Positions 1-47,438 of a DNA stretch of 47,438 bases are shown in pieces. Where the stretch lies: the IMG/VR virus record IMGVR_UViG_3300013093_000079, positions 1 through 47,438 of that record. One strand, given 5' to 3'. The DNA is from a virus. The notes beneath the pieces were generated by a model that saw only the letters and a list, made by a program, of their open reading frames with translations, was not told the DNA's origin and searched no databases. A program made the translations under genes and the position numbers. Position 1 is the first letter of the stretch, and every line of letters begins with the position of its first letter.

Positions 1-546
1 AAGATCACCGGCATTGCCAACGGCAGCGCAGCGCAAGACGCCGTGGCGATCAACCAACTGGACCCGTCACCCGCTAGGGCGGTTGGGTTGCTTGGTTGGA
101 CGTTTGATCCGGCGATGTCGACATTGGCCACTACAACAGTGACAACAAGCGAGACCCTTGCCGCAGCCGTTTATCTCAGGGCTGGCACCGTCATCAGTAA
201 CATCGGCTCGTACTTCGGAACGAACACTGTTGGGTCGGGGCAGGCAGTATTTGGCATCGCCAACGCAGCCGGAACCTCACAAAGTGCGTCGACGCCTATT
301 TCGAGTTTCCCAAATAACTCCTTTGTTTCGGGCGCACTTACTCCGTACACGGTTCCAACGACTGGCATCTATTACTTGTACGTGTTGTTTGTTGCTGTTT
401 CCTCAAGTTGGCAGGTTCTCAAGAGCGCCAGCGTGACATCAACCATTATCAACCTTGGCGGAAGTGTCCGGTCGGCATCGGCAGGAACGTTTTCTCCGTT
501 TACTTGGACACCTGTGGCCAGCAACTACTTCTTCGGATTCTCGTAG
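1..546 (+). CDS. Tail fibre protein, C-terminal part (5' truncated by window edge)
   Basis: The reading frame is open from base 1, so the gene begins outside the window. It opens with KITGIANGSAAQDAVAINQL, a motif of the type that precedes receptor-binding modules in many phage fibres; a related KITNVANG copy occurs in the 42372 fibre. About 150 Ser/Thr/Gly-rich residues follow, with alternating polar and hydrophobic positions typical of a beta-structured fibre tip, ending in NYFFGFS. It would act at the distal end of the tail in host recognition. A small fibre-associated gene follows with a good ribosome binding site (TAGGAGG, 544-550). The frame also matches the open gene at the right edge (46893-47438), so both may be one 363-residue protein if the ends join. 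Fibre role is fairly sure; receptor unknown. Confidence 0.7.
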   Translation, partial: KITGIANGSAAQDAVAINQLDPSPARAVGLLGWTFDPAMSTLATTTVTTSETLAAAVYLRAGTVISNIGSYFGTNTVGSGQAVFGIANAAGTSQSASTPISSFPNNSFVSGALTPYTVPTTGIYYLYVLFVAVSSSWQVLKSASVTSTIINLGGSVRSASAGTFSPFTWTPVASNYFFGFS

Positions 547-554
547 GAGGCATG

Positions 555-734
555 ATGGCTACCTACGCAGTCATGGACAGCACCAACACCACCGTCGTCA
601 ACGTCATCTCGCCCGACCCCGGCGTGACCGTAGACCCGACGTGGATCAGCCTTGCCAACGCTCCCGCCGAGACGTGGGTTGGATGGACGACGCCTGACGG
701 CGGCGCTACTTGGATTGCTCCGACGGTCTCTTGA
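555..734 (+). CDS. Small fibre-associated protein (possible tail fibre assembly protein)
   Basis: A 59-residue protein beginning MATYAVMDSTNTTVVNVI and ending GWTTPDGGATWIAPTVS. Short proteins with a YAV...VVNVI start and a W-rich end are common directly after tail fibre genes, where some are annotated as tail fibre assembly chaperones; the assignment here rests on that resemblance and on position. Two ATGs are possible at 552 and 555. The second is preferred because GGAGG ends at 550, leaving four bases before the ATG. It lies between a fibre gene and the baseplate gp25-like gene. No catalytic motif, signal peptide or membrane segment is visible. Confidence 0.55.
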   Translation: MATYAVMDSTNTTVVNVISPDPGVTVDPTWISLANAPAETWVGWTTPDGGATWIAPTVS

Positions 735-811
735 TGCTTCGAATTATTTCTATCTTCAATGACATGGCACCGGGCGACTGGCAACCGCCAACTGGCAATT
801 AAAGGAACCTT

Positions 812-1261
812 ATGAAAACATTTCAAATCTCAAACGGCGATTTTGTGCTCTCCAATGGGTCCTTTGCCACGGTCGAGGGTACGCCCAAAATTCAGCAGGA
901 TCTGGGAACTGCGCTTGCTACCGAGTACGGCACCGATCGATTCCACCCCCGTTATGGATCAACGCTCCCGAACTACATCGGCCAGCCCGTTGGGTCAGCA
1001 ACAAGCATCCTCGTTCGATCCGAGGTCACTCGAGTGGTGAACAACTACGCCTCTGTCCAAGCCGCCAACATGAACTCCTATATCGTCCGTGGCCTGCAGG
1101 CACCGTATGCACAATCCGAAATCATTGCTCAACTAAATGCCGTTACAGTCAAGCAGGACTATGATACATTCGAGGTAGCCGCTGTAATCACGACGCAGGC
1201 AGGGCAATCAACCTTGGTGTCTGCATCCGTGACACCCAACTCCGTAACGACGGGCAGTTAA
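812..1261 (+). CDS. gp25/GpW-like baseplate wedge protein
   Basis: A 149-residue protein with the layout of the T4 gp25 / phage W baseplate family: an N-terminal DFVLSNGSFATVEG strand pair, then KIQQDLGTALATEYGTDRFHPRYGS, matching the family's pattern of KI.QDL...L.TE.G and a following P.YGS. This family sits at the sheath-proximal end of the baseplate wedge and initiates sheath assembly in contractile tails. The ATG is preceded by AAAGGA at a normal distance. The gene is followed four bases later by the baseplate J-like gene, the usual gp25-J pairing. It is the strongest single sign that this phage has a contractile tail. Confidence 0.85.
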   Translation: MKTFQISNGDFVLSNGSFATVEGTPKIQQDLGTALATEYGTDRFHPRYGSTLPNYIGQPVGSATSILVRSEVTRVVNNYASVQAANMNSYIVRGLQAPYAQSEIIAQLNAVTVKQDYDTFEVAAVITTQAGQSTLVSASVTPNSVTTGS

Positions 1262-1265
1262 ACCC

Positions 1266-4010
1266 ATGCCGACTCAGGACTCTATCGTCAATCAGATGAG
1301 GCAGGCCCTCCAAGTAACGGAGCCTGACCTTGATACGTCTATCGGCTCTCCCATTCGGTCGATTCTTGACACCGTAAGCGAAGTCATCGCTGAACAGACG
1401 GCAGATCAGTACCTTCTGAACTACCAATACGACATCAACTCCAAGTCTGGGGCCGATCTCGACACGTTCGTGAACCTTTTTGGGATGTCTCGCTATCTGG
1501 CAAAGTCTGCCGTGGCGTATGTGACGTTTTCGCTGTCTGCGCCCACCGGGTCGGTACAGACTTTCGGGGCCGGTGCTCAAGTTGCCACCGGAACAACTCC
1601 CCAAATCATCTTTACGACGGTGGTTCCTGCTTCGATCAGTGCTACGGGCACCTCCGTGACTGTCCCCTGTATCTGCTCCATAGCGGGCACGGTCGGAAAC
1701 GTCGGGGCGAACACCATCCAAAGCGCCGTAAGCCCATTCGGGACCGTCTCATCCATCACGAACGCTACAGCGGCCACTGGGGGCTCAGACGCCGAAACTG
1801 ATGACCAACTGCGAGCACGCTTCAAGGCGACCGTATTTCGCAATCTAGCGGGCACTGGAGCCATGTATCAGGCCGTCGGGCTCGATGATGCCGCAGTCAC
1901 GCAGGCCAACGTAATTGGATCTACGAAGGTATTTCTCGACCAGATTCAACTTTCGGGTGGCATCGGGGTATCGTCGGTACAGAATCTGGCCTATTACTAC
2001 CCCAACACCCAGTTCCTCGGAACGAACATCACGGGTGGCGTCAACCCGTCCTATGTCCCACGAGGGCAGTATGGGGTTTCTACTTTTTACCAGCCCACCC
2101 CACCTGCCCCAAGTCTTTCGCCTTCGTCGGGCGGGACGCTTCCTAATGGAACCTACCAATACGCAGTCGTCTACAACATCACTCCTACGGTAACCCTAAC
2201 GGCATCAAGCCTTTCGAGTTCAACCCTAAACCTTTCGGGGTCGACGGCGGGATTGGCCACTCAGGGACAGGGCGTTCTTACGCACTCCTCGACGAACTAC
2301 TCGTTCACCTACACGGGTGTCACCTCGACAGCCCTTACCGGAGTCACATGGTCCGGCTCGACCCCTACGGTGAGCAGCGGAGACGTGGTCAAAGTAACTA
2401 TTGCCACTACTCTATCCACTAATCTGGGAATTGTCAACTCAATTACGCTAAGTGGTAGTACCAATAAGACCGTCATCGTCAGTTGGTCGGCTCTTCCCAC
2501 TCCCCCTCTTTCTAGCCCTAACGCCTTTTTCACATGGGCCGACGTTTACCGATACAACCCCTCGACCCCAACGGTGCCGTTCGAGAAGGTCAATTCCACC
2601 CCTCAAACGGGGACGTCGTTTAATGACACGGGCTACGCAGGCATCTCGACCGCCCCCATCAACAATACGACCGGCGCCCCGGTAATCTACGCACCCCCTA
2701 GCCCGGTCACGCAAACCATTTCGTCAATTTCGATGAGTGGCGGTGTCATTACAGTTACCCCATCGACAATGTGGCTTGGAATTGCTGCTGGTCAAACGGT
2801 AACCATCTCCGGCACGACGAATTACAACGTCACCGCAGTCATTCAGTCAGTTGGCACTTCGACGTTCACGCTGGCAACGAGTCTTTCGGGAGCCGCACTG
2901 GAAAGCGGCAGCGGCATGATCATCACCTACAACGCAGTCCCCGACGGGGTCTATCAGTTTCAATTTGACTACATGCCCGTTTCGTCTCGAAATGACCCCG
3001 CTAATGGCATTACGAATCGGGTGGACATCTACGTCAACGGGGATCGTCCGATTGAGGTCACCGAAAATCTGGTGTTTTCTCAGTCCGCCAATACCTTTAA
3101 CGTCACAGGCGGCATTACGGTCGAGGACATCAACTCGACTACCCCATCTATGAATCACGAGTTGTTCCAAAGACTTGACGGAACGACCCCTGCTGTGGGA
3201 AACCTGTTTATTCCGCTTTCATTCAGTCCCATTGACGGTCCGGCGACGGGTCTGCAAAGCAACGGGTCGGTTGTCGTTACGGCACCAAAGACACCCAGTC
3301 CGACTCCGGCATATCCCACTAATCACGCCTACACTTACGGCACCGATTATTGGATCGTCAACGAAGTCGACCAGTTCGGGCGATCGTCAAAGTCTCGTGC
3401 TGGACTTGAGTGGAACGCAACCCCCACGACGGCAGACCACATGCCACAAACCGGCGATGTCGTGACGGTGGACTATACCTATAACCAAGTCCCGACCACG
3501 GTCCAGCACAACATGGATCTGTGGAACGTCGTCACGAGCGATGTCATGGTCCATCAAGCCAACACGTTGTATTTGGATTTCTATTTTGCCGTGGTGCTGG
3601 GTGGCAACTCCAACGCCGGAACTGTATTCAGTTCAATCCAAACGGTCGTCTCGAACTACCTGTCTCAGGTCGGATTTGACGGCGTCGTTCAGCGATCCTC
3701 CCTCATCTCGGCTGTCCAGCAGGTCGCCGGAGTTACCGCCGTGCGATTCATCACTGGATCAACCTCGGATTCTCGAGCCATCCTTTACGGCACGGGGCCT
3801 TTCAATGGGGTCGCTGTCGGTACGGGAGCAAATGCTCACTATGGCATCCAGCAGGTCAATCCTGTCACCGGCAACCTCGTCGAGGTCTATTCCGCCACCG
3901 ACGGTTCCGTCTACCGGGCCACCGATATTTACCTTGACGACACCGAACTCGCCACCCTGAACAACGTCTACATCGCCCAGATGTCGCAGTCAATGTTCGG
4001 GAGTGTCTAG
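1266..4010 (+). CDS. Baseplate J-like protein
   Basis: A 914-residue protein. The first 250 residues carry the baseplate J (P2 gpJ / T4 gp6) signature: an N-terminal helical part with GSPIRSILDTVSEVIAEQ, an SGADLDTFVNLFGMSR segment, beta-rich core, and GGSDAETDDQLRARFK, the family's GG.D.E(T/S)D..LR.R element. It forms the wedge ring of the baseplate. The protein is much longer than the usual 300-450 residues. The extra 550 or so residues are Thr/Ser/Pro-rich beta domains, including an Ig-like stretch around 470-550 (GQTVTISGT), followed by a more conserved C-terminal third. The start lies four bases after the gp25-like stop without an obvious ribosome binding site, suggesting coupling. The next gene starts directly after the stop. 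Confidence 0.85.
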   Translation: MPTQDSIVNQMRQALQVTEPDLDTSIGSPIRSILDTVSEVIAEQTADQYLLNYQYDINSKSGADLDTFVNLFGMSRYLAKSAVAYVTFSLSAPTGSVQTFGAGAQVATGTTPQIIFTTVVPASISATGTSVTVPCICSIAGTVGNVGANTIQSAVSPFGTVSSITNATAATGGSDAETDDQLRARFKATVFRNLAGTGAMYQAVGLDDAAVTQANVIGSTKVFLDQIQLSGGIGVSSVQNLAYYYPNTQFLGTNITGGVNPSYVPRGQYGVSTFYQPTPPAPSLSPSSGGTLPNGTYQYAVVYNITPTVTLTASSLSSSTLNLSGSTAGLATQGQGVLTHSSTNYSFTYTGVTSTALTGVTWSGSTPTVSSGDVVKVTIATTLSTNLGIVNSITLSGSTNKTVIVSWSALPTPPLSSPNAFFTWADVYRYNPSTPTVPFEKVNSTPQTGTSFNDTGYAGISTAPINNTTGAPVIYAPPSPVTQTISSISMSGGVITVTPSTMWLGIAAGQTVTISGTTNYNVTAVIQSVGTSTFTLATSLSGAALESGSGMIITYNAVPDGVYQFQFDYMPVSSRNDPANGITNRVDIYVNGDRPIEVTENLVFSQSANTFNVTGGITVEDINSTTPSMNHELFQRLDGTTPAVGNLFIPLSFSPIDGPATGLQSNGSVVVTAPKTPSPTPAYPTNHAYTYGTDYWIVNEVDQFGRSSKSRAGLEWNATPTTADHMPQTGDVVTVDYTYNQVPTTVQHNMDLWNVVTSDVMVHQANTLYLDFYFAVVLGGNSNAGTVFSSIQTVVSNYLSQVGFDGVVQRSSLISAVQQVAGVTAVRFITGSTSDSRAILYGTGPFNGVAVGTGANAHYGIQQVNPVTGNLVEVYSATDGSVYRATDIYLDDTELATLNNVYIAQMSQSMFGSV

Positions 4011-7000
4011 GTGGCTAGCGGGATCACTGCAAATAAGGTTCTAACGAACTCTCTTTACACGTCGGTCGCTACTCCGGGCGGTATTCCTAACCCCGCCCAA
4101 ATCCTGATCCTCCAGACGCCCTATAATGCTCCTTCGAGCGCAGTCATCCAAACGATCACCAATGGGCTCAACATCCCGCCGATCATGTCATGGCGGTTTA
4201 GGAACTTTTCCGAGAACGTCTACTCGCTTCGGCCAACCGACCACATTGTTCGTTTTACGAAGGTGCTGCTGGGGCAGGCCGGAGCAGGGCAATATCGTTC
4301 TCGTTCGCTGTCCGCCCGATTGCAATCTACCCTCAACGGGGCAAACTTCTACGACCTTGATTCGTTTTATGGCGACATTTTTGGCATCCAACGTGACGCC
4401 GACGAGGTTCTTGACAACAGCCCGTATACGGGACTTGACACCTACGATAACTGGGCGCTGGTTCGATCCCAGAACTCGTCGTATGTTGGCCGCATCGATC
4501 AGTTCTCAAAAGCGATCTCGTGGTGCCCGACTACGTTTGGCATCCAAGCCGTTTCAGAAGCCATCCTCGAGATGCCCGTTACGATCATTGAGCAGTCTAC
4601 AAACGGGTATTCGCTCTACAAAACCTATCGCTATCTTGAGCAGGACGGCGGGACTTCCGGGCCTGTCATTGGCGGGGCGCATTACAGCGACCTCGAGACC
4701 TACACCTACGCATCTTTGGAAGGCTCTGCGGTCTCGGCATCGACGGGGTTCATCATTTCCCCCAGTCAGGCCATCACCGATGAGCAAGAATATGCCCTCC
4801 GTTCGGTCATCGACACGCTCAAGCCCGCCAACGTCACCTACACCATTACCCAGACGGGCTCGTCTCAGGTCAATCCGGTTCCCCTCCGGGGCGTCTATTC
4901 AGACTCGTCGTATTGGAACCTCGTCGAGTCGATCATCCCAGCGCCAGAATACGCTGGCATCTATCATCTGTCCTCCACCCCCGATGCCAATGGATTCTTT
5001 GAGGTACTAAGGCCATACGGGTCGGAGTATCAGGGAGAACTCGTCGTTTACAACAACGACATTCAGGTCATCGCTAGTGGCATCAATCCCACGGCTACCG
5101 GCAACTATACCGCCGACCCAGAGACCGACACGGTGGTGTTCTACGACGGTTCCTATCTGTCCTACCCACCGAGCAACGGCGTGGCGTCTCGACTGTCTTA
5201 CGTCACGTCTCGACTTGTGAGTGACGGCATCTTGCAAAGCAACTTGCTCTCGGCAAACTCGGGTTATTCCAGTACGTCGGATGTATTGGAGCAGACGGGT
5301 TACGCACCGCCCCAAGGATCGAACAAGGCCGACCCACTCACGCTGTATGTCGATGGCGTCTCTCTTTATGACTTGACACAGATTCTCAATGGTGGTAGTC
5401 TTGGCTCCGAAGATACCAATCAACGGTTCTGGGCGACTCCTCGAAGAATCTCGTCCGACTCGACCACAGAAACGATGCAGATCAGTTTCTCGCAACCGAA
5501 ACTGATCAACGAGATCGCCTGTGACGTAGCGCACTACCCGCACTACTTTGAGATTTGGGCCGAGGTCAGCGGCGTCTGGGAAAGCGTGTTTAGCACGTCA
5601 TTCCTTGATTCTGTGCCCGCTGTGTTGCCCGCTACGCCACCGGACGTCAAAGAGCACCCCCAGCATCTAGGCGACGGCCACTGGGCCTCTATCATCGCCG
5701 AGTTTGAGGCCGTCACGGCGCAGAACATCCAAGTAAGGATGACCCGTATCCCCTCGACGCAGGCTCCCCAGCAGCAGCCCTATCGTACGCAAGGGATTCC
5801 CACTCCAGTCTTCGTCCCTTATTCGCTTGGCGTCCGAAACCTGTCTGTTAACTACTCGGTGGCAAAGCAGTCGGACTTGCCCACCATGCCGTTGTTCACC
5901 AAGGACGCCCTCGGGTCACGAGTTGAGTGGACGGTTCGCCAAGAGACTTCCGATCGGGCTATCGACGCATCAAAGGAATCGACTGCATGGCGCTCGGCTC
6001 CGCAGTATTCCAGCGACAGCGTGGTGAATTTCTTTCTTGACACCCGCACGGCTAACGGGCAACCCCAAGTCATCGACAGCATCTATATCGACCCTCTGTA
6101 TCCGGGTCCGCACGTTAGTCTTTACTATTCCGATCAAAACACTGCGGATTTGGGAAACTCTGCCGAATACACGCCGTTCAGCCCGCCCATCTCAACTATC
6201 ACCGGCACGATTGTTGGCGCATCCGATGGGCTCGAGTTTGACACCATCAACCCGTCCTACGTTCAGATCGAAAACGGGGCAATGCAATGGGACCCCACTC
6301 AGCCATGGTGGATTGGGTCGGTCATCTGGCCGCAATTTTCATCAGAGCAATCAAACGGGCAAATCATCTGGGACTCCCAGTCGGGCATGAGCCTTTCGGT
6401 TCAGCCACCGAATGACGGATCTGACAAAGCGTTCCTGACCCTTACGATTGCCAATGGGTCTACGGCAGCCTACCCCCTCTCGTGGGACAGCAACGATAAC
6501 GTCACCGTCACTGTGGCGTATGTGCCGGAAGGTTCAGAAGACTTCCTGCCGGGTCTTTGGATCTTTGCGGCGACGAACTATGACCAGATTGTGAGCGACA
6601 CCGATCCCGAAGCGTGGATCCAAATGTTCGTGCAGACAAACTTGGTCGGTCTGGCTCACCCCGAGATTTCCCCAATTGACGACTCGTATCAGTCGAATCG
6701 CATCCTTCCCCAACCTCCCGATCAGATCGTCACCCAGCAACCGATCTACTTGTGCATCGGAGGCAATCCTTCGGCTACGTCGCCTGCGTCTTTTGTTCTT
6801 AGCAATTTCATCGTCAAGCAAGAAACCGTCGTCCTTGAATCGCTCAACACCTTCGCTGCGGACCCCTCGAAATACATTGTTACTTCGCAGTATGCCAACG
6901 GAATCGCAGGGCTTACCACGACGAACGCCGTCGTCCGGTTCGACCCGTCTTTCATCTCGGACTCGAACCCGACGGGCATGGTTGGAGGGCCGGGAAACTT

Positions 7001-9263
7001 CTACGAGAACCTTACTTGGGTGCCGATCCCAAGGGATTACACGGCATCGAAGGGGTACATGGTGTTCCCCCCGACCAACGCCTCATTTTGGAAGTTGGAA
7101 TTCACCAATCTCGTTGCCCAGCCCATCAACATCATGCAGCCCATCGAGCGGACGTATCGAAACCTTTCTGGGCTGCCACAATCTTTCGTAAATCAGCCGA
7201 CCAATATTAGTACCACCAATCCGGGGCAGTTCCCCGTCGGTTCCGATGTCACTCAAAGGGTCATGGGCGGGAATGGCATTGGATTTACGGATGCCACCAC
7301 TGTGCCGAACTCGGTGCCCACTCCTAATTCAATTCCTTCCACGGCTACCCAGACCATCCCAGACTTGCAACTACAGCAGGCTCAGGCACAAACGGCATGG
7401 TATTGGCAGTACCAAAACGCCGCTCAGGCACTTTACGCACCGAAGTTCACCCAATCCACCACTCATGATTACTCTTCGGGCACGGTCTTCCACGGCAACC
7501 AAGTCGGATACTTCACGGGCTTGAACAGTATTCAGGCCTATCGAACCAGCAATCTGGGCACCCTAAACTCGGTTCTGTACGACGAGTTCTTTTTGGACAC
7601 CGAAATGATTCAATCCTCAACGTGGGATTCTGCTCCCGGCGATCTCAACACGCAAGGCATGACCGCTTCGTTTGCCGGATCTTCCGTGCAAGCCACCAGC
7701 GTGCCGTTCATGTCGTCCGCACCCGTCGTAGGGGTTCAGTTTGCCACGAGCCAATCCGAAGCCCAGCAGTTGGCCTACAACGACTCATTCCTAACTGGGA
7801 ACGGGTTCGACTCGAACTACAACTGGCAAGACCTTACAAAGCCCAACTCGATTGGCTATTTCAATACCACGACAAATCAATGGGTCTCTTATGGCGACGC
7901 CCAACTCTTGCTCAACACAGCAAACAACTACGTCACGGTGAGTCGTTCCGAGGTGTTCTCGGTCCTTAGCCCAACGAACCTCATGGTGCAGCCAGATGTT
8001 CACCCCATTCTCGACTCGCCATTCACCACCAATTACTTCGTGACGAACACTGCCGGTGACGGGTCTACCTATCAGCAATACACGGTCTCCTCAAGCGCCC
8101 CAACCCAGCCATTTGAGGTTGGGCAACTCGTGACCGTCACGAATACCACGAACAGTTACAACGTCACGGGGGCCACTATCACGGCGGTCGGTGGAACATC
8201 TGGCGCATGGTGGTTTAAGGTTGTTGGGTCAACCGCCAATTCTTCAAGCACGGGAAACGCTTCTATCACGGTCCCTGACAGTAACTACGGCGGTCTCGCA
8301 ACTTCATGGATCGCACCGGCAACTACATGGTCACCCACTTCGTCCTACGTTCAGTCCCAATACACGAGCGGTACCGAACTTTGGGCCGCTGTCAAGATCA
8401 CCGGCATCTCAAACATCACGAGTGATTCGCCGTTGTACCTCGAGATCGTGGATGCGGGGTCCACCCCGTCTTACAACCCGACGGTGCTCGTCTCGTTGCC
8501 AATCGAAGTCAGTCCCGGTCAAACCATCGAGCGCACAATTGGTGTCGTGGTCAACTCCTCTAACTACGTCTACGCCCAAATCGTTCAGCGCAACGCATCT
8601 AGTGACTCGTGGATCGTAAATCAACTAAGCGTTTTCGACGAGGGCGTCTATTGGTCTTTCTCTAACGATGGGACCAACTGGTACCGCACCGACAAAATCC
8701 GTAACCGAGCCGATAGCCAACTGACGTTCCCAACGCCCAAGTCGCAAATCCAATGGCGTGCTACGGCAACTCGCCCCAACGTCCACATCAACGGATTGCG
8801 AGTGCGCCCCGTCTATACGACACCGGGCGTTCGTTATCCACAGGGCACCAAAAACGGGCCGAATCTTTCATTCTTCGAGGCTCAACCTCCAGTTGAGAAT
8901 GATCCTTTGTTCAACGCATGGCCCAACGCCGTGCCGTACAGTTGGTACAACTCTTCGTATTACTACTCAGTGGGCAATCCAAACGGAACGCCACTTCCCA
9001 ACCAGTTCACCAGCAACTACAGCCAGTCCCTTAGCGACACGATTTCTGTCACGGATACTGCCATCGCCCATTACGTCTTGCCGACGCAGCGAACTGGATC
9101 TGACACACTGGTTACGACGGATGCGGTATCTAGTCAAGAAGGATACAACGCTGCTACGACTGATGCGATCAACTCACTCAGCGACTCGGCCACCGCAGTC
9201 GTCATCGTATTGCCCACCACATCCCAGATGGTCGACCCGATCATTCAGGATCTTTCAGAGTAG
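4011..9263 (+). CDS. Giant tail/baseplate structural protein (1750 residues)
   Basis: This is the longest gene in the window, starting with GTG directly abutting the TAG of the J-like gene, so it is almost certainly translated in coupling with it. I see no family signature I can name. The protein is Asn/Ser/Thr/Tyr-rich and beta-strand-like throughout, with no Walker, nuclease or peptidase motif. One stretch at about 1360-1420 (VGQLVTVTNTTNSYNVTG) resembles Ig-like segments in the J-like protein and the 42372 tailspike. The C-terminus is a low-complexity Asp/Thr/Ser region. Position after gp25 and J matches where T4-type phages carry large wedge proteins (gp7-like) and where other phages keep fibre-attachment proteins. 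A baseplate or proximal fibre role is inference. Confidence 0.65.
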   Translation: MASGITANKVLTNSLYTSVATPGGIPNPAQILILQTPYNAPSSAVIQTITNGLNIPPIMSWRFRNFSENVYSLRPTDHIVRFTKVLLGQAGAGQYRSRSLSARLQSTLNGANFYDLDSFYGDIFGIQRDADEVLDNSPYTGLDTYDNWALVRSQNSSYVGRIDQFSKAISWCPTTFGIQAVSEAILEMPVTIIEQSTNGYSLYKTYRYLEQDGGTSGPVIGGAHYSDLETYTYASLEGSAVSASTGFIISPSQAITDEQEYALRSVIDTLKPANVTYTITQTGSSQVNPVPLRGVYSDSSYWNLVESIIPAPEYAGIYHLSSTPDANGFFEVLRPYGSEYQGELVVYNNDIQVIASGINPTATGNYTADPETDTVVFYDGSYLSYPPSNGVASRLSYVTSRLVSDGILQSNLLSANSGYSSTSDVLEQTGYAPPQGSNKADPLTLYVDGVSLYDLTQILNGGSLGSEDTNQRFWATPRRISSDSTTETMQISFSQPKLINEIACDVAHYPHYFEIWAEVSGVWESVFSTSFLDSVPAVLPATPPDVKEHPQHLGDGHWASIIAEFEAVTAQNIQVRMTRIPSTQAPQQQPYRTQGIPTPVFVPYSLGVRNLSVNYSVAKQSDLPTMPLFTKDALGSRVEWTVRQETSDRAIDASKESTAWRSAPQYSSDSVVNFFLDTRTANGQPQVIDSIYIDPLYPGPHVSLYYSDQNTADLGNSAEYTPFSPPISTITGTIVGASDGLEFDTINPSYVQIENGAMQWDPTQPWWIGSVIWPQFSSEQSNGQIIWDSQSGMSLSVQPPNDGSDKAFLTLTIANGSTAAYPLSWDSNDNVTVTVAYVPEGSEDFLPGLWIFAATNYDQIVSDTDPEAWIQMFVQTNLVGLAHPEISPIDDSYQSNRILPQPPDQIVTQQPIYLCIGGNPSATSPASFVLSNFIVKQETVVLESLNTFAADPSKYIVTSQYANGIAGLTTTNAVVRFDPSFISDSNPTGMVGGPGNFYENLTWVPIPRDYTASKGYMVFPPTNASFWKLEFTNLVAQPINIMQPIERTYRNLSGLPQSFVNQPTNISTTNPGQFPVGSDVTQRVMGGNGIGFTDATTVPNSVPTPNSIPSTATQTIPDLQLQQAQAQTAWYWQYQNAAQALYAPKFTQSTTHDYSSGTVFHGNQVGYFTGLNSIQAYRTSNLGTLNSVLYDEFFLDTEMIQSSTWDSAPGDLNTQGMTASFAGSSVQATSVPFMSSAPVVGVQFATSQSEAQQLAYNDSFLTGNGFDSNYNWQDLTKPNSIGYFNTTTNQWVSYGDAQLLLNTANNYVTVSRSEVFSVLSPTNLMVQPDVHPILDSPFTTNYFVTNTAGDGSTYQQYTVSSSAPTQPFEVGQLVTVTNTTNSYNVTGATITAVGGTSGAWWFKVVGSTANSSSTGNASITVPDSNYGGLATSWIAPATTWSPTSSYVQSQYTSGTELWAAVKITGISNITSDSPLYLEIVDAGSTPSYNPTVLVSLPIEVSPGQTIERTIGVVVNSSNYVYAQIVQRNASSDSWIVNQLSVFDEGVYWSFSNDGTNWYRTDKIRNRADSQLTFPTPKSQIQWRATATRPNVHINGLRVRPVYTTPGVRYPQGTKNGPNLSFFEAQPPVENDPLFNAWPNAVPYSWYNSSYYYSVGNPNGTPLPNQFTSNYSQSLSDTISVTDTAIAHYVLPTQRTGSDTLVTTDAVSSQEGYNAATTDAINSLSDSATAVVIVLPTTSQMVDPIIQDLSE

Positions 9264-9271
9264 GAGCGCAC

Positions 9272-9979
9272 ATGGCTAGCCCGTGGACGATCATTCCCGA
9301 AATCAAGGTCGAAGGAAAGCCCCTTGGCCGACACATCTACCGCCCAGAAGGCTGGGATAAGAGAGCGATGGCTTTGCCGCCCATCACCCCCAAGACGACG
9401 AAGTGGACTCGTCATTGCCCGCCGTTTAATCAGGGCCAGATTGGCTCCTGCACGGGCAACGCTGCCGCAGGTGCGCTTATGACCGATCCTTACTGGGTCG
9501 CCGGTCGAAACCTCACCGAGGATGACGCCGTGAAGTTCTACAGCCAAGCCACGCACTATTCCAGCCCTAACGGCGAGTATTACCCGCCCAACGACACCGG
9601 CTCCTCAGGCTATGCCGTTGCAGAAGCCCTCGAGAAGGACGGACTGATCAAGTCGTTCTCCCACGTCACCAATATTAACGACGCACTGGGCGCTTTGACG
9701 CTGTCGGCGGGGATTTTTGGTGTTTCGTGGATGGACACGTTCGACAACCCCCTCCCGTCGGGAGAGGTGCCGCTGACTCCCAATTCGCAAATCCGTGGTG
9801 GTCACGAGATCGAGGCGTTTGGTATCGACGTTGAGCAAAAGCAGGTCTGGTTCTACCAGTCGTGGGGCGAGACGTGGGGTCCGCTGGGCAACGGGACGTT
9901 TTGGATGTCCTTCGACACCCTCGACCACCAGTTGAGCGAACTGAATTCGGACGGTACTTTCTTTTCAGTAGCAAAGTAG
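9272..9979 (+). CDS. Papain-like (C1 family) cysteine peptidase
   Basis: A 235-residue protein with the papain-family order of motifs: QGQIGSC at 54-60 (oxyanion Gln54, nucleophile Cys60), GGHEIEAFG with candidate catalytic His178, and YQSWGETWGPLGNGTFW at 195-211, equivalent to the NSWG...WG..G block. The catalytic Asn of NSWG is replaced by Gln196. There is no signal peptide and no long inhibitory propeptide; about 50 residues precede the active site. ATG at 9272 follows TAGGAG. It is the last gene of the baseplate block, before a promoter at 9982. Possible roles are virion maturation, a tail-borne host-surface protease, or an anti-host protease. Fold assignment is firm; activity is uncertain because of the Asn-to-Gln change. 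Confidence 0.8.
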   Translation: MASPWTIIPEIKVEGKPLGRHIYRPEGWDKRAMALPPITPKTTKWTRHCPPFNQGQIGSCTGNAAAGALMTDPYWVAGRNLTEDDAVKFYSQATHYSSPNGEYYPPNDTGSSGYAVAEALEKDGLIKSFSHVTNINDALGALTLSAGIFGVSWMDTFDNPLPSGEVPLTPNSQIRGGHEIEAFGIDVEQKQVWFYQSWGETWGPLGNGTFWMSFDTLDHQLSELNSDGTFFSVAK

Positions 9980-9987
9980 GTTAGACT
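9959..9987 (+). promoter_or_regulatory. Candidate leaderless promoter of the SNF2-like helicase gene
   Basis: A weak -35 TTCTTT (9959-9964), a 17-base spacer and -10 TAGACT (9982-9987) are followed by six bases and the GTG at 9994. No ribosome binding site precedes that GTG, which fits a leaderless transcript. The -10-to-start distance matches the other promoters in this window. Confidence 0.5.
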
Positions 9988-9993
9988 AGCAGC

Positions 9994-11568
9994 GTGACCA
10001 CGCTGTTCCATTCCGATCGGGAGTTGTTCCCGTTTCAAGCCGAGCATGTAGAGCGTGCCCACGGACACGATTCCGTCCTAATGAACTGGGACTGCGGAGT
10101 CGGAAAGTCCGTGGGCGCCCTCGCTCTTGCCGCTCGCAAACTTGACGAGGGACTGATCGATCACGTCCTGCTGGTCTGCGAGAAGTCTAAGACCATCGCC
10201 GAAGAGTGGCCTGCCGAAATCGAACGGTACACCGATATCAAGTGGAAGCCCTATGCGGGCACCCCAGCCAAGCGCAAGAAGATTCGAGAGAATCTGCCCC
10301 CAATGCTGCTGGCTTCGTTTGACATCGTGAAGAACGACTGCGCCATCACCCATCGAACGGACAAAGGTCGTAAGTCCACCCCGATACCCGGTCCGCTTAC
10401 CGAAGCCTTAGCGGGCAAACGTGTGTTTGTGATTTACGACGAGACCTCTCGTTTGGCAAATCGAGGATCCGACACCCACCGCCATCATTCTCTTTTGCTC
10501 GAGGTGCTGCGTCAAACTCCGGGGACCTGCGTGCTCGCCCTAACAGCGACCCCAATGGAAAAAGACCCCGTTAGTTTCTACAACCTTACCCGCATTATGT
10601 CACCCGAGGCAACGTGCACGGTTCGAGAGTTTGAAGAAACTTATGTCAGCGCCTATGACACTTTCGGAAATCCGACCAGATTTCGCCATCTGAAGCCATC
10701 GGACTGCCCTCCCGGTACAGTGCCCCTACGGGACCGTATGGGGGCTCTCGTGCTACGCAAGCGCAAGTCTGACCCCGACGTCGTGGAGTATTTCCCCCTT
10801 CGTCGAGAGATGCCACCCACGATGGTCAAAATGGGCGAAATGCAAAGCATGTTCTATCAGACCGTGCAAGGCATGGCTCAGGGTCTAAGTGATTGGGAGG
10901 CCCGTCCGTTCACAACGGTCCTGCGTCAAATCGCCGGGAACCCCGAGGCACTTCTTCTATCTCAGGGCGAAATCTCAAAATCAATCGTTGACGTGGTCAC
11001 CCCGGCAGGAATCCTTGCCATCGGCTCCGCCAAGACCGAACGGATGCTGACGTGGACTCACGAGGTTGTTCGAGAGCAGGGCGCCCAAGCGGTCATCTTT
11101 ACGTTCTTTGGGCAATCAATGCTGCCCTTGTTGCAGCGGGACCTCGAAAACGCCGGATATACCGTCTCGATCAATCACGGGGGCCTGTCCGATACGGTCA
11201 AGAACCAGAACCAGCGAGACTTTCGGTCGGGCAAGACTGAGATTTTCCTAACTTCGGACGCAGGATCAAAGGGACTCAACCTTCCCGAGGCCACCTATCT
11301 TTTGCATTACGAGCGACCGCTTACTCACTCGAACTTTGTTCAACGGTCCGATCGTATCCACCGCATCAACTCCGTCCACGAGTCGGTCTACATCTATTCT
11401 TTCGTCACCCTCGAGACCATCGAGGAAGGACTCATGAACTTGAATCTCAGACGAAACGATTGGTCGGATACACTACTGGGTGACGACGAAGTGTCCAACG
11501 AGGACTTTCTGTCGGCAGAGGATCGACGCCTCCTCCTCAAGATTGGTAGGCGACAAGCGGGAGGTTAG
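9994..11568 (+). CDS. SNF2/superfamily 2 DEAD-box-type helicase
   Basis: A 524-residue protein with superfamily 2 helicase motifs in order: Q-motif-like FPFQAEHVERA (12-22), Walker A DCGVGKS (33-39), motif II as DETS (149-152, in place of DEAH), motif III TATP (184-187), motif V around SDAGSKGLNLPEA, and motif VI QRSDRIHR (450-457). The arrangement is that of SNF2-type DNA translocases and phage helicases, acting on double-stranded or branched DNA. The start is GTG, chosen because the promoter -10 lies six bases upstream and the protein begins just before the Q-motif. It heads a three-gene group ending at 12220, well apart from the main replication block, so a role in recombination, repair or transcription is as likely as replication. 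Confidence 0.85.
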   Translation: MTTLFHSDRELFPFQAEHVERAHGHDSVLMNWDCGVGKSVGALALAARKLDEGLIDHVLLVCEKSKTIAEEWPAEIERYTDIKWKPYAGTPAKRKKIRENLPPMLLASFDIVKNDCAITHRTDKGRKSTPIPGPLTEALAGKRVFVIYDETSRLANRGSDTHRHHSLLLEVLRQTPGTCVLALTATPMEKDPVSFYNLTRIMSPEATCTVREFEETYVSAYDTFGNPTRFRHLKPSDCPPGTVPLRDRMGALVLRKRKSDPDVVEYFPLRREMPPTMVKMGEMQSMFYQTVQGMAQGLSDWEARPFTTVLRQIAGNPEALLLSQGEISKSIVDVVTPAGILAIGSAKTERMLTWTHEVVREQGAQAVIFTFFGQSMLPLLQRDLENAGYTVSINHGGLSDTVKNQNQRDFRSGKTEIFLTSDAGSKGLNLPEATYLLHYERPLTHSNFVQRSDRIHRINSVHESVYIYSFVTLETIEEGLMNLNLRRNDWSDTLLGDDEVSNEDFLSAEDRRLLLKIGRRQAGG

Positions 11569-11570
11569 AA

Positions 11571-11912
11571 ATGTCCACCATCACGGATACTTTGAAGGCG
11601 CAAGTGCAAGACGCCATTGATCGTCACGCACTCAAGGATGACGCACAGTGGGACCTTGGCATGGTGGTTTTGCCACAGCAGCCCCCAGCGCACTTTTTGA
11701 CCATGCTCATCCCAGCAGCCATCCAACTGGGCGAGTGGCATCAGGCCGGAGCCATCATCGAGCAGGCTCACAAAGTCTCCGCAGAGGACATTGACGGGCT
11801 TGTGAACGGCATGTTCGAAACGCTTCGAGAAGAGCGCACCAAGTCACTCACCGAAGGCACCGCCAAGGTCGCAAAGCAAGAGGCGCCGCCTAAGGGATTG
11901 ATCGTCCCGTAA
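11571..11912 (+). CDS. Hypothetical protein
   Basis: A 113-residue protein I do not recognise. It is mainly helical by composition, without Cys clusters, signal peptide or transmembrane segment. The last 20 residues (about 95-113) are Lys/Glu/Pro-rich and probably disordered. The ATG follows GGGAGG and lies two bases after the helicase stop, so it is cotranscribed with the helicase. Its TAA overlaps the ATG of the next gene (TAATG). Confidence 0.6.
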   Translation: MSTITDTLKAQVQDAIDRHALKDDAQWDLGMVVLPQQPPAHFLTMLIPAAIQLGEWHQAGAIIEQAHKVSAEDIDGLVNGMFETLREERTKSLTEGTAKVAKQEAPPKGLIVP

Positions 11913-12220
11913 TGGCCGAGCACGTTAGGGTCTCCGAATGGGCTGCTCGAACTCTAAGTGCCGCCATTGATCGAATCATTCCCGACGAGGAATCGGTTCG
12001 ATGGGACGTCTCTGTCATTCCCAACGATCTAGAGCATCCTACGGATCCCTGCATCGCCATTTGGATGTCGATTGATGAACCCGATGGTCTCACCATGCAG
12101 TCCACCTACCTCGTTCCCCTCTTCGATCTTGCTGTAGAAGATATCTCGGACCACGTTCGCAAAGCGTGGGATGTCTGCGTCGTCGAACGCATGGAGATTG
12201 CCCTCAATCAGTCGAAGTGA
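11912..12220 (+). CDS. Hypothetical protein
   Basis: A 102-residue acidic protein of unknown family. The start overlaps the previous stop in TAATG, so translation is probably coupled. The sequence alternates short helices and strands (for example RWDVSVIPNDL, then CIAIWMSIDEP), suggesting a small compact alpha/beta domain. It is the last gene of the helicase group; a perfect hairpin follows 11 bases after its stop. Confidence 0.55.
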   Translation: MAEHVRVSEWAARTLSAAIDRIIPDEESVRWDVSVIPNDLEHPTDPCIAIWMSIDEPDGLTMQSTYLVPLFDLAVEDISDHVRKAWDVCVVERMEIALNQSK

Positions 12221-12231
12221 ATCTATCGGTC

Positions 12232-12251
12232 GAGAGGTGTGCTAACCTCTC
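12232..12251 (+). terminator. Perfect 7-bp hairpin after the helicase operon
   Basis: GAGAGGT (12232-12238), loop GTGCTA, ACCTCTC (12245-12251). It has no U-tract, only CCCC, so it would be a U-less terminator at best. Its right arm contains the TAACCT proposed as the -10 of the downstream RNA, so it could instead be an operator-like palindrome over that promoter. Confidence 0.4.
12243..12248 (+). promoter_or_regulatory. Candidate -10 box of the non-coding RNA
   Basis: The context GTGTGCTAACCT closely matches the context GTGTGCTAGGCT of the promoter at 12672, sharing GTGTGCTA and the TANNNT hexamer. By analogy with the other promoters, transcription would begin near 12255-12256. No convincing -35 is seen, which lowers confidence. 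Confidence 0.4.
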
Positions 12252-12255
12252 CCCT

Positions 12256-12651
12256 ACGCAAACAGACGCCGTGCAGGCCGGGTGAGGCCGAAGGAGAAAT
12301 CCTTCCGTCTCCGTCGGCTGGGCAACACAAGGACGATCGCCGGAGTCGTACCTTTGAGAACGACTGATCTCGTTCTCCACCTTCCATCGGAAGGTCTGGT
12401 GAAGGCCGTCCCCAGTCGGGCGAGTTGTTGAACTGTCGGAATTGTCTAGAGAATTAGTTCAGTGCCACCGCTACTGTCGAACTAAGGCTAACGCCTAAAA
12501 ACGACTGTTCCGGTGGCTTGCCACTCTAAATAGGATGGCAAAGGACTTTGACTAGAGAGTTACCGAGATAGAACAATGACTCCCCTGAACTGAAGGACTA
12601 TATTGACTACCTCGTCTCGCCACCCCTCTACCCAAAAACGGGTAGACTTTT
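12256..12651 (+). ncRNA. Candidate structured non-coding RNA, about 395 nt
   Basis: This gene-free stretch is densely foldable and ends in an intrinsic terminator. Stems I can pair by eye are: 12286-12297/12308-12319 (11 pairs and one A-G mismatch); 12329-12336/12346-12354 (8 bp, one bulge); 12356-12363/12370-12377 (8 bp); 12379-12385/12389-12395 (7 bp); 12396-12399/12412-12415; a long-range helix 12454-12462/12585-12593 (9 bp with one G-U) enclosing 12464-12470/12511-12517 (7 bp), 12473-12479/12502-12508, 12485-12488/12493-12496, 12518-12523/12536-12541 (6 bp) and 12557-12562/12577-12582. Only tiny ATG frames (five or six codons) occur. It matches no tmRNA, RNase P, tRNA or group I intron pattern I know. 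Function is unknown; a phage regulatory or structural RNA is inferred. Confidence 0.6.
12627..12651 (+). terminator. Intrinsic terminator of the non-coding RNA
   Basis: TCTACCC (12627-12633), loop AAAAAC, GGGTAGA (12640-12646), a perfect 7-bp stem, followed by CTTTT. This is a textbook Rho-independent terminator and fixes the 3' end of the RNA unit near 12651. Confidence 0.8.
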
Positions 12652-12677
12652 ACTGTGAAGTCAAAGTGTGCTAGGCT
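12649..12677 (+). promoter_or_regulatory. Leaderless promoter of the 12685 gene
   Basis: -35 TTTACT (12649-12654), exact 17-base spacer, -10 TAGGCT (12672-12677), then seven bases to the ATG at 12685. There is no ribosome binding site. The -35 overlaps the T-tract of the preceding terminator. Confidence 0.65.
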
Positions 12678-12684
12678 GCGTTCC

Positions 12685-12978
12685 ATGGCTACGACCAAGA
12701 AAACCCAACCCATCCCCGTCAACCATCGGGTATGGAAGGAACTGCACCCAACCGAGCACGGGGGATTCGCCCAAGGTGATGTTGTCAAAGTCACTGGCAC
12801 CACCAAGTCCCGCTGGACGTTCTGGTACGCCAACCTCGATCGAGATGGCAACCTCGATTCATATACGGTGTTCGGCGGAAACTCCCACGGGCAATCCGAG
12901 ACCAAGGAGTTTCGATCTTTCGCCCCCGAGCGTGTCCTCCCTATCGACGCTCCCCGTCGTCGCAAGACGGATTCCTAA
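12685..12978 (+). CDS. Small hypothetical protein
   Basis: A 97-residue protein starting MATTKKTQPIP. A longer reading from the GTG at 12655 exists, but it would begin upstream of the proposed transcription start, so ATG 12685 is chosen. The middle (GDVVKVTGTTKSRWTFWYANL) and end (KEFRSFAPERVLP) look like a small beta-barrel, ending in a basic tail. The short RSF.PERV ending recalls small actinophage proteins of unknown function, but I cannot assign a family with confidence. It is a single-gene unit: the next gene has its own strong promoter starting 17 bases later. Confidence 0.6.
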   Translation: MATTKKTQPIPVNHRVWKELHPTEHGGFAQGDVVKVTGTTKSRWTFWYANLDRDGNLDSYTVFGGNSHGQSETKEFRSFAPERVLPIDAPRRRKTDS

Positions 12979-12994
12979 AATCTTGACGAATGAC

Positions 12995-13023
12995 TTGACA
13001 GCGTCACAACCATCCGTTATGGT
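12995..13023 (+). promoter_or_regulatory. Strong leaderless promoter
   Basis: A consensus -35 TTGACA (12995-13000), exact 17-base spacer, -10 TATGGT (13018-13023), then seven bases (TCAAGGC) to ATG 13031. This is the best sigma-70-type promoter in the window. It predicts a transcript starting at or within a base or two of the ATG. Confidence 0.85.
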
Positions 13024-13030
13024 TCAAGGC

Positions 13031-13735
13031 ATGAACACAACCCACATCAACACCAGCGTCCAGCCGATCCTCAGCGATGAGGTTCGGGCCATCATTGAGT
13101 CGGGAAGCCTCACCGAGGTTCTCACGGCCATCGAGAACACCAAGACCGCCGAGGTCGTCGTTGCATCGCCAAGCGTTCCTACGGCGATCACCGAGAGCCA
13201 GCGCACGGCCATCGACGCCCTGCCATCGGTCTACGGCAAGGTCGTCCCCACCGAGAAGCGGATGCTTCAGGCGGTCGAGGTCAAGGCCCTTGCCGACGAG
13301 CGTGAGGCGCTCGACGAGTTGGAGAAGATGGTCAAGGTTCGTCGTGAGGCGATCCGCACCACCGTCGTGAACCACATGGACGAGGCGCTGTTCTCGTGCC
13401 TGTCTGACTCCGAGCGTGAGGCGCTTGACCTCGACGCCGAGGGTCACGTCCTCACCGCACAGCGCCTTGCGATCCCCGACGAGGCCAAGACGTTCTCATG
13501 GGAGATGCGGGAGACCGCTGCTAGCCTTGACGCCGAGGCGTTGGCTGCCCTTGACGCCGAGGGTCACATCGACCACGACCTCTACCTGTCCATGACCTCG
13601 CAGGTCCGGGTCATCGACGAGATGAAGGTCATGGCAGCGTTGCAGACGCAGCCCCGTGAGACGTTGGACGCTATTGCCTTGGCCACCAAGCCGGGTAAGC
13701 GTACCGGCGCCCTCTACATCCGCAAGGCCAAGTAG
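13031..13735 (+). CDS. Hypothetical helical protein under a strong promoter
   Basis: A 234-residue protein starting MNTTHINTSVQPIL. I do not recognise the family. It is Glu/Ala/Asp-rich with a likely coiled coil at about 83-120 (VEVKALADEREALDELEKM, then RREAIRTTV) and a repeated LD(A)EGH element (LDLDAEGHVL near 138 and LDAEGHIDHDL near 178) that may mark an internal duplication. ATG 13031 is chosen over an upstream in-frame extension because the consensus promoter ends seven bases before it. The strong promoter and dedicated terminator (13749-13781) suggest an abundantly made, probably early, phage protein. Confidence 0.7.
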   Translation: MNTTHINTSVQPILSDEVRAIIESGSLTEVLTAIENTKTAEVVVASPSVPTAITESQRTAIDALPSVYGKVVPTEKRMLQAVEVKALADEREALDELEKMVKVRREAIRTTVVNHMDEALFSCLSDSEREALDLDAEGHVLTAQRLAIPDEAKTFSWEMRETAASLDAEALAALDAEGHIDHDLYLSMTSQVRVIDEMKVMAALQTQPRETLDAIALATKPGKRTGALYIRKAK

Positions 13736-13748
13736 GGCGAGCACGGTG

Positions 13749-13781
13749 GGGCAGGGTTGGCTTCGGCTGGCCCTGCCCTTT
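13749..13781 (+). terminator. Intrinsic terminator with C(UUCG)G tetraloop
   Basis: GGGCAGGGTTGGC (13749-13761), loop TTCG, GCTGGCCCTGCCC (13766-13778), followed by TTT. The 13-pair stem, including three G-U pairs, is capped by the very stable C(UUCG)G loop. It closes the 13031 unit and lies just upstream of the next -10 box. Confidence 0.85.
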
Positions 13782-13789
13782 CGCCGTGT

Positions 13790-13795
13790 TAGGGT
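13790..13795 (+). promoter_or_regulatory. Candidate leaderless -10 box
   Basis: TAGGGT, six bases before ATG 13802. No good -35 is seen: the position 17 bases upstream falls in the right arm of the terminator hairpin. It is called because spacing matches the other leaderless promoters here. Confidence 0.5.
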
Positions 13796-13801
13796 TTGGT
13801 G

Positions 13802-14128
13802 ATGGAACTAAAACCCGAACCGAAGCGGGTGGCCTATGACCCTGCGTTCCTGTCCGCCAAGTGGACGCTAAAGCGGGGAGAGGTTGCCAACCTGTTCTTC
13901 AATCGATCCTACCAATGGCTAGCCAAGATCGAAGCGAAGGGATTTGAGGTGCCCGATGGCGTGGCCTACGAACCACGCTATGACGGCTCGGGAAACAGGC
14001 TCTATCAATTGAGCGACATTGATGCGCTAACCTCGTGTTTGGCGTACAACCGAATCATCGACGGGGAGAAGGCATTGCGTATCTACGCATTGATCGAAGG
14101 CTTCTCGTCACTCTGGCAAGGCCGATAA
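13802..14128 (+). CDS. Helix-turn-helix DNA-binding protein
   Basis: A 108-residue protein. Residues 20-45 (LKRGEVANLFFNRSYQWLAKIEAKG) read as a helix-turn-helix of the MerR/excisionase type, followed by a wing-like YEPRYDGSGNRLYQLSDIDAL. The LSDIDAL ending is typical of the helix after the wing in these folds. Similar small HTH proteins are frequent in actinophages. In-frame TTG and GTG codons lie just upstream (13796, 13799); ATG 13802 is preferred because it sits six bases after TAGGGT. It may regulate phage transcription. Next to it, 11 bases downstream, is the MazG-like gene. Confidence 0.65.
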   Translation: MELKPEPKRVAYDPAFLSAKWTLKRGEVANLFFNRSYQWLAKIEAKGFEVPDGVAYEPRYDGSGNRLYQLSDIDALTSCLAYNRIIDGEKALRIYALIEGFSSLWQGR

Positions 14129-14139
14129 GGAGAACCAAA

Positions 14140-15042
14140 ATGGCTGAATGTGGAAAGCCCGTTGGACAAGGCGTCGTCGCCTATCCGTGCATCATTGAGA
14201 CCGATGGAGGGCCACACGCTGGCCCGTGCATGTCCCGTGAAAGCGTGCGCTCGAGGAATGAGCGTGCCCAGTGGGAAGAGGCCCGTGAGCGGTCGCAGGG
14301 GCAGCCTACGCTCGAGGACTTGGGGATGCAAGGTCCCCCGAAGACCGTCATCGAGGGCTTGCTCGACCCGGAGTCAGGAAAGGGTCGTCGAATCCACCCG
14401 GACGAACTTCGAAGAATCAAGGACGGGTTCGACCTTACTCACACCGAGGCGGCTTCGTTGGAGTCCGAGTTGGTGCGGACCGCTGGGGGCGTCGATATCT
14501 CCCACGCCGGAAAGCAAGCAGACCTTTCCGAAGATCAGTTGTCCGCTGCCTTGCAGCGACTCCGAGACATCGAAAAGTCTTTGACCCACTCGATGCCCGA
14601 GCAACTGTCTCGCAAGATCGAGGTCACTGCACAAGAGCAGTTCGACCACACGAACTCTTTCGGCGCCGTCAAGAAGTTCAAGGAGTCCTCAGGTCGTACT
14701 TTCGAGCCCAAGGTAGTTGGCCCTACGGATAAGCACCTTCCTCGAAAGATTTCAGACCTTCAGGTTCACGATCTTGTCGTCGAAGACGTCGTTGCTAGGA
14801 AGGCAAAGGGCGTCGATATCTATGGCGTTCCACTCACCCCTTTCAACGGCAGAAACGGGGCTCAGGACGCCTATGAAGAAGTTCTTGACTTGGCAGCGTA
14901 CTTCCGGCAGGTACTATTAGAGCGTGATGCTGCTGCGATTGCCCTTTACGAAGTGTCGGAGATTCTTGGCACTTACTTTGATGATGAAGTTCCGTCCGAT
15001 GTAATGGAACTGCTGCAGACGATCGCAAACGCTCTCGTCTAA
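14140..15042 (+). CDS. Zinc-finger/MazG-like protein (300 residues)
   Basis: The ATG follows AAGGAG and is used rather than upstream codons that would overlap the HTH gene. The N-terminus holds a possible zinc site (Cys4, Cys17, His26, Cys30). The middle is charged and helical. The last 90 residues contain YGVPLTPFNGR and then EEVLDLAAYFRQ (Glu246, Glu247, Asp250), an EExxD helix as in all-alpha MazG-type nucleotide pyrophosphohydrolases and related phage proteins. If functional it could hydrolyse a nucleoside triphosphate, altering nucleotide pools; this is inference, and only one of the two usual acidic helices is evident. It overlaps the next gene by one base (TAATG). Confidence 0.55.
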   Translation: MAECGKPVGQGVVAYPCIIETDGGPHAGPCMSRESVRSRNERAQWEEARERSQGQPTLEDLGMQGPPKTVIEGLLDPESGKGRRIHPDELRRIKDGFDLTHTEAASLESELVRTAGGVDISHAGKQADLSEDQLSAALQRLRDIEKSLTHSMPEQLSRKIEVTAQEQFDHTNSFGAVKKFKESSGRTFEPKVVGPTDKHLPRKISDLQVHDLVVEDVVARKAKGVDIYGVPLTPFNGRNGAQDAYEEVLDLAAYFRQVLLERDAAAIALYEVSEILGTYFDDEVPSDVMELLQTIANALV

Positions 15043-15251
15043 TGGCCGAGTTCAAGGGCTTCGTCTGCGATGAGTGCAACGAGGTATGGACCGACGATCT
15101 AAAGACCCGACTCAAGATAACTTTCACCGGCTATCAAGAACTTGGATCCTTTTACAAAGAACTGTGCCCGACTTGCGTAGTCGAGCCAGACGATGCTAGA
15201 CCAACAAGAAAGCGGAATCGTAAATCCGCAGAGAAAGAGGTTGCCGATTGA
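15042..15251 (+). CDS. Small zinc-ribbon protein
   Basis: A 69-residue protein with two Cys pairs, CDEC (9-12) and CPTC (42-45), forming a likely zinc ribbon, and a basic C-terminal tail (RKRNRKS). The ATG overlaps the preceding TAA. It probably binds nucleic acid or protein, but no family is recognised. A 215-base gene-free stretch follows. Confidence 0.65.
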   Translation: MAEFKGFVCDECNEVWTDDLKTRLKITFTGYQELGSFYKELCPTCVVEPDDARPTRKRNRKSAEKEVAD

Positions 15252-15466
15252 AAAGACCTGTGAGAGTGCCCAATGGCACACCCACAACCTACCAATCCCC
15301 AAGCGGGATGGTGCTGACTGCTACCAGCACCGGAGAGCGATACAGGAAAAAGTAGGGGCGGTGTCTAACAGCATCATTTGAAGGGTGATACCCCTTCAAG
15401 CCCCAAGAAAGAACCCACAAGTGCAGTACGGGTTCCGACGCAAGGTGAGAAAGGAATCACCCAACT
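15252..15466 (+). promoter_or_regulatory. Intergenic region with three hairpins upstream of the Rpf-like gene
   Basis: No gene is visible. Perfect stems occur at 15310-15316/15325-15331 (GGTGCTG/CAGCACC, 8-base loop), 15378-15385/15392-15399 (TTGAAGGG/CCCTTCAA, 6-base loop) and 15411-15416/15430-15435 (GAACCC/GGGTTC, 13-base loop). The last ends about 12 bases before an AAAGGA ribosome binding site. The set could be a terminator plus a structured 5' leader controlling the secreted hydrolase. None has a U-tract, and no clear promoter is seen. Confidence 0.5.
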
Positions 15467-16036
15467 ATGAAACTTCTCTATAGGTCTACCTTGGCTGCCG
15501 TCTTCGTTGGCATCGTCGTAATCGCTACGATCCCAGCAAGCGCAGCCGCTAACAATCAGCCCAAGCATCACGTTCAGGCAGTGGCACCAGCCCCGCAACT
15601 TCAGACTTTCCGGGGAGCAGACTCCCCTAAGTCTTTTGCAGCACGCTATGTGGCCCCTCCTGCCCCCGTAGTGGCTCCCACGCCACCTCCGGCCCCCGTT
15701 ACGACTACGACGGCTCCTGTGACCACTACGACGGTCCCAGCGCCCGTTGCACCGACTCCCGTCGTGGCAGCCGTAGCACCCCAGTCCAATCAATCCATCT
15801 GGGATTGCATCATCGCCCACGAATCCGGTGGTAACCCGGCAGCGGTCAATCCATCATCCGGTGCCGGTGGGCTATTTCAGTTCCTGCCGTCCTCATGGAT
15901 TGGGTATGGCGGTGGCCAATTTGCTCCCCTTCCCGAGCAAGCCACGGCAGCCCAGCAATGGCAGATCGCCATCGCAGCCCAAGCCCAATCAGGTTGGTAC
16001 CCTTGGGTGGGCGACGGGTGCACCCCCGTGGGGTAG
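15467..16036 (+). CDS. Secreted Rpf/transglycosylase-like cell-wall hydrolase
   Basis: A 189-residue exported protein. Residues 1-27 form a Sec signal peptide (basic start, hydrophobic core, Ala-X-Ala end at about PASAA). A Pro/Thr/Ala linker follows (60-105, with TTTT blocks), then an 80-residue C-terminal domain: WDCIIAHESGGNP, GAGGLFQFLPSSW, and a final GWYPWVGDGC. This matches resuscitation-promoting-factor/lytic transglycosylase domains: catalytic Glu119 in the HESGGN motif, G.FQF..SSW, and a Cys114-Cys185 pair suited to a disulfide. It would cleave peptidoglycan glycan strands outside the membrane. The ATG follows AAAGGA. It lies in the early/replication side of the genome, not beside the GH25 endolysin, so a role other than final lysis is possible. 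Confidence 0.8.
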   Translation: MKLLYRSTLAAVFVGIVVIATIPASAAANNQPKHHVQAVAPAPQLQTFRGADSPKSFAARYVAPPAPVVAPTPPPAPVTTTTAPVTTTTVPAPVAPTPVVAAVAPQSNQSIWDCIIAHESGGNPAAVNPSSGAGGLFQFLPSSWIGYGGGQFAPLPEQATAAQQWQIAIAAQAQSGWYPWVGDGCTPVG

Positions 16037-16062
16037 ACGATTGTTTCCCCGCTAGCACATCT

Positions 16063-16102
16063 GCCCCTGTCCATTTCGGTCTTTGCCGAGAAGGGCAGGG
16101 GC
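16063..16102 (+). terminator. Long hairpin terminator after the Rpf-like gene
   Basis: GCCCCTGTCC (16063-16072) pairs with GGGCAGGGGC (16093-16102) with one G-U. After one mismatch, TTTCGG (16074-16079) pairs with CCGAGA (16086-16091). The 6-base loop completes a hairpin of about 16 pairs. There is no U-tract; the next promoter's -10 starts five bases later. Confidence 0.55.
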
Positions 16103-16112
16103 GTGTTAGTGT
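16083..16112 (+). promoter_or_regulatory. Candidate leaderless promoter of the replication operon
   Basis: -35 TTGCCG (16083-16088), 18-base spacer, -10 TAGTGT (16107-16112), then seven bases to ATG 16120. The -35 lies inside the preceding hairpin. It would drive the primosome genes that follow without gaps. Confidence 0.5.
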
Positions 16113-16119
16113 CCGAGCC

Positions 16120-16428
16120 ATGAGCGTTAGAACCCACGGAAAAACCTATCTAATGAAGGCTCCCGAGGACTGGGCGTGGCAAGACCTGCGGGATTACGTC
16201 AATGACCGTCACCACGACGAGACCTACGACGTGAGTCCCGAGCGGGAGGCTTCGATCTTCAAATCGTTCATCAAACGATGGCCAGATGGTCAGGCCGCAC
16301 GAATCGCCAAGATCGTGTTCACCCAGTACGGGGGCGAATGGCATGGACGGGCGGTATCTCCAGTGACGTTTCGCAAGGACAACGACCCGTTCTTCGCAGA
16401 GGTCATTAGCGAACTGCTGGAGCGATAG
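16120..16428 (+). CDS. Hypothetical protein at the head of the replication operon
   Basis: A 102-residue protein starting MSVRTHGKTYLMKAPEDW. ATG 16120 is chosen by its promoter spacing; the open frame runs further upstream but overlaps the Rpf-like gene. It is charged and mostly helical, with no motif I can name. Because it is the first gene before the helicase loader and overlaps the loader's GTG, it may be a replication accessory protein (initiator or loader partner); that is inference from position only. Confidence 0.6.
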   Translation: MSVRTHGKTYLMKAPEDWAWQDLRDYVNDRHHDETYDVSPEREASIFKSFIKRWPDGQAARIAKIVFTQYGGEWHGRAVSPVTFRKDNDPFFAEVISELLER

Positions 16429-17267
16429 TGGAGAAACTGCCCGAACTCCCGAAGGCCATCCGCATCCTAAAGCCCATCGAGGCCGAGATGCTCAACTCCA
16501 CCGATGCGGGACGCAGATGGCGATCACCCAAAGAGTGCCTCGTCTGCGGTGCTACGAAGACGTTTCGTTGGTATTCACCAAAGCAGCCAACCGAGGTCGT
16601 GGACTGGGAGTGCAACTGCGCCGACCAATGGATCATGTATCGGTACTTCCTTGCTCACGGCATCCCCATCCGCTACCAGAAACTTGGATGGAGAGATACC
16701 CACGCCGTCAACAGCGCCTCGCTTCGGTCAATCGTGGAGTATGTCCAACAGGCCGAGGATCACATCGCTAACGGCACGGGGCTGTATCTCTACGGACCCA
16801 ACGGAACGGGTAAGACCATGATTGGTAGCCTCGTTCTGAAAATCATGATGTCTCGTGGCTACAGCGGCTACATGACCACGTTCATCGACCTTATCGAGGG
16901 CAAGAAGGCTGGATTCGACGACGCCGAGGCAAAGGAGTGGTTTGTGCGTCAAGTGCGAAACTCGGACTTCTTGCTGATCGACGACCCCGGCAAAGAGCAG
17001 ACTTCGGGTGAGCGCCAGATTGGGTTTCAGACGTCACTTCTTGACGAGGTAGTTCGTTATCGCAGCGGTATGCAGTTGCCAACTATCATCACGGCCAATT
17101 ACTCGACAGACGTCTTTCGACAGAGGTATGGTGAATCCATCTCGTCCTTGCTGGCCGAAGGGCAGGTCCCCGTGGCGTTCTATGGGCAGGACTACCGTAA
17201 GGAGTTTGACGACTTGCAGGTCGAGATCAAGAACAAGGGGTTGAGCCGACCAATGATCATCCAGTGA
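16428..17267 (+). CDS. DnaC-like AAA+ helicase loader
   Basis: A 279-residue ATPase. Walker A is GPNGTGKT (123-130) and Walker B LLIDD (182-186); an N-terminal Cys set (CLVC 37-40, CNC 62-64) forms a probable zinc finger as in primosomal DnaC/DnaI-type loaders. It would load the replicative helicase onto DNA. It begins with GTG overlapping the previous TAG and overlaps the DnaB-like gene by four bases, giving the classic loader-helicase-primase order. Sequence after Walker B (sensor-like TIITANY) fits the AAA+ fold. Confidence 0.85.
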   Translation: MEKLPELPKAIRILKPIEAEMLNSTDAGRRWRSPKECLVCGATKTFRWYSPKQPTEVVDWECNCADQWIMYRYFLAHGIPIRYQKLGWRDTHAVNSASLRSIVEYVQQAEDHIANGTGLYLYGPNGTGKTMIGSLVLKIMMSRGYSGYMTTFIDLIEGKKAGFDDAEAKEWFVRQVRNSDFLLIDDPGKEQTSGERQIGFQTSLLDEVVRYRSGMQLPTIITANYSTDVFRQRYGESISSLLAEGQVPVAFYGQDYRKEFDDLQVEIKNKGLSRPMIIQ

Positions 17268-18592
17268 GTAGCCTTTCCGAGCGCACGCTGTTCTACCTAA
17301 TGCTTGACACGGACTCGATGAGCGTCCTGTCGCTAGAGGGACTAGACCCCGAGGTCATCCCGACCGAAGAACTGCGGCCCATCTATGATTGGTCGATTCG
17401 GTATTTCAATCAAGGTGGACGGGTCGTAGCACCGACGGCAGAACTGTACCGAAACTCGAAACTTGCCAACGGGCTGTCGATGTATGACGTGCTGGCCAAA
17501 TACGACATCAAACTCGATGAGCCACTTGACGACGAACTTCCGACGGTGGAATGGGCGGTCGAGGAACTTCGATCCTCATGGCTGACCGCTAAGACCCACG
17601 AGTGGACTCGCCGTATGACTACGGCTGTCACCACGGCACTTCCCGAAGATCGTCAGAACGTACTAGCCGAGCACGCCACCGAACTCATCGGCCTATCCCT
17701 AACCCTAGAACCCAAGGTCAGCAGGATCGAAGTTGGAGAATCCGCCGCTGACATTTTGATCGACTACGCCCAACGCAAACTGAATCAGGGCGAGTTTCGG
17801 GGCATGGGGTTGGGGTTGCCTGACGTCGATCATTGGACGAATGGCATCCATTCCGGCGAACTAGCAATCATCGCTGCAGGACCCAAAACTGGTAAGTCGT
17901 ACATGATCGATCATGTGGCCCTCAAAGAATGGGAAGCCGGTCGTGACGTGGCTCTTTTCACCCTCGAGAACTCTATCGAGATGACCCGTGACCGAATCGC
18001 CTGTATGGCATTGGGCATCAACCCTACCGATATCGATCGGGGACTGCTCACCCCCGAGGCGGAAGAAGCATTGGCTGATTGGGCAAGTGACTTTGCCAAG
18101 TCTGATACGAAACTCCATATCTTGAAGCCCGACGTCAAAGACTGCACCCCGGAACAGATCGTGATGAAAGCCCGCCTGCTTGGAGCGGAAAGCCTATTGA
18201 TCGATCAACTGACGTTCGTGGAGCCTCCGTATCGTGACGAAAAGGCTCGCTACATCCAAATCCGTGACATCATGCACTCCATCAAGAACCTGATCTCTAC
18301 CGGGCGGGACCAGATGCCATGCCTTATGGCTCACCAGATCAACCGTGAGGGCATGAGGATGGCTCGCAAGAACGGCTATCACCGAATGGATGACATGGCG
18401 GAGGGGTCCGAGGTCGAACGTACCGCCGACCTTTCGATGACCATGTTCGCATCCGAGGATCATCGGCTGGCCAATCGTTATCTGCTTCAGATCGTGGCAT
18501 CTCGCCGTTCCCCGACGAACGCTTGGGACATCGCTTGGAACATCGAGACTGGTATCATGCGGGTGCACGGAGAGGCTGATATCGACCTGTGA
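17264..18592 (+). CDS. DnaB-like replicative helicase
   Basis: A 442-residue RecA-fold helicase. Residues 150-430 carry the motor: Walker A GPKTGKS (206-212), Walker B SLLIDQ (Asp314), a following H-Q pair (MAHQINRE) and the C-terminal RRSP..AWDIAWNIETG strand region. The N-terminal 150 residues are helical and equivalent in position to the DnaB N-domain. It unwinds DNA ahead of the polymerase. The start is GTG, overlapping the loader stop; the stop overlaps the primase start. It is near normal DnaB length. Confidence 0.88.
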   Translation: MSSLSERTLFYLMLDTDSMSVLSLEGLDPEVIPTEELRPIYDWSIRYFNQGGRVVAPTAELYRNSKLANGLSMYDVLAKYDIKLDEPLDDELPTVEWAVEELRSSWLTAKTHEWTRRMTTAVTTALPEDRQNVLAEHATELIGLSLTLEPKVSRIEVGESAADILIDYAQRKLNQGEFRGMGLGLPDVDHWTNGIHSGELAIIAAGPKTGKSYMIDHVALKEWEAGRDVALFTLENSIEMTRDRIACMALGINPTDIDRGLLTPEAEEALADWASDFAKSDTKLHILKPDVKDCTPEQIVMKARLLGAESLLIDQLTFVEPPYRDEKARYIQIRDIMHSIKNLISTGRDQMPCLMAHQINREGMRMARKNGYHRMDDMAEGSEVERTADLSMTMFASEDHRLANRYLLQIVASRRSPTNAWDIAWNIETGIMRVHGEADIDL

Positions 18593-19641
18593 GACGTGGT
18601 GCCGAGAACTTCACTCAAAACGATGGCGTCGGGCAAGAAGTTGCCCAGTTGCTGGCGCTCTCAGAAGATGAGCGACGAACGCTGTGCCTCGAACTACTTG
18701 AAGAATTTGGTGCCCAGAACATTAGTGAGCATGGTGACGAGATACTCCACTCGTGCTGCCTACCATTTGGTCATCATCGAAACGGCGATCAAAATCCCAG
18801 CGCCAATCTCAACTGGCGCAAACTGACGTATCACTGTCACGGGTGTGGCGAAGGTGGCGGTATTGCATGGTTCATCACAGTATGCCGTGGAGGGGACTAT
18901 GCGGCCACGAAATCATGGCTCACGGGCCAGACGACGGTGGGCACACACGAGTCCTTACAGCGCCTCCTAGCGTACATGGACTCCCTCTATGCGACCCCTG
19001 AAACAGCATCTAACGTAGGTATCCCGTCGTATGATCCTTCGATCTTGGAAGCGTGGCAGTTTATTCATCCGTATTTGACCGAGGGGCGAAACATCCCCAT
19101 CCCGAATATCATTCGCCTAAGTATCGGATACGACCCCCAGCAAGACCGCATCATCCTCCCGCATTTTTGGGAAGACCAACTCGTAGGTTGGCAAACTCGA
19201 CAGATCAACGCTGACGGTGGTCCCAAATACAAGAACTCCCCCGACTTTCCCAAAAACGAAACACTCTACCACGCCCCAGATGTAAAGTCAAATCCCGTCG
19301 TAGTCGAATCGGTACTAAGCGTGGCATCAAAACTCCATCTTTGCCCCACCATGACGGCGACCTTCGGAGCATCGGTCACAGAGCGACAGTGCCATCTGCT
19401 TGCCCGCTACCCCCAAGTAACCCTGTGGTTCGACAATGACGCAGCGGGATGGAAGGCTACCGAAGAGGTCGGTTCATTCCTCATCCGATACACTAATGTC
19501 CTAGTAGTGGAATCCGAATGGGACGCCGACCCCGCTGATATGGACGACGAGGTGTTCTTGACAACCGTCGCCAACGTGGTACCGTTCTCGCTTTGGAAGT
19601 CACCAACTCAACTCAAAGGACTACCCCATGGCAATTCGTAA
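18589..19641 (+). CDS. DnaG-type DNA primase
   Basis: A 350-residue primase with a CHC2-like zinc finger (Cys56/Cys57, His62, Cys83, Cys86 in YHCHGCGEGG) and a TOPRIM-type core: VVVESVLSV with catalytic Glu239 and WFDNDAAG with Asp281 and Asp283. It would make RNA primers for the phage fork. It starts with GTG overlapping the helicase stop. At 350 residues it is shorter than bacterial DnaG (about 600) and lacks the C-terminal helicase-binding domain, as is common in phages. It overlaps a 46-codon gene by 14 bases. Confidence 0.85.
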   Translation: MRRGAENFTQNDGVGQEVAQLLALSEDERRTLCLELLEEFGAQNISEHGDEILHSCCLPFGHHRNGDQNPSANLNWRKLTYHCHGCGEGGGIAWFITVCRGGDYAATKSWLTGQTTVGTHESLQRLLAYMDSLYATPETASNVGIPSYDPSILEAWQFIHPYLTEGRNIPIPNIIRLSIGYDPQQDRIILPHFWEDQLVGWQTRQINADGGPKYKNSPDFPKNETLYHAPDVKSNPVVVESVLSVASKLHLCPTMTATFGASVTERQCHLLARYPQVTLWFDNDAAGWKATEEVGSFLIRYTNVLVVESEWDADPADMDDEVFLTTVANVVPFSLWKSPTQLKGLPHGNS

Positions 19642-19768
19642 GTTTGGCACAGGAAAGATTCTCGAAGAAGGCAAGAACTCCCCCGATCCCATCGTGAAGG
19701 AAGCATCCTCCGATTGGACCGACGAGGACAGCCGTGAACTCGCTCAGGAGAACTCCGACGAGCGATGA
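19628..19768 (+). CDS. Small acidic protein (46 residues)
   Basis: MAIRKFGTGKILEEGKNSP starts a 46-residue protein ending in a Glu/Asp-rich tail (WTDEDSRELAQENSDER). The ATG lies inside the primase end, and the stop overlaps the next start (ATGA), which supports real translation. Small proteins with an F.TGK start and acidic tail occur at this place in actinophage replication operons, to my knowledge without assigned function. Confidence 0.6.
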   Translation: MAIRKFGTGKILEEGKNSPDPIVKEASSDWTDEDSRELAQENSDER

Positions 19769-20526
19769 GCGGAACCTACCTGCCCCGCCCGAGCGAGCAG
19801 GAACAGGCCGAACTCAAAGAGAGGTCTTACGATCCGACTCGTCCCGTGCTCGTCGGTATTGGACCCGTAGAGTTTGCGACCACGCTTGCACTAGAGGCGT
19901 TCCCAGCAATCATCTGGGACGTGAATGGCTACTACCGAGACTTTGGGATCGGCAAGAAGGCCACCCGTAAAGAGATCAAGGCTCGGTATCAAGAACTCCA
20001 AGGTGACTCATCTGTCCGCCTAACGATGATCGCTTCGGTTTTGCTCAACGCTACCGAGCGCCTGCGCTACGACACCACGCCATTAGGCGAGCACTATTTC
20101 GACGCCGAAGTCGAAGAAGCCATCCGCAACAAAATTGCCGATGCGGGGCTGGGCCAACCGGCAGGTGACGGGGACGATCACGCCCCCAGCATCTCCGAAA
20201 TCATCGAGCGCAATCGAGACCAGCGAGAAATCGAACTAACGGCAGCCCCCAAGCGAGACCATTGGTCGTATTACCAACTGGGCACCGAAGTCCATGATCC
20301 TGACCGCATGGCTAAGTGGCGTGCATCTCTTTCCAAGGCGTGCTATGGTACCGCCCACGAGCAGCCACGATGGCTGTCCGTAGGGTTTATGTCCGGCGAG
20401 GAAAAGTGTCGAGTGGTGGCCGTTGGCTATCGCACGGTGTTCTTCCTCAACGTCGAGCACGAGCCTACCGATGTGCTAGCATTGGAGGCGTTCCACTTGT
20501 GGGACACCCAAATCAACACCAAATAA
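19765..20526 (+). CDS. DnaJ-like protein with degenerate J domain
   Basis: A 253-residue protein. Residues 50-115 resemble a J domain: YYRDFGIGKKATRKEIKARY, then LNATERLRYD, equivalent to the YY..LG...A...EIK..YR and L....R..YD elements. The loop with the HPD tripeptide, needed to stimulate Hsp70, is absent (the sequence passes through LQGDSSVRL instead). The C-terminal 100 residues are a separate alpha/beta region of unknown fold. It lies between primase and the ssDNA-binding-like gene, so it may be a scaffold in the replication complex rather than a co-chaperone. The start overlaps the preceding stop by four bases. Confidence 0.6.
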   Translation: MSGTYLPRPSEQEQAELKERSYDPTRPVLVGIGPVEFATTLALEAFPAIIWDVNGYYRDFGIGKKATRKEIKARYQELQGDSSVRLTMIASVLLNATERLRYDTTPLGEHYFDAEVEEAIRNKIADAGLGQPAGDGDDHAPSISEIIERNRDQREIELTAAPKRDHWSYYQLGTEVHDPDRMAKWRASLSKACYGTAHEQPRWLSVGFMSGEEKCRVVAVGYRTVFFLNVEHEPTDVLALEAFHLWDTQINTK

Positions 20527-20551
20527 CCCAATCAAACCCAAGGAGCAACAC

Positions 20552-21583
20552 ATGTCAACCCCAACCCCGTCATTCCGTCGTGGAGCGGCAGCCGTAAAGG
20601 CCGCAACCTCCAGCGACTTTGCACCTTTCCAGAAGACCGAGTATCTCTCGATCAAGTCTGGTGAGAAGGCGCTCGTCCGGTTCCTGACCGACTACGACGC
20701 TGCTACCGATCCCCGTAGTGGGGAACTCGTCGGTGGATGGCTCGGTGTCAAGCAGCACCAGAACATCAGGACCCGTCCCCAGCCCGCCGACTACAAGGGC
20801 ACGTCGTGGCCGCAGCGCATGGCTGCCCCCTGCCGTCGTGACCCCAACTTTGCGGGCATCTACGACGACTGCTACATCTGCGACGTCATCAAGCCTGCCG
20901 ACCCGTTCGTCAAGGCTCCTTCACACCGCCTGTACGCACTTGGCGTTCTCCGTGAGGAAGTCGTCGTCGATGGCAAGCGTGTGATTCGTGACCAAATGCG
21001 AAAGGTCACTCGTCGGGACGCATCCGGTGGCGAGACCGAGATCGAGGAGCCTCGTATCGTCGTGGTGAACATGGGCAAGAAGAACTTCTTCGACCCCCTG
21101 TCCGCATGGGCTACCCGTTTCGGCACCATCCTTGACCGTGACTACGAGATCACTCGTCAGGGCGATGGCCTCGAGACGACCTACCTCATCATCCCCGAGA
21201 TGGAGCAGCAGACCGCTCAGAAGGCCGATGGCACCACCGAGGTGTTTGACCTTCGAGAGAGCGAGTTCATGGCTCACTACCTCCCCACGGCAAACGAGGT
21301 CGGTTACGCCAAGGCTTCGGACCTGTATCTGGAGCCCATCATCACGGAGAAGACCACGGACGAGTTCTACGGCAAGTTCTTCGACCCGACGTACAACGGC
21401 CCTAACCAGCCAGCGTCGGCGCCCGTGAGCGCACCTGCCGAGGATTGGGTCACCGAGACCCCCGTGCAGTCCTACGCAGAGGCTGCCCCGGCACCAGCCC
21501 CGGCACCGCAGCCCACCGCTGCCAATCCGGTGACTGACGTGGATCAACTCAAGGCGATGATCGAGCAACTGCAGAACTCGTAG
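20552..21583 (+). CDS. Putative single-stranded DNA-binding protein
   Basis: A 343-residue protein starting MSTPTPSFRRGA after AAGGAG. The central part (30-270) is beta-rich with two Cys (CRRD near 96, CYICDV near 108), followed by a Pro/Ala-rich linker (285-325) and a short final helix. This layout, a folded domain plus flexible tail, and the place between primase and DNA polymerase/RecA fit phage ssDNA-binding proteins such as gp32-type or actinophage SSBs. I see no diagnostic OB-fold motif, so the call rests on context and architecture. Confidence 0.5.
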   Translation: MSTPTPSFRRGAAAVKAATSSDFAPFQKTEYLSIKSGEKALVRFLTDYDAATDPRSGELVGGWLGVKQHQNIRTRPQPADYKGTSWPQRMAAPCRRDPNFAGIYDDCYICDVIKPADPFVKAPSHRLYALGVLREEVVVDGKRVIRDQMRKVTRRDASGGETEIEEPRIVVVNMGKKNFFDPLSAWATRFGTILDRDYEITRQGDGLETTYLIIPEMEQQTAQKADGTTEVFDLRESEFMAHYLPTANEVGYAKASDLYLEPIITEKTTDEFYGKFFDPTYNGPNQPASAPVSAPAEDWVTETPVQSYAEAAPAPAPAPQPTAANPVTDVDQLKAMIEQLQNS

Positions 21584-21665
21584 TTGCCCTTCTCTCGAGA
21601 GGGTGGCGTCACGGCGTTTGGTATGGGAGAGGTCCTGCCAACCGTCGTGGCGTCATCCCCTCGAC

Positions 21666-21694
21666 TTGCTTTGCCCACACCACATCACTAAGGT
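21666..21694 (+). promoter_or_regulatory. Leaderless promoter of the DNA polymerase gene
   Basis: -35 TTGCTT (21666-21671), exact 17-base spacer, -10 TAAGGT (21689-21694), six bases, ATG 21701. No ribosome binding site. It lies in the 117-base gap after the SSB-like gene, which otherwise contains a weak CCCT...AGGG hairpin (21587-21603). Confidence 0.65.
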
Positions 21695-21700
21695 CGCCCT

Positions 21701-24700
21701 ATGCACATTCTGCAGGCGTTTGGTGGGCACGCAGCGCCGGATCAACAGTTCCCCATCCCCTCTATCATTGAGGACGATGATGGCTACCGCATCCTGCTAG
21801 CACGGTCAGACGTGCCGGTAAAGGATCGGGTGCAGCAGCAGGCTGACGATCTTGGCGTGGCGTTCACCTACTACGCCGATTCACAAATCGCTATCCGAGA
21901 CGGAATCTCGTATTCCCTCTCTCCGATTCCTTCATTCTTTGAGGTGGTTGGCGCAACACCAATCGCCGACGCTATCGATTCATCCCGATTCGTTCACCTG
22001 CACACCCACTCCGAGTTCAGTGCGCTCGATGGATTTAGCACCATCGACGAAATCGTTGATTCGGTCGTGGCAGACGGTCAGTCAGCCGTAGCCATCACCG
22101 ACCATGGTGTGTGCGCCGGTCACCCCTACCTCCAAGCAGCGGCGGACAAGGCTGGCATCAAGCCCATTATGGGCATCGAGGCGTACTTCGTCGACGATCG
22201 ATTCCGGCGACCGATTGGTCTAGAGGGTCGTCGTCGCTCGGAGTTGACCGAAACAGAACTAGCGGCATACGAGCAAGACTCCGCCGAGGTCCGTGATTAT
22301 TGGCACTTGATTCTTCTGGCCGAGACCGACGTGGGCCTCCGAAACCTGTGGGCCATGTCTACCGAGGCTCATCGGGACGGGTTCTATCGTCACCCCCGAT
22401 TGGACTGGGATACCCTTCAGCGCCATGCTGAGGGCGTCATTTGCATGACGGCGTGCCTTCGTGGTCCCGTGAGCCAAGCCATCCTTCACGGCGATCTTCA
22501 AACTGCCGTCGCCCGGACCAGCCGTCTTCAGGCAATCTTTGGCGACCGGCTCTACATGGAGATTCACACCAACACCGAACCGGAGCAGCGACAGGTCAAT
22601 ATCGCTCTCGTGGCTATTGCCCAAACGCTATCTGTGCCTGTGGTGGCCGTATCGGACTCGCACTATTCATGCCACTCCCACAAGGACGCCCACAAAGTTT
22701 GGATCGCCGCCCAGACTGGAAACTCAATCAACGACGATTCCGGGCTGTTTGACGGCAACGCCGAGTACCACTTGTTCACAGAGGCCGAAGTGCGAGAATC
22801 CCTGTCCTACCTACCACCTGACGTAGTAAACGCCGCTGTGTCGAACACAGGGGCCGTAGCGGACCGTTGTGACGTGACCCTCAAGCGCAACCCAGACCCC
22901 CCAAGGTTTCATGCTGACGGAACCGATGCCAAGGGCTTGCTCGACCTGTGCATGGCGAACTGGGAACGCAAGACATCTGGCAAGTCCAAGCCTCAGTCTG
23001 AATACATCGCACGGTTCCAAAACGAGATGGGGCTGCTTATGGAAAAGCAGTTCTGTGGCTATTTCCTTATGGTGGCCGACTACTGCCTTTGGGCAAAGGA
23101 TCATGGGATCCTAGTAGGACCCGCTCGAGGATCGGGTGGAGGGTCTTTGGTGGCCTATCTCAGTGGCATCACCGAACTTGATCCCGTGGAGTGCGACCTG
23201 CTCTTCGAGCGGTTTATGACCAAAGGCCGGAAAGAACTGCCCGACTTCGATGTGGACTTTCCCTCGAGCCGGATTGACGATGTGTATCAGTACGTCATCG
23301 ACCGATGGGGAGAGGATCACGTCATTCGAGTCGGTACCCATCTTCGTTTGAAGAACAAGTCGGTCATCCGCAAACTGGCGTCTGCCCTCAAGGGTTCTGT
23401 AGACGTGGACTGGAACGACATCGAGGCCGTCTCAAAGATCATCGACTCTGCCGAAGCCGGGACCGCAGGCGTCGGGTTGCCATGGGACGAACTGTGGGCT
23501 ACCTATGGCGACCAACTAAACACCTATCGGGCAAAGTACCCCACGCTGTTTCACTATGCCGATCTTTTCGTAGGCCGACTCAACGCCTACGGGAAGCACG
23601 CAGCAGGCATCGTCATCTCCTCCGACGAGACCCTTACCGACCGCCTGCCCCTGCGTCTGGGCGATGATGGCCGGTTCATCTCCGAGTACGACATGAACGC
23701 ACTCGCAGATATGGGGCTGGTGAAGTTTGACTTTCTTGGCATCCGTACCCTCGACACCCTGCAAATCTCGCTCGACCTCATCAAGTCCCGGCATGGGGTA
23801 GACATTGACATCTACAACTGGCGAGACGAATATGACGACGAGTCGGTCTGGGACCTTATCTGCAGCGGCAACACGCTCGGGCTGTTCCAAATCGAAACGG
23901 GAGCAGGCACTCGTCAAACGAAATTGATCCAGCCCCGTAGTCTGCACGAACTAGCAGACGTGGTGACGCTGGACCGACCGGGACCAATGCGCTCGGGTCT
24001 CGATAAAACATATCTTGCTCGCAGGAACGGCAAGGAGCGGGTCACCTATGCCGACCCCCGTCTCGAGCCCGTCCTCAATCGTTCTTACGGAGTCATCATC
24101 TATCAGGAGGACATCATGCAGACCTGCATGGTGCTCGCTGGATACGATTCCGAAGAGGCCGATAACGTCCGTAAGATTCTTGGCAAGAAAAAGATCGAAG
24201 CGGCCAAAATCGAAGGGCGTAAGTTTGTAGCCGCTGCCATTGAGCGAGGCATGGACTCGGACGCTGCGGAGGCACTGTGGGAACTCATGGAGGAGTTTGC
24301 CCGATATGCCTTCAACCGTAGTCACGCCTTTGGTTATGCGATGCTGGCCTACTGGACGGCATGGATGAAGAAGCATTATCCGTTGGAGTTCTACACGGCG
24401 TGCATGAGTACGGTTGACAAGAATCGTCTCGGGGAGTTCATCGTGGACGCCAAACGTGCGGGCATCAATGTTTCGCCCCCAGACATCAACCGCTCGGGCG
24501 TAGATTTCACGCCCTCGGAGCAAGGGATTCTGTTCGGTCTTGGAGCGGTAAAGGGCATTGGCACCAAGGCTCAACCTTTGGTGGAGGGTCAGCCCTATAC
24601 CTCAATCGAGGACCTTCGGTCGAGGGTTACGGTTGGGCCAGACGGCAAGACAAAGAAGTTGGCTGACTCCGGCACCCTAAAGACGCTAAATCGTATCGGC

Positions 24701-25357
24701 GCCCTAGAGTCGTTGCATCCCAATCGCAGGGCCGTAGAGGTCATGCTGGAGGCCGATGCGGTCAAGGGCAATCAAAAGTGCATCCACTACGATGCCTCGT
24801 TCCGTTCCGAAGGCGTTCCCGAAGGCTGCACGTTTGATTGGACGACGGAGCCTGTGACGATCGGCAAGCGTGGGAATCCACTAAAGCCTAAGCCCGTACC
24901 CAAGCGATGCACCGTGGCCTGTCGTCACTACGAGGAGCGTTCAAACGAAATCGGTGATATCGATCCTTACTCCGACGAGGAGGTAAGGAACTTTGAGATG
25001 GAGTACCTCGGGAACTACCTTTCGTCCACCCCGTTCGATCGAATCAACGATGACTTCGCTGCCGAGGTCAAAAAGGCGTCCGAGTTGGAGGCGTACGAGT
25101 TCTACGAAAAGGCCATGACAGCAGGCATCGTCAAGCGCATGACGGAGAAACTCGACCGCAACGGGCGCTCGTTTGGCATCGTGACATTGTTCGCCCAAGA
25201 TGGTATGTTGGACGCAATCTGCTTCCACGACTCTTGGCTATCGGTCAAGTCCAAGGCGCACCTCGGTGACCTTGTGCTAGCCATGACCAAGAAGAATCAT
25301 CGGGGCTACCAGATCCTAGATATCGAAACAACACAACCCAAGGAGCAACACCAATGA
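21701..25357 (+). CDS. dnaE: DNA polymerase III alpha subunit (DnaE-type)
   Basis: A 1218-residue C-family polymerase. After an N-terminal extension of about 95 residues comes a PHP domain (HLHTHSEFSALDGF from about 99, AITDHG, GIEAYF), then the polymerase core with GPARGSGGGS (palm), the catalytic PDFDVDF (514-520; Asp515, Asp517), KFDFLG..TL carrying the third Asp, fingers and the HhH/OB region with HDSWLSVKSKAHLGD near the end. It is the phage replicative polymerase. No 3'-5' exonuclease domain is fused; the separate DEDD exonuclease at 39256 could proofread. The 95-residue N-terminal piece is not part of ordinary DnaE. The stop overlaps the RecA start (ATGA). Confidence 0.93.
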   Translation: MHILQAFGGHAAPDQQFPIPSIIEDDDGYRILLARSDVPVKDRVQQQADDLGVAFTYYADSQIAIRDGISYSLSPIPSFFEVVGATPIADAIDSSRFVHLHTHSEFSALDGFSTIDEIVDSVVADGQSAVAITDHGVCAGHPYLQAAADKAGIKPIMGIEAYFVDDRFRRPIGLEGRRRSELTETELAAYEQDSAEVRDYWHLILLAETDVGLRNLWAMSTEAHRDGFYRHPRLDWDTLQRHAEGVICMTACLRGPVSQAILHGDLQTAVARTSRLQAIFGDRLYMEIHTNTEPEQRQVNIALVAIAQTLSVPVVAVSDSHYSCHSHKDAHKVWIAAQTGNSINDDSGLFDGNAEYHLFTEAEVRESLSYLPPDVVNAAVSNTGAVADRCDVTLKRNPDPPRFHADGTDAKGLLDLCMANWERKTSGKSKPQSEYIARFQNEMGLLMEKQFCGYFLMVADYCLWAKDHGILVGPARGSGGGSLVAYLSGITELDPVECDLLFERFMTKGRKELPDFDVDFPSSRIDDVYQYVIDRWGEDHVIRVGTHLRLKNKSVIRKLASALKGSVDVDWNDIEAVSKIIDSAEAGTAGVGLPWDELWATYGDQLNTYRAKYPTLFHYADLFVGRLNAYGKHAAGIVISSDETLTDRLPLRLGDDGRFISEYDMNALADMGLVKFDFLGIRTLDTLQISLDLIKSRHGVDIDIYNWRDEYDDESVWDLICSGNTLGLFQIETGAGTRQTKLIQPRSLHELADVVTLDRPGPMRSGLDKTYLARRNGKERVTYADPRLEPVLNRSYGVIIYQEDIMQTCMVLAGYDSEEADNVRKILGKKKIEAAKIEGRKFVAAAIERGMDSDAAEALWELMEEFARYAFNRSHAFGYAMLAYWTAWMKKHYPLEFYTACMSTVDKNRLGEFIVDAKRAGINVSPPDINRSGVDFTPSEQGILFGLGAVKGIGTKAQPLVEGQPYTSIEDLRSRVTVGPDGKTKKLADSGTLKTLNRIGALESLHPNRRAVEVMLEADAVKGNQKCIHYDASFRSEGVPEGCTFDWTTEPVTIGKRGNPLKPKPVPKRCTVACRHYEERSNEIGDIDPYSDEEVRNFEMEYLGNYLSSTPFDRINDDFAAEVKKASELEAYEFYEKAMTAGIVKRMTEKLDRNGRSFGIVTLFAQDGMLDAICFHDSWLSVKSKAHLGDLVLAMTKKNHRGYQILDIETTQPKEQHQ

Positions 25358-26463
25358 CAGCAGCAGCCACATCCAAGACCACCATGAAGGGCCTCGACAA
25401 GTTCGTCGACAAGTTTGAGAAGACCTTCGGCGCTGGCACCATCCAGCGCAGCGAAAAGCCCAATCCTTACGAGGTACTTTCCACCGGATCACTGGCGCTC
25501 GACTATGCGCTCGGGGTCGGTGGCTACGTCGAGGGACGTATCGTCGAAATCTGGGGACCCGAAGGCGTTGGCAAGACCACGCTGTCCATGATGGCGGTGG
25601 CCGAAGCCCAGCGTAAGCACCCCGACAAGCACGTTGCATGGATCGACATGGAGCAGGTCTGGGACGACAACTGGGCCGTGCAGCACGGTATCGAGTTGGA
25701 CCGCTGCCTGCTGTTCACTCCGTCATCCGCCGAGGATGTGGCCGACGCTGTGAAGGAATTCCTGTCGTCGGGGTTGTTTAGCATGGTCGTCCTCGACTCC
25801 GTAGGGGCGATGATCCCCGAAAAGGAGAAGGAGAAGGGCGCCGACGAGGCTACGGTCGCCATCCAAGCCAAGATCGTTACTCGCATGGTCAAGATCGCTG
25901 CGGTGGCCGCTCGGCAGAACAACTGTACGTTCATCATCATCAATCAGGTTCGTGCCCAAATCAGTTTCCGAGGTGGCACCACCACGGGTGGAGGGTTTGC
26001 CCTCAAGCACGCATCGTCGTTCAAGTTGAAGTTGGCTCGTACCGGCACCACACCGTTCGAGGCCACCATCGAGGGCGAGAAGCGAGTGGTCGGTCACGAG
26101 ATCAAGATCAAGGTGGAGCGCAACAAGGTCGCCCCGGCCTACCGTGATGCAACGGTGGTCATGTTCAACCAGCCGTCGAAGTTCGGCCCAGTCGGCATCG
26201 ACCGAGTGGACGAGGCTGTCACCGTGGGCATCAAGACGGGCATCATCAAGGCCGCTGGAGCGTGGTATGACGTGCCGGGACTCCCAGATCGGGTAAATGG
26301 TCGAGAGGCCATCATCAAGGCGCTACGGGCCAATCCTGACGCTCTCGAGGCAGTCCGTGCGGAGGTCTTGAAGACTCGGGAGCACGAGATCATCGTGGAC
26401 GAGTTGGACGACGAAGACTTCCCCATGGTGAACGAAGATGGCGAGATCGTCGAGGCCTTCTAG
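25354..26463 (+). CDS. recA: RecA-like recombinase
   Basis: A 369-residue RecA-family ATPase. It contains Walker A GPEGVGKT (68-75), the LSTGSLALD opening strand, Walker B MVVLDSVGA, INQVRAQI as the sensor region and a GGGFALKH loop-2 area. An extended acidic C-tail (DELDDEDFPMVNEDGEIVEAF) resembles that of bacterial RecA, which modulates DNA access. The usual catalytic Glu position after the Walker B strand region (EQVWD, ME in IDMEQ) is present. It promotes strand exchange and recombination-dependent replication. It is preceded by AAGGAG and overlaps the polymerase stop by four bases. Confidence 0.93.
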   Translation: MTAAATSKTTMKGLDKFVDKFEKTFGAGTIQRSEKPNPYEVLSTGSLALDYALGVGGYVEGRIVEIWGPEGVGKTTLSMMAVAEAQRKHPDKHVAWIDMEQVWDDNWAVQHGIELDRCLLFTPSSAEDVADAVKEFLSSGLFSMVVLDSVGAMIPEKEKEKGADEATVAIQAKIVTRMVKIAAVAARQNNCTFIIINQVRAQISFRGGTTTGGGFALKHASSFKLKLARTGTTPFEATIEGEKRVVGHEIKIKVERNKVAPAYRDATVVMFNQPSKFGPVGIDRVDEAVTVGIKTGIIKAAGAWYDVPGLPDRVNGREAIIKALRANPDALEAVRAEVLKTREHEIIVDELDDEDFPMVNEDGEIVEAF

Positions 26464-26849
26464 TGACCAGCCAAAACAAGCGAATGGGCGATACCCATGA
26501 GGCTTGGCTGATCGAGATGCTAGGTGGGCGTCAATCACCCGGTAGCGGTAACCAATGGCGCAATCCTATGGACGGTCGCCACAACCGATACGAACAGCAG
26601 TTCGCATGGGCGTGGGACGGCAAGTCCACTAGGTCCAAGTCGGTTTCGGTCACCCGAGACATGCTCAACAAAGCCGTGGAGCAATCTGACGGCGAGCGCC
26701 CAATGATCGCCCTTCGGTTCTATGACGATGACCGACTTCGGATTCACGAAGATTGGTTCGTAATTCGGGCAAGTGACTTTATCGAACTCCAAGAAGCGGC
26801 TGTCACATCCATCGAGTACGATGCCGACTCAAACGAGGAGCGCGCATGA
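26463..26849 (+). CDS. Putative Holliday junction resolvase / PD-(D/E)XK nuclease
   Basis: A 128-residue protein starting with GTG directly at the RecA stop. It shows an N-terminal helix with Glu13, the GGRQSPGSGNQW loop, and a core AWAWDGKSTRSKS giving Asp52-X-Lys54, followed by a helix with further conserved-looking polar residues. That E...D-X-K pattern with the R.SPGSG.. loop is typical of small archaeal/phage Hjc-type nucleases. Placement between RecA and a Cas4-like exonuclease supports a recombination role. A RuvC-like resolvase is also present three genes later, so this one could act on other branched structures. Confidence 0.65.
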   Translation: MTSQNKRMGDTHEAWLIEMLGGRQSPGSGNQWRNPMDGRHNRYEQQFAWAWDGKSTRSKSVSVTRDMLNKAVEQSDGERPMIALRFYDDDRLRIHEDWFVIRASDFIELQEAAVTSIEYDADSNEERA

Positions 26850-27616
26850 GCGAATTCAGTTTCAAGAGGGTCATCAAGTCCGCCCACCGTGGCGACCAGT
26901 TTCTGCCGGTCATCCAATCGTACTTGCACAACCAGAACTTCCCGGACTTTACGGTCAAGGTCCATGGCGTGCAAAATCGACCACCGGACAACTGGTTCCA
27001 CCCCAGTACCCATCCTCTTTGGCCTGAGCGGCAACTTTATTACTACCTCACCCAACCCGAAGGCCTCATTGCCAACCGGCTCGATCCTTTGGGCGTCCTT
27101 GCTGTGACGGCGGGGAATTTCTGGCACTCGTTCATGGAGGTTTGCCTCATGGACGCCGGATTGCTAACGGCTACCGAAGTCCCGCTCGAGGACGCCGAGG
27201 TGATGAGCCGAGGTCACATGGACGGTCAATGCGCCGACCCCGAAGAGGGCTTTGAGTTCAAGACCATGAATGGCATGAAGATGGGCAAGATCGCCGAAGG
27301 ACCGGCTTCCTCGAAAGAGGTCCAAGACTCTTGGAAGGCTCTCGTTCCCGTTTACGCAGCGCAAGCGCAGGAATACATGAGGATTGCCGGATTGAAGCGT
27401 CAGCGGTTCCTCGTTATGAACACGGCCTATCCATTTCCAATGCGAGAGATCGTTCTTGATTATGACGAGCGGGCAGCGATGGAAGTTCGTGACAAGTACG
27501 CACGGGTCCGTCAAGCCGTAGCGGATCAGCGCCTCCCCGGAGCGTGCTGCAACCCCGGCAGCCAAGAAGCGAAGCAGTGCTTTGCTAGGGCGGTCTGTCC
27601 GGTGGGCCAGATGTGA
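26846..27616 (+). CDS. Cas4/RecB-like exonuclease
   Basis: A 256-residue PD-(D/E)XK nuclease: His94 in the FWHSFME helix, Asp126 in GHMDG, Glu137-X-Lys139 in GFEFKTMN, and a Q..EY helix (QAQEYMRIAG). The C-terminus has Cys234, Cys235, Cys245 and Cys251 (CCNPGSQ..CFARAVCPVG), resembling the iron-sulfur cluster end of Cas4. Cas4-like phage exonucleases degrade DNA ends in recombination; no CRISPR array or other cas gene is near, so it is not an adaptation module. It overlaps the flanking genes by four bases each. Confidence 0.75.
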   Translation: MSEFSFKRVIKSAHRGDQFLPVIQSYLHNQNFPDFTVKVHGVQNRPPDNWFHPSTHPLWPERQLYYYLTQPEGLIANRLDPLGVLAVTAGNFWHSFMEVCLMDAGLLTATEVPLEDAEVMSRGHMDGQCADPEEGFEFKTMNGMKMGKIAEGPASSKEVQDSWKALVPVYAAQAQEYMRIAGLKRQRFLVMNTAYPFPMREIVLDYDERAAMEVRDKYARVRQAVADQRLPGACCNPGSQEAKQCFARAVCPVGQM

Positions 27617-28212
27617 GTGACTTTAGCGCCCTCAATCAGTTCAGGCCTGCTGCGAAAGTAACGGAGTCCGACGAGACGCCCCCCAAGTCCTTTCGGTGGA
27701 CCGGAAACGGCGTCATCGTAGCGTTTGACCAATCGCTCGCAAACTCGGGCTACGTCGTCGCTGAGGTGGCTCAGAAACGACTAAGCGTGATGGCGTCTGG
27801 CACGATCCATACCGTCACCACCGGAGGGCGCAAGTCATGGACCGATACTCTTTATCGGGCACGGGAACTTATTGAACCGATGGGCGCTGTTCTGGCTGAG
27901 TACCAGCCCGTGCTCATCATCCACGAGATGCCTCCTATCGGAAACTCACGATCGATGCGCCGACCCGACTCGTCCATCCTGTCATCGCTTGCCCTGTGGG
28001 TGGCGGCGGGAGAAACCCCGATTCGCATGGTCGATGCACGAGCAGCAAAGAAATACTTGACAGGCAAGCCCGGAGCCACTAAGAAAGAGGTACGCACCGC
28101 CCTCGAGAAGAGACTCGGTGACGTATTTCAAGCCCCCGATTTACGCAAAAACGAACACACCTATGACGCATTAGCGTTGCTCATCACGTTTATTCACAAG
28201 GAGTCCAAATGA
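27613..28212 (+). CDS. RuvC-like Holliday junction resolvase
   Basis: A 199-residue RNase H-fold nuclease. Asp39 lies in VIVAFDQSLANSGYVV (first strand), Glu105 in LIIHEMPPIG, and the C-terminal helix has NEHTYDALAL (His182, Asp185). These match the acidic residues of RuvC-type resolvases, which cut four-way junctions before packaging. A 35-residue N-terminal tail precedes the fold. It starts with GTG overlapping the previous stop and ends by overlapping the next ATG. Confidence 0.75.
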   Translation: MSDFSALNQFRPAAKVTESDETPPKSFRWTGNGVIVAFDQSLANSGYVVAEVAQKRLSVMASGTIHTVTTGGRKSWTDTLYRARELIEPMGAVLAEYQPVLIIHEMPPIGNSRSMRRPDSSILSSLALWVAAGETPIRMVDARAAKKYLTGKPGATKKEVRTALEKRLGDVFQAPDLRKNEHTYDALALLITFIHKESK

Positions 28213-28892
28213 CCATCCACACCACCCGAGCATCAGGCAAGACTGCGGCGACCGAAGAGACCGAGGCGAAGGCCAAGGAGTTCGACACGCTTTCTACCGC
28301 AACCCTCCCCGAAGAGGATTCCCGCAAATGGAAGTCACCGGGCTTTCAGCGGATGAGAATGGATTGGCGGTCGGAGGATCGCACGGTCATGGATCGGGCG
28401 AAGGGGTCCGTCGATGGCTGGATGCAGCGTGAGTTTGCCGACGCCTACCGCCTGCTCTATCAGGTCTACAGCGTGGTCAGGGTTCCCATGGTGGACGAGA
28501 ACGGCGAAATCGCTCACGACGCTTATGGCCAGCCCATGTGGCAGCGTGACGAGTCCGGTTCATACATTGAGGACTTCAACCGGCTGACGTTCAAGGACAA
28601 AGAGAACTTCATGTTCTCGCTGACCACCCGACTCGTGCTGTGGGAGCAGCGTGCAGCCGACGCATGGGGCGAGGCCATGTTCTCCAAAGCCATGTGGGAA
28701 GAGTCTCACGCCATCGGGTTCGACGCCCCGAAGCAAGGCACGGTGGACAATCGGAACGCCAAGGCCACGATCGACAGTCGTGAGGATCGGTACTTTGCCA
28801 TCCTGCTGACCTATCGTTCTCGCAAGGCCGAGTCGTTCGTCAAGTCGCTTTCGCTGCTTGCCCAACGCCTCAAGGACAGCCTCGTAGCGTAA
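28209..28892 (+). CDS. Hypothetical protein of the recombination cluster
   Basis: A 227-residue, mostly helical and charged protein that I do not recognise. The first 40 residues are Thr/Glu/Ala-rich and likely disordered; the rest is Trp/Phe/Arg-rich with a well-conserved-looking end (DRYFAILLTYRSRKAESFVKS). It is coupled to the RuvC-like gene by an ATGA overlap and is the last gene of the replication/recombination operon. No Cys cluster or nuclease motif is seen. Confidence 0.55.
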   Translation: MTIHTTRASGKTAATEETEAKAKEFDTLSTATLPEEDSRKWKSPGFQRMRMDWRSEDRTVMDRAKGSVDGWMQREFADAYRLLYQVYSVVRVPMVDENGEIAHDAYGQPMWQRDESGSYIEDFNRLTFKDKENFMFSLTTRLVLWEQRAADAWGEAMFSKAMWEESHAIGFDAPKQGTVDNRNAKATIDSREDRYFAILLTYRSRKAESFVKSLSLLAQRLKDSLVA

Positions 28893-28962
28893 CACGTTCT
28901 TCATTCAATGATGATGCGAGGTTGGTGATTTCTCCACACCCAGTCCTGATACCTTGGACCTA

Positions 28963-28975
28963 GACCAAATTGGTC
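28963..28975. promoter_or_regulatory. 13-base palindrome upstream of the sigma-region-4-like gene
   Basis: GACCAAATTGGTC is a perfect inverted repeat (6-base arms, central A) located 22 bases before ATG 28998 in a 105-base gap. Its size and place suggest an operator for a dimeric repressor. No clear -10 box was identified, so the relation to a promoter is open. Confidence 0.45.
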
Positions 28976-28997
28976 AAAACAAGGTGCAAGGACACGG

Positions 28998-29339
28998 ATG
29001 GACGTAGCGACACTGCGGGAGATATTCCGCAACTTCCGTCAATGGGAAAACCTTCGGGAGACTGAATCGTTAGAAACCCTCGTTGGTCCTGACGGCGAGG
29101 AATACAATTTCCACGACATCAAGTTTCTTTACGAAAACCTAAGCGTGCTGCCCAAACGGCAAGCCGAGGCCATCCACCTCTACCTCATTGAGAACATGAG
29201 GGAGCGTGATGCGGCGACCGAGATGGGTCTTTCGCCGACGAATCCGATCGGTATCTACGCCTCTACCGGCATTGCCAAACTGATCGACCTCAATGAGCGG
29301 GGGCTAATCCCCAGATATCGGGTGATAGTCAATGGCTAG
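28998..29339 (+). CDS. Sigma-70 region 4-like HTH transcription factor
   Basis: A 113-residue protein. Residues 50-95 (LPKRQAEAIHLYLIENMRERDAATEMG, then IGIYASTGIAKL) follow the sigma region 4 pattern: a helix that ends before a turn, a recognition helix, and a terminal IAKL helix. A region 2 is missing, so it is not a full sigma factor. It likely binds DNA and may redirect transcription to the packaging/late genes that follow. ATG follows AAGGA. It overlaps the next gene by eight bases. Confidence 0.65.
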   Translation: MDVATLREIFRNFRQWENLRETESLETLVGPDGEEYNFHDIKFLYENLSVLPKRQAEAIHLYLIENMRERDAATEMGLSPTNPIGIYASTGIAKLIDLNERGLIPRYRVIVNG

Positions 29340-29631
29340 AATGCGCTATGGCACGAACAAGGCTCTCGAAGAGCAGGCGGATGCCCTTATCAAAGAATCC
29401 CTTCAGGGCGTCACTAGCCACAAAGAAAAGTCCGACATCTTGACTCCGTGGAAGTGGGCTGACCGTCATCGACGGGAGGTCTATACTGCGCAGGGGACGC
29501 CAGATGAGTCGATTCGCAAGGGAATGTTCCACCGGGTCGCCAATCGTGCACGCCCTGACCTAAACAGTAGGGATGGCCTTGCTAGGGCCAATCGGAACCT
29601 TTCTCGAACGAACGACAGGAACAATGACTGA
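29332..29631 (+). CDS. Hypothetical basic protein
   Basis: A 99-residue Arg/Asn-rich protein with no named motif. The middle (TPWKWADRHRREVYTAQG) looks helical; the last 30 residues (RPDLNSRDGLARANR and an Asn/Arg tail) are probably flexible. It overlaps the sigma-like gene (ATGGCTAG) and the following gene, so it is translated in a coupled set. A DNA-binding role is possible from its charge but unproven. Confidence 0.5.
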   Translation: MARMRYGTNKALEEQADALIKESLQGVTSHKEKSDILTPWKWADRHRREVYTAQGTPDESIRKGMFHRVANRARPDLNSRDGLARANRNLSRTNDRNND

Positions 29632-30385
29632 GATTCGCAATGAGGCATTTGCCACTGTTGAGCACAACGGCCTAGAGTTTCCTCAGCGTTACGAACCTAG
29701 ATGCAATACCTGCCGTCATAGCGCCCGTCTGCTGATTGAGAACTGGTGGGTCGAAGGGCTTCGCCCGTCGCAGATCATTGAGCGCCTTGGCGACGAGCCC
29801 GGAATCAACGAGCGCAATATCTCGGCGCACATGAACGCTGGCCATGCTCAAACGAACGAGATGGGGCTCATGCTCCAGCGGGCGGCAGAGCAAGGCGTGA
29901 CCTTTGAAACGCTCGAGCAAAACAAACGTGCTGGGCTGTTCGCCGCCGAACTAGCAGTCGACAAGTTCCGTATGCGTCTAGCCGATCCCGAATTCCAGCC
30001 AGACTTCAAAGATGGATTGGCAGCCATCAAACTCCTCAACGAACTTACCGGAGCCGTTGAGGGAGATGGATTCGATTCCAACGATGTGTTCGTCATCCTC
30101 TCGACGTTCTTGGCCCACACTCGCACCGTGCTAACTCGTTACATTCCGATGCAGGTCGAGGATGCAATGCACCACCTTGGGTTGCTCTTTGAGCAAGACC
30201 CCGTGCTGCGACAAATCATTGATCGAACCTCCGAAGCGGAATCCACCACGGGCATGTTCTCGGAACGGGATCCCGAGCAATACGTCGACGCCGAAATCAT
30301 CGAAGAAACTCCGGCTGGCACTCCCGACGTTGAGGTGGTAGAGTCATCAAACGAGGAAGGCGATTGGGAGTCGTACTTCGAATAG
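29624..30385 (+). CDS. Candidate small terminase subunit
   Basis: A 253-residue protein starting MTEIRNEAFATVEH; the frame is open upstream but ATG 29624 overlaps the prior stop as its neighbours do. Residues 25-75 contain RCNTCRHSARLLIENWWVEGLRPSQII..., a C-X2-C-X-H plus helix-turn-helix layout, as in phage DNA-recognition HTH domains of small terminases. Then come long helices suited to ring assembly and an acidic C-tail. It lies 1.5 kb before the large terminase with a DUF932-like gene between. The call is by motif and position; an HTH regulator is the alternative. Confidence 0.5.
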   Translation: MTEIRNEAFATVEHNGLEFPQRYEPRCNTCRHSARLLIENWWVEGLRPSQIIERLGDEPGINERNISAHMNAGHAQTNEMGLMLQRAAEQGVTFETLEQNKRAGLFAAELAVDKFRMRLADPEFQPDFKDGLAAIKLLNELTGAVEGDGFDSNDVFVILSTFLAHTRTVLTRYIPMQVEDAMHHLGLLFEQDPVLRQIIDRTSEAESTTGMFSERDPEQYVDAEIIEETPAGTPDVEVVESSNEEGDWESYFE

Positions 30386-30424
30386 TTCGAAGTAGGAGCC
30401 CTCGCCGCTACATAAGGAGAGGCA

Positions 30425-31456
30425 ATGTTCCTACGAGACACACCACAGCACACGGTCGGGGATCTGTATGATCTCATCGCACCACCCACCATGACGGCTA
30501 CCGTCCTGACGAGCAGGATTGACGTAGACCTGACTCGGGAAAACGTCATCAAGTACCGTGACGACGAGGGTCACGTCAGCGAGATCAACGCCAATGGCAA
30601 TGGCGTCCTTGCTATCGGCAACTGGCTGAACGTCCCTACGCCGTTCTTGGCCCGACTGGACGCAGATGTGCAGGAGAACCTGCTCAACGCCCTCCTGTCC
30701 CGCCAGAGCGACACCACGGCCACCTTGAGCATCGTTGAGGACGAGGGTCTTGTGGACTTGGCTGCCCCAAACCACCTGAAGATGGATCCCCGTCACCTCA
30801 TCGACATCGCTGGCGAAGTCGTCGGCCATGACGCCGAGGTCGTGGAGTACCGTCGTGATTCGATGGGCTATGCGTTTGACCTGATCGTCTCGGGATCAAA
30901 CGGGCGTGCCGTTGGTGGGGATGCCCACGTTGGCGACCTCACCCGTGGCGGTCTTCGGTTTGGGCAGGACACCAAGAAGGGTCTGGCCCCGTGGGTCCAG
31001 CGATACCTTTACCGGCTCGTCTGCACGAACGGCATGGAGATCCCCGACCACGGGTTGAAGATCGACGCTCGTGGGCACGACATGGAGTCGCTCATCGAGT
31101 CCCTGACCGAAAAGGCGCATGAGGCGTTCTCCAAGGTGAGTGGCGACATCGATTCGTTTTACCACCTTCGTACCGTGCGGGTCTCCAACCCCGAGCGCAC
31201 GCTCGTCCGGCTGGCCTCCGAGTACGGAATCTCCGCACGGACGCTGGCATCGTTGCTGGCCGAGTTGCCCGAGTACCTTGCCGAGGATGGCACGGCTACG
31301 CAGTTTGACCTCGTGAACCTCATCACGAATGCTGCAAACGCCAACCACCTTTCCAACCGTCCCGGCGCACGTCGGGCGCTGGAGTCCATCGGTGGTCTTA
31401 TCACCCACGACGAGGCAGCCCGGTGCACGCAGTGTGCATCGAAGTTGGTCCTCTAA
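30425..31456 (+). CDS. DUF932-like phage/plasmid protein
   Basis: A 343-residue protein with the character of the DUF932 family: an alpha/beta N-half, DLIVSGSNGRAVGGDAHVG, then GLRFGQDTKKG and YRLVCTNGMEIPDHG (the family's R.VCTNGM element), and a helical C-half ending with a CTQCASKL motif. DUF932 proteins are common on phages and plasmids with no settled biochemical role. ATG follows AAGGAG. A strong hairpin (31473-31516) follows, so it ends its transcription unit between the candidate small terminase and the large terminase. Confidence 0.6.
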   Translation: MFLRDTPQHTVGDLYDLIAPPTMTATVLTSRIDVDLTRENVIKYRDDEGHVSEINANGNGVLAIGNWLNVPTPFLARLDADVQENLLNALLSRQSDTTATLSIVEDEGLVDLAAPNHLKMDPRHLIDIAGEVVGHDAEVVEYRRDSMGYAFDLIVSGSNGRAVGGDAHVGDLTRGGLRFGQDTKKGLAPWVQRYLYRLVCTNGMEIPDHGLKIDARGHDMESLIESLTEKAHEAFSKVSGDIDSFYHLRTVRVSNPERTLVRLASEYGISARTLASLLAELPEYLAEDGTATQFDLVNLITNAANANHLSNRPGARRALESIGGLITHDEAARCTQCASKLVL

Positions 31457-31472
31457 GGAACCTTTCGGGCGG

Positions 31473-31516
31473 GTGTCCGGGTCGTTACTAGACTTCCACA
31501 GTAGCGATCCGGGCAC
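31473..31516 (+). terminator. 17-bp hairpin terminator after the DUF932-like gene
   Basis: Bases 31473-31489 pair with 31500-31516 along the full 17 positions, allowing three G-U pairs, with a 10-base loop. It is followed by TTAG rather than a T-run, so it resembles U-less actinobacterial terminators. Confidence 0.65.
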
Positions 31517-31540
31517 TTAGTCCGAGAAGTGGAAAACTTG

Positions 31541-31549
31541 TGGCATAAT
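31541..31549 (+). promoter_or_regulatory. Candidate extended -10 promoter of the terminase operon
   Basis: TGGCATAAT forms an extended -10 (TGN plus CATAAT), nine bases before ATG 31559, which here also has a GGAG ribosome binding site. No -35 is evident. Confidence 0.45.
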
Positions 31550-31558
31550 GGAGTCCTA

Positions 31559-31921
31559 ATGTCTGACGCCCCACTTATTGACCTGTACGACTCAGAAATC
31601 CTTGCTGCCGAAAAGGTGCTAGAGAGACTTCATGAGAAGCAGCGAAAGTCTACCAACCTCGAAGCGTTTCGCAAGGAGATCATCGAGCGATTTGCCGAGA
31701 TTGGCCTGAAGGTTGACGTCAAGGTATGGACGACCAATCAAGATGGCGTCTTTGGATTCGAGGTAGAGATCACTGGTCGTACCGAGGCCGTGAACTGGGA
31801 TCACGATCGCCAAGTTCACGAGGTTCGCACCGACATCTTGGACCTGCTGCCCGAATCCGAAAAGGGCCAATGGATCAAGTCGAAGGCGGGCATCGACATG
31901 CCCCCCGGCCACAAGCACTAA
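31559..31921 (+). CDS. Hypothetical protein upstream of the large terminase
   Basis: A 120-residue protein. ATG 31559 (MSDAPLIDLY) has GGAG five bases upstream; the in-frame GTG further upstream would lie before the proposed transcription start. It has an N-terminal coiled-coil-like helix (SEILAAEKVLERLHEKQRKS) and a beta-rich centre. It is directly followed, four bases later, by the terminase GTG. A packaging or head-connector accessory role is possible but rests on position only. Confidence 0.55.
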   Translation: MSDAPLIDLYDSEILAAEKVLERLHEKQRKSTNLEAFRKEIIERFAEIGLKVDVKVWTTNQDGVFGFEVEITGRTEAVNWDHDRQVHEVRTDILDLLPESEKGQWIKSKAGIDMPPGHKH

Positions 31922-31925
31922 CCCG

Positions 31926-34016
31926 GTGGCGAAGTTCTCGCTACCAAGCCACGTCAATCCCATTGAGGCGGCTATCGTTGAGCACACCAAAGTCGGTGAA
32001 GCACTCCGAGTTCCCGACATCATGGAGTTCGTGCTATCGGATCGATATCTCAACCGACCGAACATCTACCCCCGTCAGGCCACCCTGCTAAAGACGATCT
32101 TTATGCAGGACGAACTTTACACGGACTATGACTACGAAGTCCTCGAAGAATGGTCCGACGGGTTTTCGCTCAACACCACGCCCAATGAAGAAGGCGTCTG
32201 GCGCTACCAAGGAACTACGGGCATCCAACCCGACATCCTGCAACGAATCCACCTGAACAAGGCCGAAGGGCGAAAGTGGTTTCGTGAATGCGTGGTCGTG
32301 ATTGGACGACGTGGTGGCAAGGGCTATCTAGGGGGTCTTTGCGGAGCCTATGTGCTGTGGAACTACATCTGCAAGATGGACCCCCAGCGTGAATACGGCG
32401 TAGACCGAGACAAGCGACTCGTCGGTTTGGTATTTGCCGGTAAACTTAATCAAGCCAAGACCGAGCAATGGTCTGACTTGGCAAAGGTCATTCAGGGTTC
32501 GACGTGCTTTGCCCCGTTCATTAGCCGAGTGCAGGCTGAATCGATCTCGCTTTACTCGCCCCATGATCTTGTCCGCAACCGTGAACTCGAACTTCGTGGG
32601 ATCAAGTCGGACGTGGACACGGCTACTTTTCAGATTCTTCCGAAGGAATCCACCATGATGTCTGGTCGTGGTCCGGCAGCCTTCATGCAGTATTACGACG
32701 AGATGGCTCACGTTTCCACCACGACGGCAAAGTCGTCTGCTGAGATGGTGTATCAGGCCGCTACCCCGGCACTTGACCAGTTCGGTCTCGACGCTTTCCT
32801 TTATGAAGGATCGTCCCCATGGCAGATGAGCGGGCAGTTCTACGAAAACTGGTTGCACTCCCTCGAGGTTGACGCCGCCACTGGCAAGCCTGTCTACCCC
32901 GAGATGCTCATGGTGCAACTAGCCTCATGGGATCCCTACAAAGACTGGGAAAGGGCGCCCGTCCTGCACGTCAAAAAGGGATGGCCAGAGCGATTTTCGC
33001 CCCTCAAGCGGGCGGTGCAGGAATACGACGACAAGATGAAGCGCCTAGAGCGGGCAAATCCCGAGACGTTTGCAGTAGAGAGGCGATCGCAATGGGCCGC
33101 TTCCCAAAATGCCTACCTCAACCCGGACCGAGTGCGAGCCATGTTTGCCCCTTATCAGGGTGAGACGCTGCAAATGAAAACTAGCGGCCACATGCAAAAC
33201 GTCTACGTCGCTCACGTCGACCCATCCAAGTCTGGCGCTAACACGGGTCTAGCCGTGGCTCACCTCAGCGACGAACCCGATGAGCGAGGTTTCCATCACG
33301 TCATTTTTGATCTAATCAAGCACTGGACGCCGGGAGACTTTGACGGCCAGCACGGACTGCCCGACAACGGCAAAGAGATTGACTACGTTTACCTCGAAGA
33401 ATGGCTGAACAAGAACGTCACCGACGCTTTCATGCCCGCAGACTTTACGTTTGACCAATTCGACGCCTCGATCATTCAGCGCATCCGCAAGTACGCCCGA
33501 GATAATCGTCGTCCCCGGTCCACTAAGGTCTATGAGCGCACAGCAACGAAGCAAGTCAACTGGAAGATGGCGGAGACGTTCAAGACCGCTCTAGGACTAG
33601 GGATCATCCACGCCCCGTACTACGAGCAGGCCGAACTAGAGATGATCTACCTGCAAGACGTGGGCCACGAACGAGTGGACAAGCCTACCGAGGGGCCAAT
33701 TCAGACCAAGGACGTCTTTGACGCTATCGCCAACGCCGTCTACACTTTGATTGGCGAAGAGATGGCTGCGTTCCTGAACGATGAGTTCATGGGCTTTGGA
33801 CTTTCGGGATATCTACCCGGTGGTGTCCAGCCATTCGGGTCCGAGATGAGTGGATCCGACCCCGAGGCTGAGGATCTTTTCAGTCAATTCCGAGAGATGA
33901 ACACACGACGGGGCGACCAATATGCCCACAGTAGCCCCTCACGGGTCATACAGCGCCCCGGATCAGGCAACTGGTCCCCTAGTAACCCTTTCAATCCTCG
34001 TAGCCGTGGGTGGTAG
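31926..34016 (+). CDS. Terminase large subunit
   Basis: A 696-residue packaging motor and nuclease. The ATPase has a Walker A-like GRRGGKG (127-133) and Walker B YYDEMAH (Asp258, Glu259). The RNase H-like nuclease has VAHVDPSKSG (Asp432), an FDQFD segment and KDVFDAIANAVY near the C-terminus. It cuts and pumps DNA into the prohead. The start is GTG four bases after the preceding stop. A Ser/Pro/Arg-rich tail of about 40 residues ends the protein. Unusually, no portal or capsid gene follows; the next gene is the endolysin. Confidence 0.88.
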   Translation: MAKFSLPSHVNPIEAAIVEHTKVGEALRVPDIMEFVLSDRYLNRPNIYPRQATLLKTIFMQDELYTDYDYEVLEEWSDGFSLNTTPNEEGVWRYQGTTGIQPDILQRIHLNKAEGRKWFRECVVVIGRRGGKGYLGGLCGAYVLWNYICKMDPQREYGVDRDKRLVGLVFAGKLNQAKTEQWSDLAKVIQGSTCFAPFISRVQAESISLYSPHDLVRNRELELRGIKSDVDTATFQILPKESTMMSGRGPAAFMQYYDEMAHVSTTTAKSSAEMVYQAATPALDQFGLDAFLYEGSSPWQMSGQFYENWLHSLEVDAATGKPVYPEMLMVQLASWDPYKDWERAPVLHVKKGWPERFSPLKRAVQEYDDKMKRLERANPETFAVERRSQWAASQNAYLNPDRVRAMFAPYQGETLQMKTSGHMQNVYVAHVDPSKSGANTGLAVAHLSDEPDERGFHHVIFDLIKHWTPGDFDGQHGLPDNGKEIDYVYLEEWLNKNVTDAFMPADFTFDQFDASIIQRIRKYARDNRRPRSTKVYERTATKQVNWKMAETFKTALGLGIIHAPYYEQAELEMIYLQDVGHERVDKPTEGPIQTKDVFDAIANAVYTLIGEEMAAFLNDEFMGFGLSGYLPGGVQPFGSEMSGSDPEAEDLFSQFREMNTRRGDQYAHSSPSRVIQRPGSGNWSPSNPFNPRSRGW

Positions 34017-34019
34017 AAT
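34011..34019 (+). promoter_or_regulatory. Candidate extended -10 promoter of the endolysin gene
   Basis: TGGTAGAAT (TGN plus TAGAAT) overlaps the terminase stop region. It predicts a start near 34026 and a leader of about 33 bases with a clear AAGGAG site at 34049-34054. Confidence 0.45.
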
Positions 34020-34059
34020 AGGAAGGGCTACAGCCATGCCTTTCTTTCAAGGAGCATAG

Positions 34060-34938
34060 ATGCCGGGTCTCATCATCGACCTTTCGAGCAACAATCCCCA
34101 CCCAATCGACTTCAACGCCGTCAAGGCGTCAGGGGTCTCGGCTGTGATTGTCAAGGCTACCGATGGGACCGGGTACACCAATCCTTACTACGCATCCGAC
34201 ATCGCCGCTGCAAAGGCTGCCGGTCTTGATGTGGCTGCGTATCACTTTGCCGAGTTTGGCGACCCGGTCGCTGAGGCTCACTATTTTGTTTCGGTCGCTG
34301 GTGCAAACGCCAAGGTCCTTGACATTGAGACTTCGACCAACACGGCATGGATGCAGGCTTTCCGAGCGGCAGCCCCCTCGGTCACCATGCTTTACGGGTC
34401 TGGCTCAAGCCTTCCTCGAACGATCTTTCCCCTCAACTGGGAAGCATCTTACGGGAACGCAACCCCAGTAGGTCTGTGCCAGATGTGGCAATACACCGAC
34501 GCACTTAGCGTGAACGGCATCTCAGCGCCCGTCGATGCCTCTCACTGGCAGGCCAATCAGGCCCTTTACGACTCGTTCTTTGGAGTAGATACTCCAACTC
34601 CGACCCCAACCCCAACTCCGACCCCCGAAGGGACCGAAATGGCCGTTACGCCGATCATCACCAATTTCAAGCCCGGAATGAAGCACCTGTTCCAAGTTTC
34701 GCAAGGTGCTCTTTACCACAAGTATTCGCAGGACGCCACTGGCAAGTGGGCCAACGAGGTCATCGCCGGACCTGTAAACCCGGTATCGAAGATTGCTATC
34801 ACGGTTCCGAACCAGACCCCTCAATACGTCATCGTCAACGGGCAAATCCTCGTCACGATCGAAGACAGCCGTGGGTTCGTTTTCGTCTTTGCTCAGGACG
34901 TCACTGGCTCCACTTGGGGCGCCCTGCAACTTCCTTAG
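34060..34938 (+). CDS. GH25 lysozyme endolysin
   Basis: A 292-residue lysin. Residues 1-170 form a GH25 (Chalaropsis-type) muramidase: IIDLSSNNP with Asp7, AVIVKATDGTGY, AAYHFAEFGDP, VLDIETS with Asp88 and Glu90, and QMWQYTD. A (TP) repeat linker (about 178-190) leads to a C-terminal beta domain of about 95 residues, probably wall-binding. There is no signal peptide, so release would need a holin; none is recognised here. AAGGAG lies five bases before the ATG. A seven-codon frame (34036-34059) ends directly before the start. Confidence 0.85.
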   Translation: MPGLIIDLSSNNPHPIDFNAVKASGVSAVIVKATDGTGYTNPYYASDIAAAKAAGLDVAAYHFAEFGDPVAEAHYFVSVAGANAKVLDIETSTNTAWMQAFRAAAPSVTMLYGSGSSLPRTIFPLNWEASYGNATPVGLCQMWQYTDALSVNGISAPVDASHWQANQALYDSFFGVDTPTPTPTPTPTPEGTEMAVTPIITNFKPGMKHLFQVSQGALYHKYSQDATGKWANEVIAGPVNPVSKIAITVPNQTPQYVIVNGQILVTIEDSRGFVFVFAQDVTGSTWGALQLP

Positions 34939-34947
34939 TGGATCCCT

Positions 34948-35073
34948 GTGCCTCGCAAAAAGCAAAAGCGGTGCCTCCGCTGTAACCACGTCTACTCATT
35001 TCACAGGAATGGTAGGTCTCGTTGCACGGTCACAAACTGCGATTGCAAAGAATGGGAGGGCGAGAAGGAATGA
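34948..35073 (+). CDS. Small zinc-finger-like protein (41 residues)
   Basis: A GTG-started 41-residue protein, MPRKKQKRCLRCNHVYSF..., with Cys9, Cys12, Cys26, Cys31 and Cys33 (CLRC and CTVTNCDC), suited to one zinc. It is basic at the N-terminus and acidic at the end. It begins nine bases after the lysin stop and overlaps the next gene in ATGA. It is short, but its Cys spacing and coupling make it a likely real gene. Confidence 0.6.
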   Translation: MPRKKQKRCLRCNHVYSFHRNGRSRCTVTNCDCKEWEGEKE

Positions 35074-35450
35074 GCAGTTGGCGTCGCCCCCAGCCGTTCG
35101 TTCGCTCGTTTGTGGACGCCGCTGAGTTTGACGAGCGGTATGGTGTCGTTGAGGAAGTCCTCAAAGAACTCGGCCACATTCCCGACCCTGACGCCCTCGC
35201 CCAAAAGGTCCGAGACATCGGGATTGAATTGGTTTCACTAGAATTGCCATGCCAGCAGATTGCCCATTGCGAGTCATCGACACCCGATGCTCGGACGCTC
35301 GCTGAAGATGTGCTAGAACGGGTCGAGGAACTACGGGATCAAGTGGCAACGCTTTCCGTAGATCTTCAAGAAATCAGAATCATTGCCGATATCGCCCAAA
35401 GTGGCAAGGGAGAGGTAATAAATGCCAGAGGACGGTCCTCGTCAGCCTGA
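35070..35450 (+). CDS. Hypothetical coiled-coil protein
   Basis: A 126-residue protein starting MSSWRRPQPFVRSF. ATG 35070 overlaps the previous stop. It is helical, with likely coiled coils at 25-50 and 75-110 (LAEDVLERVEELRDQVATL). It overlaps the ribonucleotide reductase gene by 29 bases, a longer overlap than elsewhere in the window, so both are probably cotranslated. No family is recognised. Confidence 0.55.
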   Translation: MSSWRRPQPFVRSFVDAAEFDERYGVVEEVLKELGHIPDPDALAQKVRDIGIELVSLELPCQQIAHCESSTPDARTLAEDVLERVEELRDQVATLSVDLQEIRIIADIAQSGKGEVINARGRSSSA

Positions 35451-38100
35451 CCTAACCGACAACGCAAAGGTCATCTTTGACCTTCGGTACTCTCGCAAGG
35501 ATGAGTCCGGTAATCCTACCGAGACCCCTGCGGATGCCATCAAGCGGGTCGCTGACAACGTAGCCATTTCCGGTGTGCTTTATGGAAACGAGCCCACCGA
35601 AAAGGTAAGTCTAGCAAAGCATCGGGAAATTGTCAAGTCAGAAACCGATTACGAGTTTCCCCTTCGCACGGCTTTTCGGCAGCACTCCTATCTCGTCTCT
35701 CAAAATCGGGTTGCTCAATCGCTCGACGATCTTTTCAAGTCTGGTCGCACCAAGTATCGGGCACGGGCCAAGAAGTACGCCGACCTACTGACCGACTTGG
35801 TGTTGGTGCCTAACTCCCCGACGTGGACGGGTGCAGGTACGCCGCTGGGGCAATACGCAGCATGTTTCGTCCTCCCTATTGAGGATGATCTGGGACGGAC
35901 TGATCGATCGATCTTCTCCACCATGAGGAACGCTGCTCTGATTCAGCAAACGGGCGGCGGTAACGGCTTTGACTTTTCGGATCTTCGCCCTAAGGGTGCG
36001 GTCGTCAAGGCATCCATGGGCCAGTCCAGTGGTCCCGTGTCTTTCCTGAAGGTCTACGACGCTGCATTCGGCTCCATCGGCCAAGGCGGAACACGTCGAG
36101 GCGCAAATATGGGAATCCTTCGCATCGACCACCCCGACATCAATGAATTCATCGACGCCAAGTTGGTTGAGGGCGAGATTGCCAATTTCAACATCAGCGT
36201 GGCCATCACGGATGAGTTCATGCGGGCTATCGAGATGAATGCACCCCAATTTGATCTGAAGTTTAAGGATGAGGTGTACGACACCATCGCCCCCGAAGAA
36301 CTTTGGGATCGGCTTATCGACGGAGCATGGACGCTGGGTGACCCCGGCGTGTTCTTCGTAGATGCCGCAAACCGCCAAAACCCATGCCCCACTCGCTATA
36401 CGTTGGCCGCAACGAATCCATGCGGTGAGCAAAGTCTTCCTCCCTATTCCAATTGCTGCCTCGGTGCTATTGCCGTGAACAGGTTCGTCAAGGACGATGG
36501 CACCTACGATTGGAAGGGCCTTCAGGAGGCCATCCATCTGTCTGTGCAGTTCCTCGATGACGTCGTGGATGCCAACCGCTACGTCCCCGATGTACCGGAG
36601 TTGGAGCAGGCAGCCATGAACGAGCGCCGCATTGGTCTTGGCATCATGGGCCTTGCCGATGCTCTTTTGGAGATGGGCATCGCCTACGACGGTTCGGATG
36701 GTCAGGACTTCACCGATCAGATGATGGAGTTCTTCCGGTATCACACGATGATCGCTTCTATCGAGCGTGCTCGTGAGCGAGGTCCGTTCGGTTGGATCAA
36801 GGACTCAATCTATGATCCCGAGTTGCACTCGGCAAACAAAGAGGGCGCCACGGTAACCCGTCCCGATGAAAAGGGATCGTTTGAACTGTGGTCCCGTCCT
36901 GAGTCAATTTGGGACCTTCTGAACCCGGACGCCACCCGCATTGATTTCGGGCGCCCAGAGGTCAACTGGGACGCTGTGGCGGAAGGTATCGCTAGGTATG
37001 GCATTCGCAATGCCTGCCAGACCACTATTGCACCGACGGGGACCACCTCAAACATCGCAGGTCTCGAAGGATCGGGTTGCGAGCCGTTGTTTGCTTTGGC
37101 TTACCAGCGCCGTGTGATGCAAGAGGGTGAGAACATCGTTCTCGACTATCTCAGTCCCTTGTTTGAGAAGGCTCTTGACGACTATGGGATTGGCGCTAAC
37201 AAGGACGCTATTTTGGCAGCAGTTATGGCCAACAATGGATCCTGTCAGGGCGTCCCGAACGTGCCACTTGAAATTCAGCGGGCTTTCGTGGTAGCATCAG
37301 ACATCGCACCGAAGGATCATGTCGGGATTCAGGCTATCTGCCAAGCGTGGATCGATAACGCCATCTCTAAGACGATCAATTTGCCCAATGAGGCAACCCG
37401 TGAAGACGTCGCCTACATCTACCAACTGGCGTGGGAACTTGGTTGCAAGGGCACCACGGTCTATCGTCAAGGGTCCCGTGACCTCGAGGTGCTTTCGACG
37501 AAGCCTAAGGGCGAAAAGGTCGAGTTGGAGATGGGCCAGACTATCGAGGCCGATCGTTGGCCCGTGCTAAGCCCCATGCCGATGCCCGATTATGTAATGG
37601 CAGCCGGGGATCACGAGCACAAGGGAATCCCTTGCCGAGTCTTTGAGATCGACACTGCCCATGGCACGGTACACGCCTACGTCACAGAACTGCGATCCCA
37701 TCCGGGTAGACCGTTTGACATTCGCCTTCAAATTGGCAAGGCTGGAAACGACAAACTGGCCGACGTAGAAGCCATTGGCCGCTCTATCTCAATGGGTCTT
37801 CGCACGGGCGTGGACGTCAATGTCTACGCATCGCAGTTGGAGGGCCTTGGCGGCAAGTCCACCTATGGGTTCGGCCCAAACAAGGTTCTTTCCGTTGCCG
37901 ATGGCGTCTCCAAACTTCTGAAGCGCCTTTATGGCAAGACCCCAGCATCCCCAGCACCAATCACCACCACAGAGATTCCCGTAGCATCGCCCCACGACAT
38001 CTGCCCCAACTGCCAGAACGCTACGGTTGTTTATGAGGCCGGTTGCGCCCATTGCGACGTGCGACTGGGAGGGTGCGGAGTATTTTCGGCATGTGATTGA
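35422..38100 (+). CDS. nrdJ: Class II (adenosylcobalamin-dependent) ribonucleotide reductase
   Basis: An 892-residue reductase. It has the ten-stranded barrel with ACFVLPIEDD, GGGNGFDFSDLRP, the active-site loop NPCGEQSLPPYSNC (Cys334, Glu336), RIGLGIMG and PTGTTSNIAG. The C-terminal part holds Cys pairs (CPNC, AGCAHC, and GGCGVFSAC at the end) that re-reduce the active site. No NrdB-type small subunit is nearby, fitting the cobalamin-radical class. It converts ribonucleotides to deoxyribonucleotides for phage DNA synthesis and depends on host B12. The ATG follows AGAGGTAATA and lies inside the preceding gene. Confidence 0.92.
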   Translation: MPEDGPRQPDLTDNAKVIFDLRYSRKDESGNPTETPADAIKRVADNVAISGVLYGNEPTEKVSLAKHREIVKSETDYEFPLRTAFRQHSYLVSQNRVAQSLDDLFKSGRTKYRARAKKYADLLTDLVLVPNSPTWTGAGTPLGQYAACFVLPIEDDLGRTDRSIFSTMRNAALIQQTGGGNGFDFSDLRPKGAVVKASMGQSSGPVSFLKVYDAAFGSIGQGGTRRGANMGILRIDHPDINEFIDAKLVEGEIANFNISVAITDEFMRAIEMNAPQFDLKFKDEVYDTIAPEELWDRLIDGAWTLGDPGVFFVDAANRQNPCPTRYTLAATNPCGEQSLPPYSNCCLGAIAVNRFVKDDGTYDWKGLQEAIHLSVQFLDDVVDANRYVPDVPELEQAAMNERRIGLGIMGLADALLEMGIAYDGSDGQDFTDQMMEFFRYHTMIASIERARERGPFGWIKDSIYDPELHSANKEGATVTRPDEKGSFELWSRPESIWDLLNPDATRIDFGRPEVNWDAVAEGIARYGIRNACQTTIAPTGTTSNIAGLEGSGCEPLFALAYQRRVMQEGENIVLDYLSPLFEKALDDYGIGANKDAILAAVMANNGSCQGVPNVPLEIQRAFVVASDIAPKDHVGIQAICQAWIDNAISKTINLPNEATREDVAYIYQLAWELGCKGTTVYRQGSRDLEVLSTKPKGEKVELEMGQTIEADRWPVLSPMPMPDYVMAAGDHEHKGIPCRVFEIDTAHGTVHAYVTELRSHPGRPFDIRLQIGKAGNDKLADVEAIGRSISMGLRTGVDVNVYASQLEGLGGKSTYGFGPNKVLSVADGVSKLLKRLYGKTPASPAPITTTEIPVASPHDICPNCQNATVVYEAGCAHCDVRLGGCGVFSACD

Positions 38101-38101
38101 G

Positions 38102-38410
38102 ATGACGACTATCGGGTCAAACCCAGACTCACGGGCGGTCACCATGATTATGAAATACAACGACCATCAGGAATGTGCCTCCTGTGGTCAAGCCGTCATG
38201 TTCATGCAAGGGACTAGCAATATTTGGGTTATCGCTAACGTCTACGTTAACTGCGACCACGAAGAAAGAGAATGTCGTCGTTGTCTCGGCTATGGTCGTC
38301 GATGGGACCGCATTGAGCATTGGCACGAGTCCTGTTACGAGGAGTCTGGGAAGCCCTACGGGGTGACCGAGTTCCGTAAGACCAAGGTGGTCAAAAAGAA
38401 TGAGCAGTAG
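38102..38410 (+). CDS. Hypothetical zinc-binding protein
   Basis: A 102-residue protein with Cys25-Cys28 (CASC), Cys51, Cys58, Cys61 (CRRC) and a final C78 in HWHESCY; at least one zinc site is likely. ATG 38102 lies one base past the reductase stop, giving coupled translation; a later Met (residue 15 or 17) is possible. No family named. It overlaps the WhiB-like gene by 11 bases. Confidence 0.55.
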   Translation: MTTIGSNPDSRAVTMIMKYNDHQECASCGQAVMFMQGTSNIWVIANVYVNCDHEERECRRCLGYGRRWDRIEHWHESCYEESGKPYGVTEFRKTKVVKKNEQ

Positions 38411-38726
38411 CGAATTGATGCCTCCCCCGCTGGGCTGGCGAAAGCGTTCGGCTTGCCACGGGGCTCTTCCTCAACGGTTCTACCCAGAAGATTGGGAAGT
38501 CTGGGATGAAGAAGCCATCGAGGAGGTCAAAGAGACGTTCTGCAACGTCTGCCCGGTCAAGGACGAGTGCCTTGATTTCGCCATTGGCACTCGAGAGATC
38601 GAAGGCATCTGGGGTGGACTTACTCATTCGGAGCGTAAGTCATATATTCGACGTCTTCGTAAGGACGGCGTACCGCTGCCCAAGTATTCCGCCATGGGAA
38701 CCTCGATCTTTTTCATGGCCGACTAA
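38400..38726 (+). CDS. WhiB-like iron-sulfur transcription regulator
   Basis: A 108-residue protein with the WhiB signature: Cys19, Cys48, Cys51, Cys57 (C-X28-C-X2-C-X5-C) binding a 4Fe-4S cluster, followed by GIWGGLT (69-75), the G[VI]WGG turn that contacts sigma region 4. WhiB proteins are restricted to Actinomycetota and their phages, and phage versions can act on host WhiB targets or affect superinfection. This supports an actinomycetal host. It is chained with neighbours by overlaps, so it is expressed with the reductase operon. The last 20 residues are hydrophobic and unusual. Confidence 0.88.
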   Translation: MSSSELMPPPLGWRKRSACHGALPQRFYPEDWEVWDEEAIEEVKETFCNVCPVKDECLDFAIGTREIEGIWGGLTHSERKSYIRRLRKDGVPLPKYSAMGTSIFFMAD

Positions 38727-39256
38727 TGAGTGAGTTGGCGGTCATGGATAGCGAAGCCCCAGGTTGGACTCCTGCGCTACTCGTCAAAATCAAAGACCGC
38801 TATTTCGGAGTGTTCCTTGCTGCCCCCGAAAGCATTCTCGGTATCGAAAAGGCCCCAAAGACCATCAAGGACTCCAACTGGGTCTACTACGAGGTTCAGC
38901 ACTTTCTACGACGTAGCCTCGAGGGCGACGAGAAGTTTCTTCGGCTACTTGATCAGCCCGTTAACGCCTACGTTCTTCTTTCAGAGTCCGGCGAACTGAT
39001 ACTGTCGGTCAAAGACGAATTGCGAAACGGCAATCGACGACTTGCCAACAACCTACTCCTCAACCTTCGTAAGTCACAACTCCCCAACACCCACGATCTC
39101 CAACTTCAACTAACGAACGCCAAGGATGTTATTCGAACGCTCTACCGTCAAATCTCATCCAGCGCATATCGTTTCGGCGCCAAAGCCGTCGAGCAAGAAA
39201 CCCTCATACGGATGATGGAGCAGTCGGGTGCTCCGCTCCACGAAGGAGACGAGTGA
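38726..39256 (+). CDS. Hypothetical protein, possible nucleotidyltransferase-related
   Basis: A 176-residue, mainly helical protein. The stretch YYEVQHFLRRSLEGDEKFLRLL and following helices resemble the C-terminal part of some phage predicted nucleotidyltransferases (E..HF...L.G....L..L), but the N-terminal GS...D.D active site is missing, so it may be a remnant or a different family. It overlaps WhiB by one base (TAATG) and the exonuclease gene at its end. Function unknown. Confidence 0.5.
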   Translation: MSELAVMDSEAPGWTPALLVKIKDRYFGVFLAAPESILGIEKAPKTIKDSNWVYYEVQHFLRRSLEGDEKFLRLLDQPVNAYVLLSESGELILSVKDELRNGNRRLANNLLLNLRKSQLPNTHDLQLQLTNAKDVIRTLYRQISSSAYRFGAKAVEQETLIRMMEQSGAPLHEGDE

Positions 39257-40029
39257 TGAGCAAGTCAAAAGCCAAGGTACTGCTCTATGACATCGAGACG
39301 GCGCCGAACCTCGTCCACACATGGGGTATCTATGAGCAGAACGTGCTGGAGGTAGTCCGCCCGTGGTACATCTTGTGTTTCGCCTACAAGTGGCTTGACG
39401 AGCCAACAACGAAGGTTATCGCCCTGACCGATTACGAGCGGGAGTATCGCAAAGACCCCATCAACGACTACCACGTCGTCAAAGCCCTCCACGAACTGTT
39501 CAACGAGGCAGACATCATTATCGCCCACAACGGGAATCAGTTCGATCAAAAGAAAGTTCAGGCCCGGTTCCTCGTCCACGGATTCGATCCGCCAATGCAC
39601 TACCGCCAGATCGACACTTTGAAGGAGGCCCGTAAGCACTTCAAGTTCGACTCAAACCGCCTGAACGATCTTGGCGTGACGCTAGGACTGGGTGAAAAGG
39701 TCGATACGGGTGGCTACAGCCTGTGGAAGGGCTGCATGGCCGGTGACGAGAAGTCGTGGGCCAAGATGAAGCGGTACAACAAGCAAGACGTCGTGCTGCT
39801 CGAAAAGGTCTACAAAGCCCTCCGTCCGTGGATTGCTAACCATCCCAACATCGCAACCCTCAACGGTGACCGGGCAGGATGCCCCAAGTGCGGTGGATTC
39901 GACTGGCAAAAGCGTGGTGTGCGTCGTAACAAGACCACCTCGTATCAGCAATACCAGTGCAATCTTTGCAACGGGTACTTCCACAGCCGACTGACCCTCA
40001 AGGAAAACCCACCGGAGTTCATCAACTAA
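39256..40029 (+). CDS. DnaQ-like DEDD 3'-5' exonuclease with zinc finger
   Basis: A 257-residue protein; ATG 39256 is preferred over GTG 39253, with AAGGAG upstream. Exonuclease motifs are LLYDIETAPN (Asp12, Glu14), AHNGNQFDQ (Asp97) and YNKQDVVLL (Tyr174, Asp178), the DEDDy type. The C-terminus adds a four-Cys zinc finger (Cys209, Cys212, Cys235, Cys238). It may proofread for the DnaE-type polymerase, which lacks an exonuclease, or process recombination ends. The stop overlaps the next ATG. Confidence 0.82.
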   Translation: MSKSKAKVLLYDIETAPNLVHTWGIYEQNVLEVVRPWYILCFAYKWLDEPTTKVIALTDYEREYRKDPINDYHVVKALHELFNEADIIIAHNGNQFDQKKVQARFLVHGFDPPMHYRQIDTLKEARKHFKFDSNRLNDLGVTLGLGEKVDTGGYSLWKGCMAGDEKSWAKMKRYNKQDVVLLEKVYKALRPWIANHPNIATLNGDRAGCPKCGGFDWQKRGVRRNKTTSYQQYQCNLCNGYFHSRLTLKENPPEFIN

Positions 40030-40304
40030 TGGCCGAGCACGTCTTCGATGAGGCAAAGTCTCTCATCAACAACGACCGGAACATCACCTATGGTCATCCC
40101 CTCGATGACTTTTCAAAGACCGCATTAATCTGGCAAGCCATCCTTGGAGTGCCAGTGACGCCTGAGCAAGTCGCCCTGTGCCTCGTAGGGGTCAAAATCA
40201 GCCGAGAGGTCCACATGCCCAAGAGGGACAATATTGTGGACGCTGTGGGCTATCTAGGCACCATACAGATGATTCAAGAGGAAAGAGAGCGTCGAGATGT
40301 CTGA
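40029..40304 (+). CDS. DUF6378-like phage protein
   Basis: A 91-residue protein with the pattern RNITYGHPLDDF, then IWQAILGVPV, VALCLVGVKISRE and DNIVDAVGYLG. This resembles the DUF6378 family, common in phages and of unknown role; the R..YG.P and D.IVD..GY elements are its hallmarks. It begins in TAATG with the exonuclease and overlaps the 41-residue gene that follows. Confidence 0.7.
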   Translation: MAEHVFDEAKSLINNDRNITYGHPLDDFSKTALIWQAILGVPVTPEQVALCLVGVKISREVHMPKRDNIVDAVGYLGTIQMIQEERERRDV

Positions 40305-40422
40305 GCACGGTCATTACCCAAAGGGCAAGCACGACGGGTCAAAGACTCCGTTCAAGATGCGAGTGGCTGCCAACCGAAAGAAGTCGAAAACGGCTAGAGC
40401 AAGCCGAAAGGCAAATCGCTAG
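40297..40422 (+). CDS. Small basic protein (41 residues)
   Basis: MSEHGHYPKGKHDGSKTPF starts a 41-residue, strongly basic protein (Lys/Arg about one third). It overlaps the DUF6378-like stop by eight bases. Its TAG (40420-40422) overlaps the stop of the convergent minus-strand gene within CTAG. A DNA- or RNA-binding role is possible by charge alone. Confidence 0.5.
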   Translation: MSEHGHYPKGKHDGSKTPFKMRVAANRKKSKTARASRKANR

Positions 40423-41192
40423 TCTTCGTGCCCGCCAAGTTCGCCATACCCAATCAGGTGATTCTTGGCAAACTCAATGCGTTCGTTTTCGGGCATTGAC
40501 GATACCTGCTCGGCCATAGCCTCGAGGCCAGCCACCCACTCTTCGAGCGAAACGCCCTCTGCCATCGTGCTGTGACTGCCGACCCACATAAGCATCATGT
40601 TTGCTAGCCCATGCACGAGTTCGCACTCAAGGTCTTCGATGATCTCGTGGACCCGATCGTAGTCATTGTTTAGAGTGGCCTGCAGAAAGATTGAAATAAC
40701 TTCGTTCAGGAACAACTGGTAGTCAATCTTTTCCAAAATCGCCGCATTGGTCACGGCCTTCCAGTCGCCTTCGGGATCAACTTCGGTCTCCACGGCAAGG
40801 ATGTCTGCCACCGTAAGTTCCACTTCCTCGTCGATGATGTACGACTCGTCAGACCCAGTGGCCAACGCTACGCCAAGTTTCTGCCACTCGTCGCTATCAC
40901 GCTCGATCAGTTTCGTGGGATCGATATCGTTCCCGTCAAGGGCAATGATGATGCCCTCCATTAGACTCAGCGAGTCGTTGAGCCGACGCTGTGTAGACAG
41001 GTGCTCGATCATATATGAGCCAAGGATCATGGAATCGGATCCCACGGGGCCGTTTTCCGTAATCTCGTCAGTGGTCCACTCACAGACGACTTCGTAGAGA
41101 AGATCGGTGGTGATCTCTTCATCTTCGGATCGACGGGCAAGGTCCGCCAGCGCCATGAAGGTGCGCTCCACCACGCTGTCGTTACTGTTCAT
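40419..41192 (-). CDS. Hypothetical acidic protein (only minus-strand gene)
   Basis: A 257-residue, strongly acidic, helical protein. The start chosen, MNSNDSVVERTF, has AAGGAG five bases upstream on the minus strand; an ATG 11 codons earlier lacks one. No signal peptide, membrane segment or motif is recognised. It opposes all other genes: its 3' end meets the 41-residue basic gene with overlapping stops, and its 5' end faces the fibre cluster across 135 bases. It may be an independently controlled gene, such as an early or persistence factor; a minus-strand -10-like TATCAT lies about 40 bases upstream of its start. Confidence 0.65.
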   Translation of the reverse strand: MNSNDSVVERTFMALADLARRSEDEEITTDLLYEVVCEWTTDEITENGPVGSDSMILGSYMIEHLSTQRRLNDSLSLMEGIIIALDGNDIDPTKLIERDSDEWQKLGVALATGSDESYIIDEEVELTVADILAVETEVDPEGDWKAVTNAAILEKIDYQLFLNEVISIFLQATLNNDYDRVHEIIEDLECELVHGLANMMLMWVGSHSTMAEGVSLEEWVAGLEAMAEQVSSMPENERIEFAKNHLIGYGELGGHED

Positions 41193-41327
41193 CGGCTCTC
41201 CTTGCCAAGACCTTCCACTCCCCACATGATAACCTATTAGTGCAGCCCTGTCGCATCGAGCGGCTCCATATCACGGTCTGGGCGTGCCAATCTCCCACTA
41301 AGAAGTGAAAGCCGTCCGAGGAGTCCA

Positions 41328-42368
41328 ATGCTTGTAGAGTTCGGGAACGTCACCCCTGTAACCCAGCAAAGGTCCCCGGCACTGCTTGACGCCCCCGCCG
41401 TGACGTACATCTCGGTGCCGGATTCGTACTCGTTTGATTCGAGCCTGAATCACCGGGACGCCGCAGTTCACCTAGCCCAGAACCCGATTGTCACGAATCT
41501 GCCCGACAACGAGGCGTTTGTGGGAATCGCAAACATTCAGGGTGGGGCATGGGCATCCCATTCGTCCGAGCGGCCCTCATGGGTCTGGTCCGACAACCCC
41601 GAGTTCCAAAGGTTCTTGGCGGAGTATTATTCTTGCCTGTCTGGGCGACCCGAAGACGTAGAGGACACCCACTACACCCGATTCGGTCCTCCCGGCATTG
41701 GGGCATGGGCCGCTCCGGTTCAAATGAATATTACTCAAAATGGGCGAGACCTCTGGGCACGGGCGCTTGGTGGCGGTCAAGTCGGGACCGTAGGAACCTC
41801 AACCGGCGTCACAAACATTACGCTGACTGATAGCACCGCATCGTGGACTGCTCATCAGTGGGTCGGAGTTCGAGTGGTCACCGGCTCCGTCTGGGGAAAT
41901 GTTGTGGATAACACCTCTACAACTCTTACCGTCGATCAGTGGAACAACCCCTCCGCCCCCGGCTCCACGCCCGCCTCTGTGCCATCCTCCGGCATCCCCT
42001 ACGTCATCATGGACGGAGTCGCCCCGGCTTGGTACATGGGCATTAGCGGCAACAGCACGCCAATCTCAAATCCTTCAAGTAACTACTCGCTTCCCGGCGA
42101 ATACAGCACTTCGGGTGGTGGATTGAATCGCAAGGTCTGTATCTTTGCCCATACGGCATCGCTGGCGGCCTATACGCTCACGGCAGTCTTTACTGCCAAC
42201 GTCTACGATTCGTTGCCAAAGTCCATCGGTTCGATTGGCATCTTCAATTCGGCGATCGTGTCTGACACGGCATCAAACATGCTCCTGAACTCGGTTCTGT
42301 CCGCATCCGTCACCCTGCCATCATTGGGCTCTCAGATCACCATCACTGACAACGTATCGGGGAGTTAG
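41328..42368 (+). CDS. Tail/fibre-associated structural protein
   Basis: A 346-residue protein starting after GAGGAG. The N-terminal 110 residues include DSYSFDSSLNHRDAAVHLAQ. Residues 155-225 contain a beta module (NITLTDSTASWTAHQW, then TLTVDQWNNPS) of a type seen in phage tail-tip and fibre proteins. The rest is Ser/Thr-rich and beta-like. It opens the fibre cluster and is followed three bases later by the tailspike GTG, so a structural role near the fibre base is likely. Exact function unknown. Confidence 0.55.
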   Translation: MLVEFGNVTPVTQQRSPALLDAPAVTYISVPDSYSFDSSLNHRDAAVHLAQNPIVTNLPDNEAFVGIANIQGGAWASHSSERPSWVWSDNPEFQRFLAEYYSCLSGRPEDVEDTHYTRFGPPGIGAWAAPVQMNITQNGRDLWARALGGGQVGTVGTSTGVTNITLTDSTASWTAHQWVGVRVVTGSVWGNVVDNTSTTLTVDQWNNPSAPGSTPASVPSSGIPYVIMDGVAPAWYMGISGNSTPISNPSSNYSLPGEYSTSGGGLNRKVCIFAHTASLAAYTLTAVFTANVYDSLPKSIGSIGIFNSAIVSDTASNMLLNSVLSASVTLPSLGSQITITDNVSGS

Positions 42369-42371
42369 TAA

Positions 42372-45300
42372 GTGGCACGACTTCGCTTCGATGCCGTCGC
42401 CGGTAGTCTTGACATTTCCTCTTTGGCCACGGGCGCCACAACCATGTCATCTACGTCCCTAGCGGACTTGGGTGTCGTCGCTAGTCCTAACACCGCCGAC
42501 ATCGCCATCTTTACTCGGGACTCCCTCACGGGCCGAATTTCCCAATACGAGGTGTTGCAAGTCACGGCTCACGCTGCCGGGGCAACCACGGCAACGGTCA
42601 CTCGAGGAATTCGTGGAACCTATGGGATGCCTACTGGCGGATTCTCGTGGGCCTCAAAGTCTTCGTGGACTCACGGCGCCAATCAAGATGACTTCAACCC
42701 CTCCGCCATTGGTGCGGATCCTGCTGGTGCGGCGGCAGTAGTTCAATCGAACTTGACGAACGAAATCACTCGAGCCGAGAACGCCGAGAACACTTTGACG
42801 CTGGCTGTGCAAGCAGCCCAAACCACCGCCAACGCAGCATTGCCCAAGTCCGGTGGCACCATGAGTGGCGTCATCAACATGGGTGGCTCAAAGATCACCA
42901 ACGTCGCCAATGGTACGACGTCGAATGATGTTGCCGCTTTCGGGCAGATTCCCACGGCGTTGCCTCCTTCTGGCGCAGCGGGCGGGGACCTTACGGGCAC
43001 CTACCCCAATCCTTCTTTGAAGAATACCGGCACCTCAGGCGTCTACGGGGATGCGGCGACAGTACCCCGAATCACCACCGACTCTCAGGGCCGAGTCACC
43101 AATGTGGCGGCTACCTCTATTGCGATCACCGAAGCCCAAGTTAGCAATCTAACGAATGACCTTGCCTCAAAGGCGCCCGCATTGGTCAACGTCAATGTTT
43201 CGACTTCGACCTATACGGCAAATCCATCAAACTTTATTTTGGCGGATGTATCGCACAACTCGATGATCGTGACTTTGCCTGCTGCCCCCGTAGCCGGAAC
43301 GGTCATCGGTTTGCGAATCATTGCAAAGTCTCCCGGCTATGGCGTGACCATCAATCGTTCGGGGTCCGACGTCTTTAGTGGCTGGTCGGGCGGTTCCTCG
43401 ATTTATCTTTCGCTCTTGGGCCAGCAGGTCAATTTGGAGTACCGCAACGGCGTTTGGACGGTCACGCTCAATGACATCACCTACGACCCGACTCAATACG
43501 GAGCGGATCCCTCTGGCATCGTTGACTCCACGACCACGATCCAATACATCCTCAATACCTACGGTCGAGTAGAACTTTCCCAAGGTCGATTCCTCGTCAC
43601 GAGCCTGTGGTTGCCTTCAGGGGCCGCTATTGTGGGACGACAGGGCCTGAATCACACGATCACGGCGTCCAACCCCCAACCGTCCGGTGTGTCCACCCTC
43701 GTCCACTCAGCGGCTGCAACCGGGGCCTTGCTCAACATCGCACCGGGAGTGGATGGCGTGCTGTTGAGGGACTTCTTCTGTGACGGGTCTGTTGGGGGCA
43801 CCAACATCGCCTCGTTGGCAAACTACGCCAACTGCTATGGGTTGCGAATCTGGGACAATCCCCAGCCAACCACTATGTCTAGTGCGTCATCGGGATCGTC
43901 GTCGATCACGGTCGCCTCATCCACCAACATCGTTGCTAATTCAACCCTTGCACTTGACTCTGGTACGACCAGCGCCGAGAGCGTAGTGGTGGCATCGGTT
44001 GGTGGCACTACCCTATCACTTTATTCGCCCACTGTCAATACACATTCGGCAAACGCCTCGGTTACGGCGGACTCCAACCTTGGACTCCAACTCGATAACG
44101 TGTCGTTCTACTATTTCGCCGGGAACTATTCGGTCTACGTTGGCACGGGCCGTTATTACGCAAGGTTTACCCGACTTGGCATCTATGGCGCTGGTTATGG
44201 TGGCTCGGACCTTGTGCTCCACAACAACCAATCCATCGGACTGGGCGTTTTTGGCGATTCGTGCACGATCAATCAATCTTCGATCTCGCACAGTCGGTTC
44301 CACAACATTCTGGTCAACGCCAACGTGTTCGGCACGAGCCTGTGCGACATCCATGAGGCTGGTTTGAGTGGAGCGGGTTCGGGCATCTATGTCCAAGGCG
44401 GAAGTCGTATTTCCATTGGCAATCGAACGGTCATCAATCGATCTGCAAACGAGGCCATCTATGTGTTTGGTGGAAAGTACGCCCTTGGCAATGCTTCCGG
44501 CAACGGGGCATCGGTAACCTACTCCACTAGCACCACTCACTCACTTCAAGTCGGCCAGACAGTTTCCATTACGGGGTTCGCATCGACGGTAGGATTCAAC
44601 GGCGCCTATACGATTACCAAGACCACCCCCACGACGTTCACCGTTACTAGCACCATCACGGGGCCTTCGGATGGATCCCCCATCGCCTCATTGGGCACGG
44701 GGACTTCGGACATTTCGATTGGGGCTGGGTGCTCGTTCTCGTCAAACTGCCGGAATGGGTGGTCGGGCGATGCAGTTGCCTCATCAAACGTCCACTCAGA
44801 TGCCAACTGGACTGGCTCATTGGCCATGGTCGGGAATACGGCCTACGGAAATCTGTTTCAGGGTGGCAATGTAGACGCTGACGTTTCGTTTGCATCAACG
44901 CAGACGTCGATCGCTTACTCGGACTCCAACTACGCCCCCGATACCTACAACAACCTTCCCTATGGTGTCGCAGCCCTTTGGGATCAGACCAATCCCCCGG
45001 CCAACTCCACAGTGGCCATCACAGAGGTTGGGGTGCAAATCGGAACGCCCGATACGATCTTCTTTATTTGCTCGTCCCCTCCCCCGTTCATCGTCAAAAC
45101 TCACACGGCCAACCTCGTCAACGGTTCGCCCCTTATTACAAACTACGGCAGTACCCTTTCGTCACTAGACGTAGGACGAGCCGTTAGTGGAGCGGGCATT
45201 CCCTCAAACTCTTACATCGGTGCGGTGACCTCACCAAACTCTTTTGAACTTTCATCAAGCCCTAATGTCTTGATCCCCGCTAATGCAACAGCCACCACCA

Positions 45301-46019
45301 CGGGTACGAACGTCACCATCGCTGACGTCATCTCCATTTCTGGCTGCGCCCCGTATTACACCAATCTCTCAAACGTCCCTGTCTATGCAGTCAACTCCAC
45401 GTCGTTTGCGGTGAGTACGGCAGAGGTATCGGCACCCATTCCGAATCTTACGTTGGCTACTGCGGTCACAGCAGGAGTCACCCAAGTAAATCTCGTCTCT
45501 AACAAGCCTACGGTGTCTCCGCTGACCGACATCTTTGGCGGCACCAAACTTCGCATCAACAGTGTTTTCTGTGGCCCCGACAACGGATATGACGACATCA
45601 CGGTTACCCCCAACGCCACTTCGAATACCATCTATTCCGACGGGGTGTTCTACAACGGCGTCTCTAACGGCACCACGATCCACTTCAGCCCCGGACTGGC
45701 CCATTCATACAACGGTTCGGGGGCCTACGCAGCAACAATCTCGTTCCCGTATCAAACAGAGGCCCACGCTACGCTTCAGAAGTACCGCACGCCATTGCAG
45801 AACGTCATCTCGCTAACCAATGGCACCGTTAGTGCACCGATCATTTCCGCCACGGGTGCCCCCAGCGTCAATTCATCTGCTCGGATCATCGGCGGGACAT
45901 CTGGCAGCGCACCCCTCGACGAGACTTGGCAAGCCGGGGATGTTGCTATTGACAACACAGGCTACATTTGGATCTGTACGGCGGGCGGCACTCCCGGCAC
46001 TTGGAAAAGGATTGGCTAA
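42372..46019 (+). CDS. Large tail fibre / tailspike with pectate-lyase-like beta-helix
   Basis: A 1215-residue GTG-started protein. Residues 1-115 are an attachment domain shared with the 46893 gene (MARLRFD, NTADIAIF, VTRGIRG, W.HGANQDDFNPSAIGA). Then comes a coiled coil (TRAENAENTLTLAVQAAQ), the KSGGTMSG..NMGG..ITNVANG repeat, and from about 370 a GADPSGIVDSTTTIQYIL start of a right-handed beta-helix of the pectate-lyase superfamily, typical of capsule- or glycan-binding and degrading spikes. A later Ig-like module (GQTVSITGF..., about 725) interrupts it. The end (ETWQAGDVAIDNTG.IW.CTAGG..GTWK) is a classic C-terminal trimerisation/tip motif. Host-surface binding or depolymerase role is inferred. 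Confidence 0.82.
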   Translation: MARLRFDAVAGSLDISSLATGATTMSSTSLADLGVVASPNTADIAIFTRDSLTGRISQYEVLQVTAHAAGATTATVTRGIRGTYGMPTGGFSWASKSSWTHGANQDDFNPSAIGADPAGAAAVVQSNLTNEITRAENAENTLTLAVQAAQTTANAALPKSGGTMSGVINMGGSKITNVANGTTSNDVAAFGQIPTALPPSGAAGGDLTGTYPNPSLKNTGTSGVYGDAATVPRITTDSQGRVTNVAATSIAITEAQVSNLTNDLASKAPALVNVNVSTSTYTANPSNFILADVSHNSMIVTLPAAPVAGTVIGLRIIAKSPGYGVTINRSGSDVFSGWSGGSSIYLSLLGQQVNLEYRNGVWTVTLNDITYDPTQYGADPSGIVDSTTTIQYILNTYGRVELSQGRFLVTSLWLPSGAAIVGRQGLNHTITASNPQPSGVSTLVHSAAATGALLNIAPGVDGVLLRDFFCDGSVGGTNIASLANYANCYGLRIWDNPQPTTMSSASSGSSSITVASSTNIVANSTLALDSGTTSAESVVVASVGGTTLSLYSPTVNTHSANASVTADSNLGLQLDNVSFYYFAGNYSVYVGTGRYYARFTRLGIYGAGYGGSDLVLHNNQSIGLGVFGDSCTINQSSISHSRFHNILVNANVFGTSLCDIHEAGLSGAGSGIYVQGGSRISIGNRTVINRSANEAIYVFGGKYALGNASGNGASVTYSTSTTHSLQVGQTVSITGFASTVGFNGAYTITKTTPTTFTVTSTITGPSDGSPIASLGTGTSDISIGAGCSFSSNCRNGWSGDAVASSNVHSDANWTGSLAMVGNTAYGNLFQGGNVDADVSFASTQTSIAYSDSNYAPDTYNNLPYGVAALWDQTNPPANSTVAITEVGVQIGTPDTIFFICSSPPPFIVKTHTANLVNGSPLITNYGSTLSSLDVGRAVSGAGIPSNSYIGAVTSPNSFELSSSPNVLIPANATATTTGTNVTIADVISISGCAPYYTNLSNVPVYAVNSTSFAVSTAEVSAPIPNLTLATAVTAGVTQVNLVSNKPTVSPLTDIFGGTKLRINSVFCGPDNGYDDITVTPNATSNTIYSDGVFYNGVSNGTTIHFSPGLAHSYNGSGAYAATISFPYQTEAHATLQKYRTPLQNVISLTNGTVSAPIISATGAPSVNSSARIIGGTSGSAPLDETWQAGDVAIDNTGYIWICTAGGTPGTWKRIG

Positions 46020-46183
46020 TGTACGGTGACGCTTACGCACTCAACACCTACGCCATCGGCGATGACTTCTACACCGCCACAAATACTAGCGTCACTGTTT
46101 ATGACACTATTTTGACGTCGGATCAAGTCTCCACCTACGTCCTCGTTGAGGCTCCGGCCCAAATCGTTGTGAGTGTGACCTAA
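46019..46183 (+). CDS. Small fibre-cluster protein (54 residues)
   Basis: A 54-residue protein beginning MYGDAYALNTYAIGDD. ATG overlaps the tailspike TAA, and its own TAA overlaps the next ATG, so it is translated as part of a chain. Tyr/Thr/Val-rich and beta-like; no known motif. It could be a fibre chaperone or a small tip protein. Confidence 0.55.
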   Translation: MYGDAYALNTYAIGDDFYTATNTSVTVYDTILTSDQVSTYVLVEAPAQIVVSVT

Positions 46184-46893
46184 TGCCAGTTCTTCGCAGA
46201 TTCTACGCAGGACAAGTTCTCACATTTAGGGCGACGTTCACGGACCCCATCACGGGTAACCCCATCGACCCCACACTGGTTGATTTCAAATATCAGATCG
46301 ATGGAGGATCAGTCGTTCGGTTTACCTACGGCATCGACGCAGCCCTCACTCAAGTCTCGGCGGGACTTTACCAAGTCGTCGTTGATTCGACGGGGCATCC
46401 GGGTCTTTATAACTACATCTGGGCTAGCCATGGAAGCGGGCAGGCTGTGGCTAGCAAAGCGGTACTTGTGCAACCCGGTACGGTGAGCACTTCGTTCTCG
46501 GGCGAACCTTTGGATGCGGGCGTGCTCGTAGCGACGTCCCTTAGCAACTATTTCGAGGGTATGTATGAGGGCGTCACCTATCCGACATTCCGCACGGGTG
46601 AGATCGTTACCTTCTCGGTCTATTTCACCAATAAATTCACCGGGGACTACGTTGACCCGTCGGCTGTGGAGTTCGCTTATCAAATTACCTCGGCGGGCAC
46701 CGTCAATCGCTATCGTTATCAAGATTCTAATAACTTGATTCAACACCCCAAGACCGGCGTGTTTCAGATCGCTCTTGACTCAACCGATTCGCCGGGTCTT
46801 TGGAACTACACTTGGTCTAGTTCTGCTGTTGGCCAGTCCGACTTGAATCAGGCCATCTATGTTCGTCCCACCTCTATTGAAACGGCACTCTAA
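46183..46893 (+). CDS. Tandem Ig-like-repeat tail protein
   Basis: A 236-residue protein made of two similar domains (about 6-100 and 133-230). Each runs TFRATFTDP.TG or TFSVYFTNKFTG, DP..V.F.YQI, G.YQV.VDSTG.PGLYNY.W or its partner GVFQIALDSTDSPGLWNYTW, and ends ...VQP or ...VRP. This is an obvious internal duplication of an Ig/fibronectin-like beta-sandwich, typical of phage fibre or decoration proteins. Both junctions are TAATG overlaps. It probably binds at the fibre base or host surface. Confidence 0.65.
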   Translation: MPVLRRFYAGQVLTFRATFTDPITGNPIDPTLVDFKYQIDGGSVVRFTYGIDAALTQVSAGLYQVVVDSTGHPGLYNYIWASHGSGQAVASKAVLVQPGTVSTSFSGEPLDAGVLVATSLSNYFEGMYEGVTYPTFRTGEIVTFSVYFTNKFTGDYVDPSAVEFAYQITSAGTVNRYRYQDSNNLIQHPKTGVFQIALDSTDSPGLWNYTWSSSAVGQSDLNQAIYVRPTSIETAL

Positions 46894-47438
46894 TGGCACG
46901 CTTGCGATTTGACGGAATTAGCGGAATCCTGTCAGTGAGTATGCCAACTGCGGACACGACTTTCACCGCCGACGGTATCGCCGCCATGGGTGCCGTAGGG
47001 TCGGGCAACACCGCAGATATTGCCATTTTCCAACGAGACAGCACCACGAATCAGATCGTTCAGTTTGAGGTGGTGCGAGTTACCAGTCATGCCATTGGGG
47101 CAACAACGGCAATCGTTACTCGTGGGATCCGTGGTAGTGCCAACATGCCGTCGGGGGGCTTTTCGTGGCCAGCCGATGCGCTATGGAGTCACGGGGCTAA
47201 CCAAGACGACTTCAATCCATCTGCAATAGGGGCAGTCGCAGGCATCACCAACGCAGATGCGACCATTTTTATCGGTGGGACTGCTAGCAACCCCACAGTG
47301 GCAGTCGGCACGGTGCCTCATGGTCAGATCAGTGGATTGGGCTCTGCTGCCCTTGCGGACACCTCCGCTTTCGATGTTTCCGGTGCTGCAGCCACCGAAA
47401 CGGCAAGAGCAACGGCGGCGGAGGCGCTTCTCGCTCCG
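46893..47438 (+). CDS. Tail fibre protein, N-terminal part (3' truncated by window edge)
   Basis: An open frame of exactly 182 codons with no stop before the edge. It starts MARLRFDGISGIL in TAATG with the preceding gene. The first 110 residues repeat the attachment domain of the 42372 tailspike: NTADIAIFQRDS, VTRGIRG, MPSGGFSW, HGANQDDFNPSAIGA. The last part (ATETARATAAEALLAP) is the Ala/Glu helix usually preceding the fibre shaft. It is therefore a second receptor-binding fibre on the same docking site. If the window ends join, it continues into the 1-546 frame. Confidence 0.75.
   Translation, partial: MARLRFDGISGILSVSMPTADTTFTADGIAAMGAVGSGNTADIAIFQRDSTTNQIVQFEVVRVTSHAIGATTAIVTRGIRGSANMPSGGFSWPADALWSHGANQDDFNPSAIGAVAGITNADATIFIGGTASNPTVAVGTVPHGQISGLGSAALADTSAFDVSGAAATETARATAAEALLAP

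Follow-up and report, generated by a model that had tools for sequence, protein, structure and literature searches.

Few large structured phage RNAs are known, and most of these have no established function. In the cited part of one account, the cluster A mycobacteriophages L5, D29, StarStuff and Kampy produce sequence-divergent right-end transcripts of about 500 bp that lack ORFs and arise from the early promoter Pleft (PMC5712189). The same part of that account describes the Pleft transcripts as the most abundant RNA in infection and as toxic to the host, and states that part of the region cannot be deleted (PMC5712189). Three highly transcribed intergenic RNAs, nc_1-3, are described in the cited section on Rhodococcus phage WC1 (PMC10986025). 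Here we analyze a locus of an uncultured phage of actinobacteria, in a 47-kb fragment (the window, meaning the whole stretch of 47,438 nucleotides that was analyzed). The locus suggests that uncultured actinobacterial phages have an RNA family that is so far undescribed.

A structured non-coding gap ahead of the replication genes

Tail and baseplate genes occupy 1-9 kb of the window, and genes for replication (DnaB-like helicase, DnaE) follow from 16 kb onward, with DnaB, primase and DnaE at 17-25 kb; at 38.4 kb there is a WhiB-like gene. The DnaE of the window is about 35% identical to that of the nearest cultured phages (Rhodococcus phage E3 and Gordonia and Mycobacterium phages) and 47-49% identical to that of the nearest IMG/VR contigs. 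As originally predicted, the 464-base gap at 12221-12684 holds no plausible gene: the upstream stop is at 12220, the next plausible start is at 12685, and ORFs of at least 60 aa that reach into the gap are only start-extended downstream frames or one minus-strand frame. Comparison with Rfam 15, which had been proposed as a check, gave no match at gathering score in the window; the families covered included GOLLD, ROOL, OLE, 6S, tmRNA, group I/II introns and RNase P. At E values up to 10, the window yielded only two chance-level Rfam matches, of 15.3 and 10.6 bits. ARAGORN detected no tRNA or tmRNA genes in the 47-kb window, which is itself a fragment.

The gap folds strongly. The minimum free energy (MFE) of 12250-12660 is -162.5 kcal/mol, compared with -123.1 ± 5.9 for shuffled sequences (z -6.65; 0/100 shuffles), and independent shuffle repeats of the plus strand gave z -6.41 and -5.99. 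The 5' portion (12262-12396) has a z of -2.97, and its two halves -3.4 and -3.5. In a GC-regressed scan, no other 400-nt stretch of the window was as structured as this one once GC had been corrected for. Coding controls (n = 27) had a mean z of -0.39 and a lowest value of -2.28, and nine further intergenic gaps in the window reached -3.41 at the lowest. We conclude that 12221-12684 is a real, strongly structured non-coding element, and probably a phage RNA of a family that is absent from Rfam and undescribed. Large structured phage non-coding RNAs are a known kind, and what would be new here is the family; the "new RNA class" of the original prediction is a candidate, short of a demonstrated class.

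Table 1. Features of the RNA locus in window coordinates, and fold scores of the same slot in related phages.
Feature	Positions	Strand	Basis
g11571, 113-aa uncharacterised protein; last-but-one gene of the upstream late/structural run	11571-11912	+	ORF; syntenic anchor
g11912, 102-aa uncharacterised protein; final gene ahead of the RNA	11912-12220	+	ORF
Probable promoter of the RNA, extended -10 TGTGC-TAACCT	12238-12248	+	sequence
Structured non-coding RNA, about 397 nt, putative start	12255-12651	+	fold z -5.99 to -6.65
Domain I, tandem hairpins 12276-12319, 12329-12354, 12356-12377 and 12379-12395	12276-12395	+	pair probabilities 0.66-1.0
Domain II, rod of 191 nt with a three-way junction at its end	12408-12598	+	-79.5 kcal/mol; z -8.23
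Apical hairpin with UAAC tetraloop and A-rich internal loop	12464-12517	+	z -7.16 for 12464-12541 (both apical hairpins together)
Second hairpin of the three-way junction	12518-12541	+	pair probability 0.95
Terminator-like hairpin TCTACCC/GGGTAGA (12627-12646), then CTTTT	12627-12651	+	pair probability 0.98
Promoter-like element of the next gene, TGTGC-TAGGCT	12667-12677	+	sequence
97-aa uncharacterised protein; first gene 3' of the RNA	12685-12978	+	weak match phrog_1338
Slot gaps of L164, L156, L153 and L155		+	z -5.3, -5.2, -4.4 and -4.3
Slot gaps of L151, L127, L161 and L149		+	z -3.1, -2.75, -2.7 and -2.6

Fold signals of lesser strength occur in two other gaps of the window. The gap at 15252-15466, upstream of a transglycosylase gene, has a z of -3.4 on the plus strand. 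The gap at 21584-21700, before the DnaE gene, has a z of -3.0 on the plus strand and no signal on the minus strand, and is possibly a terminator or leader.

The predicted fold of the RNA (Table 1) has about 18 helices with a pair probability above 0.7, in keeping with the ten or more stems first reported, and its start-to-terminator distance of about 397 nt agrees with the earlier estimate of about 395 nt. The rod is closed by GUCC/GGAC and includes a 9-bp helix (12422-12430/12574-12582) at probability 1.0. The original prediction had singled out another 9-bp helix, 12454-12462/12585-12593, as enclosing several sub-stems. These segments are indeed complementary (eight Watson-Crick pairs and one G-U), but the helix is absent from the MFE structure and from the ensemble. 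Imposing it on the fold carries a penalty of 10.9 kcal/mol; its competitors are 12422-12430/12574-12582 (p = 1.0) and 12456-12460/12543-12547. It could be an alternative state of the RNA; nothing supports it.

Strongly paired DNA without RNA function, such as a decayed inverted duplication or a mobile-element remnant, would also fold well. The rod can be viewed as two imperfectly complementary arms of about 55 nt, both strands beat their shuffles, and the window sequence has no homologue that would prove selection. We nevertheless regard this origin as improbable. The plus strand is clearly favoured over the minus strand, for which the whole region has a z of -3.2 to -4.0 and the rod -5.65, and four more separate hairpins lie outside the rod. 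The plus-strand fold contains 10 G-U pairs and zero A-C mismatches in symmetric internal loops, as expected for a maintained RNA rather than a DNA palindrome, with the reservation that folding the plus strand itself favours G-U. The same slot is also structured in eight relatives, one clade of which shows covariation.

The same slot in related phages

Relatives were gathered by primase- and helicase-based searches, which yielded about 30 phage contigs in which gene order is conserved. Within this set, blastn, nhmmer and covariance model R1 recovered no homologue of the window RNA. Model R1, built from the single sequence of the rod, matched only the window itself in G000-G015 and about 85 loci, and nhmmer and blastn on all loci, together with a DNA search of the genomes, gave short chance matches only. 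There was no blastn match to the window RNA at E up to 1 among 50,697 phage records, mycobacteriophages included, and a search of plasmids returned one 38-nt chance match only. Single-protein searches with g11912 and the helicase, plus one contig scan, found no relatives. The UAAC-hairpin module (inner helix, A-rich internal loop and UAAC loop) is common to the window and its closest relative, L149 (10912-10954). A descriptor scan of 6.6 Mb found this module only in the window, L149 and two others, and an exact-pattern scan of viral contigs found the hairpin at 18 loci in unrelated contexts; the module was noticed post hoc, so it is suggestive only.

Gene order allowed the slot itself to be compared. 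Homologues of g11571 lie directly 3' of an SNF2 helicase gene in relatives such as L148, L149, L200 and L155, and g11912 has homologues in L200 and L148, the latter at 31% over 55 aa (pairwise E 8e-6). The slot that follows SNF2 helicase, g11571 and g11912 is non-coding and significantly structured on the plus strand in 8 of the 11 relatives tested (Table 1), and the slot gaps of L182, L148 and L200 have no significant structure. In the close relatives L148 and L200 there is only a short unstructured gap at a comparable place (z -0.6 to -2.1). Extra small genes stand between anchors and gap in L155, L149 and L148/L200. The eight structured gaps do not represent eight independent events, because gap boundaries were set manually on ORF maps, several gaps were picked after a fold scan, and L153, L156 and L127 form one clade. 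Directly 3' of the structured gap in L149, the product of 11079-11543 resembles the 97-aa protein encoded downstream of the RNA (pairwise E 7e-5) and is a possible homologue of it.

Other candidates were rejected. The first gap at 1073-1800 in L125/L155 is a minus-strand ORF with an HExxH motif, and the structured gap is L125 2391-2905. The fold signal at L087 12651-12950 is a strong terminator hairpin after a transglycosylase gene. A match to the L20 leader (RF00558) in L149 scored 25.8 bits against a gathering score of 58.7, fell in an AT-rich stretch and was judged to be chance; the infC-rpmI-rplT operon is not listed 3' of it, and the L20 leader has no match in the window.

The neighbourhood of the slot varies among these phages. 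In nearly every relative, the SNF2 helicase and a DUF7242 gene are separated by a gene for a DinG/XPD-like helicase (656-730 aa, Helicase_C_2). This gene was not found at that slot or elsewhere in the 47-kb window, where 12221-13030 was compared with L125 6344-8314, L126 2772-4829, L087 2945-5014 and at least 10 others. Clusters of nine and four predicted tRNAs lie 3' of the SNF2 helicase in L165 (10862-12711) and L158 (12115-13622), respectively. The minus-strand ORF of L155 (10197-10838, the same as L125 1054-1695) encodes 213 aa with VVIHEVAHHLAG (HExxH) and has no Pfam match; its product is probably a zinc metalloprotease-like protein. In the three closest relatives, a small conserved minus-strand gene with a zinc-finger-like CxxCGHxRxxH motif adjoins the non-coding gap (L148 10170-10424, L149 10360-10710, L200 9728-9982); it was not seen in the window. 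Long spurious ORFs overlie genuine non-coding regions in these GC-rich phages (for example L153 10357-10647 and L148 10062-10478), which means that such RNAs would probably go unseen in automatic annotation.

One clade could be aligned. The alignment comprises three sequences of 450-500 nt, two of them close, from L153, L156 and L127, the last having the same gap as L087. Its consensus fold has an alifold z of -6.0 against column shuffles. Compensatory double changes occur in 24 of 125 pairs, compared with 12.4 ± 2.5 in shuffled alignments (0/500), for a structure derived from the same alignment, and a partner-sliding control gave at most 8 compensatory pairs. The compensatory changes extend over the whole length of the clade RNA and include its longest-range helix, which supports a conserved RNA of 450-500 nt in this clade. 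At its start is a conserved promoter, TTGACR with a -10 box TANNCT, whose spacer holds the palindrome ACCACTTGAGGTGGT (ACCACTTCAAGCGGT in L127), which appears operator-like. The region ends at a second promoter-like TGCTAA box ahead of the next gene. The window RNA occupies the same syntenic slot as the clade RNA. The nhmmer profile of the clade has no match in the window, and model R2, made from the 5' domain of the clade RNA, matches only the L153, L156 and L127 genomes and not the window. The clade RNA is thus a positional counterpart of the window RNA; the two may be one RNA that has diverged past recognition or separate RNAs that occupy a favoured site.

Transcription signals and proposed function

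We infer transcription of the window RNA from promoter- and terminator-like sequence. The -10 box TAACCT noted originally is present at 12243-12248 with an extended TGC, and is spanned by an inverted repeat, GAGAGGT...ACCTCTC (12232-12251); no -35 element is recognisable upstream of it. In the window, TGTGNTANNCT occurs only at this promoter and at 12667, the pair being suggestive only, since about 1.5 chance matches are expected from simple base counts. The L153 counterpart of the next gene's promoter-like element is TGTGCTAAGCT. At the 3' end there is a 7-bp stem followed by CTTTT, as reported, but calling it a "textbook" terminator was too strong because one was found where chance alone predicts 1.0 for a region this large.

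These signals bear on whether the element is instead a cis-acting boundary or 3' UTR, which would form the tail of the late-operon mRNA, stabilise its 3' end and halt transcription ahead of the replication genes, without a role as an RNA in its own right. The RNA does lie directly after g11912, at the switch from late to replication genes where GC skew changes, and its terminator-like hairpin precedes the next gene's own promoter-like element. Conservation of position and not of sequence is likewise expected if only structure is needed. Yet 400-500 nt with long-range helices far exceeds what a terminator or 3' end needs, and in the relatives the structured part is immediately preceded by a well-formed promoter with an operator-like palindrome. 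Compensatory changes in L153, L156 and L127 also run along the whole length, longest-range helix included. We consider a cis-acting role unlikely.

The explanation we prefer, and hold as a whole with moderate confidence, is a stand-alone RNA of about 400 nt with its own promoter that acts in trans in host takeover. Its computed part consists of structure, strand preference, gene absence, same-slot counterparts and covariation in one relative clade. The RNA would be made from the plus strand, end at the hairpin near 12651, and sit where tail and late genes meet replication genes. It would belong to a set of structured non-coding RNAs of this group of large actinobacterial myoviruses that keep their position while evolving fast. 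By analogy with the Pleft RNA of cluster A mycobacteriophages, which is made early, is stable and inhibits growth, it would most likely be expressed during infection and be both abundant and stable. Its rod and three-way-junction domain may bind a host or phage protein complex and so aid takeover. Transcription, ends, trans action, partner and effect are the proposed elements of this explanation. Against it stand a promoter without a -35 and a terminator at chance level, the lack of a homologue of the window RNA in the related contigs searched, and the unstructured comparable gaps of L148 and L200. The original idea of a stand-alone structured RNA is well supported: the fold is significant and favours one strand, the gap holds neither a gene nor an Rfam match, and the same slot has structured counterparts, one clade of which shows compensatory changes. 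The central long-range helix of that idea falls outside the predicted fold.

Throughout this group of large actinobacterial myoviruses, sequence and even detailed fold may turn over from clade to clade while the job of a promoter-driven takeover RNA, always at the late/early boundary, is conserved, a possibility that we raise tentatively. If true, the RNA would be a counterpart of rapidly evolving host-interaction proteins, perhaps functionally equivalent to the toxic Pleft RNAs.

GC skew shifts at the RNA (12-13 kb in the window, approximately): throughout the tail-gene block it is negative, at about -0.1, and in the replication block it is close to zero. Cumulative skew has no turning point; its slope just flattens. 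ColE1 RNA II and the transcript-primed T4 origins are precedents for priming by structured transcripts. An origin or primer RNA would suit an element that adjoins the replication module (DnaB, primase and DnaE) near a change of skew, and in L151 an RNase H gene lies directly 3' of the structured gap. A role in replication nonetheless has little probability in our judgement, given that cumulative skew does not turn and that RNase H is found there in only one of the relatives inspected.

Comparison with known RNAs

The rod-like domain of about 190 nt recalls 6S RNA, which is a single long hairpin with a large central bubble. The predicted window rod differs: its internal loops are small, it lacks the central bubble, its end is a three-way junction, and it has no Rfam match. 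GOLLD and ROOL are likewise large, elaborately folded phage or prophage RNAs whose function is not established (PMC12286853). They are often, not obligatorily, near tRNA islands, whereas the 47-kb window, a fragment, contains no tRNA; GOLLD often exceeds 800 nt compared with about 400 nt for the window RNA, which lacks an Rfam match.

The Pleft and WC1 RNAs come from unrelated phages, and the window RNA has no blastn match among phage records, mycobacteriophages included; their abundance and toxicity are measured, whereas the window RNA is predicted. The cited parts of both accounts describe no conserved secondary structure for them (PMC5712189, PMC10986025). On the evidence of those same parts, they share with the window RNA an actinobacteriophage source, a length of about 400-500 nt, the lack of an ORF and an intergenic position at a module edge (PMC5712189, PMC10986025). 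An own regulated promoter, putative in the window, and fast sequence divergence are further likenesses within the cited material (PMC5712189, PMC10986025). Taken with the toxic Pleft RNAs, the window RNA may reflect a general habit of actinophages, that of producing, at a module edge, a structured RNA directed at the host.
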